Below, one piece after another: positions 1 to 64,000 of a stretch of 64,000 nt of DNA. The position numbers and the translations under genes are program-made. The notes beneath the pieces were generated by a model, which was not told the DNA's origin, did not search any database, and saw only the letters and a list, made by a program, of their open reading frames with translations. Position 1 is the first letter of the stretch; each line of letters starts with the position of its first letter. The DNA is from Neoarius graeffei (taxonomy: Eukaryota; Chordata; Actinopteri; Siluriformes; Ariidae), in the NCBI RefSeq assembly GCF_027579695.1, contig NC_083583.1:19940257-20004256 (forward strand), written 5' to 3'.

Positions 1-98
1 TGAAGCCACCTGCTTCTAAAACTTTTTAAATCCAGATGCACACCTGGAATAACTTGCACACTTGTTGCAGATGCTAGGCACAATAAAGCACCATGCAA

Positions 99-844
99 CA
101 GTGTTTTTTCTAGAAAAATTTAGTATGAGGGCGCTCACCATGGCGAGGGTGCGAAGCGACTGGGGGGGTGCCGGTTGTCCGTCCCCCCCTCCGCCGTGCG
201 AAGCCTTTGAAAAACTGAGGCTACAATGGGACATTCTGAGGCTATCTGAGAGGGAAATTGTAACAAATTGTCTGTCAACATTGAAAAAAAAAAAAAAAAA
301 GAAGTAATCTTCTTCTGCCCCAGAGAGTCTTTGGCTTTCTTCCGTTTCGTGCCGCAGGATGACATCTTTAAATGCCCAAGTGTCAACAAAAACAACTCGC
401 GAACTACTTCTGTCAAAAGCTCCCGCGCCGCTGGGTGAAAGGTCATTCAGTCTCGAGAAATCTCGCTCTACAAGGTCAGCTGACCTTGTATGTAACCCAT
501 GTCAAATCTCGCGAGAGCAGCTGCGACAAGTAAACAACATGGCGCCTCAGTCTGGAAAACGCCAATTCGGATTGTCTTTGCACCGTCTGGCGGTGTATCT
601 ACTATGATTGGAATATTTTTGGAGTAATTATAACGTATTTGATAATCAGACACATTGTCACGTGGTGTTGCTGGGATGTTTTTACAGAGAAAAGATTGTT
701 TTGTGAAAGATTGCATGTTGTGCAGTAGCATATAAGTGCATGGCCTAAGTGTGACTTGGGGTTCAATCGGCATTTCGGTAAGGGGGCGCACGCCGAGAGT
801 AAGAGGGCGCAGCGCCCCTGTTCCCCGGTTTAGACGAAAGCCTG
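99..844 (-). mobile_element. Unclassified non-autonomous DNA element, copy 1
   Basis: The element is bounded by CAGTG at the left and GCCTG at the right and is flanked by a perfect 6-bp direct repeat, ATGCAA (93-98 and 845-850). An inverted, shorter copy lies at 61280-61885, which fixes both ends. The termini are imperfect inverted repeats that share CAG, TCTA and GGGCGC. The interior is non-coding; short open frames are fortuitous. It carries a TCTCGCGAGA palindrome at 507-516. Copy 1 has about 100 bp (roughly 670-775) that copy 2 lacks. The superfamily is not identified; the 5-6-bp target duplication argues against hAT (8 bp) and Tc1 (TA). Confidence 0.75.
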
Positions 845-978
845 ATGCAATGATTATAGTACTGGAATACTGGCACCTCTAACGGTTAATCAGGTATTCA
901 AATAATCGATGCGCACACCTAGCAGAAGTTACATCATCTCCCCAAGCCAGTGCTTCCCCTGCCATTGCACATTTACAT

Positions 979-1473
979 CTATGCGCTTATGCCCATCCCC
1001 AGTGCTCTATGGTCATAAAGAGAACAACAGTGGGTACTGTGCTTTTTCTCTTGATACAGTGTTGAGTCCATAAAGGAATACCAAGTTCTCCCACAACACC
1101 TGAATACTCCCTCTGCATGCATGGCTTCCAGAGGTAAAACTAGGCACTTCTCTACAGAATTACCCTCCTTTTCTAGTTGACCTATGCCACTACTGTGACA
1201 CTGTCCATCCTTGAAAAAAATAATGAACTTGAGTATGCTCTTAAGAGCCAGAGTCCCCTTCTTTGGGATGAGGAAGTACCTTGAGAAGAAGCCGATCTGG
1301 CTTTCTTTGTCCTGCACTAGCCTTCTCATTTTACCTGGAGGAGAGCATGGATGGTAGGTCAACAGCCACACTCGAGATAGCCTTGTGGGCAGCTCACAGA
1401 CACTCTTGACTCCACTACACCAGGGCTCTGTGGCGTACATTCTCGCTAACATGATGAGCCATATGCCTGCCAT
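979..1473 (-). pseudogene. Possible reverse transcriptase remnant (DIRS/gypsy-like)
   Basis: A minus-strand frame contains GFFSRYFLIPKKG followed by a basic and hydrophobic stretch. This resembles the F(Y)SRYFxxPKK(D)GG segment at the start of the reverse transcriptase domain of DIRS1-like and some gypsy-like fish retroelements. The expected GGLRPILDLR continuation is degraded, and no second motif such as YxDD is seen in the flanking 845-2125 region. The rest of that interval shows no gene or repeat that I can name. The family assignment is weak. Confidence 0.3.
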
Positions 1474-2145
1474 TGATGACCATCATATCACTGGTGGTCT
1501 AAGATTTTTTGCTGCTAGCATTCAAACAGCTGCTCAGGACTACAGAAGCCGATCCCTCTGTGAGGGGGACGATCCATGTAGGCCAAGATATAGGACAACT
1601 CTTTGCTAACTTGGTTCTTGCCCATGCAATGTACAGTTAGCACAAACTGCTCTACAGGATGTGTGCAAATCAATCTTGAGATATAGGCCTAGTCCCTGTG
1701 TGCCAGGCTCACTCTTCAGCCCTGCTGAAGAGGCCATGGAAAGAAGCAGGCAGGCTTCAGAATCACAAAATTTGTATTAACAAATAAATAGAGCATCCAC
1801 ACAACACTTTTGTCCACAGACGTTCTGCCTACATTTTGCAAGTCTTAGATAGGGAAATTCATGGCCTTAGCAGGTGCCTCAGCACCTTCAACCATCTTGT
1901 GGGGCAGGGCCCCCATTACTAAAGGGCCTTTGAAAATGTTGCATGGATACAAACTCCAGTCTCACCTAGGTCTCATTGATCAAATTAAAAAGGTCCTTCC
2001 CTTGCCACAAGGCACATCGGGTGGTACGATCTCCGTTTTAGTAGCCCTCAGCCTCTCACCTATTACTTAGTTTGGATTACAGTGGAAGGCTAATCCTCTG
2101 GTAACCCACGAGAGTTTGACTCCCTATTCATTAGACAGTAGAGGC

Positions 2146-2325
2146 ATTTAGCAGACGGTCTTATCCAAAGCGATATACAACGTACCCAAAGCAGCCTGGG
2201 GAGCAGTTGGGGGTTAGGTGCCTTGCTCAAGGGCACTTCAGCCATTCCTGCTGATCCATGGAATTGAACCAGTGACCTTTTGGTCCCGAAAGCTGCTTCT
2301 CTAACCATCAGGCCATGGCTTCCCC
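2146..2325 (-). repeat. tRNA-derived SINE, minus strand
   Basis: Read on the minus strand the sequence begins with a tRNA-like head: an A-box-like TGGCCTGATGGTTAGAGAAG and a B-box-like GGTTCAATTCC. It continues into the teleost SINE body with TGCCCTTGAGCAAGGCACC, then the tail TATCGCTTTGGATAAGA and TCTGCTAAATGCC. The body segment recurs in the composite SINE at 53108-53480. Divergence from a working tRNA promoter suggests an old insertion. Confidence 0.7.
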
Positions 2326-2470
2326 CATATCTGTATTGTGGCGTGCCTCACCAGATGGCAGCAGGTACCATTTTTATAATGGTCTTTGGTATGACCCAAC
2401 CATGAGGAGAACTCATGATCTCCCAGTTGAAAGGCGGACATGCTAACCACTAGGCCAACTCACGGTACTA
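2326..2470 (-). repeat. Second tRNA-derived SINE, minus strand
   Basis: On the minus strand it starts with TGGCCTAGTGGTTAGCATG (A box) and has a degenerate B box in GGGAGATCATGAGTTC. A short unrelated body follows, containing GGGTCATACCAAAGACCAT and ATCTGGTGAGGCACGCC. It abuts the SINE at 2146-2325 but has a different head and tail, so this is a separate family. Confidence 0.65.
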
Positions 2471-2920
2471 GGGCCTCATTGATAGACAGCAATGATGTTG
2501 TCTCTCTGACCCAAGAAGTTCTCTTGGACAGAGGCATGATCAAAACAAAAGGTTCTACAACATATTGCTGAGCTCAGAAGGAGGATGGTGCTTTCAATTT
2601 AATTCTAGATTTGAGGGTAATGAAATGGTTCCTAAAAAGACTCTTCCTTTCTGTTTATTAAATATCGTCATACCCTACTCAAATCATCCAGATGGAAATG
2701 GGAGAAAAAGGAAATTCATGAATCTCTTAACTGAAATTAAAAAAAAATAAATCAGTTATTCATCTTGTTGTAATAAACAGCAAAAAGCTCATTATGTAAA
2801 TGAGCCAACAAGAGGTTTAAGCTGACAGTTTGCTACTTTCTTTGCTGCAGACAATCTGAACTACTGTCACAGGTTAAAAGTTCTTCAACGTTATCTGTAT
2901 GCCTGCATAACTGTACGCAC

Positions 2921-3444
2921 CACTATATGGCCAAAAGTATGTGGACACTTGATCATCACATCCAAACATGGGCCTTCGCCACAAAGTTGTTGCTACAAAG
3001 TTAGAAAAGCACAAAAAATGTCTTTGTATGCTGTAGCATCAAGGTTTCTTTTTATTTGAATTATGGGCCACAAAACTATTCCAGCATGAAAATGCCCCAT
3101 AAAGTCACAAAAGTTCCATAAAGACATGGTTTGCCAAGGTTGGTTTGGAAGCACTTAAGTGTCCTGCACAAGGCCCTGACCTCAACCCCATTGAGCACAT
3201 TTGGGATGAACTGGAACATCAACTGCACCCCAGGCCTTCTTGCCTTACATCATTGCCTGACCTCACTAATGCTGTTCGAGCTGAGTGGACAAATTCCACT
3301 AGCCATGTCTCAAAATCTAGTAGAAAGCCTTCCCAGAAGAGTGGTGGTTATTATAACAGCAAAGAGGAACTAAATCTGGAATGGAATGTTCAAATAGCAT
3401 GGATGGGTGTTATTGGGCAGATGTCCACATACTTTTGGCCAGTG
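2921..3444 (+). mobile_element. Tc1-like transposon, internally deleted
   Basis: Terminal inverted repeats are visible: TATGGCCAAAAGTATGTGGA on the left and TGTCCACATACTTTTGGCC on the right. The interior keeps a C-terminal transposase fragment in the + frame with GPDLNPIEHIWDELE; the E is the last residue of the Tc1 DD34E triad. The two catalytic aspartates and the DNA-binding domain are missing. A second, more diverged member lies at 42546-43075. The element has no intact gene. Confidence 0.75.
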
Positions 3445-3605
3445 TATATGCTGTGCATCAATGAATTGGTTTCATTCATTCTCATACTATATTTACATAT
3501 ACACAATATACTAGTGCATCTCAAAAAAATAGAATATTGTGAAAAAGTTCAATATTTTCCATCAGTTATTTAAGAAAGTGAAAATGTTATATATTATAGA
3601 CTCAT

Positions 3606-3977
3606 CTCATCTCATTATCTCTAGCCGCTTTATCCTTCTACAGGGTCGCAGGCAAGCTGGAGCCTATCCCAGCTGACTACGGGCGAAAGGCGGGGTACAC
3701 CCTGGACAAGTCGCCAGGTCATCACAGGGCTGACACATAGACACAGACAACCATTCACACTCACATTCACACCTATGGTCAATTTAGAGTCACCAGTTAA
3801 CCTAACCTGCATGTCTTTGGACTGTGGGGGAAACCGGAGCACCCGGAGGAAACCCACGCGGACACGGGGAGAACATGCAAACTCCGCACAGAAAGGTCCT
3901 CGCCGGCCACGGGGCTCGAACCCGGACCTTCTTGCTGTGAGGCGACAGTGCTAACCACTACACCACCGTGCCGCCCC
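3606..3977 (-). repeat. tRNA-headed teleost SINE, copy 1
   Basis: Minus-strand SINE with head GGCGGCACGGTGGTGTAGTG and B-box GGGTTCGAGCCCCG, a body containing GTTTGCATGTTCTCCCCGTG, and a tail of GCCGC-TTTAT and ATGAGATGAG repeats. It is flanked by a perfect 15-bp duplication, ATATTATAGACTCAT (3591-3605 and 3978-3992), the mark of LINE-assisted integration. Four further full copies are in this window (19494, 36741, 37524, 38530), all similar and with clean duplications, so the family was active fairly recently. It belongs to the V-SINE or HAmo-SINE type; the exact family was not checked. Confidence 0.9.
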
Positions 3978-4127
3978 ATATTATAGACTCATTACACACA
4001 AACTAAAATGTTTCAAGCATTTTTCTATTTTAATTTTAATCAGTATGGCATATAGTATAAAAACAAAAAACCCATCTCAAAATATTAGAATATTTCATTT
4101 CGAGTTTGAGTAAAACAGTATGAACAC

Positions 4128-5320
4128 TAGGGGTGTGCAAAAATATCGATACGGCGATATATCGCGATACTTTGTCTTCTGATTCAATATCGATACTCAA
4201 AATTTGAATATCGATATTTTTTCAAATAATAAATCATGTTTCAGACGGGTTGTAAATCCAGTACGACTTCCGCACCTCTGCTTTGCGAGGTGTCGCTGTG
4301 CCGCTCCCTCACTGCAAGACACTCTTCGTCTTCTCTTTTTTTCCCCGGCGGTTGCAGTGAGGAAAAAAAACAAGCAAGCATGGCTGTTAACGTAAACCTA
4401 GAGACGCCGCCGAACTTTAAGGCAGATGTTTGGAGGCACTTTGGATTCCAAAGGAAAGGAGAAAAAAAACAGTGAGCCGGTGTTCTGTAAAGTTATCCTA
4501 CCTCTTGGATTTGTCCTACCAAGCCTACTGCGCATGCGCGAAATCCAGGAGGGTAGGAAAATTCAACAGTAGTTTTGTTCTACCGATCAGCTGGGCTGAT
4601 AGAAAATCGGTGAGTATTTCACGCATTTGCCGATTTTTATGTTTTGTGCGTATTGGTCGAGTCTTTGGCCAAGTCAAATAATTTGTAATGCCTTGTTTTG
4701 AATAATAAACCGGTCTGTATGAGAACTTGCTAATTCATGTATTCTGCGCATGCGCAGTAGGCTTCGCACATGCGCAGTAGGAGACTAAGCTGCACACTGC
4801 ACTTTTCAATGTGTTTCAGACGGTGTGTTGTTCCTGCAAAATAAGCACAAGTTAAATGTTCTCAGGTATATGTTCTCAAGTTTACAAAGAACAAACTGAT
4901 ATTAGTGTTAGCACTGAAATGTATGTGCAGTCTGCAGTGCAAGTTTTAAGTTTTCATAAAACAATTTGATTCTGCTTGTTAAGCAGCACTGATGTGTCCA
5001 TGCTTACAGAAAAGTTGATAATACTAGCACAGAAATGGGAATTTTCTGTATGTTGTAGTGAAGCAACTCTTGGTTTTGCCAGCAGTGGAATAGAGACAAA
5101 TATATGTCTGGCAAGAGTGTGTAGTTATGTATGTGAAATGTAATTTTACAGTGGTCAATAAATTCTGATTTTCTTCAGTGACACAGATATCGTGATGTGG
5201 TTGAAATTTCTTGCAATATATCGGTTATCGCAGAATCGCTGTACCGTGATATTATCGTTATCGTGGGCAAAATATCGCCATAGTATCATATCGTGAGGTA
5301 TCTGGTGATACCCAGCCCTA
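4128..5320 (+). mobile_element. Non-autonomous hAT element with BED-finger remnant
   Basis: It starts TAGGGGTGTGCAAAAATATC and ends GATACCCAGCCCTA, with a perfect 8-bp duplication ATGAACAC at 4120-4127 and 5321-5328, diagnostic of hAT. The subterminal DNA is rich in ATCGATA and CGATAT motifs. A short + frame at 4381-4475 reads MAVNVNLETPP...VWRHFGFQRK, the start of a BED-type finger, and then stops. Two related elements share the TAG(A/G)GCTGGGCGATAT end, at 21201-22139 and 62240-63546. Confidence 0.85.
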
Positions 5321-5370
5321 ATGAACACAGTGTATCTCTCGGTCTAGTTCAGTACACACAACCACAAATC

Positions 5371-6312
5371 ATGGGGAAGACTGCTGACTTGACTGTTGTC
5401 CAGAAGATGATCACTGATGCCCTCCACAAGGAGGGTAAGCCACAAAAGGTCATTGCTGAAAAGGGTGGCTGGAAAAGGTGCACAAGCAACAGGGATGGCC
5501 ACAGTCTTGAGAGGATTGTCAAGAAAAGTTGATTCAAGAACTTGGGAGAGCTTCACAAGGAGTGGACTGAGGCTGGTGTCAGTGTATCAAGACTCATCAC
5601 GAACAGACATCTTCAAGAAAGGGGATACAACTTTCGCATTCCTAATATCAAGCTACTCCTGAGCCAGAGACAATGTCAGAAGTGTCTTATCTGGGCTAAG
5701 GAGGGAAAGAAATGGACTGTTGCTCAGTGGTCCAAAGTCCTCTTTTCAGATGAAAGTACATTTTGCATTTAATTTGGAAATCACGGTTCTAGAGTCTGGA
5801 GGAAGAGTGGAGAGGCACAGAATCCAAGGTGTTTGAAGCCCAGTGTGAAGTTTCCACAGTCTGTGATGATTTGGGGTGCCATGTCATCTGCTGGTGTTGG
5901 TCCACTGTATTTTATCAAGTCCAAAGTCAACACAGCCATCTACCAGGAGATTTTAGAGCACTTCATGCTTCCATCTGCTGACGAGCTTTTTGGAGATGCT
6001 GATTTCCTTTTCCAGCAGGACTTAGCACCTACCCACAGTGCCAAAACTACTACCAAATGGTTTGCTGACCATGATTTTACTGTGTTTGATTGGCCAGCCA
6101 ACTTGCCTGACCTGAACCCCATAGAGAATCTATGGGGTATTGTCAAGAGGAAGATGAGAAACACCCGACCCAAAAATACAGATACGCTGAAGGCCACTAT
6201 CAAAGCAACCTGGGCTTCAATAACACCTCAGCAGTGCCACAGACTGATCACCTCCATGCCACACCACATTGATACAGTAATTCATGGTAAAGGAGCCCCA
6301 ACCAAGTATTGA
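5371..6312 (+). pseudogene. Tc1-like transposase, inactivated
   Basis: Starts MGKTADLTVVQKMI at 5371. Three frame pieces follow one another: N-terminal helix-turn-helix region to 5532; middle piece 5542-5772 with FSDEST, carrying the first catalytic D; and C-terminal piece 5833-6312 with WGAMSSAGVGP, QQDLAPTHSAK (second D) and DLNPIENLWG (final E). Spacing fits DD34E. It is broken by a stop after VKKS, by frame changes near 5535 and by a stop after STFCI at 5772. It would have moved the surrounding element by cut and paste; it cannot do so now. Confidence 0.85.
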
Positions 6313-6591
6313 GTGTATAAATGAATATACTTTTCAGAAGTTGGACATTTCTGTATTGTAAATCCTTTTTTTGATTGATCTTAGGGAATATTCTAATAAT
6401 TTGAGATACTGGATTTCTGATTTTCATGAGCTATAAGCCATATCAAAATTAAAACAAAAAAGGCTTTAAATATTTCACTTTACATGTAATGAATATAGAA
6501 TATATGAAAGTTTACCTTTTTGAATTAGGGCTAAATTATGAAAAAAAAAAGGAACTTTTTCTTGGTATTCTATTTTTTTGAGATGCACTAA

Positions 6592-9162
6592 TAAAGCCAC
6601 TTACCAAGGATCTTCAAGGATTATCAAGGAAGGTATTTTTATAGGTGGACTTCTATAACAAGGTCTGCACACAGTGCATGAAAAAAAAAATAGAAATATT
6701 AGTCAAATATTTCCCTTCTAATTGCACATTATGTGTTTTGTTCTCAATTTTACATGTGCTTTTGTGATCGTTTTGACTCTTTCCTCCTCCTCTACTCATT
6801 CACTGGTTTTCATGAGTTATCTCCATCCATCAACTCCATCTTGTTTCTACGTAATCATGTTCTAGGTCATTACATGTTCCTGTTCCTCACCATCTGGTTA
6901 TTTTGTGTGCATCATCCAGAGTATCACCCTCTTTTGTTTATATATGTTTCTTATTTAAAACCTTCATCCATCTGTATTCTGGCTTCCTGTACTTCCTAAT
7001 TTTGAGTCATCACAGAAGAACATTCTGTATAAATGGATACAGCGAAGGACCAACTGAGCAGCAACGAAGTGAGTTTGGATAATATCATAGAGGTAAAACA
7101 CAAAGAATTATTGCACCAGTGACAAAGGATCCTTGGTCAACAACAACAACAACACCACCTCCAACAATTTCCAGTTTCCATTGTACATCAACTGGTCATA
7201 CCAACATGTTCCACAACTGTGGGCAAATACGCAGGATCTGGGGAGTGGCATTCTGTGCAGTGATACCAATCAAACATGACATCTGGACCAATCAGAAACT
7301 GGGAAATTTTATGGCCAACCTTCTCTTTCACTTAAAAAAAAAGTACATCCTTAGCTTTATTTTGATTTCTAGCCTATATGAACTTACCCACAAACCATAA
7401 CCTCAAGAAGCTAGTAATGGAAATAAAGCTGACAAGGTTTAAAGCTACTGTTAGTAATTTGTTTAAGAACACCAAGGCCATATGGACCATTAAAGTGAAT
7501 GTTCTGATGGGGAGGGGGGAAGACTCTGAAAGTTCTGGGCTCTTTTCTGGCCTCAGGAACTAAAAATTCCAACATGATCCAATTGTAGTAACCAAATCAG
7601 GAAACTTCTCTACAGGAAGACAGTTTTCCTAACTGAAATTATTTTCCTCAAATACTTCTATTCAGAGGGGAACCATCAGGGCCTTCTAGGCCTTCAGAGA
7701 AGGCCCAAACATATCAGCATTTCAAATGTTAGATTTATTTCATTCTTTAATTTCTTTCATAATTTCATTATATTTATTCTCTTCTAATTCGGCCTCATTT
7801 GCGATCAAATTTGCTTCAGAAATGAAAGGGTTACTGTCCTGAAAACATTAAAATTGAGTTATCCAATGAGATTTTTTTGTTTGTTGTCTCTAGGCTGAGA
7901 AGAGTTTCGAGCTGGCTCAATCATTGGTTCGGACTTCATTGCCAGGACAGAAGGCCATGGCAGTGTATGTTTATGTAGGAAGTGACAGATGAATTAACCA
8001 ATCAGATTTTGATTTATAGTAGGAGGGACCAAAAATTTATCACCTTCTGCCTTCTTGAAGGCCAGTGCAAACTTAACCATGAGTCGGTACCGTCAGTGCA
8101 GCAGTGAAGTCACCTTCCAGCCGGTGTAGCGTTCATCAGTAGTGTTAGCGAATGCTAATAAAGTGGTCAAGCCAGTGCTATCGAGAGCAAGAAGCAAGAA
8201 ACTAAGATTTCTGTCTCCAGACTCTTCTTCCACGTATGCTTGCCAAAGTATTTTTCACTCAGACTTAAGTATTCATTTTCCTGTGTAATTTACTTAGTTA
8301 CTTTTAAAATCAACATCGACAGCTCCACACAATAGAACGACCTGGCAGCCTACCGCTAATCCCTTGCAAAATCCTTTGCCCTGTTGCTTTTTTGATGTGT
8401 CTGGCGAAGCTTTGGCTGAGCTGAAGTCCCAGCTCTAACAGTAACGGTTTGCCACTGCTTCTTTTGCACTGAACCACTTTAACAATACAAGACGTTTCCA
8501 AAAGTATTGTTGCAATGATTCAGATGAATGCAGTTTACGAATTAACAATGTACATCTCTGCAAACGCAACCCTTTATTCCTGTCACAAACAGCACACTTG
8601 GCCAAGCTGAAATTGTACCCAATAGAACCTCATAACCTACAGCTGGATTATGCTTAAATAAAGATCTAGTAATAACGTTTTTACATTGAATAATTACAAG
8701 TCATGAATGAATAATTACAGCTATCGTTCATCCGCTTTTGTAACTACTTTATAAAAAACTAAGCTAATTTTTATGCTGGTTAATTTTTCCAAAAGCAAGC
8801 AGAATCTACACGGCTGGAAAGCCGGGTCATTCGCACACTTAGATTTTTGTCTCCTGCTATATTCCCCATTTCTTACACACCTTGGTTTTAAACATTTTAT
8901 CAAACAATTTGAGAAATCCATTGAGCTGAACGTTCATAAACGATGAGACTTTTTTCAAGCTTCTAAAAGGTGTTTTACGGCACACCTGAACTGTACAAGG
9001 ACAATATCCTAGACAACAAAATTTATGCTGCATTGGAGCTGTACATACTTGAGTCGAGGTCAAACCATGAACAGGGACAATGTTTGAGATGGTGAGCCAC
9101 AGGGTCATCACTGGGAGGCGTGTAACATGTCTGTAGTTCTATAATGGTAGTTCTGTAATGTA
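6592..9162. other. No recognisable gene
   Basis: Between two Tc1 elements this 2.5-kb stretch is AT-rich with no convincing coding exon. At 7678-7706 there is a small hairpin, GGCCTTCT paired with AGAAGGCC, beside CAGGG, which could be the end of an old hAT. Minus-strand frames at 8721-9111 have some coding flavour (cysteine-rich LCCTVQVCRK-like text) but no motif I recognise. They may be the degraded C-terminal exon of the THAP element that resumes at 16410. Confidence 0.3.
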
Positions 9163-9269
9163 CAGTGGTGCTTGAAAGTTTGTGAAACCTTTAGAATTTT
9201 CTATATTTCTGCATAAATATGACCTAAAACATCATCAGGTTTTCACACAGGTCCTAAAAGTAGATAAAG

Positions 9270-12200
9270 AATTAAAGCCGCAAGCGGCCTCGACGGGCCC
9301 TCGCGCCAGCGGCCAAGGGGGGCGGGGGCATGCGTCCCCGCGAAATACCTTCCACAGCTTCTTCGGCAAGAGACATTACTCCCACAATGGCGACAAAGCA
9401 CAGAACTGGACACATGGCAACAATAGGGTCCCGCACTGTACGGTGCTCGGGGGGCGCTATAGAGGCCCTGAGGCCCGCCTGGATCTGGGCTTCTGGTTCT
9501 CAGTAGCGGTGGCAGTCTAAGAAAAAGGAGCCAAATTTCGTGCGTCGTCGACCATGGCAAGCGCCCCAATCAGGGTCTTGTAAAGAGTTTGCCTGCCAAG
9601 TTTGACAAATCAGAAGCTGCAATATCATTTTCGCCATAACCAGCACCCCCAGGGGCGAAAGTGCACAAAATTTGGCGAATATGTCAGGTGAGCTATGAAG
9701 AGTTTGCGTATGAAGTTTGATGACAATTGAGTAAATAGAAGACGAGATATAGATTTTTGAAGAATAAATTATTTGGTTTTTTCCCATGTCAGTAGGTGGC
9801 GCTATGCTGTACATGAGCGATTATGAGTTGGAAAAATAAGTGTCTACAACAGCAACGTACTATCACAAGGTAGTGGTGTGAAGGAAAAGCATGATGGAAT
9901 TATTTACCAAAAACCCGTTTTGGAGCAATTGCGTCGGCCAAAAACAGCGCCCCCCATGGACGAAAATTCCCAAAATGTGGTATACATGACAGGGGAGGTA
10001 GTAAGAGGGTGGCTGTGAAGTTTGACCAAGTTTGAGGAAAGATTGGATTTTTTGCCCAAAAATAGCGCCCCCAGTGGCGAAAGTGCACAAAATTTGGCGT
10101 ATATGTCAGGTGAGCTATGAAGAGTTAGCGTATGAAGTTTGATGACAATTGAGTAAATAGAAGATGAGATATAGATTTTCGAAGAATAAATTTTTTGGTT
10201 TTTCCCATGTCAGTAGGTGGCGCAATGCTGTACATGAGCGATTATGAGTTGGAGAAATAAGTGTCTACAACAGCAACATACTATCACAAGGTAGTGGTGC
10301 GAAGGAAAAGCATGATGGAATTATTTACCGAAAACCCGTTTTGGAGCAATTGCGTCGGCCAAAAACAGCGCCCCCCATGGACGAAAATTCCCAAAATGTG
10401 GTATACATAACATGGGAGGTAGTAAGAGGGTGGCCGTGAAGTTTGACCAAATTTGAGGAAAGATTGGATTTTTTGCCCAAAAATAGCGCCCCCAGTGGCG
10501 AAATATCACAGAAATTGGGTAACATGTCAGAAGCCCAATGAGTGATTTGCGTGTGAAGTATGAGCAGTTTTGAGCAATCAGAAGATTTGTTATGAATTTT
10601 TAAGCATGTAAAATTTTGCATCGAAAATTGATTGACGTATAACTTCTGAACGGTTTATCCTACGTGAAACGTATTTAGTAACTTTTGTCAGCCATGTCTG
10701 TAGATGATGTGTATCAATTTTGGTGACATTCCTATGAACGGTCTAGGAGGAGTTGCGCCGTCTTCGAGGCCATGCATTTCGCACAAAAGTGAAATTACCT
10801 CACTTCCTGTTGGGCGTGGCTAATGCATTGGCATTACAATTTTGTCCGGCTTAGTGAGATACATATGCGTACCAAATGGCATGCCACGACTACAAACTAC
10901 ACGGCACCCAGGCACCTTAATGCGGGAGGCCAAAATCACAACGACTTAGGGGGCGCTATAGAGGCCCTGAGCCCCGGCCAAGATTGGGCTTTTGGTTCTG
11001 AGTAGCGGTGGCAATTCTCGGAACTGGTGCCAAATTTGGTGCGTTTTCGCCCATGGCAAGCGCCCCGAAAATGGCCCAACAGCGGAGAAAAATAAAGAAG
11101 AAGAAGAAGAAGACGGAAGAATAATTAAAGCCGCAAGCGGCCTTGACGGGCCCTCGCGCCAGCGGCCAAGGGGGGCGGGGGCATGCGTCCCTGCGAAAAA
11201 CCTTCCACAGCTTCTGCGGCAAGAGACATTACTCCCACAATGGCGACAAAGCACAGAATTGGACACATGGCAACAATAGGGTCTCGCACTTCGTGCGTTG
11301 TCGACCATGGCAAGCGCCTCAATAAGGGTCTTGAAAAGAGTTTGCTTGCCAAGTTTGACAAATCAGAAGCTGCAATATCATTTTTGCCATAATCAGCACC
11401 CCCAGGGGCGAAAGTGCACAAAATTTGGCATATATGTCAGGTGAGCTATGAAGAGTTTGCGTATGAAGTCTGATGACAATTGAGTAAATAGAAGATGAGA
11501 TATAGGTTTATGAAGAATAAATTTTTTGGTTTTTCCCATGTCAGAAGGTGGCGCTATGCTGTACATGAGCGATTATGAGTTGGAAAAACAAGTGTCTACA
11601 ACAGCAACGTACAATCACAAGGTAGTGGTGTGAAGGAAAAGCATTATGGAATTATTTACCAAAAACCCGTTTTGGAGCAATAGCGTGGGCCAAAAACAGC
11701 GCCCCCCATGGACGAAAATTCCCAAAATTTGGTATACATGACATGGGAGCTAGTAAGAGGGCGGCCGTGAAGTTTGACCAAATTTGAGGAAAGATTGGAA
11801 TTTTTGCCCAAAAATAGCGCCCCCAGTGGCGAAACATCACAGAAATTGGGTCACATGTCAGAAGCCCAATGAGTGATTTGCGTGTGAAGTATGAGCAGTG
11901 TTGAGCAATTAGAAGATTTGTTATGAATTTTTAAGCATGTAAAATTCTGCATTGAAAAATGATTGACGTATAACTTCTGAACGGTTTAGCAAACGTGAAA
12001 CGTATTTAGCAACTTTTGTCAGCCATGTCTGTAGATGATGTGTATCAATTTTGGTGACGTCCCTATGAACGGTCTAGGAGGAGTTGCGCCGTCTTCGTGG
12101 CCATGCATTTCGCACAAAAGTGAAATTACCTCACTTCCTGTAGGGCGTGGCTAATGCATTGGCAATACATTTTTGTCCGGCTTGGTGAGATACATATGCG

Positions 12201-13655
12201 AACCAAAGGGCATGCCACTACTACAAACTACATGGCAACCAGGCACCTTAATGCGAGAGGCAAAAATCACAACATGTTAGGGGGCGCTATAGAGGCCCTG
12301 AGGCCCGCCTGGATCTGGGCTTCTGGTATTCAGTAGCGGTGACAGTCTAAGAAAAAGGAGCCAAATTTCGAGCGTTGTCGACCATGGCAAGCGCCCCAAT
12401 AAGGGTCTTGTAAAGAGTTTGCTTGCCAAGGTTGACAAATCAGAAGCTGCAATATCATTTCTGCCATAACCAGCACCCCCAGGGGCGAAAGTGCACAAAA
12501 TTTGGCGTATATGTCAGGTGAGCTATGAAGAGTTTGCCTATGAAGTGTGATGAAAATTGAGTAAATAGAAGATGAGATATAGATTTTTGAAGAATAAATT
12601 TTTTGGTCTTTCCCATGTCAGTAGGTGGCGCTATGCTGTACATGAGCGATTATGAGTTGGAAAAATAAGTGTCTACAACAGCAACGTACTATCACAAGGT
12701 AGTGGTGTGAAGGAAAAGCATTATGGAATTATTAACCAAAAACCCATTTTGGAGAAATTGCGTCGGCCAAAAACAGCGCCCCCCATAGACGAAAATTCCC
12801 AAAATGTGGTATACATGACATGGGAGGTAGTAAGAGGGTGGCCGTGAAGTTTGACCAAATTTGAGGAAAGATTGGATTTTTTGCCCAAAAATAGCGCCCC
12901 CAGTGGCGAAATATCACAGAAATTGGGTAACATGTCAGAAGCCCAATGAGTGATTAGCGTGTGAAGTATGAGCAGTTTTGAGCAATTAGAAGATTTGCTA
13001 TGAATTTTTTAGCATGTAAAATTTTGAAGTGAAAATTGATTGACGTATAACTTCTGAACGGTTAATCCTACGTGAAACGTATTTAGTAACTTTTGTCAGC
13101 CATGTCTGTAGATGATGTGTATCAATTTTGGTGACATTCCTATGAACGGTCTAGGAGGAGTTGCGCCGTCCTCGTGGCCATGCATTTCGCACAAAAGTGA
13201 AATTACCTCACTTCCTGTTGGGCGTGGCTAATGCATTGGCATTATATTTTTGTCCGGCTTAGTGAGATACATATGCGTACCAAATGGCATGCCAGTACTA
13301 CAAACTATATGGCAACCAGGCACCTTAATGCGGGAGGCCAAAATCACAACGACTTAGGGGGCGCTATAGAGGCCCTGAGCCCCGGCCAAGTTTGGGCTTT
13401 TGGTTCTGAGTAGCGGTGGCAATTCTCGGAAGTGGTGCCAAATTTCGTGCGTTTTCGCCCATGGCAAGCGCCCCGAAAATGGCCCAACAGCGGAGAAAAA
13501 TAAAGAAGAAGAAGAAGAAGAAGAAGAAGACGGAAGAATAATAATAGTGAACTCTTACAAGAACAATAGGGCCTTCGCCCATAGGGCTCGGGCCCTAATA
13601 ATAGTGAACTCTTACAAGAACAATAGGGCCTTCGCCCTATAGGGCTCGGGCCCTA
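9270..13655 (+). repeat. Unclassified dispersed repeat, two head-to-tail copies
   Basis: Two copies each begin with ATTAAAGCCGCAAGCGGCC (9271 and 11124) and run into GAAGAAGAAGAAG tracts (11095 and 13505). Copy 1 has an internal 422-bp duplication (landmark GCACAAAATTTGG at 9663 and 10085). Copy 2 has an internal duplication of about 1076 bp (same landmark at 11416 and 12492). The last copy ends with two repeats of a 61-bp tail that folds as GGGCCTTCGCCC and AGGGCTCGGGCCCT hairpins. No coding capacity is seen; long-looking frames are repeat shadows. Terminal hairpins without inverted repeats leave the class open. Confidence 0.7.
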
Positions 13656-14205
13656 AAAACCAGTTAAACAAATGAGACAAAAATATTATACTTGGTCATT
13701 TATTTATTGAGGAAAACAATCCAATATTACATATCTGTGAGTGGCAAAAGTATGTGAACCTTTGCTTTCAGTATCTGGTGTGACCCCCTTGTGCAGCAAT
13801 AACTGCAACTAAACGTTTGCGGTAGCTGTTGATCAGTCCTGCACACCGGCTTGGAGGAATTTTAGCCCATTCCTCCGTACAGAACAGCTTCAACTCTGGG
13901 ATGTTGGTGGGTTTCCTCACATGAACTGCTCGCTTCAGGTCCTTCCACAACATTTCGATTGGATTAAGGTCAGGACTTTGACTTGGCCATTCCAAAACAT
14001 TAACTTTATTCTTCTTTAACCATTCTTTGGTAGAATGACTTGTGTGCTTAGGGTCGTTGTCTTGCTGCATGACCCACCTTCTCTTGAGATTCAGTTCATG
14101 GACAGATGTCCTGACATCTTCCTTTAGAATTCACTGGTATAGAGGATTTCGACGTGACGTCACAGGTCACGTGACGCCCCGGTGTCCGCCATTTTGAAGG
14201 TCAAG

Positions 14206-14525
14206 CTAGCTAATGTCAACAACATAGTAGCTGGTATGTTACTGTAGCAATGTTTACATTCAGTCATTTGGATGACTGTTAAAACCTTTCAGTCTCAAGT
14301 TTTTCCTTTACTGTATTTACTAGTTTACTGAGCTAGCGCGCTAGCTCGGGCAGGCTGGGAGCTAGCGCGCTCGTTCCCAGCCTGCCCGAGCGCACTAGCT
14401 CAGTAAACTAGTAAATATAGTAAAGGAAAAACTTGAGACTGAAAGGTTTTAACAGTCATCCAAATGACTGAATGCAAACATTGCTACAGTAACATACCAG
14501 CTACTATGTTGTTGACATTAGCTAG
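14206..14525. repeat. Near-perfect 320-bp palindrome
   Basis: The arms of about 150 bp run from CTAGCTAATGTCAACAACAT on the left to its complement, ATGTTGTTGACATTAGCTAG, on the right. Only scattered single-base differences are seen (for example ACATTC against GCATTC and a TGTATT/TATATT change). The centre is GC-rich, with GCAGGCTGGGAGCTAGCGCG. Transcription through it would give a long stable hairpin. Confidence 0.9.
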
Positions 14526-14772
14526 TGCTAACAGCTAGCTGCTAGCGCACTGCTACAACTACACCGACCCTAATAATACAGTTCTTGGTCATTGCCTGGT
14601 AACAGCAAATTTATAACGGGCCATGTCTCAACAGACTAAGAAGTTATTTCAATGACATTTAATAACATTTTGTTTATCCTGAGGACCGAAAGTAAATGAA
14701 AATGTGAACAAACCTTAGCTGTAATAAGATGGCGACCACCGGCTCCAGGGACGACCCGCTGATGTAGGCATG

Positions 14773-15165
14773 TTACCCAGCCTGGTTTTTAACGACATAG
14801 GTATACAGATCATGTGGGCCGAAGTCAGGTAAAGACGAGGGCTTCGTGTACTTCCGTACGTCAGTGAACAATCCTGGTGGAAGCAGGTAAACGTCGTTCT
14901 CTAAGCCTGCTAACCTCAATTTTTGCAAATACCTCTCCCTCTGCTCGCCCTGTAAATGCCCTACGTCGCTGGATAGTGAAGGTGTTTTCTGCATCTCGCT
15001 CCTTTTTCTTTTATGTTTTTTCCCTGGTATTTCCCACACGCCTGACTGCAGGTCAGGAAGATCACCCGCGCTGCAAAGCCAGAAAAAGATAGCCTGGTAA
15101 CGTGTACGGATCACGTACACCAACATCATTGATTTTCTGGTGATATCGCTTCTTACTCGCGTCAT
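14773..15165 (-). pseudogene. N-terminal fragment of transposon second protein (p2-like)
   Basis: 130-residue frame with a basic segment (KKHKRKRSE) and then LAGLENDVYLLPPGLFTDV, followed by SLPDFGPHDLYTYVV. The pattern D-Y-LP-G-F-V ... LP ... D-Y-Y is also present in the frame at 20127-20402 (ISDPYGLPDGVFTTV ... LPEVEYPDVYNYL). Such proteins accompany transposases in two-gene elements, and some carry a YqaJ-type nuclease domain further downstream; that domain is absent here. Function is inferred only from this pattern. Confidence 0.5.
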
Positions 15166-16409
15166 CTAGGCCGGATAAAATACTCGACAATGAGACTTCG
15201 TCATGATCAACAGTGTATCGCTACTGGTAGTCGCCATATTTGTGACCGTCAAAATGGCGGCATAAATATTGTCGCTATGGAAACAATGACGTAGGCCGAA
15301 ATCCTCTATAATTCAGAATTAATTGCTCCATCAATGATGGCAAGCCGTCCTGGCCCAGATGCAGGAAAATGGGCCCAAACCATGATACTACCACCACCAT
15401 GTTTCACAGATGGGATAAGGTTCTTATGCTGGAATGCAGTGTTTTCCTTTCTCCAAACATAACGCTTCTCATTTAAACCAAAAAGTTCTATTTTGGTCTC
15501 ATCCATCCTCAAAATATTTTTCCAATAATCTTCTGGCTTGTCCACGTAATCTTTAGCAAACTGCAGACGAGCAGCAATGTTCTTTTTGGAGAGCAGTGGC
15601 TTTCTCCTTGCAACCCTGCCATGCACACCATTGTTGTTCAGTGCTCTCCTAATGGTGAACTCATGAACATTAACATTAGCCAATGTGAGAGAGGCCTTCA
15701 GTTGCTTAGAAGTTACCCTGGGGTCCTTTGTGACCTCGCTGACTATTACATGCCTTGCTCTTGGAGTGATCTTTGTTGGTCGACCACTCCTGGGGAGGGT
15801 AACGATGGTCTTGAATTTCCTCCATTTGTACACAATCTGTCTGACTGTGGATTGGTGGAGTCCAAACTCTTTAGAGATGGTTTTGTAACCTTTTCCAGCC
15901 TGATGAGCGTCAACAACGCTTTTTCTGAGGTCCTCAGAAATCTCCTTTGTTCATGCCATGATACACTTCCACAAACGTGTTGTGAAGATCAGACTTTGAT
16001 AGATCCCTGTTCTTTAAATAAAACAGGGTGCCCACTCACACCTGATTGTCATCCCATTGACTGAAAACACCTGACTCTAATTTCACCTTCAAATTAACTG
16101 CTAATCCTAGAGGTTCACATACTTTTGCCACTCACAGATATGTAATACTGGATCATTTTCCTCAATAAATAAATGACCAAGTATAATATTTTTGTCTCAT
16201 TTGTTTAACTGGGTTCTCTTTATCTACTTTTAGGACTTGTGTGAAAACCTGATGATGTTTTATGTCATATTTATGCAGAAATATAGAAAATTCTAAAGGG
16301 TTCACAAACTTTCAAGCACCACTGTAGTATGTAGAATGGTAGTTCTATAGCTATGATGTTAGATCAAACCTTGTTCCAGATGTTTGGGCTGAAAGACATT
16401 TCTGGTTAA

Positions 16410-17250
16410 TTCTTCGTTTGCATGTGACATCATCGCTAATTATACATGAGGCTTTGAACCGGAAGTTGGCTATGTTGGAGGATAGACACAAACTCACGCG
16501 GTGCACATTTACTACAGAAGATATGCTCAAGAGGCTATGCTCAAGAATTCCTTTTGTTTCTTCGCTATGCCGACTCTTTGTGCTGTAATTGGATGCGGGC
16601 ACAACTCTATTCGAGACGAAGGGACATAAACTGGGCTGATCTAAGCGATGAGAAAGCAAAAACCACACGAGTCTGCAGTAAACATTTTATCAATGGTAAG
16701 TGGTACGAACTAGTTATTAATGAAAGACCGCAATATTTAAGAAATATTGGATCGTTTAATAGCCTGGTCGTGCAGAAATTTGCCGCTGTCAAACGTGACA
16801 AAGCCGTGACCATTGAGTGTGTGAGCCGACAATCAAAGGCTTCTACGATTATTTCATTTTAAAAAGAGCTGTATATCATTTTTGATGACGCTGCTTTTAT
16901 TTTGGACGAAAAAATTATGAGCCTCTGTTGATTTGTAGGCTTTCATTTGAGAGCTCGAAGCCCACGAGGTCTGAAGCACCAAATAGTTCACGATATCGGG
17001 ATATTCAATGGACGGAATTATGGCCAAATCTTCACAATAATCAGTCTTTTTTCGAGCATATGGATCAAATCCAATCGCCTCTACTTTCTCTTGATACCTT
17101 TTCCTGGAAAGGCCATCCAGTGAGTTAAAATAAGTTGAATAAATTTATGTTATTGCTTGGAACACTGTTTTCAGACGCCATGTTGTTTGATCCAGCATGG
17201 CGGTGGTCAATGATGCAAGCAGTTTTAGTTACGTGGCTGCAAACGAAGAA
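16410..17250 (+). mobile_element. TIR element with a broken THAP exon
   Basis: Both ends carry TTCTTCGTTTGCA in inverted orientation, with TTAA-like sequence nearby on each side (GTTAA on the left, TAGTTAA on the right). A clean target duplication is not resolved. From 16566 the + strand reads MPTLCAVIGCGHNS, the first C-x4-C of a THAP finger, then shifts frame. A second frame shows the THAP C-terminal part, RVCSKHFINGK, followed by RPQYLRNIGSFNSLVV. The gene fragment reads inward from the left end. The element is non-autonomous. Confidence 0.6.
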
Positions 17251-17392
17251 TAGTTAAAAAAAATAATGAACAAAATGGCAAAAAAACAGAACATTTAACA
17301 TTCGCATGTCAATATACACCCATCTACCTGCTGTTTTATGCAGTTATCTAAAATCAGCCGATCCCTTGACAGCAGCATAATGCAGATACGAA

Positions 17393-17950
17393 TCAAGAGC
17401 TTCGGTTAATGTTCACTTCAAACATCAGAAGGGGAAAAACTGTGATCTCAAAGTGTGACTTTCACTGTGGCGGGGCGTTGGTTTGAGCCAGATGGACTGG
17501 TTTGAGTATTTCAGAAACTGCTGATCTCCTGGGGTTTTCACACACAACCGTCTCTAAAGTTTACACAGAATGGTGCGAAAAACGAAAAAACACTGAGTGA
17601 GCGACAGTTCTGTGGATGGAAACAAACGCCTTCTTGATAAGAGAGGTCAGAGGAAAATGGACAGATTGGTTTGAGCTGCCAGGAAAGATATAGTAACTCA
17701 TAGCAACTCTTTACAACCGTGGTGAGCAGAAAAGCATCAGCATGCAACAGCAGAAGACCACATTGGGTTCCAGTCCTGCAGCCAAGAACGGGGATCTTAG
17801 AATCAAGAACAAGTTCTTATTAAAGTGGACAGAGAGTGTCTTCTGAACTTTCGCACCACAAATAAACACATCATGTTGTGCAGAATAGACGTCACGTGGT
17901 GATGTAGGAGACAGCTGGCAAAACAGCCTCGAATGTAGCAACAAGTCCGC
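17393..17950 (+). pseudogene. Tc1-like transposase fragment
   Basis: The DNA reads through a decayed Tc1 N-terminal domain. Visible pieces are SADLLGFSHTTV-like text around 17515-17560, ERQFCGWK near 17600 and NSRRPHWVPVL-like text near 17750. Several frameshifts and a deletion break it; no DD34E core follows because the LTR element begins at 17974. It is a fragment without visible inverted ends. Confidence 0.55.
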
Positions 17951-17973
17951 TATACGCCAACGTTGCACACTTA

Positions 17974-18912
17974 TGTTACGGCATGGGCTCGTTCACACAC
18001 CGCAACATAAGAAGGGGGACGCAACACAAGGGTTTAAAGTTCAAACAAAAATACGTTTATTAACCAATACAAAATATAACAACTCAAAAGTGTCTAGGGT
18101 ATGAATGTAGTGATGGTCGTGCCTGAGTGGATGTGTGTTTGTGTCAGTATGGTAAATGTTGAGGCAAAGAAAAAGAGAGGGGGGGAGAAAAAGAGCAAAA
18201 AGCCAGAAAACAGGAGGACAACAAAGAGAGCCCACACAAAGAATAAAAGTGCCTACCAGAGAGAGAGAGAGAGAGAGAGAGCCCTCCTTATAGGCCGTAC
18301 CACCTACACAGGTGTACTGATGCCCCTTTTCCACCAAAGCAGTTCCAGGGCTGGTTCGGGGCCAGTGCTTAGTTTGGAACCGGGTTTTCTGTTTCCACTG
18401 ACAAAGAACTGGCTCTGGGGCCAGAAAAACCGGTTCCAGGCTAGCACCAACTCTCTGCTGGGCCAGAGGAAAGAACCGCTTACGTCAGCGGGGGGGGCGG
18501 AGTTGTTAAGACCAACAACGATAACAAGACCGCGAAAGATCGCCATTTTTAAGCGACGAGAAGCAGCAGCTGTACAAATGTGAAGTCATCCATTATTATT
18601 ATTGTTGTTGTTGCTGCTGCTTCTTCCGTGTTGTTTTTGCTTCGATATTCGCGCCAAGGTTTATGCAAACGTAGCGACGTAACTGACGTATATGGCGACG
18701 TAATGACGTGGCTTCCCTTAGCACCGCGAGCTATGGAAAAGCAAACTGGTTCTCAGCTGGCTTGCAAGTTGAACGAGTTGTGAACCAGCACCAGCCCCAA
18801 ACCAGCCCTGGAACTGATTTGGTGGAAAAGGGGTATTAATGATCTAGCCTCATCAGTCAGGCCCAGACCTACCCGTGCACTGGCAGACTGGTGCCTGAAG
18901 GGGGCCGTCACA
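17974..18912 (-). repeat. 3' LTR, interrupted by a TIR element
   Basis: Downstream LTR of the minus-strand element. It has TG...CA ends, a (GA)n tract at 18259-18282 and the shared marker CACAGGTGTACT. A 515-bp TIR element (18321-18835) splits it. Without this it is about 424 bp and closely matches the LTR at 22802-26330. Confidence 0.85.
18321..18835 (+). mobile_element. CCCCTTTTCCACC-type TIR element, copy A
   Basis: Inverted ends: CCCCTTTTCCACCAAAGCAG on the left and TTTGGTGGAAAAGGGG on the right. The inverted repeat extends through CCAGGGCTGGTTC. The interior contains GACGTAA-rich DNA, an ATGGCGATC-type segment on the minus strand and a (GTT)n/(GCT)n run. Other copies are at 34792 (split), 35092, 35851 and 58899. 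No transposase is encoded. The target duplication is unclear here; the superfamily is unknown. Confidence 0.8.
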
Positions 18913-19082
18913 CCTCCCTCCCTAAAAAGAGGCTTGTTGAAGACAAAACCTCAACAAAACAAAACAAAGAAAAACCTCGTGTTCCCTTCAGAAACACACC
19001 ACATCTTCCTTCATCCTGGCACCTAGGAGAAAGAGACAGAAGACACAACAAACAAGAATAGAAAGAGACAAAAACACCACTA

Positions 19083-19946
19083 CTAAACTCTAAACAATGC
19101 ATCAGCGATGATGTTATCCCTGCCCCTGATGTGCTGAATCTTGAGCAGGTAACGCTGGAGAATTAAACTCCAACGCATGATGCGTTGATTCCGGTTTCTC
19201 ATTCGATCAACAAAAACCAGTGGGTTGCGATCAGTGCACATGACCACTGGAGTCAAAGAGGACCCCAACACCTTCTCCAGCTCCAAACCGACTGCCAAGA
19301 CCTGTGCCCAAATTGATTCAACCACTTCGGTTGAAGCTACCGTTTCCTTCAACACAGCTTTCTGAATCAATTGGCTTTTAACGGCCAGGAAAAGGGTTTC
19401 CTTTAATTTTCTCTCCTGAGCTGTAATTAATAAATCAAAATGCTCAACCACCTTCCAAAGCTGATCTTTAGTTAAACTTAACAGACTCTCTTCGGGGCGG
19501 CACGGTGGTGTAGTGGTTAGCGCTGTCGCCTCACAGCAAGAAGGTCCTGGGTTCGAGCCCCGGGGCCAGCGAGGGCCTTTCTGTGCGGAGTTTGCATGTT
19601 CTCCCCGTGTCCATGTGGGTTTCCTCCGGGTGCTCCGGTTTCCCCCACAGTCCAAAGACATGCAGGTTAGGTTAACTGGTGACTCTAAATTGACCGTAGG
19701 TGTGAATGTGAGTGTGAATGGTTGTCTGTGTCTATGTGTCAGCCCTGTGATGACCTGGCGACTTGTCCAGGGTGTACCCCGCCTTTCGCCCGTAGTCAGC
19801 TGGGATAGGCTCCAGCTTGCCTGTGACCCTGTAGAACAGGATAAAGCGGCTACAGATAATGAGATGAATGAGATGAGATGAGACTCTCTTCAGAAGGGTT
19901 AGCAATAAATTCTTCAGGAGTTGCCATAATTCAGCAGTAAGAACTA
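19083..19946 (-). pseudogene. Gypsy gag-RNase H remnant, deleted and interrupted
   Basis: On the minus strand the gag start lies near 19926 (ATGGCAACTCCTGAAG), followed by the SINE at 19494-19880. The frame then continues LLSLTKDQLWKVVEHFDLL and ESQLIQKAVL-like text typical of fish gypsy gag, and runs directly into VVMCTDRNPLVFVDRMRNRN and KIQHIRGRDNIIADALFRV. The last piece is the RNase H to connection region of pol; the motif normally reads G-x-N-x-x-ADALSR. Capsid, nucleocapsid, protease, reverse transcriptase and integrase are missing. It cannot encode a working retroelement. Confidence 0.75.
19494..19880 (+). repeat. tRNA-headed teleost SINE, copy 2
   Basis: Plus-strand copy with the same head and body as at 3606-3977, ending in GATGAATGAGATGAGATG. 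It has a perfect 11-bp duplication AGACTCTCTTC (19483-19493 and 19881-19891) and sits inside the gag remnant. Confidence 0.9.
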
Positions 19947-20126
19947 ACCGAATTAACACGTCGAGCAGATACAAAGACAACCCACAAACTACAAAACACC
20001 ACTGTAGCTAAGTGCGAGGCTACCTATCCCCCTAATAGAGATCTTGCAGTCACGTGACCGGAAAGTACACAGCCGCCATTTTGTCGGTAAAAAACACAGC
20101 TGAATACTGCTGCACTCGTGTACAAA

Positions 20127-20402
20127 ATGGATCAATTTCAACCGACGGACTACACGGCTCATTTTTCTAATGAACAGATAACTAGATATATGTCTAAAAT
20201 AAACGACCTACAGATTAGCGACCCTTATGGCTTACCGGACGGAGTTTTCACGACCGTGTCAGTGGATATTGAACTGCCAGAGGTGGAATACCCAGACGTG
20301 TATAATTACCTCATAAACTTTCCCTCGCTGTTCAGTGGTGAAGCACTGCGTGCTTATAAATCTCTGCACAGTTATCTTTACAGAAATTCATGTGACCCCT
20401 AA
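20127..20402 (+). pseudogene. Transposon second-protein (p2-like) N-terminal fragment
   Basis: Begins MDQFQPTDYTAHFSNEQ at 20127 and continues ISDPYGLPDGVFTTV, LPEVEYPDVYNYL and FSGEALRAYKSL before losing the frame near 20400. It shares the DxYxLPxGxFTxV and LPxxxxxDxYxYxx pattern with 15165-14773. The downstream part, expected to hold any enzymatic domain, is deleted. The frame itself is intact. Confidence 0.55.
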
Positions 20403-20625
20403 AAGTGTAAAATAATTTTATATCTAGAGACTACATTGATTGTCACACCATTAAAGACCCAATCCACCCCCCCCGCCCCAAGCCTTTTCTCAGGTTCCCA
20501 CTTCCCGGAATTTTTTATTAGAGCAAGTCATAAACTTATGTTGCGAATAACCACATGGATATACTGAAATAAATACATGGCGAACCTGAGATGAAATGGC
20601 CACTGCACAGGCGCCAGTGATCGTT

Positions 20626-20793
20626 CTATCCAGTCGGTTCCCATGCCTTGTTCTTGTTGTTTGCATCGGCCCAGCCGATAGCAGCAATCCACTTTGCGCG
20701 CCTGTCAGGGTCCCGTGGCAGCCTATGAAACTTTCTTCCCGATTTCTGACCTCTCCTGTTGTGGCATTTATATGCCATACAACTCTCCGGCAT
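20626..20793 (-). pseudogene. THAP zinc-finger exon fragment
   Basis: Reads MPESCMAYKCHNRRGQKSG then RKFHRLPRDPDRRAKWIAAI. This is the N-terminal C-x4-C and FHRLP...W part of a THAP DNA-binding domain, in the usual position at the start of a protein. The second pair of metal ligands is missing. It probably bound the ends of the parent transposon. Confidence 0.7.
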
Positions 20794-21200
20794 TGTGGCA
20801 TGGTAATATTTGAAGATTTGGGCGAAAAAAAAACCAAAGTCAGTGTTGGAAAGATGGCGGAAATATGGCGTTTGACCGACAAAATGGCGACTGCTTACAA
20901 TCTGGAGCGGATGTGACGTCACGTGCAAGATCTCTATTGGCACTAACGCTACCAATGTGGTTGCTCAATAAATAAAAAAAGATGAGGCACACAGAAAAGA
21001 AAAAAAAAAACTTAAGGCACACAACACAGGCTACAGTGATTTCCCACACAGCATACAAGCTGCAATCAACCGTTACAAGCCTAACACAAAAAACTGGCGA
21101 CACTACTCCCCCAAAATACAAAACTAAGCATACACTAAACATAAAGTTCACTACTGTTTAACTGTAGGCCAAGTTTCAAAAGCACACACACGCCTACACA

Positions 21201-22139
21201 TAGGGCTGGGCGATATGAGAAAAAATTATATCACGATATATTTTTTCAAAATTTTCGATAACGATATATATCACGATATACATCAAATCACCATTTTTGT
21301 ATTTTCTTTAATTTTCTGCTCAAAATATGAACATTACAAATTAGTAGTTCCTTCCTAATTAACAAAAATAGCTTAACAAGCCTTCAAGTTTCACAGAACC
21401 AAAACAAACTGGATGCACATTCTTTTGTTCTTTTTGTTCAAATGAATAAACTGAAACTGAAAAATAAAAACTATATACCATTGTTAATCATTTGTGCAAA
21501 TTCTAGCAGCTTTCAAATAAACATAAAAGACATATTGACGTGTAAACCTTATGCTGCAAGGAGAAAAAAAGTGCAATCCTGTACGTCAGTGTGTTTAAGG
21601 TTTTTAAGGTTTGACTGTTTACAGGTTACGAGGTTAGTAGGGACGTGCTTTCGGCATAATTTGCATAGTGTAACACTTTGTTGTATGTCCGATTTTAAAT
21701 ATCCAAAATACCTCCACACAACCGAAGATCTCTGGCCCTTCTTTTCAGCGATGTCCTCCAGGGCAGTGCTCTGACTTTCCTGTTCAGAACTCCGGTCAGT
21801 CGGCATCTCGCTCATTTTTATAATCGCTTTGTTTCACGCTTTGTTGGAGAAATGCCGCGCTCCTACAAACTTCACCACAGCCATGCTGTGCGTTGCTGCT
21901 ACACGTGTGTGTGTTTGTGTGTGCACGCAACCTAACTTGACGTGGCTCTCTTCCAACTGATTGGTTACGTGCGGTACTGTTTAGTTATGATTGGCTATTC
22001 GCGTGTCTGTCAAAACTTCGGATGAAGTAATTTTATTGAAGGCGTAGGCTTATCGTAGGCATATCGTACGTGTCTAATTTCTAATCGTAGAGATTTTATA
22101 TCGTGAATAACATCGTAATCGTAAAATCGCCCAGCCCTA
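21201..22139 (-). mobile_element. Non-autonomous hAT element with BED finger
   Basis: Starts TAGGGCTGGGCGATATGAG and ends ATCGCCCAGCCCTA, with a perfect 8-bp duplication CCTACACA at 21193-21200 and 22140-22147. Subterminal DNA is full of ATATATCACGATATA motifs. One end keeps the transposase N-terminus. It is a close structural relative of 4128-5320 and 62240-63546. Confidence 0.88.
21549..21815 (-). pseudogene. hAT transposase N-terminus with BED-type finger
   Basis: Begins MSEMPTDRSSEQ, followed by an acidic/polar leader (ALEDIAEKK) and then SSVVWRYFGYLKSD ... VTLCKLCRKHV. W-x-x-F/YFG and C-x2-C are the first half of a BED finger; the trailing histidines are not preserved after CKQSNLKNLKH. 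The remaining transposase, including catalytic residues, is absent. Confidence 0.65.
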
Positions 22140-22952
22140 CCTACACACAGTAGCAACCAGAAAATTAGCCTCGACAACAAAGTAGGCAAAGTCTAAATAG
22201 CCTACACGTTCGCTTGTGTAACCTAGAAATCACCAGATAGGCTACACAAAATAAACGGAGAACGTGAATCGATCTAAAAATCGATCGGCATGTCCTAAAC
22301 AAACAAAGCGGAAAGCTGCTACCACAGCGAACGCTAATCAAACAATATTACCAGCTACACAAACAACTCTGCTCGCCCATTCACAGGCCGAGCCCAAATA
22401 CTTCACGTACATCCGGTCGAAGCCTCAGTTGGTCGCTGCTAAATCTTCTATGCACAGTTCTCTGGCGGCCTAAATTACACGAGCTCACCTGGCTAGTCTT
22501 CCAGGGCTTGCTGGCCTCGGGGCGACTGGTTAACGCTGAACTCGTTGCACTTTACTGCACGAAGTGTGCCCCCGACAGGAGTGCGAAACTCCGGACCAGG
22601 ATTACCCCTCAAAACAACAAACTAAAATAATAAACGGAAGAAACAAACAGTGCTCCGAGGGAAGGGAAACCCAGCTGAAGCGCTCTTCCTAACCAGAGAC
22701 TGACGCTAGCTGCACAACCAACAGAAGCTCACCTGAATGCACGCGAGGCTATGGTCCCGTTTCACCACCTGTTTACAGGCTCCCGAACGAGGCCCCGATT
22801 ATGTTACGGCATGGGCTCGTTCACACACCGCAACATAAGAAGGGGGACGCAACACAAGGGTTTAAAGTTCAAACAAAAATACGTTTATTAACCAATACAA
22901 AACATAACTCAAAAGTGTCTAGGGTATGAATGTAGTAATGGTCGTGCCTGAG

Positions 22953-23661
22953 GTGGGGTTTACATTAGACCGTATCAGCGGATCATCAGATTAACGTTTT
23001 TAAAACGATTAGCGTGCACACAGCAACGCCAATACACGATTTGCGTGCACACAGCAACGCCAATACACGGATACGCTCGGCTCCGCAGGCATCCTGCGCT
23101 CCAAATCACTCCGCCCTGAACAGCGAGTGCCCTCTGGAGGGTGCGCACTCCGGCCCTGCGCAGCTCACAGAGCGCGCGAGTGGAGCGCAGAAGCAGTGAT
23201 TCAGGACTGAGCCGCTGTGTGTGTGATCCCAGTGCATATCGGGCATGCGCGTCACTTACCACTTGCAAGTGGAAGGATGGCAAGCCTAAAGACAATCATA
23301 ACTACACAATGGGCAGTATTTGCATCAGTATTTGCAGTATTTTCATACTTTTATACTCTTTAATGAAAGGTGATACAAGGCGGAAGTCCGCGCCGTTTTT
23401 CAGCAGTCGCGTCACATGACCAACGCCAGCGAATCAGGAAGGTGGATGTCACAGTGACGTTGTCCAATGACGACGCCAGCTAGAGCTCAGCACAGCGTAT
23501 CTGCGTATCTCAATGTTTACACAGCACCGGACCAGACATGATCTGGATTGAATACGTGGACCCTGGCGGATTCCCGTTTCCCGGCGTTTCCAGGCATTTT
23601 AATGTAAACGGACAGTGCATCCGCGAAGAAAACGAGACAGATACGGTCTAATGTAAACTTG
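22953..23661. mobile_element. Non-autonomous TIR element, TTTACATTAGACCG family
   Basis: Inverted ends TTTACATTAGACCGTATC and GATACGGTCTAATGTAAA. A direct repeat GCCTGAG flanks it (22946-22952 and 23662-23668); the other LTR shows the uninterrupted GTGCCTGAGTG. The interior is GC-rich, non-coding, with a duplicated AGCGTGCACACAGCAACGCC-like segment near the left end. A 7-8-bp duplication suggests hAT, without proof. Confidence 0.75.
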
Positions 23662-23803
23662 GCCTGAGTGTATGTGTGTTTGTGTCAGTATATGGTAAAC
23701 GTTGAGGCAAAGAAAAAGAGAGGGGGGGGGGAGAAAAAGAGCAAAAAGCCAGAAAACAGGAGGACAACAAAGAGTGCCCACACAAAGAATAAAAGTGCCT
23801 ACC

Positions 23804-23835
<32 letters not shown>

Positions 23836-24210
23836 CCCACCTTATAGGCCGTACCACCTACACAGGTGTACTTAATGATCTAGCCCAGGGGTCATCAAAC
23901 TACAGCCCGCGGGCCGACTCTGGCCCACCCCACCCCCCTTTGACCGGCCCCCAGCCCCTCTGCCCCCCACCACTTGAACCGGCCCTATGAGGCAATCCCC
24001 AAAAGTGGTCATGGCCTATTTTTTTTAAAAATTGCTTTATGGAAAATAATAACATGTCTGCATCTTGTATTTTGTTGATTTTATCAATTAAAATTGATAT
24101 TTAGTTATAAAATGAACTATTCATATTTTCCGAATTTTCGTCATATGCTTGCGATCAAGCAGTGACAGGCAGCGCACGCGCAGAGAACTGTCAGTGTTCA
24201 GGACAGCAAA

Positions 24211-24771
24211 ATGGCTAGCGGTCAGCGAAAAGCTGACAGAGAGTGCAGAGTTTTTAAAGAACAGTGGACCACCGATTATTTTTTCGTTCAGTGTAAGGAC
24301 CGTGCAGTTTGTCTTGTATGTAAAGAAAGTGTGTCGGTTTTCAAAGAATACAATCTTCACTATGAAACCCGCCACAAAGAGTATGCCAGTTTGCGAGAGC
24401 AAACAAGAGAAGACAGGATTTGGAGGATGAAATGCGGACTGGCTGCACAACAGAATGGATTCCTTCGCCAAACCCAGATCAACCAGGCTGCTGTCCGAGC
24501 TAGCTATAAGGTAGCTCACCTACTAGCTACCCATGGAAAGCCGTTTACTGATGGGGACTTTGTTAAAGTATGCATGCTTGCTGTGGCCGAGGAGGCGTGT
24601 CCCGACAAGAAGGATGCGCTCAACGCGGTGAGTCTCTCTATGACCAGGCGAACCGAAGATTTGGGGGACAGCGTGTCTGACCAGCTGAATGAGGAAGTGT
24701 CAGAATTCGAGTTTTTTGCTTTGGCCGTGGATGAGAGCAATGACGTGCAGGACACAGCACAACTGCTGTGA
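24211..24771 (+). pseudogene. Truncated hAT transposase (GTF2IRD2/ZBED-like)
   Basis: 186 residues starting MASGQRKADRECRVF. A zinc finger is formed by C34, C37, H50 and H55 (VCLVC ... HYETRH). Then comes a helical region with ATHGKPFTDGDFVKVCML, a phrase typical of the transposase-derived GTF2IRD2 and FAM200/ZBED5 proteins. The frame ends soon after FFALAVDESND, where D174 is the first catalytic aspartate. The second D, the C/H-rich insertion and the C-terminal dimerisation domain are missing, against a usual length near 600 residues. Confidence 0.75.
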
Positions 24772-25115
24772 TCTATTGCTCATATTATAATAATTTCACT
24801 GTTTTTTTTAAAATGTATTTATTTTATAGGCCTATTTATTTGACCTTTATTAAGTGCTGCACACAATTATTATGAATATTATTAATAATATCAACAGGCC
24901 TACCTACAATTTATAATTTTCCACTCGCCTTTGCCAGTGTCAATCACCTCAACTAGGCAGATGTTTCTTACCTTGACAGCTTTGATGTTATTTTTATTAG
25001 AAAATAAATAAATGGAATATCTGTGGTATTTCAAATTAAAACAAAGTGTGAAGACTCGATTACCACTTTTGAAAACCACTAGTAAAGATAAACAAATACG
25101 TGCCAGGAATCAAGT

Positions 25116-26095
25116 GTGGATGTAGTCGTGGGGTATGTAGTCGTGGGGGATGTAGTCGGGGGGGGGGATATAGTGGGGGGGGGATATAGTGGGGGGGGGA
25201 TATAGTAGTGGGGATATAGTAGTGGGGATATAGTGGGGGGGATATAGTGGGGGGGATATAGTGGGGGGGATATAGTAGTGGAGATATAGTAGGGGGGGAT
25301 ATAGTGGGGATATAGTAGTGGGGATATAGTGGGGGGGATATAGTAGTGGGGATATAGTGGGGGGGGATATAGTAGGGGGGGATATAGTGGGGGGGATATA
25401 GTAGTGGGGATATAGTGGGGGGGATATAGTGGGGGGGGATATAGTAGTGGGGATATAGTAGGGGGGGATATAGTGGGGGGAATATAGTAGTGGGGATATA
25501 GTGGGGGGGATATAGTGGGGGGGATATAGTGGGGGGGATATAGTAGTGGGGATATAGTGGGGGGGATATAGTAGGGGGGGATATAGTGGGGGGGATATAG
25601 TAGTGGGGATATAGTAGGGGGGGATATAGTGGGGGGGGATATAGTAGGGGGGATATAGTGGGGGGGATATAGTAGTGGGGATATAGTGGGGGGGGATATA
25701 GTGGGGGGGGATATAGTAGTGGGGATATAGTAGGGGGGGATATAGTGGGGGGAATATAGTAGTGGGGATATAGTGGGGGGGATATAGTGGGGGGGATATA
25801 GTGGGGGGGATATAGTAGTGGGGATATAGTGGGGGGGGATATAGTAGGGGGGGATATAGTGGGGGGGATATAGTAGTGGGGATATAGTAGGGGGGGATAT
25901 AGTGGGGGGGGATATAGTAGGGGGGATATAGTGGGGGGGGATATAGTGGGGGGGGATATAGTGGGGGGGATATAGTGGGGGGGGATATAGTGGGGGGGGA
26001 TATAGTAGTGGGGGATATAGTGGGGGGGGATATAGTAGTGGGGGATATAGTGGTGGGGATATAGTGGTGGGGATATAGTAGTGGGGAATGGCTGT
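25116..26095. repeat. GGATATAGTGGGGGG minisatellite
   Basis: About 60 units of 14-17 bp, GGATATAGT(A/G)GTGGG or GGATATAGTGGGGGG with variable G runs. Units alternate in a longer pattern, so higher-order duplications are likely. G runs of 4-9 on the + strand every unit could form G-quadruplexes. The 360-codon open frame on the minus strand (PPLYPHYYIPPTISPP) is a by-product of the repeat. Confidence 0.95.
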
Positions 26096-26330
26096 GGCAG
26101 GCTAGTAATCTCTGCTACACAATGAGGCCTGCTGGTGGTCATATTTTTGGGTCATACAATTCTATGTTATATAGCTGACCCGACCCCGGCCCTCCATCAC
26201 AGTCAGGAACGACAATGTGGCCCCCAGAGAAAAAAGTTTGGTGACCCCTAATCTAGCCTAATCAGTCAGGCCCAGACCTACCCGTGCACTGGCAGACTGG
26301 TGCCTGAAGGGGGCCCAAGGGGTCGTCACA

Positions 26331-27131
26331 CGTCCAGGAGCCGAGCAGCTATGTTTCACCTGTGTACACCGTGAGCATTGCTTTCATTCTTGTTTCCCAG
26401 CATCCGGTCTCTCACCTTCAACTCTTGAAGGAGATTATCCCTGTTGTTGTTCCAAAAACACACTCTTCCTTGACAGCATGTCTATAATTATTTTTCTTCA
26501 TCACTACTACACGACTTCATCGTTCACCTCAGGCCACAGAACACTACTGACAGTCGTGGTGTGAAACAAGCATGAAACGAGCAGAAAACAGAATGTGAAA
26601 TATTTAAAAAATGCAAGATTTTCTGATATTTATTTTCACGTCATATCAGGTGCGTAAAGGCCATTACTCTTGCCTGGTGTACACCGTCTTAAAAGCTGAA
26701 TCACAATCTTGATCTGTCCACAGTAGCACCACATTCCAACACTGAACAGCCAGAGATGATAAAACATTCACCCACAAAGTGTCCATCACAGAACCGCGAA
26801 CTTGTACAACTTCCATCCTGTTCAAAATGACTATCTATTTTGACCAATGACAGCCATTTATTCGTAACCAAAGAATGGCTGGGAAAGAAAAACATGCAGG
26901 AAGACACAAAGCCGAAAATGCACCAATGTACCGCCGGCACTGTCGTGCAAAACTCATCTCTGGAGGCGGGACATACATGTGCTGGAGAGCATTTAATTGG
27001 ATGAACACAAAACTGGTACAGGATGAGTCATCAAAAAATATGAATTGTTTCCCCAGAAGAAATAAAGTGTCAAAATAAAACAAGGCGACAGCCAAAACAA
27101 ATTATTGTACTTTTTTCCCCTTGTAAAATCT
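26331..27131. other. No recognisable gene
   Basis: Unique-looking DNA between the LTR element and the 6.6-kb TIR element. A possible minus-strand splice donor context, GAAGGTGAGAG, occurs at about 26421-26431, but no flanking exon could be matched to a known protein. Frames on both strands at 26835-27095 are overlapping and unassigned. Confidence 0.3.
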
Positions 27132-27198
27132 TACTAGAGCGGCAGCTACAATTATCGACACCTTTTCAGATTTACCAATAATAAACAATTTTACAAAG

Positions 27199-27358
27199 GT
27201 GAGTTTCAGTTACAACAGTTATTATTGCTTAATTAATCAACTGGAAGACCCGCCTCGCCCTTTGATCTTGTTGTCTGATGACGCAGCTCGTTGCCCGAGA
27301 TGGAATTTTTTTCAGCATGATCAGCAATTTCAGGAAAACCTGGACGTTATTATCGCAG
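27199..27358 (+). CDS. Unassigned open frame in the left arm, possible exon
   Basis: The frame contains LEDPPRPLILLSDDAARCPR and then WNFFQHDQQFQENLDVIIAG, ending at a good splice donor, GCAGGTGAGCATGG, at 27354-27367. A second donor-like site, AAAGGTGAGTTTCAG, precedes it near 27196. I do not recognise the protein. Position just inside the terminal repeat suggests the first exon of the parent transposon's gene; a captured host exon is the alternative. Confidence 0.3.
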
Positions 27359-27890
27359 GTGAGCATGGTGGAAAGATCATGGGCATGTTTTTACTGATCA
27401 AACTCACTGATATTTCATGATCTCCTTGTTGAAACCTATTTTTTTTTCTTACTCTTTCATTTAACAGTCGCCATTTTGTATCTAAACGCGCGTTTGAGAA
27501 GTCACGTGAGGTGTCGATAATAGTGATCCACCATTATCGACACCCTGTGGAATTAAGTGGCATTTACAGCTGTTATGGATCGATCTTTGCGTAACATTGT
27601 GGAAGTAGATGAAGTACTTTAAAAAATAAAAGTGCTGTGATTTATAATAATTTTTTTCTGATTCATAACAGAATAGAATATTTATAGAGTATTTGGACTC
27701 TTATTACAATAAATAGAATTAGACCAGAATTAAATTCCTAGCATATTAAATATTACATGCTTGAAATATTTAGATTTTTTTTTTGCAGTTTGTTGTAAAT
27801 ATCTACCGCATATTGCAATATCAGTAGAAATTTTATATTTTGGTTCGAGGAATGACATGCGACCTCTGAACTGGATTTTGGTGTCTCCTC

Positions 27891-28708
27891 TAACCCGGTA
27901 CGGAAAGTATGAACCGGAACGGGACAGTACGTGACAATAACGTTACCTTTTCTAAATATTCAGGGGTTTCATACTTAAAATCTTGTACTCACACGCATCA
28001 CTGTCATGTATTCTTTGATTATCCAGTATTATTATCTCCCGTCACATTGTATTAATGTTATATTCACGATATTTTCAACTGAAATTGATCTAAAAGCCCG
28101 GAACTCCAATTACGGAATATACCTCGGAGTGACGTCACAAAGAAATCCCGTGTTGAGAAAACTGATATAGAAACATTCATGTAGAAAGGCTTTACTGTAG
28201 TTGTAAGTTACCAGAAGATTCAGATTTGTATTTTATGTGCAACGAATGTAAAATGTGGTTTCACACTGATTGTGAAAATGTGGGTCATAAAACAGAAGCA
28301 CAGATCAAAAAAGATAAGAACCTGAAATTGTAAAATAGATGAATAAATAGTCGTTAAGTTATATGTTTTGACAATAAAACAACTGAACAATACATTTGGT
28401 TTTTCTTCTAACTTTATTTATCATACGTGACGGGACGGGTTCATCTATAAAGGCGGGATGACTAACGTAAGTACCGATGAATAAAACGGTGGACGTGACG
28501 GATGTCTCTGTGAAACTGGAACAAAAAAGGTAAGATTATACATTATGTAAATAAATGTCACAAAAATGGTATTGCGGGACGGAACACTTGTTATACATGG
28601 AACGGAACAGCATATAAAAACCCGGAAGGCAAACGTAAGAAAATACGTGACGCCACATTAAAATACGTGACGGTACTGTTCCATCCCGTTCTGTTCTGTA
28701 CCGGGTTA
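27891..28708 (+). mobile_element. Nested TIR element carrying a PHD-like finger
   Basis: Inverted ends TAACCCGGTACGGAA and TTCTGTACCGGGTTA, with further CGGAACGGGACAGTACGTGAC-like matches inside (ACGTGACG is repeated many times). It is 818 bp long. A target duplication is not resolved. It contains the finger frame at 28166-28332 and an AT-rich centre. The superfamily is unknown. Confidence 0.55.
28166..28332 (+). pseudogene. PHD-type zinc-finger fragment
   Basis: The frame reads YCSCKLPEDSDLYFMCNECK then MWFHTDCENVGHKTEAQI, ending at TAA after KNLKL. C-x-C, then C-x2-C, then WFH-x2-C is the ordered ligand pattern of the first part of a PHD finger, including the conserved aromatic before the histidine. 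The final C-x2-C pair is absent. PHD fingers read histone tails; in transposons they have been found fused to transposases or beside them. No start codon upstream is convincing, so this is probably an internal exon. Confidence 0.6.
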
Positions 28709-29069
28709 TGGGAGATGTGTGGATTTTCATGTGGTTACAATCTCAAGTGTCTGTTGACATTTATTGGTAAACTACAAAACTAGAAATTAATACAAACAAC
28801 GAACGATTAACAAAAAATGTGATCTACGAAAATACTTAGTGGGTAGAAAGTGGAACAAAAAGATTCTGTTACAGGTTAAACATTATCAGTTCATTTGTTC
28901 ACAAACATTAGAATTACTTCCTCATTTACATCAGCACCGACATTGATATATTTATAGAACAGATATTTTGTACTAAATATAAATCTATGTAAAACAAATT
29001 AAGTAAAAACTATATGTTTTGCTAACTTAATACCACATACCGATTTTTTTTAATAAAATCATCTGGATG

Positions 29070-32000
29070 TCAATGACCGTGGACAAAAGGCGCCGAAGAC
29101 CGTGGACAAAAGGCGTCGAAGACCGTGGACAAAAGGCGTCGAAGACCGTGGACAAAAGGCGTCGATGACCGTGGACAAAAGGCGTCGATAATTGTACAAC
29201 GGTGCCGATGACCGTGGACAACAGGCGCCGATGACCGTGGACAAAAGGCGTCGATAATTGTACAACGGCGTCGAAGACCGTGGATAAAAGGCGCCGATGA
29301 CCGTGGACAAAAGGCGTCGAAGACCGTGGACAAAAGGCGTCGAAGACCGTGGACAAAAGGCGTCGAAGACCGTGGACAAAAGGCGTCGATAATTGTACAA
29401 TGGCGCCGATGACCGTGGACAACAGGCGCCGATGACCGTGGACAACAGGCGCCGATGACCGTGGACAAAAGGCGTCGATAATTGTACAACGGCGTTGAAG
29501 ACCGTGGACAAAAGGCGTCGATGACCGTGGACAAAAGGCGTCGATAATTGTACAACGGCGCCGATGACCGTGGACAACAGGCGCCGATGACCGTGGACAA
29601 AAGGCGCCGATGACCGTGGACAAAAGGCGTCGAAGACCGTGGACAAAAGGCGCCGAAGACCGTGGACAAAAGGCGTCGAAGACCGTGGACAAAAGGCGTG
29701 GATAATTGTACAACGGCGCCGATGACCGTGGACAACAGGCGCCGATGACCGTGGACAAAAGGCGTCGATAATTGTACAACGGCGTCGAAGACCGTGGATA
29801 AAAGGCGCCAATGACCGTGGACAAAAGGCACCGATGACCGTGGACAAAAGGCGCCGAAGACCGTGGACAAAAGGCGTCGAAGACCGTGGACAAAAGGCGT
29901 CGATAATTGTACAATGGCGCCAATGACCGTGGACAACAGGCGCCGATGACCGTGGACAACAGGCGCCGATGACCGTGGACAACAGGCGCCGATAATTGTA
30001 CAACGGCGTTGAAGACCGTGGACAAAAGGCGTCGATGACCGTGGACAAAAGGCGCCGATGACCGTGGACAAAAGGCGTCGAAGACCGTGGACAAAAGGCG
30101 TCGAAGACCGTGGACAAAAGGCGTCGATAATTGTACAACGGCGCCGATGACCGTGGACAACAGGCGCCGATGACCGTGGACAACAGGCGTCGATAATTGT
30201 ACAACGGCGTCGAAGACCGTGGACAAAAGGCGTCGATGACCGTGGACAAAAGGCGCCGATGACCGTGGACAAAAGGCGTCGAAGACCGTGGACAAAAGGC
30301 GTCGAAGACCGTGGACAAAAGGCGTCGAAGACCGTGGACAAAAGGCGTCGATAATTGTACAACGGTGTCGAAGACCGTGGACAAAAGGCGTCGATAATTG
30401 TACAACGGCGCCGATGACCGTGGACAACAGGCGCCGATGACCGTGGACAACAGGCGCCGATGACCGTGGACAAAAGGCGCCGATGACCGTGGACAAAAGG
30501 CGCCGATGACCGTGGACAAAAGGCGCCGATGACCGTGGACAAAAGGCGCCGATGACCGTGGACAAAAGGCGCCGATAATTGTACAATGGCGCCGATGACC
30601 GTGGACAACAGGCGCCGATGACCGTGGACAACAGGCGCCGATGACCGTGGACAAAAGGCGTCGATAATTGTACAACGGCGTTGAAGACCGTGGACAAAAG
30701 GCGTCGATGACCGTGGACAAAAGGCGTCGATAATTGTACAACGGCGCCGATGACCGTGGACAACAGGCGCCGATGACCGTGGACAACAGGCGCCGATGAC
30801 CGTGGACAACAGGCGCCGATGACCGTGGACAAAAGGCGTCGAAGACCGTGGACAAAAGGCGTCGAAGACCGTGGACAAAAGGCGTCGATAATTGTACAAT
30901 GGCGCCAATGACCGTGGACAACAGGCGCCGATGACCGTGGACAACAGGCGCCGATGACCGTGGACAACAGGCGCCGATAATTGTACAACGGCGTTGAAGA
31001 CCGTGGACAAAAGGCGTCGATGACCGTGGACAAAAGGCGCCGATGACCGTGGACAAAAGGCGTCGAAGACCGTGGACAAAAGGCGTCGAAGACCGTGGAC
31101 AAAAGGCGTCGATAATTGTACAACGGCGCCGATGACCGTGGACAACAGGCGCCGATGACCGTGGACAACAGGCGTCGATAATTGTACAACGGCGTCGAAG
31201 ACCGTGGACAAAAGGCGTCGATGACCGTGGACAAAAGGCGCCGATGACCGTGGACAAAAGGCGTCGAAGACCGTGGACAAAAGGCGTCGAAGACCGTGGA
31301 CAAAAGGCGTCGAAGACCGTGGACAAAAGGCGTCGATAATTGTACAACGGTGTCGAAGACCGTGGACAAAAGGCGTCGATAATTGTACAACGGCGCCGAT
31401 GACCGTGGACAACAGGCGCCGATGACCGTGGACAACAGGCGCCGATGACCGTGGACAACAGGCGCCGATGACCGTGGACAACAGGCGCCGATGACCGTGG
31501 ACAAAAGGCGCCGATGACCGTGGACAAAAGGCGCCGATGACCGTGGACAAAAGGCATCGATAATTGTACAATGGCGCCGATGACCGTGGACAACAGGCGC
31601 CGATGACCGTGGACAACAGGCGCCGATGACCGTGGACAAAAGGCGTCGATAATTGTACAACGGCGTTGAAGACCGTGGACAAAAGGCGTCGATGACCGTG
31701 GACAAAAGGCGTCGATAATTGTACAACGGCGCCGATGACCGTGGACAACAGGCGCCGATGACCGTGGACAACAGGCGCCGATGACCGTGGACAAAAGGCG
31801 TCGAAGACCGTGGACAAAAGGCGTCGATGACCGTGGACAAAAGGCGTCGATAATTGTACAACGGTGCCGATGACCGTGGACAACAGGCGCCGATGACCGT
31901 GGACAAAAGGCGTCGATAATTGTACAACGGCGTCGAAGACCGTGGATAAAAGGCGCCGATGACCGTGGACAAAAGGCGTCGAAGACCGTGGACAAAAGGC

Positions 32001-33580
32001 GTCGAAGACCGTGGACAAAAGGCGTCGATAATTGTACAATGGCGCCGATGACCGTGGACAACAGGCGCCGATGACCGTGGACAACAGGCGCCGATGACCG
32101 TGGACAAAAGGCGTCAATAATTGTACAACGGCGTTGAAGACCGTGGACAAAAGGCGTCGATGACCGTGGACAAAAGGCGTCGATAATTGTACAACGGCGC
32201 CGATGACCGTGGACAACAGGCGCCGATGACCGTGGACAAAAGGCGCCGATGACCGTGGACAAAAGGCGTCGAAGACCGTGGACAAAAGGCGCCGAAGACC
32301 GTGGACAAAAGGCGTCGAAGACCGTGGACAAAAGGCGTCGATAATTGTACAACGGCGCCGATGACCGTGGACAACAGGCGCCGATGACCGTGGACAAAAG
32401 GCGTCGATAATTGTACAACGGCGTCGAAGACCGTGGATAAAAGGCGCCAATGACCGTGGACAAAAGGCACCGATGACCGTGGACAAAAGGCGCCGAAGAC
32501 CGTGGACAAAAGGCGTCGAAGACCGTGGACAAAAGGCGTCGATAATTGTACAATGGCGCCAATGACCGTGGACAACAGGCGCCGATGACCGTGGACAACA
32601 GGCGCCGATGACCGTGGACAACAGGCGTCGATAATTGTACAACGGCGTTGAAGACCGTGGACAAAAGGCGTCGATGACCGTGGACAAAAGGCGCCGATGA
32701 CCGTGGACAAAAGGCGTCGAAGACCGTGGACAAAAGGCGTCGAAGACCGTGGACAAAAGGCGTCGATAATTGTACAACGGCGCCGATGACCGTGGACAAC
32801 AGGCGCCGATGACCGTGGACAACAGGCGTCGATAATTGTACAACGGCGTCGAAGACCGTGGACAAAAGGCGTCGATGACCGTGGACAAAAGGCGCCGATG
32901 ACCGTGGACAAAAGGCGTCGAAGACCGTGGACAAAAGGCGTCGAAGACCGTGGACAAAAGGCGTCGAAGACCGTGGACAAAAGGCGTCGATAATTGTACA
33001 ACGGTGTCGAAGACCGTGGACAAAAGGCGTCGATAATTGTACAACGGCGCCGATGACCGTGGACAACAGGCGCCGATGACCGTGGACAACAGGCGCCGAT
33101 GACCGTGGACAAAAGGCGCCGATGACCGTGGACAAAAGGCGCCGATGACCGTGGACAAAAGGCGCCGATGACCGTGGACAAAAGGCGCCGATAATTGTAC
33201 AATGGCGCCGATGACCGTGGACAACAGGCGCCGATGACCGTGGACAACAGGCGCCGATGACCGTGGACAAAAGGCGTCGATAATTGTACAACGGCGTTGA
33301 AGACCGTGGACAAAAGGCGTCGATGACCGTGGACAAAAGGCGTCGATAATTGTACAACGGCGCCGATGACCGTGGACAACAGGCGCCGATGACCGTGGAC
33401 AACAGGCGCCGATGACCGTGGACAACAGGCGCCGATGACCGTGGACAAAAGGCGTCGATAATTGTACAACGGCATCGATAACTGTGGACAAAAGGCGTCG
33501 ATAACTGTGGACAAAGGCGTCGATAACTGTGGACAAAGGCGTCGATAACTGTGGACAAAAGGCGTCGATAACTGTGGAAT
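29070..33580. repeat. 23/20-bp satellite-like array with TIR-derived unit
   Basis: About 200 units. Type A is 23 bp (CGTCGAAGACCGTGGACAAA plus AGG, with GCCGATGACCG variants). Type B is 20 bp (CGTCGATAATTGTACAACGG). The B unit contains GTCGATAATTGTA, identical to the inner part of the terminal repeats. At the right edge (33470-33580) units read CGTCGATAACTGTGGACAAA, intermediate between the two. Longer blocks of about 0.7-1 kb recur, with GGTGTCGAAGACC marking 30360, 31347 and 33001. Both unit lengths equal 2 modulo 3, so all minus frames stay open for over 1000 codons without coding meaning. Confidence 0.95.
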
Positions 33581-33746
33581 GGGATCACGTGATCTGATAC
33601 ACTAAGTAATCAGGAATCGACTCATTTTTTCCCAGTGGAAGTTTGAGTAATTATTCGTGCACAATTTATGTACTGAAAGTCTTTTCTACTTTTGCAACGG
33701 CCAAAAGATCGTTAAGGTGTCGATAATTGTAGCCGCCGCTCTAGTA

Positions 33747-33868
33747 TCCATAACACAAAAGCAGGTACCAAAACCCCCCAAACCCTCAGTGTAAAATACT
33801 CCTTCTGAGTTCACTTTAACAGCAAACTGCCTGCTGGAGAAACTGCTTTCACTCTGTGGAGATTTCAT
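33747..33868 (-). CDS. Possible exon abutting the 6.6-kb element
   Basis: Minus-strand frame starting MKSPQSESSFSSRQFAVKVN, then SEGVFYTEGLGGFGTCFCVM, running straight into the terminal repeat at 33744. Composition looks protein-like, but I recognise no family, and the frame would stop within about 20 codons across the empty insertion site. It could be a host first exon disrupted by the element, or chance. Confidence 0.2.
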
Positions 33869-34785
33869 TGCGTCAAAAATGTTTGATCCATAACGTTTCT
33901 AACTGTTCAGAAATTCTAACTGAGCGGTTCTGAAAGCTTAAAGACTAATCGTGACTGAAATGTGCGCAATTTTTTTTCGTTAAATACAAATTTTGACAAC
34001 AAATCACAGCAAACCCCAAAACAAATGCACAGCTATTAGCCTCCTGTTTACCTCAGCATGTGGAGAAGCCCAGCTATATTAAAAAAAGGCTCAAAACAGC
34101 GAGTTTGAGAAACAAAAACATTGACTTTAACGCGGAAACCTTTTCAAATGAAAACTATATTGATATATATATTTTATTTTGTGTTTATTTATGCTAGGTT
34201 AGCTTAGCAGCCCGTTAGTTAGCACGAAGAGGACAGGGCGAGTGTGGCCTGCCTGCTTGTTCAACACCACCGTCCACCAACACCAGGACGATGTGGAAGT
34301 ATTTTTTTTTTAACGTGACATTTGTCTTTGTAATAATAATATACATTAAAACCATTCTTGTACTTCAGAACTGAAATTATTTTCCAGAAAGAATTGGAGT
34401 TGCCATGGATGGGACTGCTCCGGTCGCTCAGAGCAAGCACAGTAGTTTCATTTTACCTCAAACAACAACAACGATCAACCTTTTAACTTACCACACTCCA
34501 AAACTCGGTTCTGTACGTAGAAGACACTTTGGAGATTTTTTCTGACTACCACTAGACTGAATTTGAGTTAATTCTCGCTTTGAGTTCGGCAGAAAGTAAG
34601 AAGAGAAAGTGACGTGAACAAATATCACATTATAGCCCCCTGTCAAAACCTTAAACAACCACTAGAGGGCGTGTGTCCTTCTGGATGGGCTTCTTCTTCT
34701 TCTTTCACTGGCAGGTCAGACCCTGCTATTGCTCTCTCCTGCCGTCCTCTGTTTTACAAATATTACTACATGTATCTCTTCTGAA
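33869..34785. other. No recognisable gene
   Basis: AT-rich DNA with a short TATATATAT run near 34158 and a small TTC repeat at 34689. No exon, tRNA or inverted-terminal element was recognised. Confidence 0.4.
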
Positions 34786-34791
34786 CACACA

Positions 34792-35845
34792 TGCCCCTTT
34801 TCCACCAAAGCAGTTCCAGGGCTGGTTCGGGGCCAGTGCTTAGTTTGGAACCGGGTTTTCTGTTTCCACTGACAAAGAACTGGCTCTGGGGCCAGAAAAA
34901 CCGGTTCCAGGCTAGCACCAACTCTCTGCTGGGCCAGAGGAAAGAACCGCTTACATCAGCGGGGGGGCGGAGTTGTTAAGACCAACAACAATCGCAAGAC
35001 CACGAAAGGTCACCATTTTTAAGCAACGAGAAGCAGCAGCTGTACAAACGCAAAGTCATCCATTATTATTGTTGTTGTTGCTGCTTCTTCTACCCCTTTT
35101 CCACCAAATCAGTTCCAGGGCTGGTTCGGGGCCAGTGCTGGTGCTGATTCACAACTCGTTCAACTTGCGAGCCAGCTGAGAACCAGTTTGCTTTTCCATA
35201 GCTCGCGGTGCTAAGGGAAGCCACGTCATTACGTCGCTGTATACGTCAGTTACGTCGCTGTATACGTCAGTTACGTCGCTATGTTTGCATAAACCTTGGC
35301 GCAAATATCGAAGCAAAAACAACACAGAAGAAGCAACAACAATAACAATAATGGATGACTTTGCGTTTGTACAGCTGCTGCTTCTCGCCGCTTAAAAATG
35401 GCGATCTTTCGCGGTCTTGTTATTGTTGTTGGTCTTAACAACTCCGCCCCCCTGCTGACGTAAGTGGTTCTTTCCTCTGGCCCAGCAGAGAGCTGGTGCT
35501 AGCCTGGAACCGGTTTTTCTGGCCCCAGAGCCAGTTCTTTGTCAGTGGAAACAGAAAACCCGGTTCCAAACTAAGCACTGGCCCCGAACCAGCCCTGGAA
35601 CAGCTTTGGTGGAAAAGGGGCATTCTTCTCCGTGTTGTTGTTGCTTCAATGTTCGCGCCAAGGTTTATGCAAACGCAGCGACGTAACTAACATATACAGC
35701 GACATAATGACGTGGCTCCCCTTAGCACCGCGAGCTATGGAAAAGCAAACTGGTTCTCAGCTGGCTCGCAAGTTGAACGAGTTATGAACCAGCACCAGCA
35801 CTGGCCCTGAACCAACCCTGGAACTGATCTAGTGGAAAAGGGGTA
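34792..35845 (+). mobile_element. CCCCTTTTCCACC-type TIR element, copy B, split by copy C
   Basis: Left part 34792-35091 and right part 35623-35845 belong to one + oriented copy. It is interrupted by an inverted copy of the same family at 35092-35622, with TTCTTCT repeated at 35085-35091 and 35623-35629. Copy A shows the unbroken site, CTTCTTCCGTGTTG. Confidence 0.8.
35092..35622 (-). mobile_element. CCCCTTTTCCACC-type TIR element, copy C
   Basis: Full-length inverted copy within copy B, with a 7-bp flanking repeat TTCTTCT. It carries a duplicated GTATACGTCAGTTACGTCGCT segment near its left end. Non-coding. Confidence 0.8.
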
Positions 35846-35850
35846 ACACA

Positions 35851-36400
35851 TACCCCTTTTCCACCAAAGCAGTTCCAGGGCTGGTTCGGGGCCAGTGCTT
35901 AGTTTGGAACCTGGTTTTCTGTTTCCACTGACAAAGAACTGGCTCTGGGGCCAGAAAAACTGGTTCCAGGCTAGCACCAGCTCTCTGCTGGGCCAGAGGA
36001 AAGAACCGCTTACGTCAGCGGGGGGGCGGAGTTGTTAAGACCAACAACAATAACAAGACCACGAAAGATCGCCATTTTTAAGCGACGAGAAGCAGCAGCT
36101 GTACAAACGCGAAGTCATCCATTATTATTGTTGTTGTTGTTGTTGTTGCTGCTGCTGCTTCTTCCATGTTGTTTTTGCTTCGATACTCGCGCCAAGGTTT
36201 ATGCAAACGTAGTGACATAACTGACGTATACAACGACGTAACTGACGTATACAGCGACGTAATGACGTGGCTTCCCTTAGCACCGCGAGCTATGGAAAAG
36301 CAAACTGGTTCTCAGCTGGCTCGCAAGTTGAACGAGTTGTGAACCAGCACCAGCACTGGCCCCGAAGCAGCCCTGGAACTGATTTGGTGGAAAAGGGGTA
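35851..36400 (+). mobile_element. CCCCTTTTCCACC-type TIR element, copy D
   Basis: Begins six bases after copy B ends (spacer ACACA), same orientation, with full inverted ends and an expanded (GTT)n run at about 36128-36146. The tight B-D spacing suggests insertion into, or next to, the target duplication of copy B. Confidence 0.8.
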
Positions 36401-36740
36401 ACAGTGGAGCTTGAAAGCATGGCCGTGGACAGCCCTGAGGCCCCTGAGGTCCAGACCTTGGTTATTTTTAAGAGCTGAAAATACATTTGTACACTAAGAA
36501 TAACATTAAAACGTCTCTGTAAAAAGTGCATTGTTAATTATGTTAAACGTTGATTCTGTCTTCTGTGTCCGTTTCGTGTGCGTGGCTCTGAGACCAAGAA
36601 CACAAAAATGAATGAGCGCGCAACTTGGGGGAGGAACGCAGTGCAGGAGACACTTTTTTTTCATGGTAACCATCAGCGCACTTTCATGAAGCTGTTAAAT
36701 TTACATTTTCAAAGCAGCGCAGTTGTAGCCTACCTTGTTT

Positions 36741-37112
36741 CATCCCATTATCTCTAGCCGCTTTATCCTGTTCTACAGGGTCGCAGGCAAGCTGGAGCCT
36801 ATCCCAGCTGACTACGGGCGAAAGGCGGGGTACATCCTGGACAAGTCGCCAGGTCATCACAGGGCTGACACATAGACACAGACAACCATTCACACTCACA
36901 TTCACACCTACGGTCAATTTAGAGTCACCAGTTAACCTAACCTGCATGTCTTTGGACTGTGGGGGAAACCGGAGCACCCGGAGGAAACCCACGCGGACAC
37001 GTGGAGAACATGCAAACTCCGCACAGAAAGGCCCTCGCCGGCCACGGGGCTCGAACCCGGACCTTCTTGCTGTGAGGCGACAGCGCTAACCACTACACCA
37101 CCGTGCCACCGT
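36741..37112 (-). repeat. tRNA-headed teleost SINE, copy 3
   Basis: Minus-strand copy of the 3606-3977 family. An 11-bp duplication CTACCTTGTTT flanks it (36730-36740 and 37113-37123). Confidence 0.9.
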
Positions 37113-37324
37113 CTACCTTGTTTGTGATTTTAAAAATAAATCATTCGATAAGCCAAAGCAATCGAGTGGAAAGTTTCAACTTATGTTTGCCTTGGATAAC
37201 TTTGCCCTGTGATATTAGAGAGGGTAAGAGGATCTTGGTGAGATTGGGTCCTCTGCGTCTGTACCTTGTGTGCGTGGGAGAGCAAGAACAGAAAAAACAA
37301 CAAGAAGATAGGGCAGGCTATGAG

Positions 37325-37451
37325 AGTGTGCGACAATGACAGATTGACAGGCCTAGCAATGATGCATGTGCATCAGAAAGTCCTTAGACGGTGGGATGCC
37401 TCTGGTCACAGGAGGATTCAGCTAGCCTTTGATGAAAGAGGTGGTTGTTGA
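37325..37451 (+). pseudogene. hAT transposase C-terminal fragment
   Basis: The frame reads MRVCDNDRLTGLAMMHVHQK then VLRRWDASGHRRIQLAFDE. The phrase NDRLTGLAMMHVH followed by RRL/IxLxF is the end of the dimerisation domain in TTF-finger (ZMYM/KIAA1586-like) hAT transposases. Only about 45 residues remain, no start or catalytic residues, and the parent element's ends are not seen. Confidence 0.5.
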
Positions 37452-37523
37452 GATTTGTAAACCAATTTTCTGTGGTGCCATTCGCACTAATAATCACTTA
37501 TTTCTGCCTAAATATTCTTTTTA

Positions 37524-37891
37524 GGGCGGCACGGTAGTGTAGTGGTTAGTGCTGTCACCTCACAGCAAGAAGATCCGGGTTCGAGCCCCGTGGCTGGCGA
37601 GGGCCTTTCTGTGCGGAGTTTGCATGTTCTCCCCGTGTCCGCGTGGGTTTCCTCCGGGTGCTCCGGTTTCCCCCACAGTCCAAAGACATGCAGGTTAGGT
37701 TAACTGGTGACTCTAAATTGACCGTAGGTGTGAATATGAGTGTGAATGGTTGTCTGTGTCTATGTGTTAGCCCTGTGATGACCTGGCGACTTGTCCAGGG
37801 TGTACCCCGCCTTTCGCCCGTAGTCAGCTGGGATAGGCTCCAGCTTGCCTGCGACCCTGTAGAACAGGATAAAGTGGCTAGAGATGATGAG
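37524..37891 (+). repeat. tRNA-headed teleost SINE, copy 4
   Basis: Plus-strand copy with a 12-bp duplication ATATTCTTTTTA (37512-37523 and 37892-37903). Confidence 0.9.
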
Positions 37892-37955
37892 ATATTCTTT
37901 TTATTTTTGTTATTTCAGTATGCTGAGCTGAAGAAACCAGGAATCTGGGAATCTG

Positions 37956-37956
<1 letters not shown>

Positions 37957-37996
<40 letters not shown>

Positions 37997-38005
37997 TACA
38001 TACAC
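37957..38005. repeat. (CA)n microsatellite
   Basis: About 18 CA units followed by CATA repeats. Simple sequence without further signal. Confidence 0.95.
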
Positions 38006-38529
38006 AGTTGATAAGGCAAACTGATCAACAAGTTTAAAGTTACCCCTACTCTTTATTCAAACATGGTGGTGTATACTGATTTTTTTTCCAAGAATTTTTT
38101 TTTTGTGTAGGTGTAACGGATGCCAGATTGTTAATGTATCTTAGTTACATAGTGCTACATGGTTAGGGTATATTTTGACAGACTGAGTATCTTCACAGAT
38201 ATGTGATGGCAAAATGTAACTGAAATATACAAATGGACAGAAAAAAATGTATTTCCTGCTGATCAATGACATAAACAGAACGTATAACTGTTCTTTAAAT
38301 CACAGGTCAATTAGAGGAACTTATAATCTGCTGTGGAGAGCATTATCACACATTCTCATACAATGTGACGAAAATAATCTTAAGACTTCTGAAATCACAC
38401 AGTGTAAATCCAGCTGTTGTCAGAGGTCAGAAATATCACAAACTGTTGTCCAGGATAGAAATAAATAGCAATGAGCTGTATGGGAGTCAAAAGAGTCTAC
38501 GCTTATAGCCAAATTATCTGACTCACTCT

Positions 38530-38897
38530 CATCTCATTATCTCTAGCCGCTTTATCCTTCTACAGGGTCACAGGCAAGCTGGAGCCTATCCCAGCTGACT
38601 ACGGGCGAAAGGCGGGGTACACCCTGGACAAGTCGCCAGGTCATCACAGGGCTGACACATAGACACAGACAACCATTCACACTCACATTGACACCTACGG
38701 TCAATTTAGAGTCACCAGTTAACCTAATCTGCATGTCTTTGGACTATGGGGGAAACTGGAGCACCCGGAGGAAACCCACGCGGACACGGGGAGAACATGC
38801 AAACTCCGCACAGAAAGGCCCTCGCCGGCCCCGGGGCTCGAACCCAGAACCTTCTTGCTGTGAGGCGACAGCACTAACCACTACACCACCGTGCCGC
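38530..38897 (-). repeat. tRNA-headed teleost SINE, copy 5
   Basis: Minus-strand copy with a 12-bp duplication CTGACTCACTCT (38518-38529 and 38898-38909). Confidence 0.9.
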
Positions 38898-40079
38898 CTG
38901 ACTCACTCTGAAGAACCATAATTCCCATCACTACTTTCTATTAGAGCTTGTAATTCACACAGCATCAAAAGTAAACATAGTAGAACTTCTTACCTTTTTG
39001 TCTTACTTTCAATCAACAATCACCATACAGACGTATGTAATCCAAGGCAAAGTGTTATATACATCTAGGTCTTACTGATAATTTTGGACCTATAAATTTA
39101 GCTATATGTTTATAGTCAGCGGCGGCGGCTGTCCATCGCTAGCGATGATGACTGCTTCATTAGGATGTGAAGACATGGAGTTGGGCCTCAAGGCCTGCAC
39201 CAGAGCTCCTCTCCTAATGAAGTGCCTTGAACAGTAAGGTACGACAAATGATGTCATGCCCCCATCGTGTTGTCTCTCTGGACCTCCAGACCTGATGCCA
39301 AGTGGTGCACAAAAGTGCCACAGACCTTACGGGTATGGAAGTTGCCCCACAGTAACAACTGACTTGCCGAGTGATGCCATCCCTAGGCCATTTGAGTGGC
39401 TCTTCCGCATGCCATCTGGTGGTGTGCCATTGGCCCTGTTGGGTTCATCTGCCACATTGCACTGAAAAGCACCCTGCTGCCAGTGCCTTATTGGTGATGC
39501 ACTATTTAACCCATAGCTGGAACCCAGGCAGGTGCTACCACTCCAGGTCAGAGCGGACCTGGGAGCAATGGTAATTAAGGGGTAACTCCATTTTCCTCAA
39601 TACTCAAGTCCTCCCAGACCTGAGACTCACCACCGGTTGCAGTTTAAAGTCATAACCAGGACTAAGAATGACGGTATAAATATGTTTATAAGATGATAGG
39701 AGACTGAACATGTGCTTTAATTTAGTTTAAAAGCTAATAACCTGTTTGCACTTTAAGAATTTCTAAATTGGTTTTGACATTTAGAACCAAGGTAAGCACT
39801 AGCTTTAAAACCTTTTATCTTTTTGTCTATCCAACACTCACCTGGGCTAGTCAAACACCTAACCCTGTTTGACTAAATACAACTGCACACTGCACTTTAC
39901 AAAGCTGCATCAGACACTGTATGGAACACTAAATCTATTGATGTTACCCTGCTAATAGTTTACAGTTTACAGCACACGTTCTGTGTATTTATTGTTCCGT
40001 TCTGTGTATTTCCTGTCTGTAGTCATCTTACACTTTTGAGTATTGCACTTTATCTAGTCTTGCATAATGTTACGTGTTG

Positions 40080-42417
40080 CATCATTGTCCTGGAAAAACG
40101 ACATTACGATCCTCAGTCAAATTACAGTTACATGTCGATCCTGAGACACCAGTGATGCTGACCTCTTCTGCTCCTCGGAGCTGCCTGATCCATCCTGATG
40201 CCCTACGTTTGGCTGGAGTCTCATCACACTGCTGCTGTGGAGGACGGCCCCATATGGACAGTCGAAAGTCGCACTTGGACGATGGCTCTGGACACTTACA
40301 GTAATGCATCTATGGCTGAGGACGACAGCTGCCATGATAACTTTAGGACTGTAGTTGTCATGAATAGTTTTACACTCAAGTTTCCATCAATGAACAGTTT
40401 ATAACTTCAACAAAACAGACTTCATGTTAAAACTATAATGAATTTCCTGGTTACACAGTTATACCTTGTGACTATATAGGACACTATTATAGAAGCATGA
40501 TTATAAGTAATTTGCTATCTGTTATCACCCAAATGAGGATGGGTTCCCTTTTGAGTCTGGTTCCTTTCAAGGTTTCTTTCTCATGTTGTCTGAGGGAGTT
40601 TTTCCTTGCCACCAGGAGCGTCAGAAGCATTTTTAATGTGGAGGGGACACACTGTGGGGGGTCTGGGGGTCCTCCCCCAGAAAATTTTTAATTAATTAGA
40701 TGCCATTTCCTGTATTCTGGTGTATTTTTAACAGGTTGTTAAACACCTAATTTTACCTACAAAAGTCACTTAATTCAATGGCTATTTTAGAGACTCAACA
40801 GTAAGTCCTCATTCAACTAGTCCATATATTCATCAGCCTGTTTTTAAACCCACTGCTCTGCCTAAGATAATGAGATGAATGTGACACAATTTATCACCAA
40901 CAATGACTTTATGGGTGCATTTTACTTTTTATTTTGTGTTTCCTTTTTTATTTAGTTTTAGATGTAACACAACATGCCACTGTGCCAAGCAATAGTGACA
41001 CTCAACTGTATGTTTAAAAATAAGAATATTCATAATTTCACACAATGAACAGGCATGACATGGCATCATGCAAACTTCATAACACAAAATCACACTGTGT
41101 CAAGCAACAGTGACACATAAAAAATAACTTCACACAATGAACAGGTGCAATTTTGTTAACCACCAACAGTGACTTTAGTGGGTGCATTTTACTTTTTTCC
41201 GCTTTAGTGATACTCATAACAAAAATGACATGGCATCATGCAGTCTTCATAACACAAAATCACACTGTGTCAAGCAACGACACATAAAAGATAACATCAC
41301 ACAATGAACAAGTGCAGTTTTGTCAACCTACATGCAATGGTGGTACTACAGTAACATTTACAGATTAGTACAACAAATAGATTTATAGATATAACTCCTT
41401 CTTACATTGGTGCCACCACAATTTCTACCACTTCATAACTTTTATCCCCCTTTCCTTCACAATCCACCTGGAATAACATCCATCTCTCTCCATTGCTTTC
41501 CTTTCTATTATTCCTTCCCCATACACTGATTTCCCATGTTACTTTCCAGAAAACTGGCAAAGACCAGACAAAACAAGGAATCCATAAATATCATCAGAGC
41601 AGACTTGACCTCATTCTTGGCATTACAGTAAGGCAGGCCTACTGGGTTTGAATTAAATGATAGCTAACATTAAGCTAGCTGATACATCTCCCAACATTGA
41701 CTAGCCAGCTAACTGCACTAACATTTCCTTTGGGACAAAAAAAAAAAACGTCCTGTGGGGAAATTTTGCCTGACTTTCCGCTTCTTTGTAAAGAATTTCC
41801 TGATATCCATTGTGTCTGGGGAGGAGCAAATACTGCAAACAATTCATCATCAACCAAGAATACCCCATGAGGCTAAGCTTATTTCATTGTTTAGTTGAAC
41901 ATTAATTTAACATGGCCTAGGGTTAATTTTGAGGGCATATAACAAAAGAATAAGGTTTTAGCAAAAGCTAGACATTGTGAGGTGGCAATGGGGCTGACGT
42001 TACCTCCTCCACTTTCGAGCAGCTGCACCTTGCACCAAAATGTCTTTGCTTGCACTGAGATTCACTTCATTTGTGTGCAGTGAGTTGTTGTAGGTAACGC
42101 CCAGAAAACCTGGAGTGGATTTTCAGTGGTATGTCTATTCTCTTATCGATCAAGTGGAATAGATTCTTTCATGAAGCAACAGAAACAGCGCTGGGTGAAC
42201 TAATATTTTAGGTTAAATGTGTGTGTGTGGGGGGTCCAAACGAAGAATTATGAAATCAATGGTGGTGACACCCATGCTTGCCACTGTCGCCACAGGCTTG
42301 CTCATTGTGGATAAATTAGGGATAAAATAAGCTCATGCTTAAAGTCTTTAATTTTCCGTAAAGCTGCCTTGTGACAACGTCTGCTGTTAAAAGCACTATA
42401 TAAATAAACTTGACTTG
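40080..42417 (+). repeat. Dispersed retroelement 3' region, interrupted by a hAT
   Basis: Contains the widespread teleost text GGATGGGTTCCCTTTTGAGT, GGTTTCTTTCTCATGTTG, GGGAGTTTTTCCTTGCCACC and, after the hAT at 40613-42276, GGCTTGCTCATTGTGGATAA, GTAAAGCTGCCTTGTGACAA and AAAAGCACTATATAAATAAA, ending in a TTGACTTGAC tail. A fixed 3' end with a short repeat tail is typical of non-LTR retrotransposon 3' ends. No reverse transcriptase is seen. The 39000-40080 stretch upstream is non-coding and may belong to the same repeat. Confidence 0.6.
40613..42276. mobile_element. Non-autonomous hAT element
   Basis: Starts CAGGAGCGTCAGAAGC and ends GGTGACACCCATG (complement CATGGGTGTCACC), with a perfect 8-bp duplication CTTGCCAC at 40605-40612 and 42277-42284. 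The interior (40880-41330) has two to three diverged tandem copies of a segment with ACACAAAATCACACTGTGTC and GTGGGTGCATTTTACTTTTT. No transposase was found. Confidence 0.8.
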
Positions 42418-42545
42418 ACATTTCGTTCCAAGATATATAGAGGGATTACGTTAAAACCCACTTGACCTGACTTATCACCCCAGTCAGAATGTTCTGGATC
42501 TACCCCAAATCCCAAGAACTCATCCCCCAGAACTGTGAGATACAA

Positions 42546-43075
42546 TACAATATGGGTCAATAGTTTGGGAATACCTGACCATCACACCCATATTTGGGCC
42601 TTCTCCTGTTCATACTGTTGCAAGTTTGAAGCTTACAAATGTCTAGAAAATCTTTGTATGCTGTAGCATTAAGATTTCCCTTCAATGGAACTAAGAGACC
42701 CAAACCTGTTCCAGCATGGCAGTGCTGCTGTGCATAAAGTGAGGTCAATAAAGACATGGTTTACCAAGGTTGGTGTGGAAGAACTTTAGTGGCCTGCAAA
42801 GAGCCCTGACCTCAGCCCCACTGAATACTTTTGGAATTAGACTGTGGAATGCACTCCTGGATTTCTCTCTCAATATCAGTGCCTGACCTCACTAATGCTT
42901 CTGTGGATGAATGGGCACATATCTCCACATCCAAGCTTGACAATATAGTAGAAAGGCTTCCCAGAAGAGTGGAAGTTATTATAAGAGCAAAGAGGGCTAA
43001 ATGTGGAATGGTATGTTCAACAAACACATATGAATGTGAACTGTCAGGTGTTCACATACTTTTAGCCGTATAGTG
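42546..43075 (+). mobile_element. Tc1-like transposon, internally deleted, diverged
   Basis: Same family and length as 2921-3444. The left end is degraded (ATATGGGTCAATAGTTTGGG) and the right end reads TTCACATACTTTTAGCCGTA. The remnant DLSPTEYFWN-type text marks the transposase C-terminus. Non-coding now. Confidence 0.65.
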
Positions 43076-43078
43076 TAT

Positions 43079-44243
43079 AATCTCTCCAGTGGGTTCTGGG
43101 TCTGCCCCAGGGTGTCCATCCTTTGGGATATACCTAATACAACTGTCCACACCGCTATAACTAACTTCTCTGAATTAGGAAGGAGCAGTAGCTCTACTCA
43201 GAGAATGTCCCAGATTATAGAGCTTCTCACCTTATCATGGAGAATAAGTTCCTCCAGCAAGCCTGCATTTCCACTGCCACTACTTGTAACCTTAGTCTTT
43301 TGGCTAGTACCCAAAGCTTGTGACTGCAGGTGAAAATAGGACCAGAGATTGACAGAGAAAAGCAAGCCTTCTGCAAATCCACAAGACACATGACTGGAGT
43401 AACTTACGTCCACGACCCTTAACAAAATGTGCAACAACAAAGATCATGTCATTGTTTCTCCAGAATTCTTAGTTAAACTATTTGACAAAGTCTCATCTCC
43501 TGAACCCTGACCTTAACCACACAACCCCATCCTTGTCTAGTACCTTCAAGATATCTGGTCAAATTGCATTTACCCCTGCAGTCTTGCTGCTATGAAAGAT
43601 TCTGACCACATTCACAGAGCTAGACTCAAAAACATAAGAGATTTATAGTGCCGCCTCTTGAACCTTGCCTGGGCATGAGTTCCTCAAAGTGCTCCTTCTG
43701 TCACTCAACAATATTCTCATTAAAGGTCAACACTCACCCACACTTGCTCAGCAGAGATTGTGCAGGGCCTTGTCTCAATCTCACGGTCCATCAACCTCAA
43801 ACATTTTGACAGAAAAGCTGTGAGGCCACCAAAAGATGTTTTTCCCATGACCAGACAAACTCCTCCCCAAGTCCAAGCTTTTGCTTTTATAACTTATTTT
43901 GCTACAACACTTCTGCCTCTCCGATACCATTAAACCTAATCAGGAGAGCCTTCCATGAGTATTATTCAGAAGGCCTCCGTCTTCAACTTGATGACTTCCC
44001 AAATCATTGGTGTCCACCAGCACATCCTAGGATTACTGGCAATTACAGACAGTGGCAGGCTTCTGACCACAGGTTCTTGCAGCTGTCTCTAGAACGTCAA
44101 TATGGTACTTTCAGATTCAATGTCCCTGACCTCTCTCAGTACAAGCGAGAAAGTTCTTTTGAAGGTGGGAGTTAAATTAATTTCCCGCAGAAGTTCTCAC
44201 AGATGCCACCAGTCAATTCAGAAACTCTCCTCGGTTTACCATG
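43079..44243 (-). pseudogene. LINE (non-LTR retrotransposon) remnant
   Basis: Minus-strand remnant of a common teleost LINE reverse transcriptase ORF. Recognisable landmarks on the + strand in their usual order are GGTTCTGGGTCTGCCCCAGG, AGGAGCAGTAGCTCTACTC, GAGCTTCTCACCTTATC, TTGTGACTGCAGGTGAAAAT, AAATCCACAAGACACATG, TCCTCCCCAAGTCCAAGCTT and GTGTCCACCAGCACATCC. Large internal deletions and many frame breaks are present. The clade (L2-like or RTE-like) was not checked. Confidence 0.55.
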
Positions 44244-44245
44244 TA

Positions 44246-45685
44246 CAACCCCAATTCCAAAAAAGTTGGGACGCTGTGTAAACTGTAAATAAAAACAGAA
44301 TTTATAAATCATGGAAACCCTATATTTCATTGCAAATAGTACAAAGACAACATATCAAATGTTGAAACTGAGAAATTTTATTGTTTTTTGAAAAATATAT
44401 GCTCATTTTGAATTTGATGTCAGCAACATGTTTCAAAATAGTTGGGACAGGGGCATGTTTACCACCGTGTTGCATCACCTCTACTTTTAACAACATTTAG
44501 GAATTGAGGAGACCAGTTGCTGTAGTTTTGAAAGTGAAATGTTGTCCCATTCTTGCCTAATATACAATTTTAGTTGCTCAAAAGTTTGAGGTCTCCTTTA
44601 TTGTATTTTGCGCTTCATAATGTGCCAAATGTTTTAAATGGGAGACAGATCTGGACTGCAGGCAGGCCAGTTTAGCACCCGGACTCTTTTACTACGGAGC
44701 CATGCAGTTTTAATATGTGCAGAAAGAAATTTAGCATTGTCTTGCTGAAAGAAGGAAGGCCTTCCCTGAAAAAGATTTTGTCTGGATGGCAGTATATCGC
44801 TCTGAAATGTGTATACATCATTCAACATTAATGAGGCCTTCCCAGATGTACAAGCTACCCATATCATGTGCAGTAATACACCCGCATACCATCACAGATG
44901 CTGGCTTTTGAACTGTGCACTGATAACAAGCCGGATGGTCCCTCTCCTCTTTAGCCTGGAGGACGTGGTGTCCATGATTTCTAAAAAGAATTTCTAATTT
45001 TGATTTGTCAGACCTGGGAACAATTTTCCACTTTGCCTCAGTCCATTGTAAAAGAGACGATGGTTTTCTGAAGTGTTCCTGAGCCCATACAGTAATTTCC
45101 ATGTCTGCTTTTAATGCAGTGTCGCCAGAGGCCCTGAAGATCACAGGCACCCAATGTAAGTTTTCAGCCTTGTCTCTTGCATACAGAGATTTCTCCAGAT
45201 TCTCTGAATCTTTTAATGATATTATGTACCGTAGCTGACGTGATCCCAAAATTCTTTGCAATTTTATATTGAGGAACGTTATTCTTAAATTGTTGCCCAC
45301 GCAGTCTTTCACAGAGCGGTGAACCCCTCCCCATCTTTACTTCTCAGGGACTCCGCCTCTCTGGGATGCTCTTTTTATACCCAGTCGTGTTACTGACCTA
45401 TTGCCAATTAACCAAATTAGTTTTTTTTTTCTTTTTTGGATTACACAGCTTTTCCAGTCTTTTGTTGTCCCTGTCCTAACTTTTCTGAAATGTGTTACTG
45501 ACATTAAATTCAAAATGAGCATATATTTTTTTCAAAAAACAATAAAATTTCTCAGTTTCAACATTTGATATGTTGTCTTTGTACTATTTTCAATGAAATA
45601 TAGGGTTTCCTTGATTTGCAAATCTTTACATTCTGTTTTTATTTATGTTTTACACAGTGTCCCAACTTTTTTGGAAATGGGATTG
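44246..45685 (-). mobile_element. Tc1-like transposon with decayed transposase
   Basis: Inverted ends CAACCCCAATTCCAAAAAAG and CTTTTTTGGAAATGGGATTG-like sequence with TA on both sides (44244-44245 and 45686-45687). The minus strand holds transposase pieces: 45312-44818 (N-terminal and central, with QWTEAKWKIVPRSDKSKLE) and 44867-44634 with FFQQDNAKFLSAHIKTAW (second D) and NWPACSPDLSPI. Frameshifts separate them. The AGTTGGGAC subterminal motif is repeated. Confidence 0.75.
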
Positions 45686-45687
45686 TA

Positions 45688-47489
45688 AATCTATGGTGGG
45701 ATTCCCAAAAGCCTCTTAACACTAAGAGCATCTTAACTAGGAGAGAGAGTGTTCATTGTGCTGTTCATGCTACCATTTAATGATGATCTTTGTGCTATGA
45801 TGCTTTTGGGAAACTCGGCATTGACTAATTCCCTGTGAATCCAATTGATCACCAACTGATGATCAGTTGACATCTGTGCCTATCTCTTTATCCGAGTGTC
45901 CTAAATCTATGGCCTCAATTCTGATGATACAAACACAAAATTGGTTGGTACTGGAAGACTGGAAGCCATACCATGTGTGGATGTAAAGCTGATTATATCT
46001 AGTCAATTCCTTTGCATGGCCTAGACTATTTTAGGCTCTTTCCCTGCCAACAAAGTGACATTACACATTCCCTGAGTTTCAGTTGCAAAATTTAGTCCTT
46101 CTAAGACTGTCCATCACATGCCTGCTGCCCATTGACCATTGTTTCTAACCCCCATCCCTCTTCTTACAAGTTATGAGCCTACATGATGATACCACACCCA
46201 TATCAGGCTGAGCCAGACCAAGTTGCATAGGTAGCCCTGTCACTGGATGTTCCTGGGCCTGGCTTCAGGGGTGGGTCCCTGTAACCCTAAATGGACAGGG
46301 CACACTTGTTGTTGTTTTTTTTTTTGTACCTTTTATAGGGGCCTTTAAGAATGCTTTTTGTCTGATGTCTCCTTTCATGTCTGTTCATTCCAGGTGGCTC
46401 TAAGTGATATCGCCCTCAGGTTCACTGATGTACACAAGCCCCCTTACCACAACAAGGTCTTGATCCTGGGCAACAGTGTTGTTAATATGAGATGCAAACA
46501 TTCACGTTTAATTTTAAAAATGTTATCATACAAGGCATGGGTGATGTCACAGCACATTCTTACACTGTCACTTTCTGGTCCAAGAGGTATTCAGTGCAGT
46601 AAATAATGCAGACATGCAGAATTTATGACTTGCTTCGGATAACTGAAATGTTTGCGAGGATGCCTCTTTCTCACATGTGCAAAATTTCACATTCTTACAG
46701 ATATAAATAGAACTGTTAACAAAGGACCACAAGTTGACCAAAAGGTTATATATAGAGTTATTTTTTTTTGTATACCAACCTCACTGTTCCACTTTTAGAG
46801 GGAGACCTGTATGATTTTATTGCTACATGGCTGTCATTACAACATGGCGGTGACCCCAGTTAATGGTTTGTAAGCAATTCTTCACCTTAATCCCTGTCAG
46901 GTTCCTGTGCACACTACTGCAGCGACATACCATTAGTGGGATGACACACATTGTACTTGCATGAGGTAATGAGAACAATTTAGCAGTGGATTCCACTTGT
47001 ACTGCAGGCTCAGCTTCATCAGTACTCAGCCTCATCAAGGGCAGCATTAGGTGGGAGGGCAGAGCTGTTTTCATATGAAATAAATCCCATGATATATCCT
47101 TTGTGTTTCATGTGAAAGCTGTTCAATTGCAAAAGATAGCTATTTATGTCAGATCTTTTTTTTTTTGTAGTTCCTTTCCATTAAAAATTCAGAGTGTAAA
47201 TATTTTTCTTCTTACATATATCTTTCATTAAAAAAACACACAAAGCAAAAATAATAAAGCTAAAAACACAGTGCATCTACCTTTCATCCTTATAACAAGT
47301 TAAAACCTATAAATTAAGTTGAAAAAAAAAACCCTTAAATTTAAGATGAATTATTAAGCTTATTATTTGTTGAAGTAGCCCTATGTTTTATTTGCGTAAA
47401 TGGACTCTTCTTTCTACAAATACAGCTTCACATTGATTCAATAATGGTTCTTTCTATGTTTTAATTTACCTATTTTACCTTACCACGTA
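45688..47489. other. No recognisable gene
   Basis: AT-rich spacer between two Tc1 elements. A frame at 46358-46606 begins after an acceptor-like TTCATTCCAG, but its product (VALSDIALRFTDVHKPPYHN) matches nothing I know and it is not supported by a second exon. Confidence 0.3.
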
Positions 47490-48629
47490 CAGTTAGGTCC
47501 ATAAATATTTGGACAGAGGCAACATTTTTCTAATTTTGGTTCTGTACATTACCACAATGAATTTTGAACAAAACAATTCAGATGCAGTTGAAGTTCAGAC
47601 TTTCAGCTTTAATTCAGTGGGTTGAACAAGATTGCATAAAAATGTGAGTAACTAAAGCATTTTTTAAAACACAATCCCTTCATTTCAGGGGCTCAAAAGT
47701 AATTGGACAAATTAAATAATTGTAAATAAAATGTTCATTTCTAATACTTGGTTGAAAACCCTTTGTTGGCAATGACTGCCTGAAGTCTTGAACTCATGGA
47801 CATCACCAGACGCTGTGTTTCCTCCTTTTTAATGCTCTGCCAGGCCTTTACTGCAGCGGTTTTCAGTTGCTGTTTGTTTGTGGGCCTTTCTGTCTGAAGT
47901 TTAGTCTTTAAAAAGTGAAATGCATGCTCAATTGGGTTGAGATCAGGTGACTGACTTGGCCATTCAAGAATATTCCACTTCTTTGCTTTAATAAACTCCT
48001 GGGTTGCTTTGGCTTTATGTTTTGGGTCATTGTCCATCTGTATTATGAAACGCCAACCAATCAGTTTGGCTGGATTTGAGCACACAGTTTGTCTCTGAAT
48101 ACCTCAGAATTCATCCGGCTGCTTCTGTCCTGTGTCACATCATCAATAAACACTAGTGACCCAGTGCCACTGGCAGCCATGCATGCCCAAGCCATCACAC
48201 TGCCTCTGCCGTGTTTTACAGATGATATGGTATGCTTTGGATCATGAGCTGTACCACGCCTTCACCATACTTTTTTCTTTCCGTTATTCTGGTAGAGGTT
48301 GATCTTGGTTTCATCTGTCCAAAGAATGTTCTTCCAGAACTGTGCTGGCTTTTTTAGATGTTTTTTGGCAAAGTCCAATCTAGCCTTTTTATTCTTGAGG
48401 TTTATGAGTGGCTTGCACCGTGCAGTGAACCCTCTGTATTTACTTTCACACAGTCTTCTCTTTATGGTAGATTTGGATATTGATACGCCTACCTCCTGGA
48501 GAGTGTTGTTCACTTGATTGGCTGTTGTGAAGAGGTTTCTCTTCACCATAGGAAATTATTCTGTGATCATCCACTACTGTTGTCTTCTGTGAGTGTCCAG
48601 GTCTTTTTGCATTGATGAGTTCACCAGTG

Positions 48630-48683
<54 letters not shown>

Positions 48684-49167
48684 CAGGATGTACCAAACTG
48701 TAGATTTTGCCACTCCTAATATTGTAGCAATTTCTCGGATGTTTTTTTTTCTGTTTTTGCAGCTTAAGGATGGCTTGTTTCACCTGCATGGAGAGCTCCT
48801 TTGACCGCATGTTTTCTTCACAGCAAAATCTTCCAAATGCAAGCAGCACACATCAAATCAACTCCAGGCCTTTTATCTGCTTAATTGAGAATGACATAAC
48901 AAAGGAATTTCCCACACTTGCCCATGAAATAGCCTTTGAGTCAATTGTCCAATTACTTTTGGTCCCTTTAAAAACAGGGTGGCACATGTTAAGGAGCTGA
49001 AACTCCTAAACCCTTCATCCAATTTTAATGTGGATACCCTCAAATGAAAGCTGAAAGTCTGGACTTTATGTCCATGTCCATTATATAACTATAACTTGAA
49101 TATGTTTCAGTAAACAGGTAAAAAAACAAAATTTGTGTCAGTGTCCAAATATATATGGACCTAACTG
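47490..49167 (-). mobile_element. Tc1-like transposon, near complete, inactivated
   Basis: Ends CAGTTAGGTCCATAAATATT and ATATATGGACCTAACTG with TA on each side. Transposase on the minus strand starts MRSKELSMQVKQAIL near 48810. A (CTTT)n tract of about 55 bp disrupts the N-terminal domain. The frame 48549-48262 has ILWTDETKINLY (first D); 48085-47741 has QMDNDPKHKAKA (second D) and DLNPIEHAFHFLK (E). The triad is intact but frames are broken near 48262 and 48085. Confidence 0.85.
48629..48683. repeat. (CTTT)n microsatellite inside transposase
   Basis: Thirteen or so CTTT units, giving KERK repeats in the minus frame of the Tc1 transposase. The expansion lies within the DNA-binding region and would have disrupted it. 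Confidence 0.95.
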
Positions 49168-50480
49168 TAGTTTCTCTGCCTCCCCCAAACTTGAAATTAC
49201 TCAAAGAAAAGAAAAAGTTCACTAGGATGCCATGCTGACCAGACACCAAATAGGCTACTATTATTAATAGGTAGCACTGAATGCCACCATACTGACCTAC
49301 CAATGCTTTTACGTATCACACAATACACAAATCAATGTTTGCCCTTTGAAAGAGATGCTGAATATTCTCTGAAAAATGCCCTGCTCCACACTATGCCATG
49401 TGGCCTCGGGGGTGGAGTCCTTTCGACCTCAATCTGTAAGCTCTCCCTTCCTGATTTAGAAGAAGTAACTCACCCTTACTAATTTAGGAGTAAAAGTTAA
49501 GATATAGTATGCGCTATTGGGAGACAAAGCAACCATGCAATGGTCAGCCAACCTCAGACAAAAGAGTTTCAATACTATACCAGAGATTTGCTGAACCATA
49601 TATCACTTTGGATGTTTTCTAGGACTTACTACTTATGTCATGACATAGCCATTCCTCTGCCACATTTAGAAAACTTCTCTCATGGTTACCCAATGTGCCC
49701 CACAAGAGTATGACAAGGTTGTGCACTTCCCATAGATCATCACAGATCATGCAAGCATCAGCTAGGCCTTGTTTTGTCATGCATATATGGCAAATATGGG
49801 AATCAATTTGCAACTTCCACATTATAATACCATGGATAAAAAAGGGAGTGATGTCTTTTTTCTTGACTTTTCTATTCTATCTTGCATAAAAGCTTAAAAG
49901 GTACCAAAGGTCTAGATATTGACATATGTATTCTTTTTAATAGCCTGGCTGTATTACTATAATTTTGATGATTTTCCTTCTCACTTTTTTCTTTCTTTTT
50001 TTTTTTGCTTCCTTTTTCTTTGAATTTCTCACACCCCGGGACAATTTACGAAGGGAGAAAAAAATTAATGCAACAAATTACCCAGACAAAAATATTGTTG
50101 TTGTTACCAACTTTTAATAAAAAGAGACAAGTGAAACAAATTATCTTATTATTGATTGCTCATTAAATTTGTTCAAGGTTTGTTTTCTGAACCTGAGTTT
50201 TAAAGCAAATGCAATCATCCTCTTCTCGATGATCATCTACCTTCAACCATATTCTACCTTCCATTGAATGGAAACACATGCTGTTCTCCTCCTGAACGTC
50301 CATATATTGTATCAGTTTGATGACAGTTTGATCACAAGAGGTCTTAGTCGAGGTGTTGAAAACAAAAGTGGTAGTGGTGGAGGGTGACTGGAGGTGTTGT
50401 CATATACATGCCTTTTCCCATCAAAGCATGGGGTGACATCACCATCAATAATTGGGATTGCTCATCAATGACCAAGGGGA
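49168..50480. other. pth upstream region, no gene seen
   Basis: AT-rich spacer with a pyrimidine tract at about 49975-50025. No exon or repeat was recognised. It should contain distal control sequence of pth, but nothing specific can be called by eye. Confidence 0.4.
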
Positions 50481-50490
50481 GGGGTTTGGG

Positions 50491-50499
50491 AATAAAAAG
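50491..50499 (+). promoter_or_regulatory. pth: Candidate TATA box of pth
   Basis: AATAAAAAG lies about 30 bp upstream of the exon 1 sequence that reads into a good donor. A TATA-type promoter would suit a strongly tissue-restricted hormone gene. Assigned by position only. Confidence 0.5.
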
Positions 50500-50523
50500 A
50501 CACCAGCACCCACCACAACTGAA

Positions 50524-51097
50524 ATGGTGACCGACGCTTGGGGCTTCGTTGGAAATCGCAACAGTAAATCACAGTTTTGTAAGTCAATTGTATTATAATC
50601 AATTTAATGTCCCAAGTCACAGTTAAATGTTTTGTCATTCTTTCTATTCAAGTACCTAATCTTTTATTCTTCATTTCTTCTTTACTCTTTGCAGCCAATA
50701 AAATATTTCCAGTACATGCAATGGATAAGGCTATTTTAATTATTTTGTTCTGGAGTCTTTGCAGTCTGATACATTTGGAAGGGCTACCAATCAGGTAAGA
50801 GCATTGTTTTAATTCATTTTAGTGTATTTTGACAGCTTTACTTTACTTGTTCCTAGTTGTGTTGACTGATCAACAATTCACACTTCTCACAGCAAGAGGT
50901 CCATCAGTGAGGTCCAGCTGATGCACAATGTTGGAGAACACAAGCAATCACTGGAAAGACAGGACTGGCTTCAAGTAAAGCTGAAGACTGTAATCATACC
51001 CAGAATCAATGACTCACAGAAAGGACAAAAGGGGAAATCCAAGACTCTGTCTTCAGATTTCCAAGCCTGGAACAGTCCAATCCAGATCTCAAGTTAA
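50524..51097 (+). CDS. pth: Parathyroid hormone precursor
   Basis: Secreted peptide hormone that raises blood calcium through class B G-protein-coupled PTH receptors. Exon 1 ends at 50578 (donor GTAAGTC). Exon 2 is 50695-50794 with the conventional ATG at 50721. Exon 3 coding runs 50893-51097. From 50721 the product is 92 residues: signal peptide (about 1-20, AILIILFWSLCSLI), a very short pro-segment, KR cleavage at 26-27, then the receptor-binding 1-34 region, SISEVQLMHNVGEHK ... ERQDWLQVKLK. The residues SEVQLMHN and W are the PTH hallmark. The mature chain is about 65 residues against 84 in human, usual for fish. An ATG at 50524 in exon 1 is in frame and would add 27 residues. Introns are short, and btbd10 follows on the same strand. 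Confidence 0.92.
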
Positions 51098-51448
51098 TAC
51101 ACGGGACTGCTTCTGTTTTGTCTTACCTCCTTTTTTTTTTTTTTTTAGCTTATTATGTTTTAAAGCCACAGAGAGAAACCGAATTTTCCTGTCTCTGCGT
51201 TAAATCTTTGTTGATTTATTCTACTATGCACTAATTCGCTGTTTGTTTTATTTATTGTTTTGTAGTAATTTATTGAATTGTTTCAATGTCATAAGTTCAA
51301 CTTTGAAAACGTTTGATTAGTTGAACAAATGAGTTGAAATGTAAAAAGGAAAAGGACAAGTAACAGCACAGCTTCTGCTGTATGTCTTTTATTAGAATAG
51401 TTAACAAGTGTTTTATGTTATTTTATTATACAGTGATAAAATAACCCA

Positions 51449-51454
51449 AATAAA
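51449..51454 (+). terminator. pth: pth polyadenylation signal
   Basis: AATAAA about 350 bp after the stop codon, followed by a TAA/AAT microsatellite. It is the first canonical signal downstream of the stop, so the 3' untranslated region is probably near 370 bases. Confidence 0.6.
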
Positions 51455-51459
51455 ACTGT

Positions 51460-51460
51460 T

Positions 51461-51492
<32 letters not shown>

Positions 51493-51505
51493 TATTATTA
51501 TTATT
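51460..51505. repeat. (TAA)n/(TTA)n microsatellite
   Basis: AATAATAATAAT turning into ATTATTATTATT, so the run is self-complementary and can fold back. Confidence 0.95.
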
Positions 51506-51787
51506 TGTATTTTTTATTTTAATTTGTTTTGTTTATTTTATTTATTTGTTTAATTTTATTTATTTTTTTTCCTTTTTTAACAAATAACAAAATAAACATA
51601 ATTGTATCTAAAATGTCTTGGACCAACATTATTCAGCATTACTGATGACTATGTTTACAGTCTTTTAAAAGGTTTACTTTACAACAAAAAGGGTTTTTTT
51701 TTATGAGAAAAAAAAATACTATAAAGAATACTGTAGAGCTCTATATGGTAATGCCAATGCTCAGGTGCCTGAGCGTCAGTTTCCAGT

Positions 51788-51854
51788 TCTCGCGAGAGCT
51801 GACATTTAAAAAAAAACTTGAACAGATGTGGTGCTGTTTCCAGTTCTCGCGAGA
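51788..51854 (+). promoter_or_regulatory. btbd10: Two TCTCGCGAGA promoter boxes, probable btbd10 promoter
   Basis: TCTCGCGAGA occurs at 51788-51797 and 51845-51854, 57 bp apart, followed by an ETS-like TTTCCTG at about 51876. The CGCG box is a known core element of TATA-less housekeeping promoters in vertebrates. Its location between the pth 3' end and the first btbd10 exon, in an otherwise CpG-poor window, makes it the likely btbd10 promoter. Confidence 0.65.
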
Positions 51855-51879
51855 TTTGACTGGGTCTACAGTTATTTCC

Positions 51880-52026
51880 TGTCAGCAGTACCAGTCAGAC
51901 AGGATTGATTTTGGAAAATGCAGACGCATATGTGGAATTTTTCATAATTTTATTTTTGCCGCTCGATGACTTGGCTCTTTTACCAAAAACACTCATCTAA
52001 ATATCAACACTTATGACGATATAAAG
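51880..52026 (+). other. btbd10: Predicted non-coding exon 1 of btbd10
   Basis: Sequence downstream of the two CGCG boxes runs into a strong donor, ATAAAGGTAAGAAACC, at 52027. It has no long open frame. A non-coding first exon followed by a long intron fits btbd10 in other vertebrates. The 5' limit is a guess. Confidence 0.45.
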
Positions 52027-53105
52027 GTAAGAAACCGCTTACTTTTAATCATGATAGAAGTTTTCATTGTTAGCTTTAAGGTTTTACTTTTGCCGTGACT
52101 CGAATTCCTTTAAAAATATGTGCTAACTTGCTAGCGCTTTAGCTCGTTTCTCCACTTAGCCACAGGAAGGCTAAAGCTGTGAAACTGAACGCGTAAGTCT
52201 GCTAGTATGGTAGGCAAATGGGTTATTTCTGTATTTATCTAGAGAGTTCTTGGCTAACTTTGCGCAGTGTTCGTGTGTATTTGAAGCTAGGTAGCTAACG
52301 TTACCTGGCGTTACCTGACTGGAGAAACATAGCTAGCTGACTAGCCAACTTCCGTGCTTAATGTTTAAAGAGGCCTCTCTTTTTTTTTTTTTTTAAAGCT
52401 AACATTATCTATGGCTAAAACACGAACGAATACACTTAACAGTACATGATTTGTTAGCTAACTGCTCGGTACGTGACACCTTCTAGGATTGTGTAATGAA
52501 GTAAACACGAAGCCAGCGTTGGTTTTTTTTAGCGGTGATTGATGAAACCAGGTTTATCAGGTCGCTCTCTGGAGTTAGAACAATTTTATTTAGTTTATTC
52601 AGACGTTATATAAGTAACGAACTGCATATTGTTAACTAGCTAGCTCACTAGTATTCTTATCAGGAAGACTTTTGGAAATTAAATTACAAATATTGAGTGA
52701 CGATGATGTGGCTTAAATCCTAACCAGAGATGTGGAATGATTTAAAGGTGCAGTATGTGATTTTTTTTTTTAATTCTTTACGTGTATTTGGAAGATAGAG
52801 CACGATTAAAAAAACGACCCAAAAACAAGAAGTCTGAGGGAAAACAGACTTCCGGTCCGGAATACTTGTTTGTGTTTGGAATGGATGTGCTTGCTGTCAA
52901 TCATTTTATAGACCCACTACAGGCGTATTTCCTTTTTGCAGGTAGGCAGAGGAAAACTCATGAATATTCTCGAGGAACGTGCTCCCTGATTGGCCCGGGA
53001 ATGAGGAACGTGCGACCTGATTGGCCAATCAGAGCCTGTTGGTTCTCCGCAAACTAGATAACGTTTACCAACCGTATCCACAACCTAATCTTATTGCATA
53101 TATAT
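52027..53105. other. btbd10 intron 1, proximal part
   Basis: Non-coding. At 52749-53060 there is a segment starting AGGTGCAGTATGTGATTTTT, a typical beginning of dispersed teleost repeats, with ATTGGCC-type CCAAT motifs (52993-53030). It is probably an old repeat; ends not resolved. Confidence 0.35.
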
Positions 53106-53107
53106 AT

Positions 53108-53480
53108 CTTATTGGGGTGGTGTAGTGGTTAGCACGGTCGCCTCACAGCAAGAAGGTTCTGGGTTCGAACCCAGCAGCCAGCGAGGGCCTTTCTGTGTGG
53201 AGTTTGCATGTTCTTCCCGTGTCTGTGTGGGTTTCCTCTGGGTGCTCTGGTTTCCCCCACAGTTTAAAGACATGCGGTTAGGTTAATATGGGACGGCCTT
53301 GGGCTGAGGTGCCCTTGAGCGAGGCACCTAACTCCCAATTGCTCCCCGGGCGCTGTTAGTATGGCTGCCCGCTGCTCTGGGTGTGTGTGTGTGTGTGCTC
53401 GTTGCTCACGTGTGTGTTCACTGCTTCAGATGGGTTAAATGCAGAGAGAAAATTTCACAAGTGTGTGATGAATAAAGTTG
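53108..53480 (+). repeat. Composite SINE
   Basis: The head matches the 3606-type SINE (GTGGTGTAGTGGTTAGCACG, GGGTTCGAACCC, GTTTGCATGTTCTTCCCGTG). After the AGACATGCGGTTAGGTTAA segment it switches to the body seen in 2146-2325 (TGCCCTTGAGCGAGGCACC, AATTGCTCCCCGGGCGCTG) and ends ATGAATAAAGTTGTGCTTT. One promoter head with another family's body implies template switching between SINE RNAs. Confidence 0.75.
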
Positions 53481-53692
53481 TGCTTTAAGCTTTTTATATA
53501 TGTTCTCCAAGATGGGTTTTTTTAAAGTGCATATCCTAGACCAATTTCATTTTGTTTGTTTGTTTTTTATATGAAAGTATGTCCCTTAACACACTCATCC
53601 AAAAGGGTAATTTTGCACAAGGCCCTCTGTCTACAGCAGAAAAAGATAAAATAACAAAACGCGTCTGGAAAAATCCCAAGGGAGTCTGGAGC

Positions 53693-54306
53693 TAGCCTGG
53701 CTAACGCGACTTCCAAGCTCTCCGAGCATTTGGTCTGGCCAAGCTATTAAGCCAAACTGTTTCCCAGAGCCTGTGGTTGACCCGCCTCTCTGAAATGCCT
53801 CAGTTTGCTACTGGTCGAAGCCAGAAAAGGCTGTGACAAAGCTTAAACCAATCACATCACTCTTTCCTCTGACGTATGTGACGCGACGGGGCTAACTGGT
53901 AGATTAAACTCTTACCGAAGCCGGTCGGGAGCAAGGCGAAAACGTCCTTCCTTTCAATAAATACCTCCAGGGCTGCTCTTTGCTCCGTTTTCAATGAGAA
54001 CTTCCCGTTGAATGCTTTCAATACAGCATCTACCGGTGTGTTAAAGGCTTGCCGCTGCTCCATGTTCGTGATGTGAATGAAGCGCTTCCGGCATAGATTC
54101 TGTAAACAATCTATGGCTTCCGGTCTCAGTTCTACTACGTGAGTGCCTTGAACACGCCTCTACCCAGGGCTGTTGGAGATGCTCAAAGTTGATTGGTTCC
54201 CGATTTTTCGGGAGCTTGGAAATGCTGTAGATAGCCTGCCTGGCCAGACTAAGCTTGTAACAGGTCCTCGTGTTGCGTCATGCTTAGGATGGGCGGGCCC
54301 AGGCTA
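53693..54306 (-). mobile_element. TIR element with RecQ-like helicase fragment
   Basis: Inverted ends TAGCCTGG and CCAGGCTA are flanked by a 9-bp direct repeat GTCTGGAGC (53684-53692 and 54307-54315); the ends can be shifted to give 7-9 bp. The left half is non-coding. The minus strand from 54063 encodes a helicase N-terminal piece. A 9-bp duplication is unlike hAT (8) and more like Mutator-type insertion. Confidence 0.7.
53857..54063 (-). pseudogene. RecQ-like helicase N-terminal fragment
   Basis: 68 residues starting MEQRQAFNTPVDAVLKAF, then FSLKTEQRAALEVFIERKDV and FALLPTGFGKSLIYQLAP. The Q motif (F-K-x-EQ-R-AL) followed by the Walker A loop LPTGFGKS and YQLAP is the start of a RecQ-family DEAH helicase. 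Motifs Ia to VI are absent. This resembles helicase genes carried by fish transposons rather than cellular recql. Confidence 0.65.
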
Positions 54307-54317
54307 GTCTGGAGCCA

Positions 54318-54805
54318 GATTCGTGACATCACTTGTGGAAGCGCCAGCAGGCTGCGAGAGCTTGCACGGTTTCAGTGCACAGCCTGTGTAGACCAGGTTT
54401 AGCAGCTAGCGATTTTGCATTGAAATATGGAATTGTCACCTGAGCGCAATGTTGCTTCACCTTTGGATGAAGAATATAATGAGATGTCAGAATTATTTCT
54501 TACCCTGGCAACACTCAACTTGTGAATCACAGGTTTTCTTGGTCTTTTTCTCGGCTCTGCGTGGTCCTCGGCTTCCGGGTGTTCCCATTTCTCTCTCGTT
54601 CTCCGGTCTTTTGGAAACGATGAGTACTAATCCCATCAAAATTGGTGTTGCTACACCCTCCTACGATGCATCTGTTAACCATTTTAATAATTACGTGATA
54701 ACGTTGAAGAAATTTGCAGAAAACCACCAGGTCGTTTTCTCATAAACAAACCAGTGCTGGCGTAGGATTCAGAGGGAGGCGTCCCGCCCGTGATGTCACG
54801 AAAAT
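54318..54805. mobile_element. THAP-type TIR element derivative
   Basis: Inverted ends GATTCGTGACATCAC and GTGATGTCACGAAAATC. A short + frame begins at 54427 (MELSPERNVASPLDEEYNEM) and a THAP exon reads inward on the minus strand from 54682. This has the same layout as 20038-20934: two end exons facing each other with the middle missing. The target duplication is unresolved because the left end abuts the helicase element. Confidence 0.6.
54527..54682 (-). pseudogene. THAP zinc-finger exon fragment
   Basis: Starts MVNRCIVGGCSNTNFDGIST then HRFQKTGERERNG. The initial C-x4-C and the HRFxK motif are the N-terminal half of a THAP domain. It is cut before the second metal ligand pair, at what could be a splice site. 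Confidence 0.65.
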
Positions 54806-57800
54806 CAATATTTGTTGGGAAATCCAAATGCTAAGTTTTTTTCAGAGGCGGACCAATTCGCCTCAAATGGCTTGATTTCAACTGAATTTTTCTGGTATTG
54901 CACAAGGTAAAAAAATTGCACAAAATGTGACAGATATTTGACCAAAGTTTTAATATAAAATAGGAAAATTACATTGATCTTGCTCCTGAATTTACCCGTG
55001 ATATACACTTTAAGTGAGAATGAAGCTGTGAAACATTGACATTCACCAGCCAATCAGTTAGCATTTTCCTCATGAATATTAATGAGTTTCCCCCTGCATC
55101 CCTGCAAAAAGGAAATTTGTCTATGGGCCAATGAGGATTCTGGGGGCAGAGCTTCATAAATGCAGGCAGGAATCATTAAAATGTCAAACTCCCCTAACCA
55201 TAAGAGGTGACATCAGTACATACATGTACCATTACAGGGCACCTGATTGTAAGTGCAATGCAAAGTATCTCATCAACACTTGACCACCGGACAACGAAAT
55301 TTTGTATCCTTTTTTTACATAAGAGAGATGGGTTTTTATCCAGTGCTTATTTTTAATTTTCTTTTTAAAAAACTATCGTGGGATTATTTGCTAACTCTGT
55401 AGCAGCCCTTGGCATTAAGAACAACAGCAGAGAGTCGCTGATGGATGTAGATGTGTTTTATTCCTCTTGAACATGAGGATAACATCAAACACCGTACACG
55501 AGCACTGTGAGCAATAAAGAAAAGAAAAATATTTAATGTAACATGGTTGTAAACAAAGTTTTGCAGAGTAATGTTTACAGACTATGTTCTGAATGTTACA
55601 CACCTTGCTCCACTCAACCGGTGCAAACCTCTACAAGTTCGCCAAATGTGCACCGATAGACTCTGTGCTCAAAGTTTTGTGCTAAACCACAGTTCAACCA
55701 AGGCACCAAACACAAGCAAAACGCCCTCAATAAACAGCGCATGCAAACTTTAAGTCGTACGTAAATGACATGTCAGGATGGTAAACCTCTAATGGAGGTC
55801 TGTAGCATAACAAATACACCTTCCTGGCCTGACAGCTCCACCCGTAACATGAATAATGAGTGACTGCTCTGGCCACCATTTAGATGCATTTTACACTCAT
55901 CAGGAGTTCCACTTTTAGGCAGTGCCTTTATATAAATATGTTAGTAAGAACTTGTAACAACATCTGGTTCTGTAGGATTGGTGCCTCAACAGTTAAGGGG
56001 AACGGAAGGCAAATTTTTAATCATCAAAATTCTATTTCTCATTTTATAAAATGTAGGAATGCATTTCTGACAGCTATTTTGTCACTGCGATAGCAGGTTA
56101 TATGAGTTTTGAAATATGCTCTGTAATATTATCAGTCCATATGTCAAAGCAGTGGCTGTAAACAAGATTCGTTGAGACCTGTGCGAGACGTAGGACGGAA
56201 GTACGTTGTTAAAAGATGTGCGCACGCGCCCTCCTTCGAATGCTGATGTAATCAAGCCAGAAGTTTTCCCTGTGTCCGAAATCGCTCCCTACTCACTATA
56301 TAGGGCACTATATAGTGGGGACGCCATTTTGTAGCGCTGTCCAAAACCTTAGTGAGGATTATGTGGGAAATGCACTCAGTATAATATGTATTTGGCACAA
56401 AAATACATGCATGTAATTTATTATTTTGAAAACCCACCAGCTGCCTGATCTGGCACGTTTTAATTGTGCGACAGTAATTGACGTAAATACCAACGCGATG
56501 GACTCGTCCTTATCCTGTCGTCTTTCCAACCCTTCTCAGTTTGTTTGAAGTTGTATGGATTAATCTCCATGTCATGTACGCGAGGAAGGCGGATGTATGT
56601 GCAGAAGTATGCAGTTTAATAAAGTGCAGAATATATATGTGTATGTGTGAGACAATATATACACAGGCAAACAATCCAAAACGGCAGGCTAGATCAAAAA
56701 CGAGAATACAAGCAAAAGGGTCGGTCGAGGCGCAAACAGTACATCAAAGGCTAAGCGAGGACAAGAACGAGAAACAGAAAATCAAGACAACGGGTAGAAA
56801 GGCTCGGTAATGCGTTTTGTGATGCAAATGCATCGGCACAGTCCTTAAACAGGCAAACACACAGTTCCTTAATTGAGCTCAGGTGCGCCTTGTTCACGGC
56901 ATGCTTTCAGGTGCATGCGCCACAGCATGCAGGACCGACACTCCGTCACTGATGAAGCTGGCAAATCTCGAAATTAATCTAAATTGGAATGATATGGCGA
57001 TCTGGCTGCTGTGTAAACAGTTTTCAAAATGGCGGCGCTGACACTTCACGTTTGAAGTCTCGCACAAGTCTCGTGAAGATCGCTCAGATAAGCGATGCCT
57101 GCCGTGGACCAAAGGAACTACATTCAGCATGGCTAGAAACCGAAAAGTCTGATAAGTGTCATATAATATGCCAATACGAGTCACGATATAAGGTTAATAA
57201 AACTGAAAACGTAATTGAATAACACGTTAATTAAGAAATAAAGCAAGTTTAAAAATGACTTCAGCTCCTCTTTAAGTGTATACGGTGACGGAGCACTCAC
57301 TCTCATCTGTTCTGTAAAAGCTAGTTGAGCAATACTGGTGACAACGAAATTTGTCAACTGGTGTTAAACTTTCAAATTACACACAGAACTTTGAAAACAA
57401 AGCAGGAAACACAAGTACTTGTTTACTTAATCTTTAAAATAGGTTGCAGTTCTTTATTCTACTTTGAATGATTAACTAAATGCACAGAGTTTGGCTTTGA
57501 GTTGTTAAATTTCACATGCCTCACATCAATCATTCAGAGGTCACATCATGTGATTACAGTTTTAAACTCACTTGAGCGATCAGTGTTGCCAAATCTCTTC
57601 CAGCAATGTGCAGGCTCTAGAAGTTGCCAGATGATGCCACATACTAATTTGAATCATCATGATCATTTGCATATTCAAAGCATGTTTTATGACAAGGATG
57701 ATAGTTTTCTCAGAATAGAAAATGTCATTTGTTTATTAGCGAAAGAAGACATTTTGGTCATGGAACCTCAAGCTGTTTACTCGTTTCGGAAACAATCTAA

Positions 57801-58898
57801 CAATTATTTATATATTTTTGAAAATACTGTAATTTCTATTAAGACCATAGACAAAAGAAGCAGTGATGGTGAGTATTCAGGGAAAGAACCATAAAGGAGG
57901 AGGTGACGGATGGAATGACCCACTTTTATTATTGTAAATAGTTTAAAACGAACAGAAAAGAAGCACACAGTTGGGACAAACGGTGGTGATCTGGTGATGA
58001 TTCACAAACCAATTTAAAACTCCTTTTCTTCTGAATTGTTGAATTTTTATATTGATTGCATGTTGATAGAAACTGTATACATCACGTCAAACTAGACCTT
58101 CTGATGCCTCATGAATGCGTTATATTTAGATATTTCGAACAGGCAAACAATTGCATTTGCATTGCAGACAGTTTCTGAAGTATTGCATGCACCCGGATGT
58201 CGCCTGCAGTTATTTTTTCCTCTAATTGTTTGTGTATATTTAGAAATCCCTCTAGATGGAAAGACATCTCTGGTATTTTCTGGTTTTTAAATGAAAACTG
58301 AAGGCCTCTATGGACTGCATCGGGATTCTGAAGTGACTGATGGTTTAACAAAACGGTGCTTTTTTTTATTTAAAATTTGATTGACGTCTTAATCGCAGTG
58401 CTGTTTCTGACCTCTAATTTAGATTGTTTTAAGTGTTTTTTTATGAAAATTTGGGCTTATTTTAGTCTTTTTTTTTATTGTTGGGTTCAGTTTAAATTTA
58501 ACTGATGAAAAAAGAAAAATACATTTTAGGCAGCTGAAACTGAGTAGTTTTAGACTTTTTAAAGTTTCCCGTGATGTTATTTTATAGAGTAATTTCTTTT
58601 AAATCCTTTTTAAACGTTTTGATCCTTCTTAAAGGTGCAGACTGTCGAGTCATCTGAAATTTAAATTAAATTTATTTATTTTTAAAATTGTGCATGGCAT
58701 TTTCCTGTGTCTCGCAAGAACAATATCATGTGGATGAGATGTGATCATTTTGATGTGCTGAGGGTCACTTTTCTCCTCCCTCTTGAAGTAAACGGTACGG
58801 CCCTACGGAAACAGCCGAACGCAAGGAGCTTTAATTAATTAAATTATGGAACTGCGTCACACCAAGATGGCGACGCGCAGAAAACATCGTGACTCTAA
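54806..58898. other. btbd10 intron 1, central part
   Basis: Four kb without a recognisable exon. At about 56270-56350 there is a CCGAAATCGCTCCCTACTCA and ACTATATAGTG segment that recurs widely in fish genomes and is probably an old repeat. A short upstream ATGGCGGCGC at 57008 lies in CpG-poor context. The btbd10 exon that encodes MAGRPHPYDG in tetrapods was looked for here and not seen. Confidence 0.4.
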
Positions 58899-59418
58899 TA
58901 CCCCTTTTCCACCAAATCAGTTCCAGGGCTGGTTCGGGGCTGGTGCTGGTTCACAACTCGTTCAACTTGCGAGCCAGCTGAGAACCAGTTTGCTTTTCCA
59001 TAGCTCGCGGTGCTAAGGGAAGCCTCGTCATTACGTCGCTGTATACAACAGTTACGTCGCTACGTTTGCATAAACCGTGGCGCGAATATCGAAGCAAAAA
59101 CAACGCGGAAGAAGCAGCAGCAACAACAACAATAATAATGGATGACTTCACGTTTGTACAGCTGCTGCTTCTCGCTGCTTAAAAATGGCGATCTTTCGTG
59201 GTCTTGTCATTGTTGTTGGCCTTAACAACTCCGACCCCCCCCACCCCCAGCTGACGTAAGCGGTTCTTTCCTCTGGCCCAGCAGAGAGTTGGTGCTAGCC
59301 TGGAACCGGTTTTTCTGGCCCCAGAGCCAGTTCTTTGTCAGTGGAAACAGAAAACCCGGTTCCAAACTAAGCACTGGCCCCGAACCAGCCCTGGAACTGC
59401 TTTGGTGGAAAAGGGGCA
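58899..59418 (-). mobile_element. CCCCTTTTCCACC-type TIR element, copy E
   Basis: Full-length inverted copy of the family at 18321-18835, with both ends intact and the same GACGTAA-rich core. It lies in btbd10 intron 1. No clear target duplication is visible (left CTCTAA, right TGTATC). Confidence 0.8.
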
Positions 59419-60039
59419 TGTATCGACCTTGGAGAGTTTTGAGTCATAGGGGTGTAATTTGTGGTTGACATTCATGAAACAAAAGATGAATATATCTTTT
59501 CTCTGTTACTGCTTTTGTGTTTTGTTTTTTCTCTGTAAGATCAAAACATTAGGCGTATAACTCCATACTTGCTACCGTGGAGTGGAACCCATGCATTCTA
59601 AGGCTAAGATAGCTAAGCGCTAGCTAGAATGACTTAGTTATCTGTCCAGAAACATGACATGTCCTCTAACCTTGCTGTATCTTGCAGTTGCACTCACTAG
59701 GCAGGCTTTCCTTTTCTTTTCCACTGGCGGGACAGCAGAGTCCGCTGTGTTTGTCCATGCCGACTTGTTTTGGTTAAAAGTCGGTCAAATGCCTCACAGT
59801 GGTCATGTGATATTGTTGCTCACTTGCTTTGGCAATCTCCAGAATCGTAAAGTACGGGATGCGTTTTATCCCGGCAAAACATTTACACACAAGATCCACG
59901 GTGTGTGCAGCAGCGAAACATCTCGAAAATCCATCAGCAATAGAAAAAGAACATTTTGCCCAGATTTCAACTTTGCAGTCAGAACCTTTATGTATTGTAT
60001 TACATTGCGTCGCGTTGTGGGTTTTTATCCCCCTCCAAG

Positions 60040-60700
60040 TTCGTTTGGGCGGGGGATATAGAAACGGGTTCCGGCTGTCCGGTTACATTTTCATTTCTGG
60101 GCCATATCTTTAAAACTTTGTATACATATCAAGCAACATGTGAATTGGTGCCTTTTGCTATTTTGGATTTTCTGGGGGGAAAAAAAAAAAAAGTATTTTT
60201 CAAATTTTTACAGAAAAAAATAGATTTTGACTTAGTTTCTAAGAGCAATGTTCGTTTCCGGAGCATATATCCAAAACTATTCATGGTACAGATTTGAAAC
60301 TTGGTATACATGTTAACAAAGTGATGTACATGTGCCTTTTCATTCTAAGAAATTTTAATTTTTCGTTTCCATGGAAACAATTTCAGACTTGGTCTCTCAG
60401 GTTAGTCTTGGGGGTAGGTTTTGTTTCCGGAGCAGAACTTGAAAACTGAGTGGTATGGGCTTGAAAGTTGGTATATGTGTTGATTAAGTAATGTATATGT
60501 GCCTTTTTGATACTAAGAAATGTGAGATTTTAATTTTTAGCTCACCTGGACCAAAGGTCCGGTGGGTTTATGCCATGGGCTGCTGAGGTCAGTGTAAAGA
60601 GGTAGGGTTGGTTTCCTGCAGCAGAACTTGAAAAATGTGACAAATAATATCTTGAAACTTGGTATATAGGGTGCTGGATATAGATGACTGTTGTCTTTTT
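60040..60700 (+). repeat. Diverged tandem repeat, GTTTCCGGAGCA family
   Basis: Three to four imperfect units with GTTTCCGGAGCA, GAAACTTGGTATACATGTTA and AATGTATATGTGCCTTTT phrases, spaced roughly 170-190 bp. A CTCACCTGGACCAAAGGTCC hairpin occurs at 60541-60560. Non-coding. The preceding 59419-60040 shows no gene. Confidence 0.55.
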
Positions 60701-60913
60701 TTTTTTTTTTAAACTAAAGCACTTTTCCTTCTCTGATTGTTGTCAAATGAAAGTTCTCCAGATTGACAGCATTATGGTAAAGCTTAAATATTAACTGAGG
60801 AAACAGTATTAAAGTTACTGCTGCAATGAAAATAAAAAAAAATACCCGTCTCCTCACACTTAAATCAAATCCCCTAGAATCATCAGCTATGTTATTTGTT
60901 GTCTCCTCCTCAG

Positions 60914-61187
<274 letters not shown>

Positions 61188-61279
61188 TGACTGAGTGCGG
61201 AGTCACTGAAGCAGATAGATACTGTACTCTGTAGAGTGACAAGTGATGTATACATTTTAACCCTTAGTGTTTTCATCAC

Positions 61280-61885
61280 CAGGCTTTCGTCTAAACGGGG
61301 GAACAGGGGCGCTGCGCCCTCTTACTCTCGGCGTGCGCCCCCTTACCGACTCCGTGAAAACATCCCAGCAGCACTACGTGACAATGTGTCTGATCATCAA
61401 ATACATTATAATTGCTCCAAAAATATTCCAATCATAGTAGATACACCGCCAGACGGTGCAAAAACGATCCGAATTGGCGTTTTCCAGACTGAGGCTCCAT
61501 GTTGTTTACTTGTCGCGGCTGCTCTCGCGAGATTTGACATGGGTTACATACAAGGTCAGCTGACTTGTAGAGCGAGATTTCTCGAGACTGAATGACCTTT
61601 CACCCAGCGGCGCGGGAGCTTTTGACAGAAGTAGTTCGCGAGTTGTTATTGTTGACACTTGGGCATTTAAAGATGTCATCCCGCAGAAGAAGATTACGTC
61701 TTTCTTTTTCAATGTTGACAGACAATTTGTTATAATTTCCCTCTCAGATAGCCTCAGAATGTCCCATTGGAGCATTTTTCAAAGGCTTTGCACGGCGGGG
61801 GGGGACAACCGGCACCCCCCCCCCCCGCTTCGCTCCCTCGCCATGGTGAGCGCCCTCATACTAAATTTTTCTAGAAAAAACCCTG
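61280..61885 (+). mobile_element. Unclassified non-autonomous DNA element, copy 2
   Basis: Inverted relative to copy 1 (99-844): starts CAGGCTTTCGTCTAAACGGG and ends TTTTTCTAGAAAAAACCCTG. A direct repeat ATCAC flanks it (61275-61279 and 61886-61890). It lacks about 100 bp of copy 1 and keeps the TCTCGCGAGA box at 61523-61532. It lies in btbd10 intron 2, 170 bp after the exon. Confidence 0.8.
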
Positions 61886-62239
61886 ATCACCATTTAACAA
61901 TAAGGAAAAAAAGTGGACAGAAGGTATGCAGTGTATTTTGTTAATACTCTGAGTTTGATCTTTTTAATTTTGCACAAGGAGGAAAGAGCTCGGTATATCA
62001 GGATAAAACATTTATAGAAATGGACATATAATGGGGCCATGTGCTTGATGACGGGTGTGTATGCACAGGTTTAGGTCAAAAGGCAGTAACGGTGGTCATT
62101 TCTGAGAGTCGTACAGTACAAAAGAAGAAAGATTATTGTTTTTGATTATTATTTAAGTGCTGTAAGTGTGAGAATTTATAATCATGTTCAGTTAGTCAGT
62201 GTTAAACTACTGTAGTCACTTGAAACTGTGACTCTGACA

Positions 62240-63546
62240 TAGAGCTGGGCGATATGGCCTAAAAAAAAAAAATCGATTTTTTTCACAAAAAATCTGATTT
62301 TCGATTTTAATTGATTTTTTTCCCCCCTACTAAAAATCAAACTCCAGATGACAAAGAAATGGTTCAAAACAAGTTTTACCTTTATTTTGTTTTCACTTAA
62401 ATTTCCCCTTTGGGGTTAAAGTGCAACCAGAAACCAAAAAGAAGCCAAAAACAAGCCTGTAGATGAGAACATTGCAATAGCATCTGTGATTGCCTCCCAC
62501 CGCACCCCGTTCTTATCATAAGGCACACAGTTCGTAAATGTGACGGTTGCTTGCTTTACTGTGGATGGTGCGCTTGTGCTGCGGCTGTTTTCATTCCGCT
62601 GGGAGCAGCACTTCTCCCACTCCGCTGCAGGCTTCTGTTTAAGGTGTTGGAATAAATTCATTGTGCTGCTTCCTTAGGAAGCAACCGTTTTCAAACGCAC
62701 CTTACAACGAGGACTTGTTTGGTCTGCGTCAAGGCCTCTGCATGCTCTTGCGACAAGGCTTTCGCAGATAGCTTTTCGCAGACAGTTGTAATTTATCGTT
62801 GAACGGGGAGTAATAGGCGTGCGCGATGTTATTCACCGCCACAACGCAAGGGGGCGCGAAGTCGCAAAATCGCTAGGAGTAGTTGGTGGGTGTGGTTAGT
62901 GGAGTGTTTATCCTCCGGTTACTTATAATGACTAGAACTGGAGTCGTATAGATGTACGTACTTCCTCGATCAACCGCTCTTCGTGCTGCTCCATCTTCGC
63001 TCGTGTTTTTAAAAATGGCGGTCGTGAAAACAAACCAAAGTAGGGAAGCGGAAGTGCGTGTACAGCGGATGTGGAGTGGACCAATCGGAGCCCTTTTGTC
63101 TGCGACGCTGTCTGCGAGGCTTCTGCGGCGGTCACAATTTTTGGGAGGTGCGCGCAGAGCGTCTGCGAAGGTGGGGGGGGCTATGCAGACACTGTCTGCG
63201 ACGCTATCTGCGAGGACTGGGTTGTCAGCATAAATTGGCCTTCAGACGCCGCAAAACCGAACCAATTCCAGATCACGGAGGAAGTTACTCCTTTCTTGGG
63301 CACATGTTGCAGCTTTCCCCCAATCGCTGCCATGTTGTTTGTGTGTGTCTATGGCAAGCGCATGGGAGGAGGGCTATAGTGTCAGTGCCAGATCTGTCCC
63401 TGCTGCCCGATCTGTTCTGCACATGCGCAGAGGGGAGCGTCGGTGGCGGAAGTTAAAACTGAGAGAAAACTGATTTTCATAAAAACACATCGTCCTTAAC
63501 TGTAAATTTGAATTAATCGATGAAATCGATTTATCGCCCAGCTCTA
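62240..63546. mobile_element. Non-autonomous hAT element
   Basis: Starts TAGAGCTGGGCGATATGGCC and ends TTTATCGCCCAGCTCTA with a perfect 8-bp duplication CTCTGACA (62232-62239 and 63547-63554). ATCGATTTT-type subterminal repeats are present. The interior has a diverged hAT N-terminal piece on the minus strand (62661-62416, MNLFQHLKQKPAAEW) and a GC-rich TCTGCGACGCTGTCTGCGAG tandem duplication near 63100-63230. Confidence 0.85.
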
Positions 63547-63554
63547 CTCTGACA

Positions 63555-64000
63555 CCCTGCTGTATGATAAGGCTACACACTATAGGCATGTCACAGCAAA
63601 GACAAGCTTTCACTCAGAAGTTACGTCTGTTGGATAAAATGCATCATAATACAAGAGTTTAAATCCGATGCATCTGCATTTATTTGCCTTCAGTTTGTTT
63701 TATGTGATGCTTCCTACTGTATGTAACGTCTAAACTATTTTAGTAGGTTTTTTTTTTAAATAGAACAATTGATGAATTTAGGGCCACGTGGCCTTAAATT
63801 CTCTGCTATTTTTTTCCTGCTTCACTATGACGCAATTCAAGATACTACGTCATGCATCATGTGGTGGGCTTTCCCCGTTTGCGCAGGGCATTGTGGGATA
63901 CAAATTTGAAACAGGAGAGGAAAACGGAGGATGCGAATGAAACACGAAAGACCAATTACAGTAACGGAAAGCAAGAAGAAAGGACGTTATGTTCTATACG
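63555..64000. other. btbd10 intron 2 sequence, no gene seen
   Basis: AT-rich to 63780, then a segment with GACGCAATTCAAGATACTAC, GCGCAGGGCATTGTGGGATA and AAACGGAGGATGCG up to the window edge. It could be the beginning of another repeat or element; the other end is outside the window. Confidence 0.3.

Follow-up and report, generated by a model that had tools for sequence, protein, structure and literature searches.

The birth of satellite DNA is an old question, and this locus poses it in concrete form: did a long tandem array lying within a transposon arise from the transposon's own sequence, and does the array serve the element that carries it? The window, by which we mean the whole 64,000-nucleotide stretch analysed, includes a non-coding element that a first-pass annotation had described as a transposon with 31-bp terminal inverted repeats (TIRs) at a TA site, its terminal motif amplified into a 4.5-kb array of a 20-bp unit.

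Organization of the window copy

The terminal repeats of the window copy align over 33 bp with one mismatch. Ends were compared among 18 element copies of which both ends were read, the window copy among them: TA was present at 17 of the 18 left ends (the exception being L051) and at all 18 right ends, and the base beyond the inner TA was variable, all four bases being seen on the left. In most pairs the search pattern had already required CTAG at one of the two ends, and information on the target site comes only from the other. Since the TA is all but constant and its neighbour is not, the duplicated target is the TA inside CTAG; the element therefore comprises positions 27137-33741 and its TIRs, beginning GAGCGGC, are 28 bp long. 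The TIRs initially described are thus real, with the length corrected from 31 bp; the TA initially used with them (27132-27133 / 33745-33746) is an outer one, which in the same 18 copies proves not to be a general feature of the family.

Table 1. Features of the element and its target site in the window.
Feature	Position	Strand	Basis
Target-site duplication TA, left, inside CTAG	27135..27136	.	18 copies compared
Left TIR, 28 bp, GAGCGGCAGCTACAATTATCGACACCTT	27137..27164	+	End alignment and 18 copies
Left body of the non-autonomous element, common to other genomic copies	27165..27879	+	blastn to 20 loci
Internal inverted pair of the motif GGTGTCGATAAT	27510..27544	.	Motif scan
Unrelated nested 840-bp element, inverted ends around TAACCCGGTAC	27880..28719	.	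Repeat search and other copies
Middle body, adjoining the array	28720..29068	+	blastn comparison of copies
Minisatellite array, oriented like the right end	29069..33578	+	Unit splitting
Edge units near the family B unit GTCGATAACTGTGGACAAAGG	33474..33578	+	Unit comparison
Right subterminal region, common to family right ends	33579..33713	+	Comparison of copies
Right TIR, 28 bp	33714..33741	-	End alignment and 18 copies
Target-site duplication TA, right, inside CTAG	33742..33743	.	18 copies compared

The nested element is flanked by an 8-bp duplication, TGGATTTT (27872-27879 and 28720-28727), and the left and middle bodies are contiguous, without this insertion, in several other copies (e.g. 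L041, L054). The inverted motif pair claimed at 27511-27544 and the intermediate edge units claimed at 33470-33580 were both recovered, with boundaries as in Table 1.

The 4.5-kb array is real and comprises 201 complete units followed by one that is incomplete, but the 20-bp unit proposed for it is the minority type: 42 units are of type A (20 bp) and 159 of type B (22-23 bp, mostly 23). Segmental duplications are present within the array, with a best period of 2639 bp. That the array shares a motif with the terminal repeats, as had been claimed, is borne out by the 13-mer GTCGATAATTGTA, which occurs 35 times in the array and once in each TIR, where the chance expectation for exact 13-mer matches of one 20-bp unit to one 31-bp end is about 1e-5; and by GGTGTCGATAAT, for which, one mismatch being allowed, the window contains 39 matches, all within the element, against 0.24 expected. 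Array unit and TIR motif are homologous. The full length of the exact match, on comparison of the unit sequences, is partly coincidence, because the family A unit ends ...ATTGTGG and the derived form in the window array, ...ATTGTAC, lengthened the match by one base. Exact scans of viral_contigs with the TIR and with the array unit gave 0 matches each.

Relatives and the pogo-type transposase

The element is common in this genome: its TIR, with up to 3 mismatches, is matched at 2,963 places in the assembly (1423 + 1540; control, 0), which disposes of the possibility, raised in the first-pass annotation, that no second locus has these ends. Dispersed copies diverge from their majority sequence by 3.5-6.4%. 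One relative of about 11.3 kb (L048+L060) shares these end regions, apart from a mismatch over the outermost 12 bases at its right end, and contains a 654-aa frame with HTH_psq, DDE_1 and PHD domains, as well as two nested elements, one Tc1-like and one THAP-bearing, and an internal duplication. The body of the short element is that of this copy minus an internal block. Other deletion derivatives retain other inner parts between the same ends: in L061, a second and broken copy, a portion of the transposase remains, collinear with both ends, and L045 has two stretches of inner sequence beside the left body. An autonomous relative, for which the first-pass annotation had advised a search, was found only in part, as transposase frames between the same ends in two copies, in both of which the third catalytic residue is replaced: D193 and D301 are present, but the third position, at a spacing of 35, is H in L048 and N in L061 rather than D, and for this reason no active source is seen in the two transposase copies read. 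The gene shared by L048 and L061 might conceivably be an old nested insertion common to both. The THAP gene was rejected as a part of the family, its ORF (L048 2430-2825, THAP domain) lying inside a nested element of which L045 has the empty site. In L035/L059 the TIR is followed by unrelated sequence, and no transposase of the HTH_psq/DDE_1 type was noticed among the frames there.

Placed by domain, TA and TIR features, the family is pogo-type, within the IS630-Tc1-mariner group. Most pogo families, as the superfamily is described (PMC7386202, PMC7325037), have a TA duplication and TIRs of 40 bp or less, and the superfamily is characterized by HTH_psq and/or HTH_Tnp_Tc5, DDE_1, a DDxD triad and a full length of 1.2-5.2 kb. 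The family described here resembles them in its TA duplication, in its TIR, which at 28 bp is within the 40-bp limit, and in having HTH_psq as DNA-binding domain (E 3.2e-9) and DDE_1 (E 8.4e-14) in the L048+L060 frame; HTH_Tnp_Tc5, at E 0.016, misses the cut-off, and the length of about 11.3 kb, against 1.2-5.2 kb, includes the nested insertions and the duplication. Passer and Fot also have 35 residues from the second to the third catalytic position (same sources). The family differs in the replaced third catalytic residue of both copies read and in its extra PHD finger, 'PHD' having 0 occurrences in the main text of PMC7386202 and PMC7325037. With no transposase gene of its own and ends in common with an encoding element, the window element is MITE-like. 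Other classes were set aside: ISL2EU elements (PHIS superfamily) have an AT duplication and TIRs usually starting GG, whereas here the duplication is TA, the TIR starts GAG and the transposase is HTH_psq/DDE_1; foldback elements have long TIRs and tandem repeats on both sides, and here the TIRs are of 28 bp and the array is at the right end only; and the 17-bp CENP-B box matched the cassette described below, the TIR and an array stretch no better than it matched 500 shuffles.

Repeat number at the right end

Family members carry, near the right end, a cassette built of two types of TIR-like unit, A (20 bp, GTGTCGATAATTGTGGAACG) and B (22 bp, GTGTCGATAACTGTGGACAAAG). Copies were sampled by near-exact match to the TIR, a choice that favours ends in good condition; among them the cassette was present at 43 of 53 right ends, and it is found also in the transposase-bearing copy. 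Unit number was readable at 43 right ends among 70 TIR seeds, with one unit in 14, two or three in 25, five in 1 and long arrays in 3. The L051 array measures 6.85 kb; in L085 (C7) matches to the array pattern begin 6.9 kb from the right end; L097 has at least 8 motifs in an array that continues past the end of the sequence read at that locus; and two array clusters of C1, L102 and L103 (4.8 and 6.2 kb), both run into a family right end. All long arrays of which an edge was read, these five and that of the window, lie at the same internal position beside the right end. Because L051, L085 and L097 were found via their TIRs, only L102 and L103, picked without regard to ends, test this association independently. 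Among the arrays with an edge read, the satellite does not occur mainly outside such elements, and the comparison of array length among copies that had been proposed reveals a range from one unit to hundreds at a single internal position. Of the initial idea that the element amplified its own terminal motif, the homology of unit and TIR stands; what expanded was the existing right-end cassette, with no copying of the TIR into an array at this locus.

We consider it probable that the element, non-autonomous and MITE-like, derives by internal deletion from a pogo-type DNA transposon, and that its right-end cassette grew in place into long arrays of no adaptive value. By analogy with other transposons that have subterminal repeats, the cassette would supply putative extra transposase-binding sites; being a head-to-tail repeat, it behaves as a minisatellite. 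We infer that growth occurred independently and in place in individual inserted copies, from one to three units to five and then to hundreds, with slippage, unequal exchange or gap repair after excision as candidate routes. Expansion could have recurred without selection, the long arrays most likely being non-adaptive by-products that no longer depend on transposition. The exact 20-mer of the window array is found at 25 places in the assembly, all inside this array, and because it is private the array probably grew where it stands, private variants being the only basis for this reading. The family provides a natural series of transposon-born repeats: at a single homologous position, its many dispersed copies show the starting state (one to three units), an intermediate (five) and end states of up to hundreds of units; since these staged copies are of similar divergence and have a transposase-encoding relative, the rate, direction and base bias of array growth are measurable and, through the transposase, its binding to the units is testable.

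Alternative readings and known systems

Selection might instead have kept the long arrays as a bank of binding sites for recruiting or titrating the transposase or a repressor of the host, which would make a copy more mobile or silence the family. Consistent with this, the units derive from a motif common to both TIRs, to a second left-end motif and to the internal pair, long arrays recur in several copies, and L051 mostly retains the motif, with at most one core mismatch in 249 of 313 units. The window array argues otherwise: its core, TCGATAAYTGT, is exact in 40 of 201 units and has 3-4 mismatches of 11 in 142, a decay that weakens the case for such a bank, and its 20-mer is private. Even in L051, two core positions of the B units vary at 0.28 and 0.13 as against 0-0.07 in the tail, and core and tail of the A units are equally variable, the comparison covering positions after the first eight bases, which the unit splitter fixes; and long arrays are present at only 3 of the 43 readable right ends. 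A maintained bank of sites is thus weakly supported, and we think it unlikely. That the expanded arrays function as sinks or nucleation points of putative pogo transposase sites that control the family, by titrating the transposase or by attracting a transposase-derived host protein, we hold to be very unlikely; were it so, they would represent a satellite of pogo origin at many stages of its formation, and a parallel, independent in sequence, to centromeric satellites that may have gained the site of a pogo-derived protein.

Whatever its origin, the array could now be a CpG-island-like or heterochromatin-forming block, as its base composition might suggest: 567 CpG in 4.5 kb in the window array, with an observed/expected ratio of 1.61 compared with 0.58 in the rest of the window, and a ratio of 1.34 in the L051 array compared with 0.81 outside the array at that locus. 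The window units differ from the family unit by changes from A/T to G/C in 602 cells and by the reverse in 73 (cells being units, not events). In L051, however, they run in the opposite direction (66 vs 249), so that the GC bias is not a property of the family, and the same picture would be expected of GC-biased gene conversion where an array recombines; a chromatin role of this kind appears highly improbable. Capture by the transposon of a satellite that already existed, the origin proposed, according to a review, for the miDNA4 repeat, is disfavoured and to our mind extremely unlikely: the unit is a homologue of the TIR of the element itself; short cassettes are seen at the position of the long arrays in 43 of 53 sampled right ends, and likewise in the copy with the transposase; and both C1 arrays, chosen without regard to ends, join the right end of an element.

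As to the initial statement that no such system is named in fish, the papers listed from an open-access library, judged by title and opening of the abstract, include no pogo MITE of fish in which the element's own terminal motif forms arrays, but close precedents exist outside fish. According to the descriptions in two reviews (PMC9659126, PMC12628747), miDNA4 of Xenopus tropicalis is, like ours, a vertebrate Tc1/mariner-type MITE whose internal repeat ranges among copies from one monomer to a long array; it differs in the capture proposed for its repeat, where here the unit is TIR-homologous and a relative bears a transposase. Xstir repeats of the Xenopus Xmix MITE, found as MITE, array or both, are likewise described as tandem repeats derived from MITE sequence, the TIR in one review and internal sequence in the other, but the mechanism proposed joins neighbouring elements, whereas the arrays here lie inside single ones. 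In Tetris of Drosophila virilis, source of the TIR-220 satellite, internal tandem repeats of variable number have 37 bp in common with the outer domain of the TIR and expand to satellite arrays; as described there, Tetris has long foldback TIRs, units of about 220 bp and no transposase found, in contrast to the 28-bp TIRs and the 20-23-bp units on one side seen here (PMC4079207). Galileo, also of Drosophila, carries internal tandem repeats with extra transposase binding sites, which are putative in our family, and according to the same source is foldback-like with a THAP-domain transposase, where ours is HTH_psq/DDE_1 (PMC4079207).

Family copies, their ends and a transposase-bearing relative

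The TIR transposon that the first-pass annotation placed in the window is present there as described, and further genomic loci share its ends: in the 2.34-Gb assembly that contains the window (38 contigs), matches to a 29-base TIR pattern, with up to 3 mismatches allowed, number 1423 in forward and 1540 in reverse orientation, against 0 for its reversed control. We compared 18 copies with both ends read, one of them the window copy. Copies differ in the base that lies outside the inner TA, and TA itself recurs at all 18 right ends and at 17 of the 18 left ones, only the unselected end being informative in the comparison since most of the pairs were found with a CTAG-containing pattern; the target duplication is thus TA within CTAG, and the TIR GAGCGGCRGCTACAATTATCGACACCTT. 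This shifts the boundary of the TIRs and TA duplication first proposed. In 12 of the 18 copies (e.g. loci L042, L046 and L050) the left end has a second TIR-like motif (CCATAATTATCGACACC or near it) some 17 bp inward; the window copy is among the six without it.

Most of the longer stretches read (20 taken around the first 22 TIR loci, plus L061 on contig C11) have a common layout, in which the left end and left body are followed by the middle body, a short cassette, the right subterminal region and the right end, frequently with other insertions inside. Substitution distance from the majority, itself built from the same copies, is 3.5-6.4% in 23 of 24 entries and 5.1% for the window copy (L048 and L060 taken as one copy; L059, with 64 bases compared, left out), which fits one amplification burst. 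At L059 (C3:23762883) and L078 (C5:70298369) the family TIR is followed by unrelated sequence, possibly from other subfamilies or broken copies.

A transposase-encoding relative is the copy L048+L060 on contig C1, whose left end lies at 101 and whose right end region extends to about 11432, the outermost 12 right-end bases being unmatched. The short-copy body equals this copy minus an internal block (left body to position 598, then 595 onward), and within that block lies an open frame of 654 aa whose domains are HTH_psq (E 3.2e-9), DDE_1 (E 8.4e-14) and a PHD finger (E 5.9e-7). Catalytic positions 2 and 3 are 35 residues apart; at the third, L048 has H and L061 has N. In TA site, short TIR, domains and catalytic spacing the family matches the pogo superfamily as PMC7386202 describes it. 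Two stretches of inner sequence are retained directly behind the left body in L045, and L061 has, in matching order, the left end, part of a broken transposase (about residues 202-411) and the right end; these layouts tie inner sequence to the family, and a nested insertion of the gene older than the L048 and L061 copies keeps a small probability. A protein search of the genome, in which 68 of 2523 candidate places were scored, recovered the full frame of the query itself, numerous decayed fragments, and more distant relatives with 25-30% identity. A THAP-domain frame in L048 was rejected as part of the family, since it sits in a separate nested element; L045 retains the empty insertion site of that element.

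Right-end cassette and its probable growth into long arrays

Most right ends are adjoined by a cassette built from two unit types, A (GTGTCGATAATTGTGGAACG) and B (GTGTCGATAACTGTGGACAAAG), usually as A-B-A or A alone; the cassette has GGTGTCGATAATTGT in common with the TIR. Comparison of array length among copies, as had been proposed, drew on 70 loci among the first 100 TIR matches listed (30 + 40) and gave a range from one unit to long arrays over the 43 with a readable cassette. Counted by length and eye (L029 and L036 by length), single units account for 14 cassettes, two or three units for 25 (10 and 15) and five units for one (L075); the other three are long arrays: L023, the same copy as L051; L085, with at least 12 motifs; and L097, with at least 8. 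Long arrays thus make up 7% (3/43; 95% interval 1.5-19%) of a sample chosen for intact TIRs. The remaining 27 seeds comprise 15 left ends, two unclassified (L035, L078) and 10 right ends with an interrupted or deleted cassette, none of which has an array within the stretches read.

The 8.2-kb element L051 contains a 6.85-kb array of a 42-bp A+B unit, placed internally where the window copy has its own array. In L085, where letters were read for the last 460 bases, pattern matches start 6.9 kb from the right end, and among those listed none falls in the 1.7 kb before these bases. A 25-base B-to-A junction pattern (up to 1 mismatch) occurs at 963 and 828 places in the genome, its control at 0. 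Clusters were drawn from 100 listed matches, and two on C1, picked without regard to ends, were each read at one edge, out of a set that also has clusters on C3, at C7:81.4 Mb and on C18. Each edge runs into the right subterminal region and a TIR, so that at these two the satellite adjoins an element end, against the first-raised alternative that it lies mainly outside such elements; arrays outside elements may exist among the other clusters. The two clusters may have arisen by duplication or transposition within the locality.

The window array splits into 201 complete units: 42 measure 20 bp and are mainly GTCGATAATTGTACAACGGC (25 exact copies), while 159 measure 22-23 bp and are mainly GCCGATGACCGTGGACAACAGGC, GTCGAAGACCGTGGACAAAAGGC and GCCGATGACCGTGGACAAAAGGC. 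It is made of larger duplicated blocks (best base-level period 2639 bp at 87% identity), with exact duplicates of 600 bp. The 20-bp unit is derived from A and the 23-bp unit from B, and the units adjoining the array's right end are still B-like. The exact 20-mer occurs at 25 places in the genome, all in this array; as no other copy was found with the derived unit, the likeliest history of the array is maturation at its present site. Compared with the family unit, its bases have changed mostly from A/T to G/C (602/2370 A/T cells vs 73/1968 G/C cells, cells counting units, not events), and it has 567 CpG, with observed/expected 1.61 vs 0.58 elsewhere in the window, a pattern that may reflect GC-biased conversion. 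The L051 array is CpG-rich too (1.34); its changes are opposite in direction (66 vs 249; 300 of 313 units).

Putative binding sites and precedents

The first-pass annotation saw the array as perhaps a bank of transposase binding sites. The motif GGTGTCGATAAT (up to 1 mismatch) has 39 matches in the window vs 0.24 expected, every one inside the element. The positions of the shared motif—in both TIRs, the second left-end copy, the inner pair and the cassette—suggest a putative binding site. A maintained bank is nevertheless the less favoured reading of the long arrays: TCGATAAYTGT is kept in only 40 of the 201 window units, with three or four mismatches in 142, and in L051, despite at most one core mismatch in 249 of 313 units, the core is not spared, two of its positions varying more than the tail in B units and core and tail varying alike in A units. 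Decay in the one array and the unspared core in the other together favour long arrays as a by-product.

This kind of event is already known. According to the reviews PMC9659126 and PMC12628747, the repeat of miDNA4, a Xenopus Tc1/mariner MITE, ranges like the present cassette from a single monomer to a variable-number array, and Xstir repeats derive from a Xenopus MITE; coral CMITEs form tandem arrays, apparently of whole MITEs (PMC2872659). In Drosophila virilis, the tandem repeats of Tetris have 37 bp in common with its outer TIR domain, as the present units share sequence with their own TIR; for additional transposase sites within repeats of this sort, the authors cite Galileo (PMC4079207). 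What is new, as far as the literature searched shows, is the pogo context, with a relative that carries the transposase, the unit-TIR homology and the repeated expansion at one position.

Other features

Coordinates of features in the window and at comparison loci
Feature	Location	Details
Element under study	window 27134-33744	
Its single array	window 29069-33578	~23-bp units; from a tandem-repeat scan
Unrelated nested 840-bp element	window 27880-28719, between left and middle body	inverted ends around TAACCCGGTAC; 8-bp duplication TGGATTTT
Second, rearranged copy of 840-bp element	L055 2763-3904	
Transposase frame, third residue H	L048 4649-6610	uninterrupted
Transposase sequence, third residue N	L061 3596-3919	
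THAP-bearing nested element	L048 2085-4359	ends CCTTGACTTGCAA; shortened relative at L046 5416-5684
Array clusters	C1:2793683-2798450 (L103); C1:2829132-2835289 (L102)	opposite orientation; ~31 kb apart
Right end region repeated in tandem within one copy	L061 4040-4523	
14-bp-unit array	window 25161-26087, just outside element	GGGGGGGATATAGT; ~65 copies
Two tandem copies of 421-bp unit	window 9642-10503	96% alike
Decayed Tc1-like transposase frames	window 5773-6312, 15306-15950, 13768-14130, 47741-48103	
201-aa frame	window 24166-24771	Spin-doc type zinc finger (zf-C2H2_12)

Domains in the two Tc1-like frames scanned are DDE_3 and HTH_Tnp_Tc3_2/HTH_SB; the remaining two were assigned by visual inspection.
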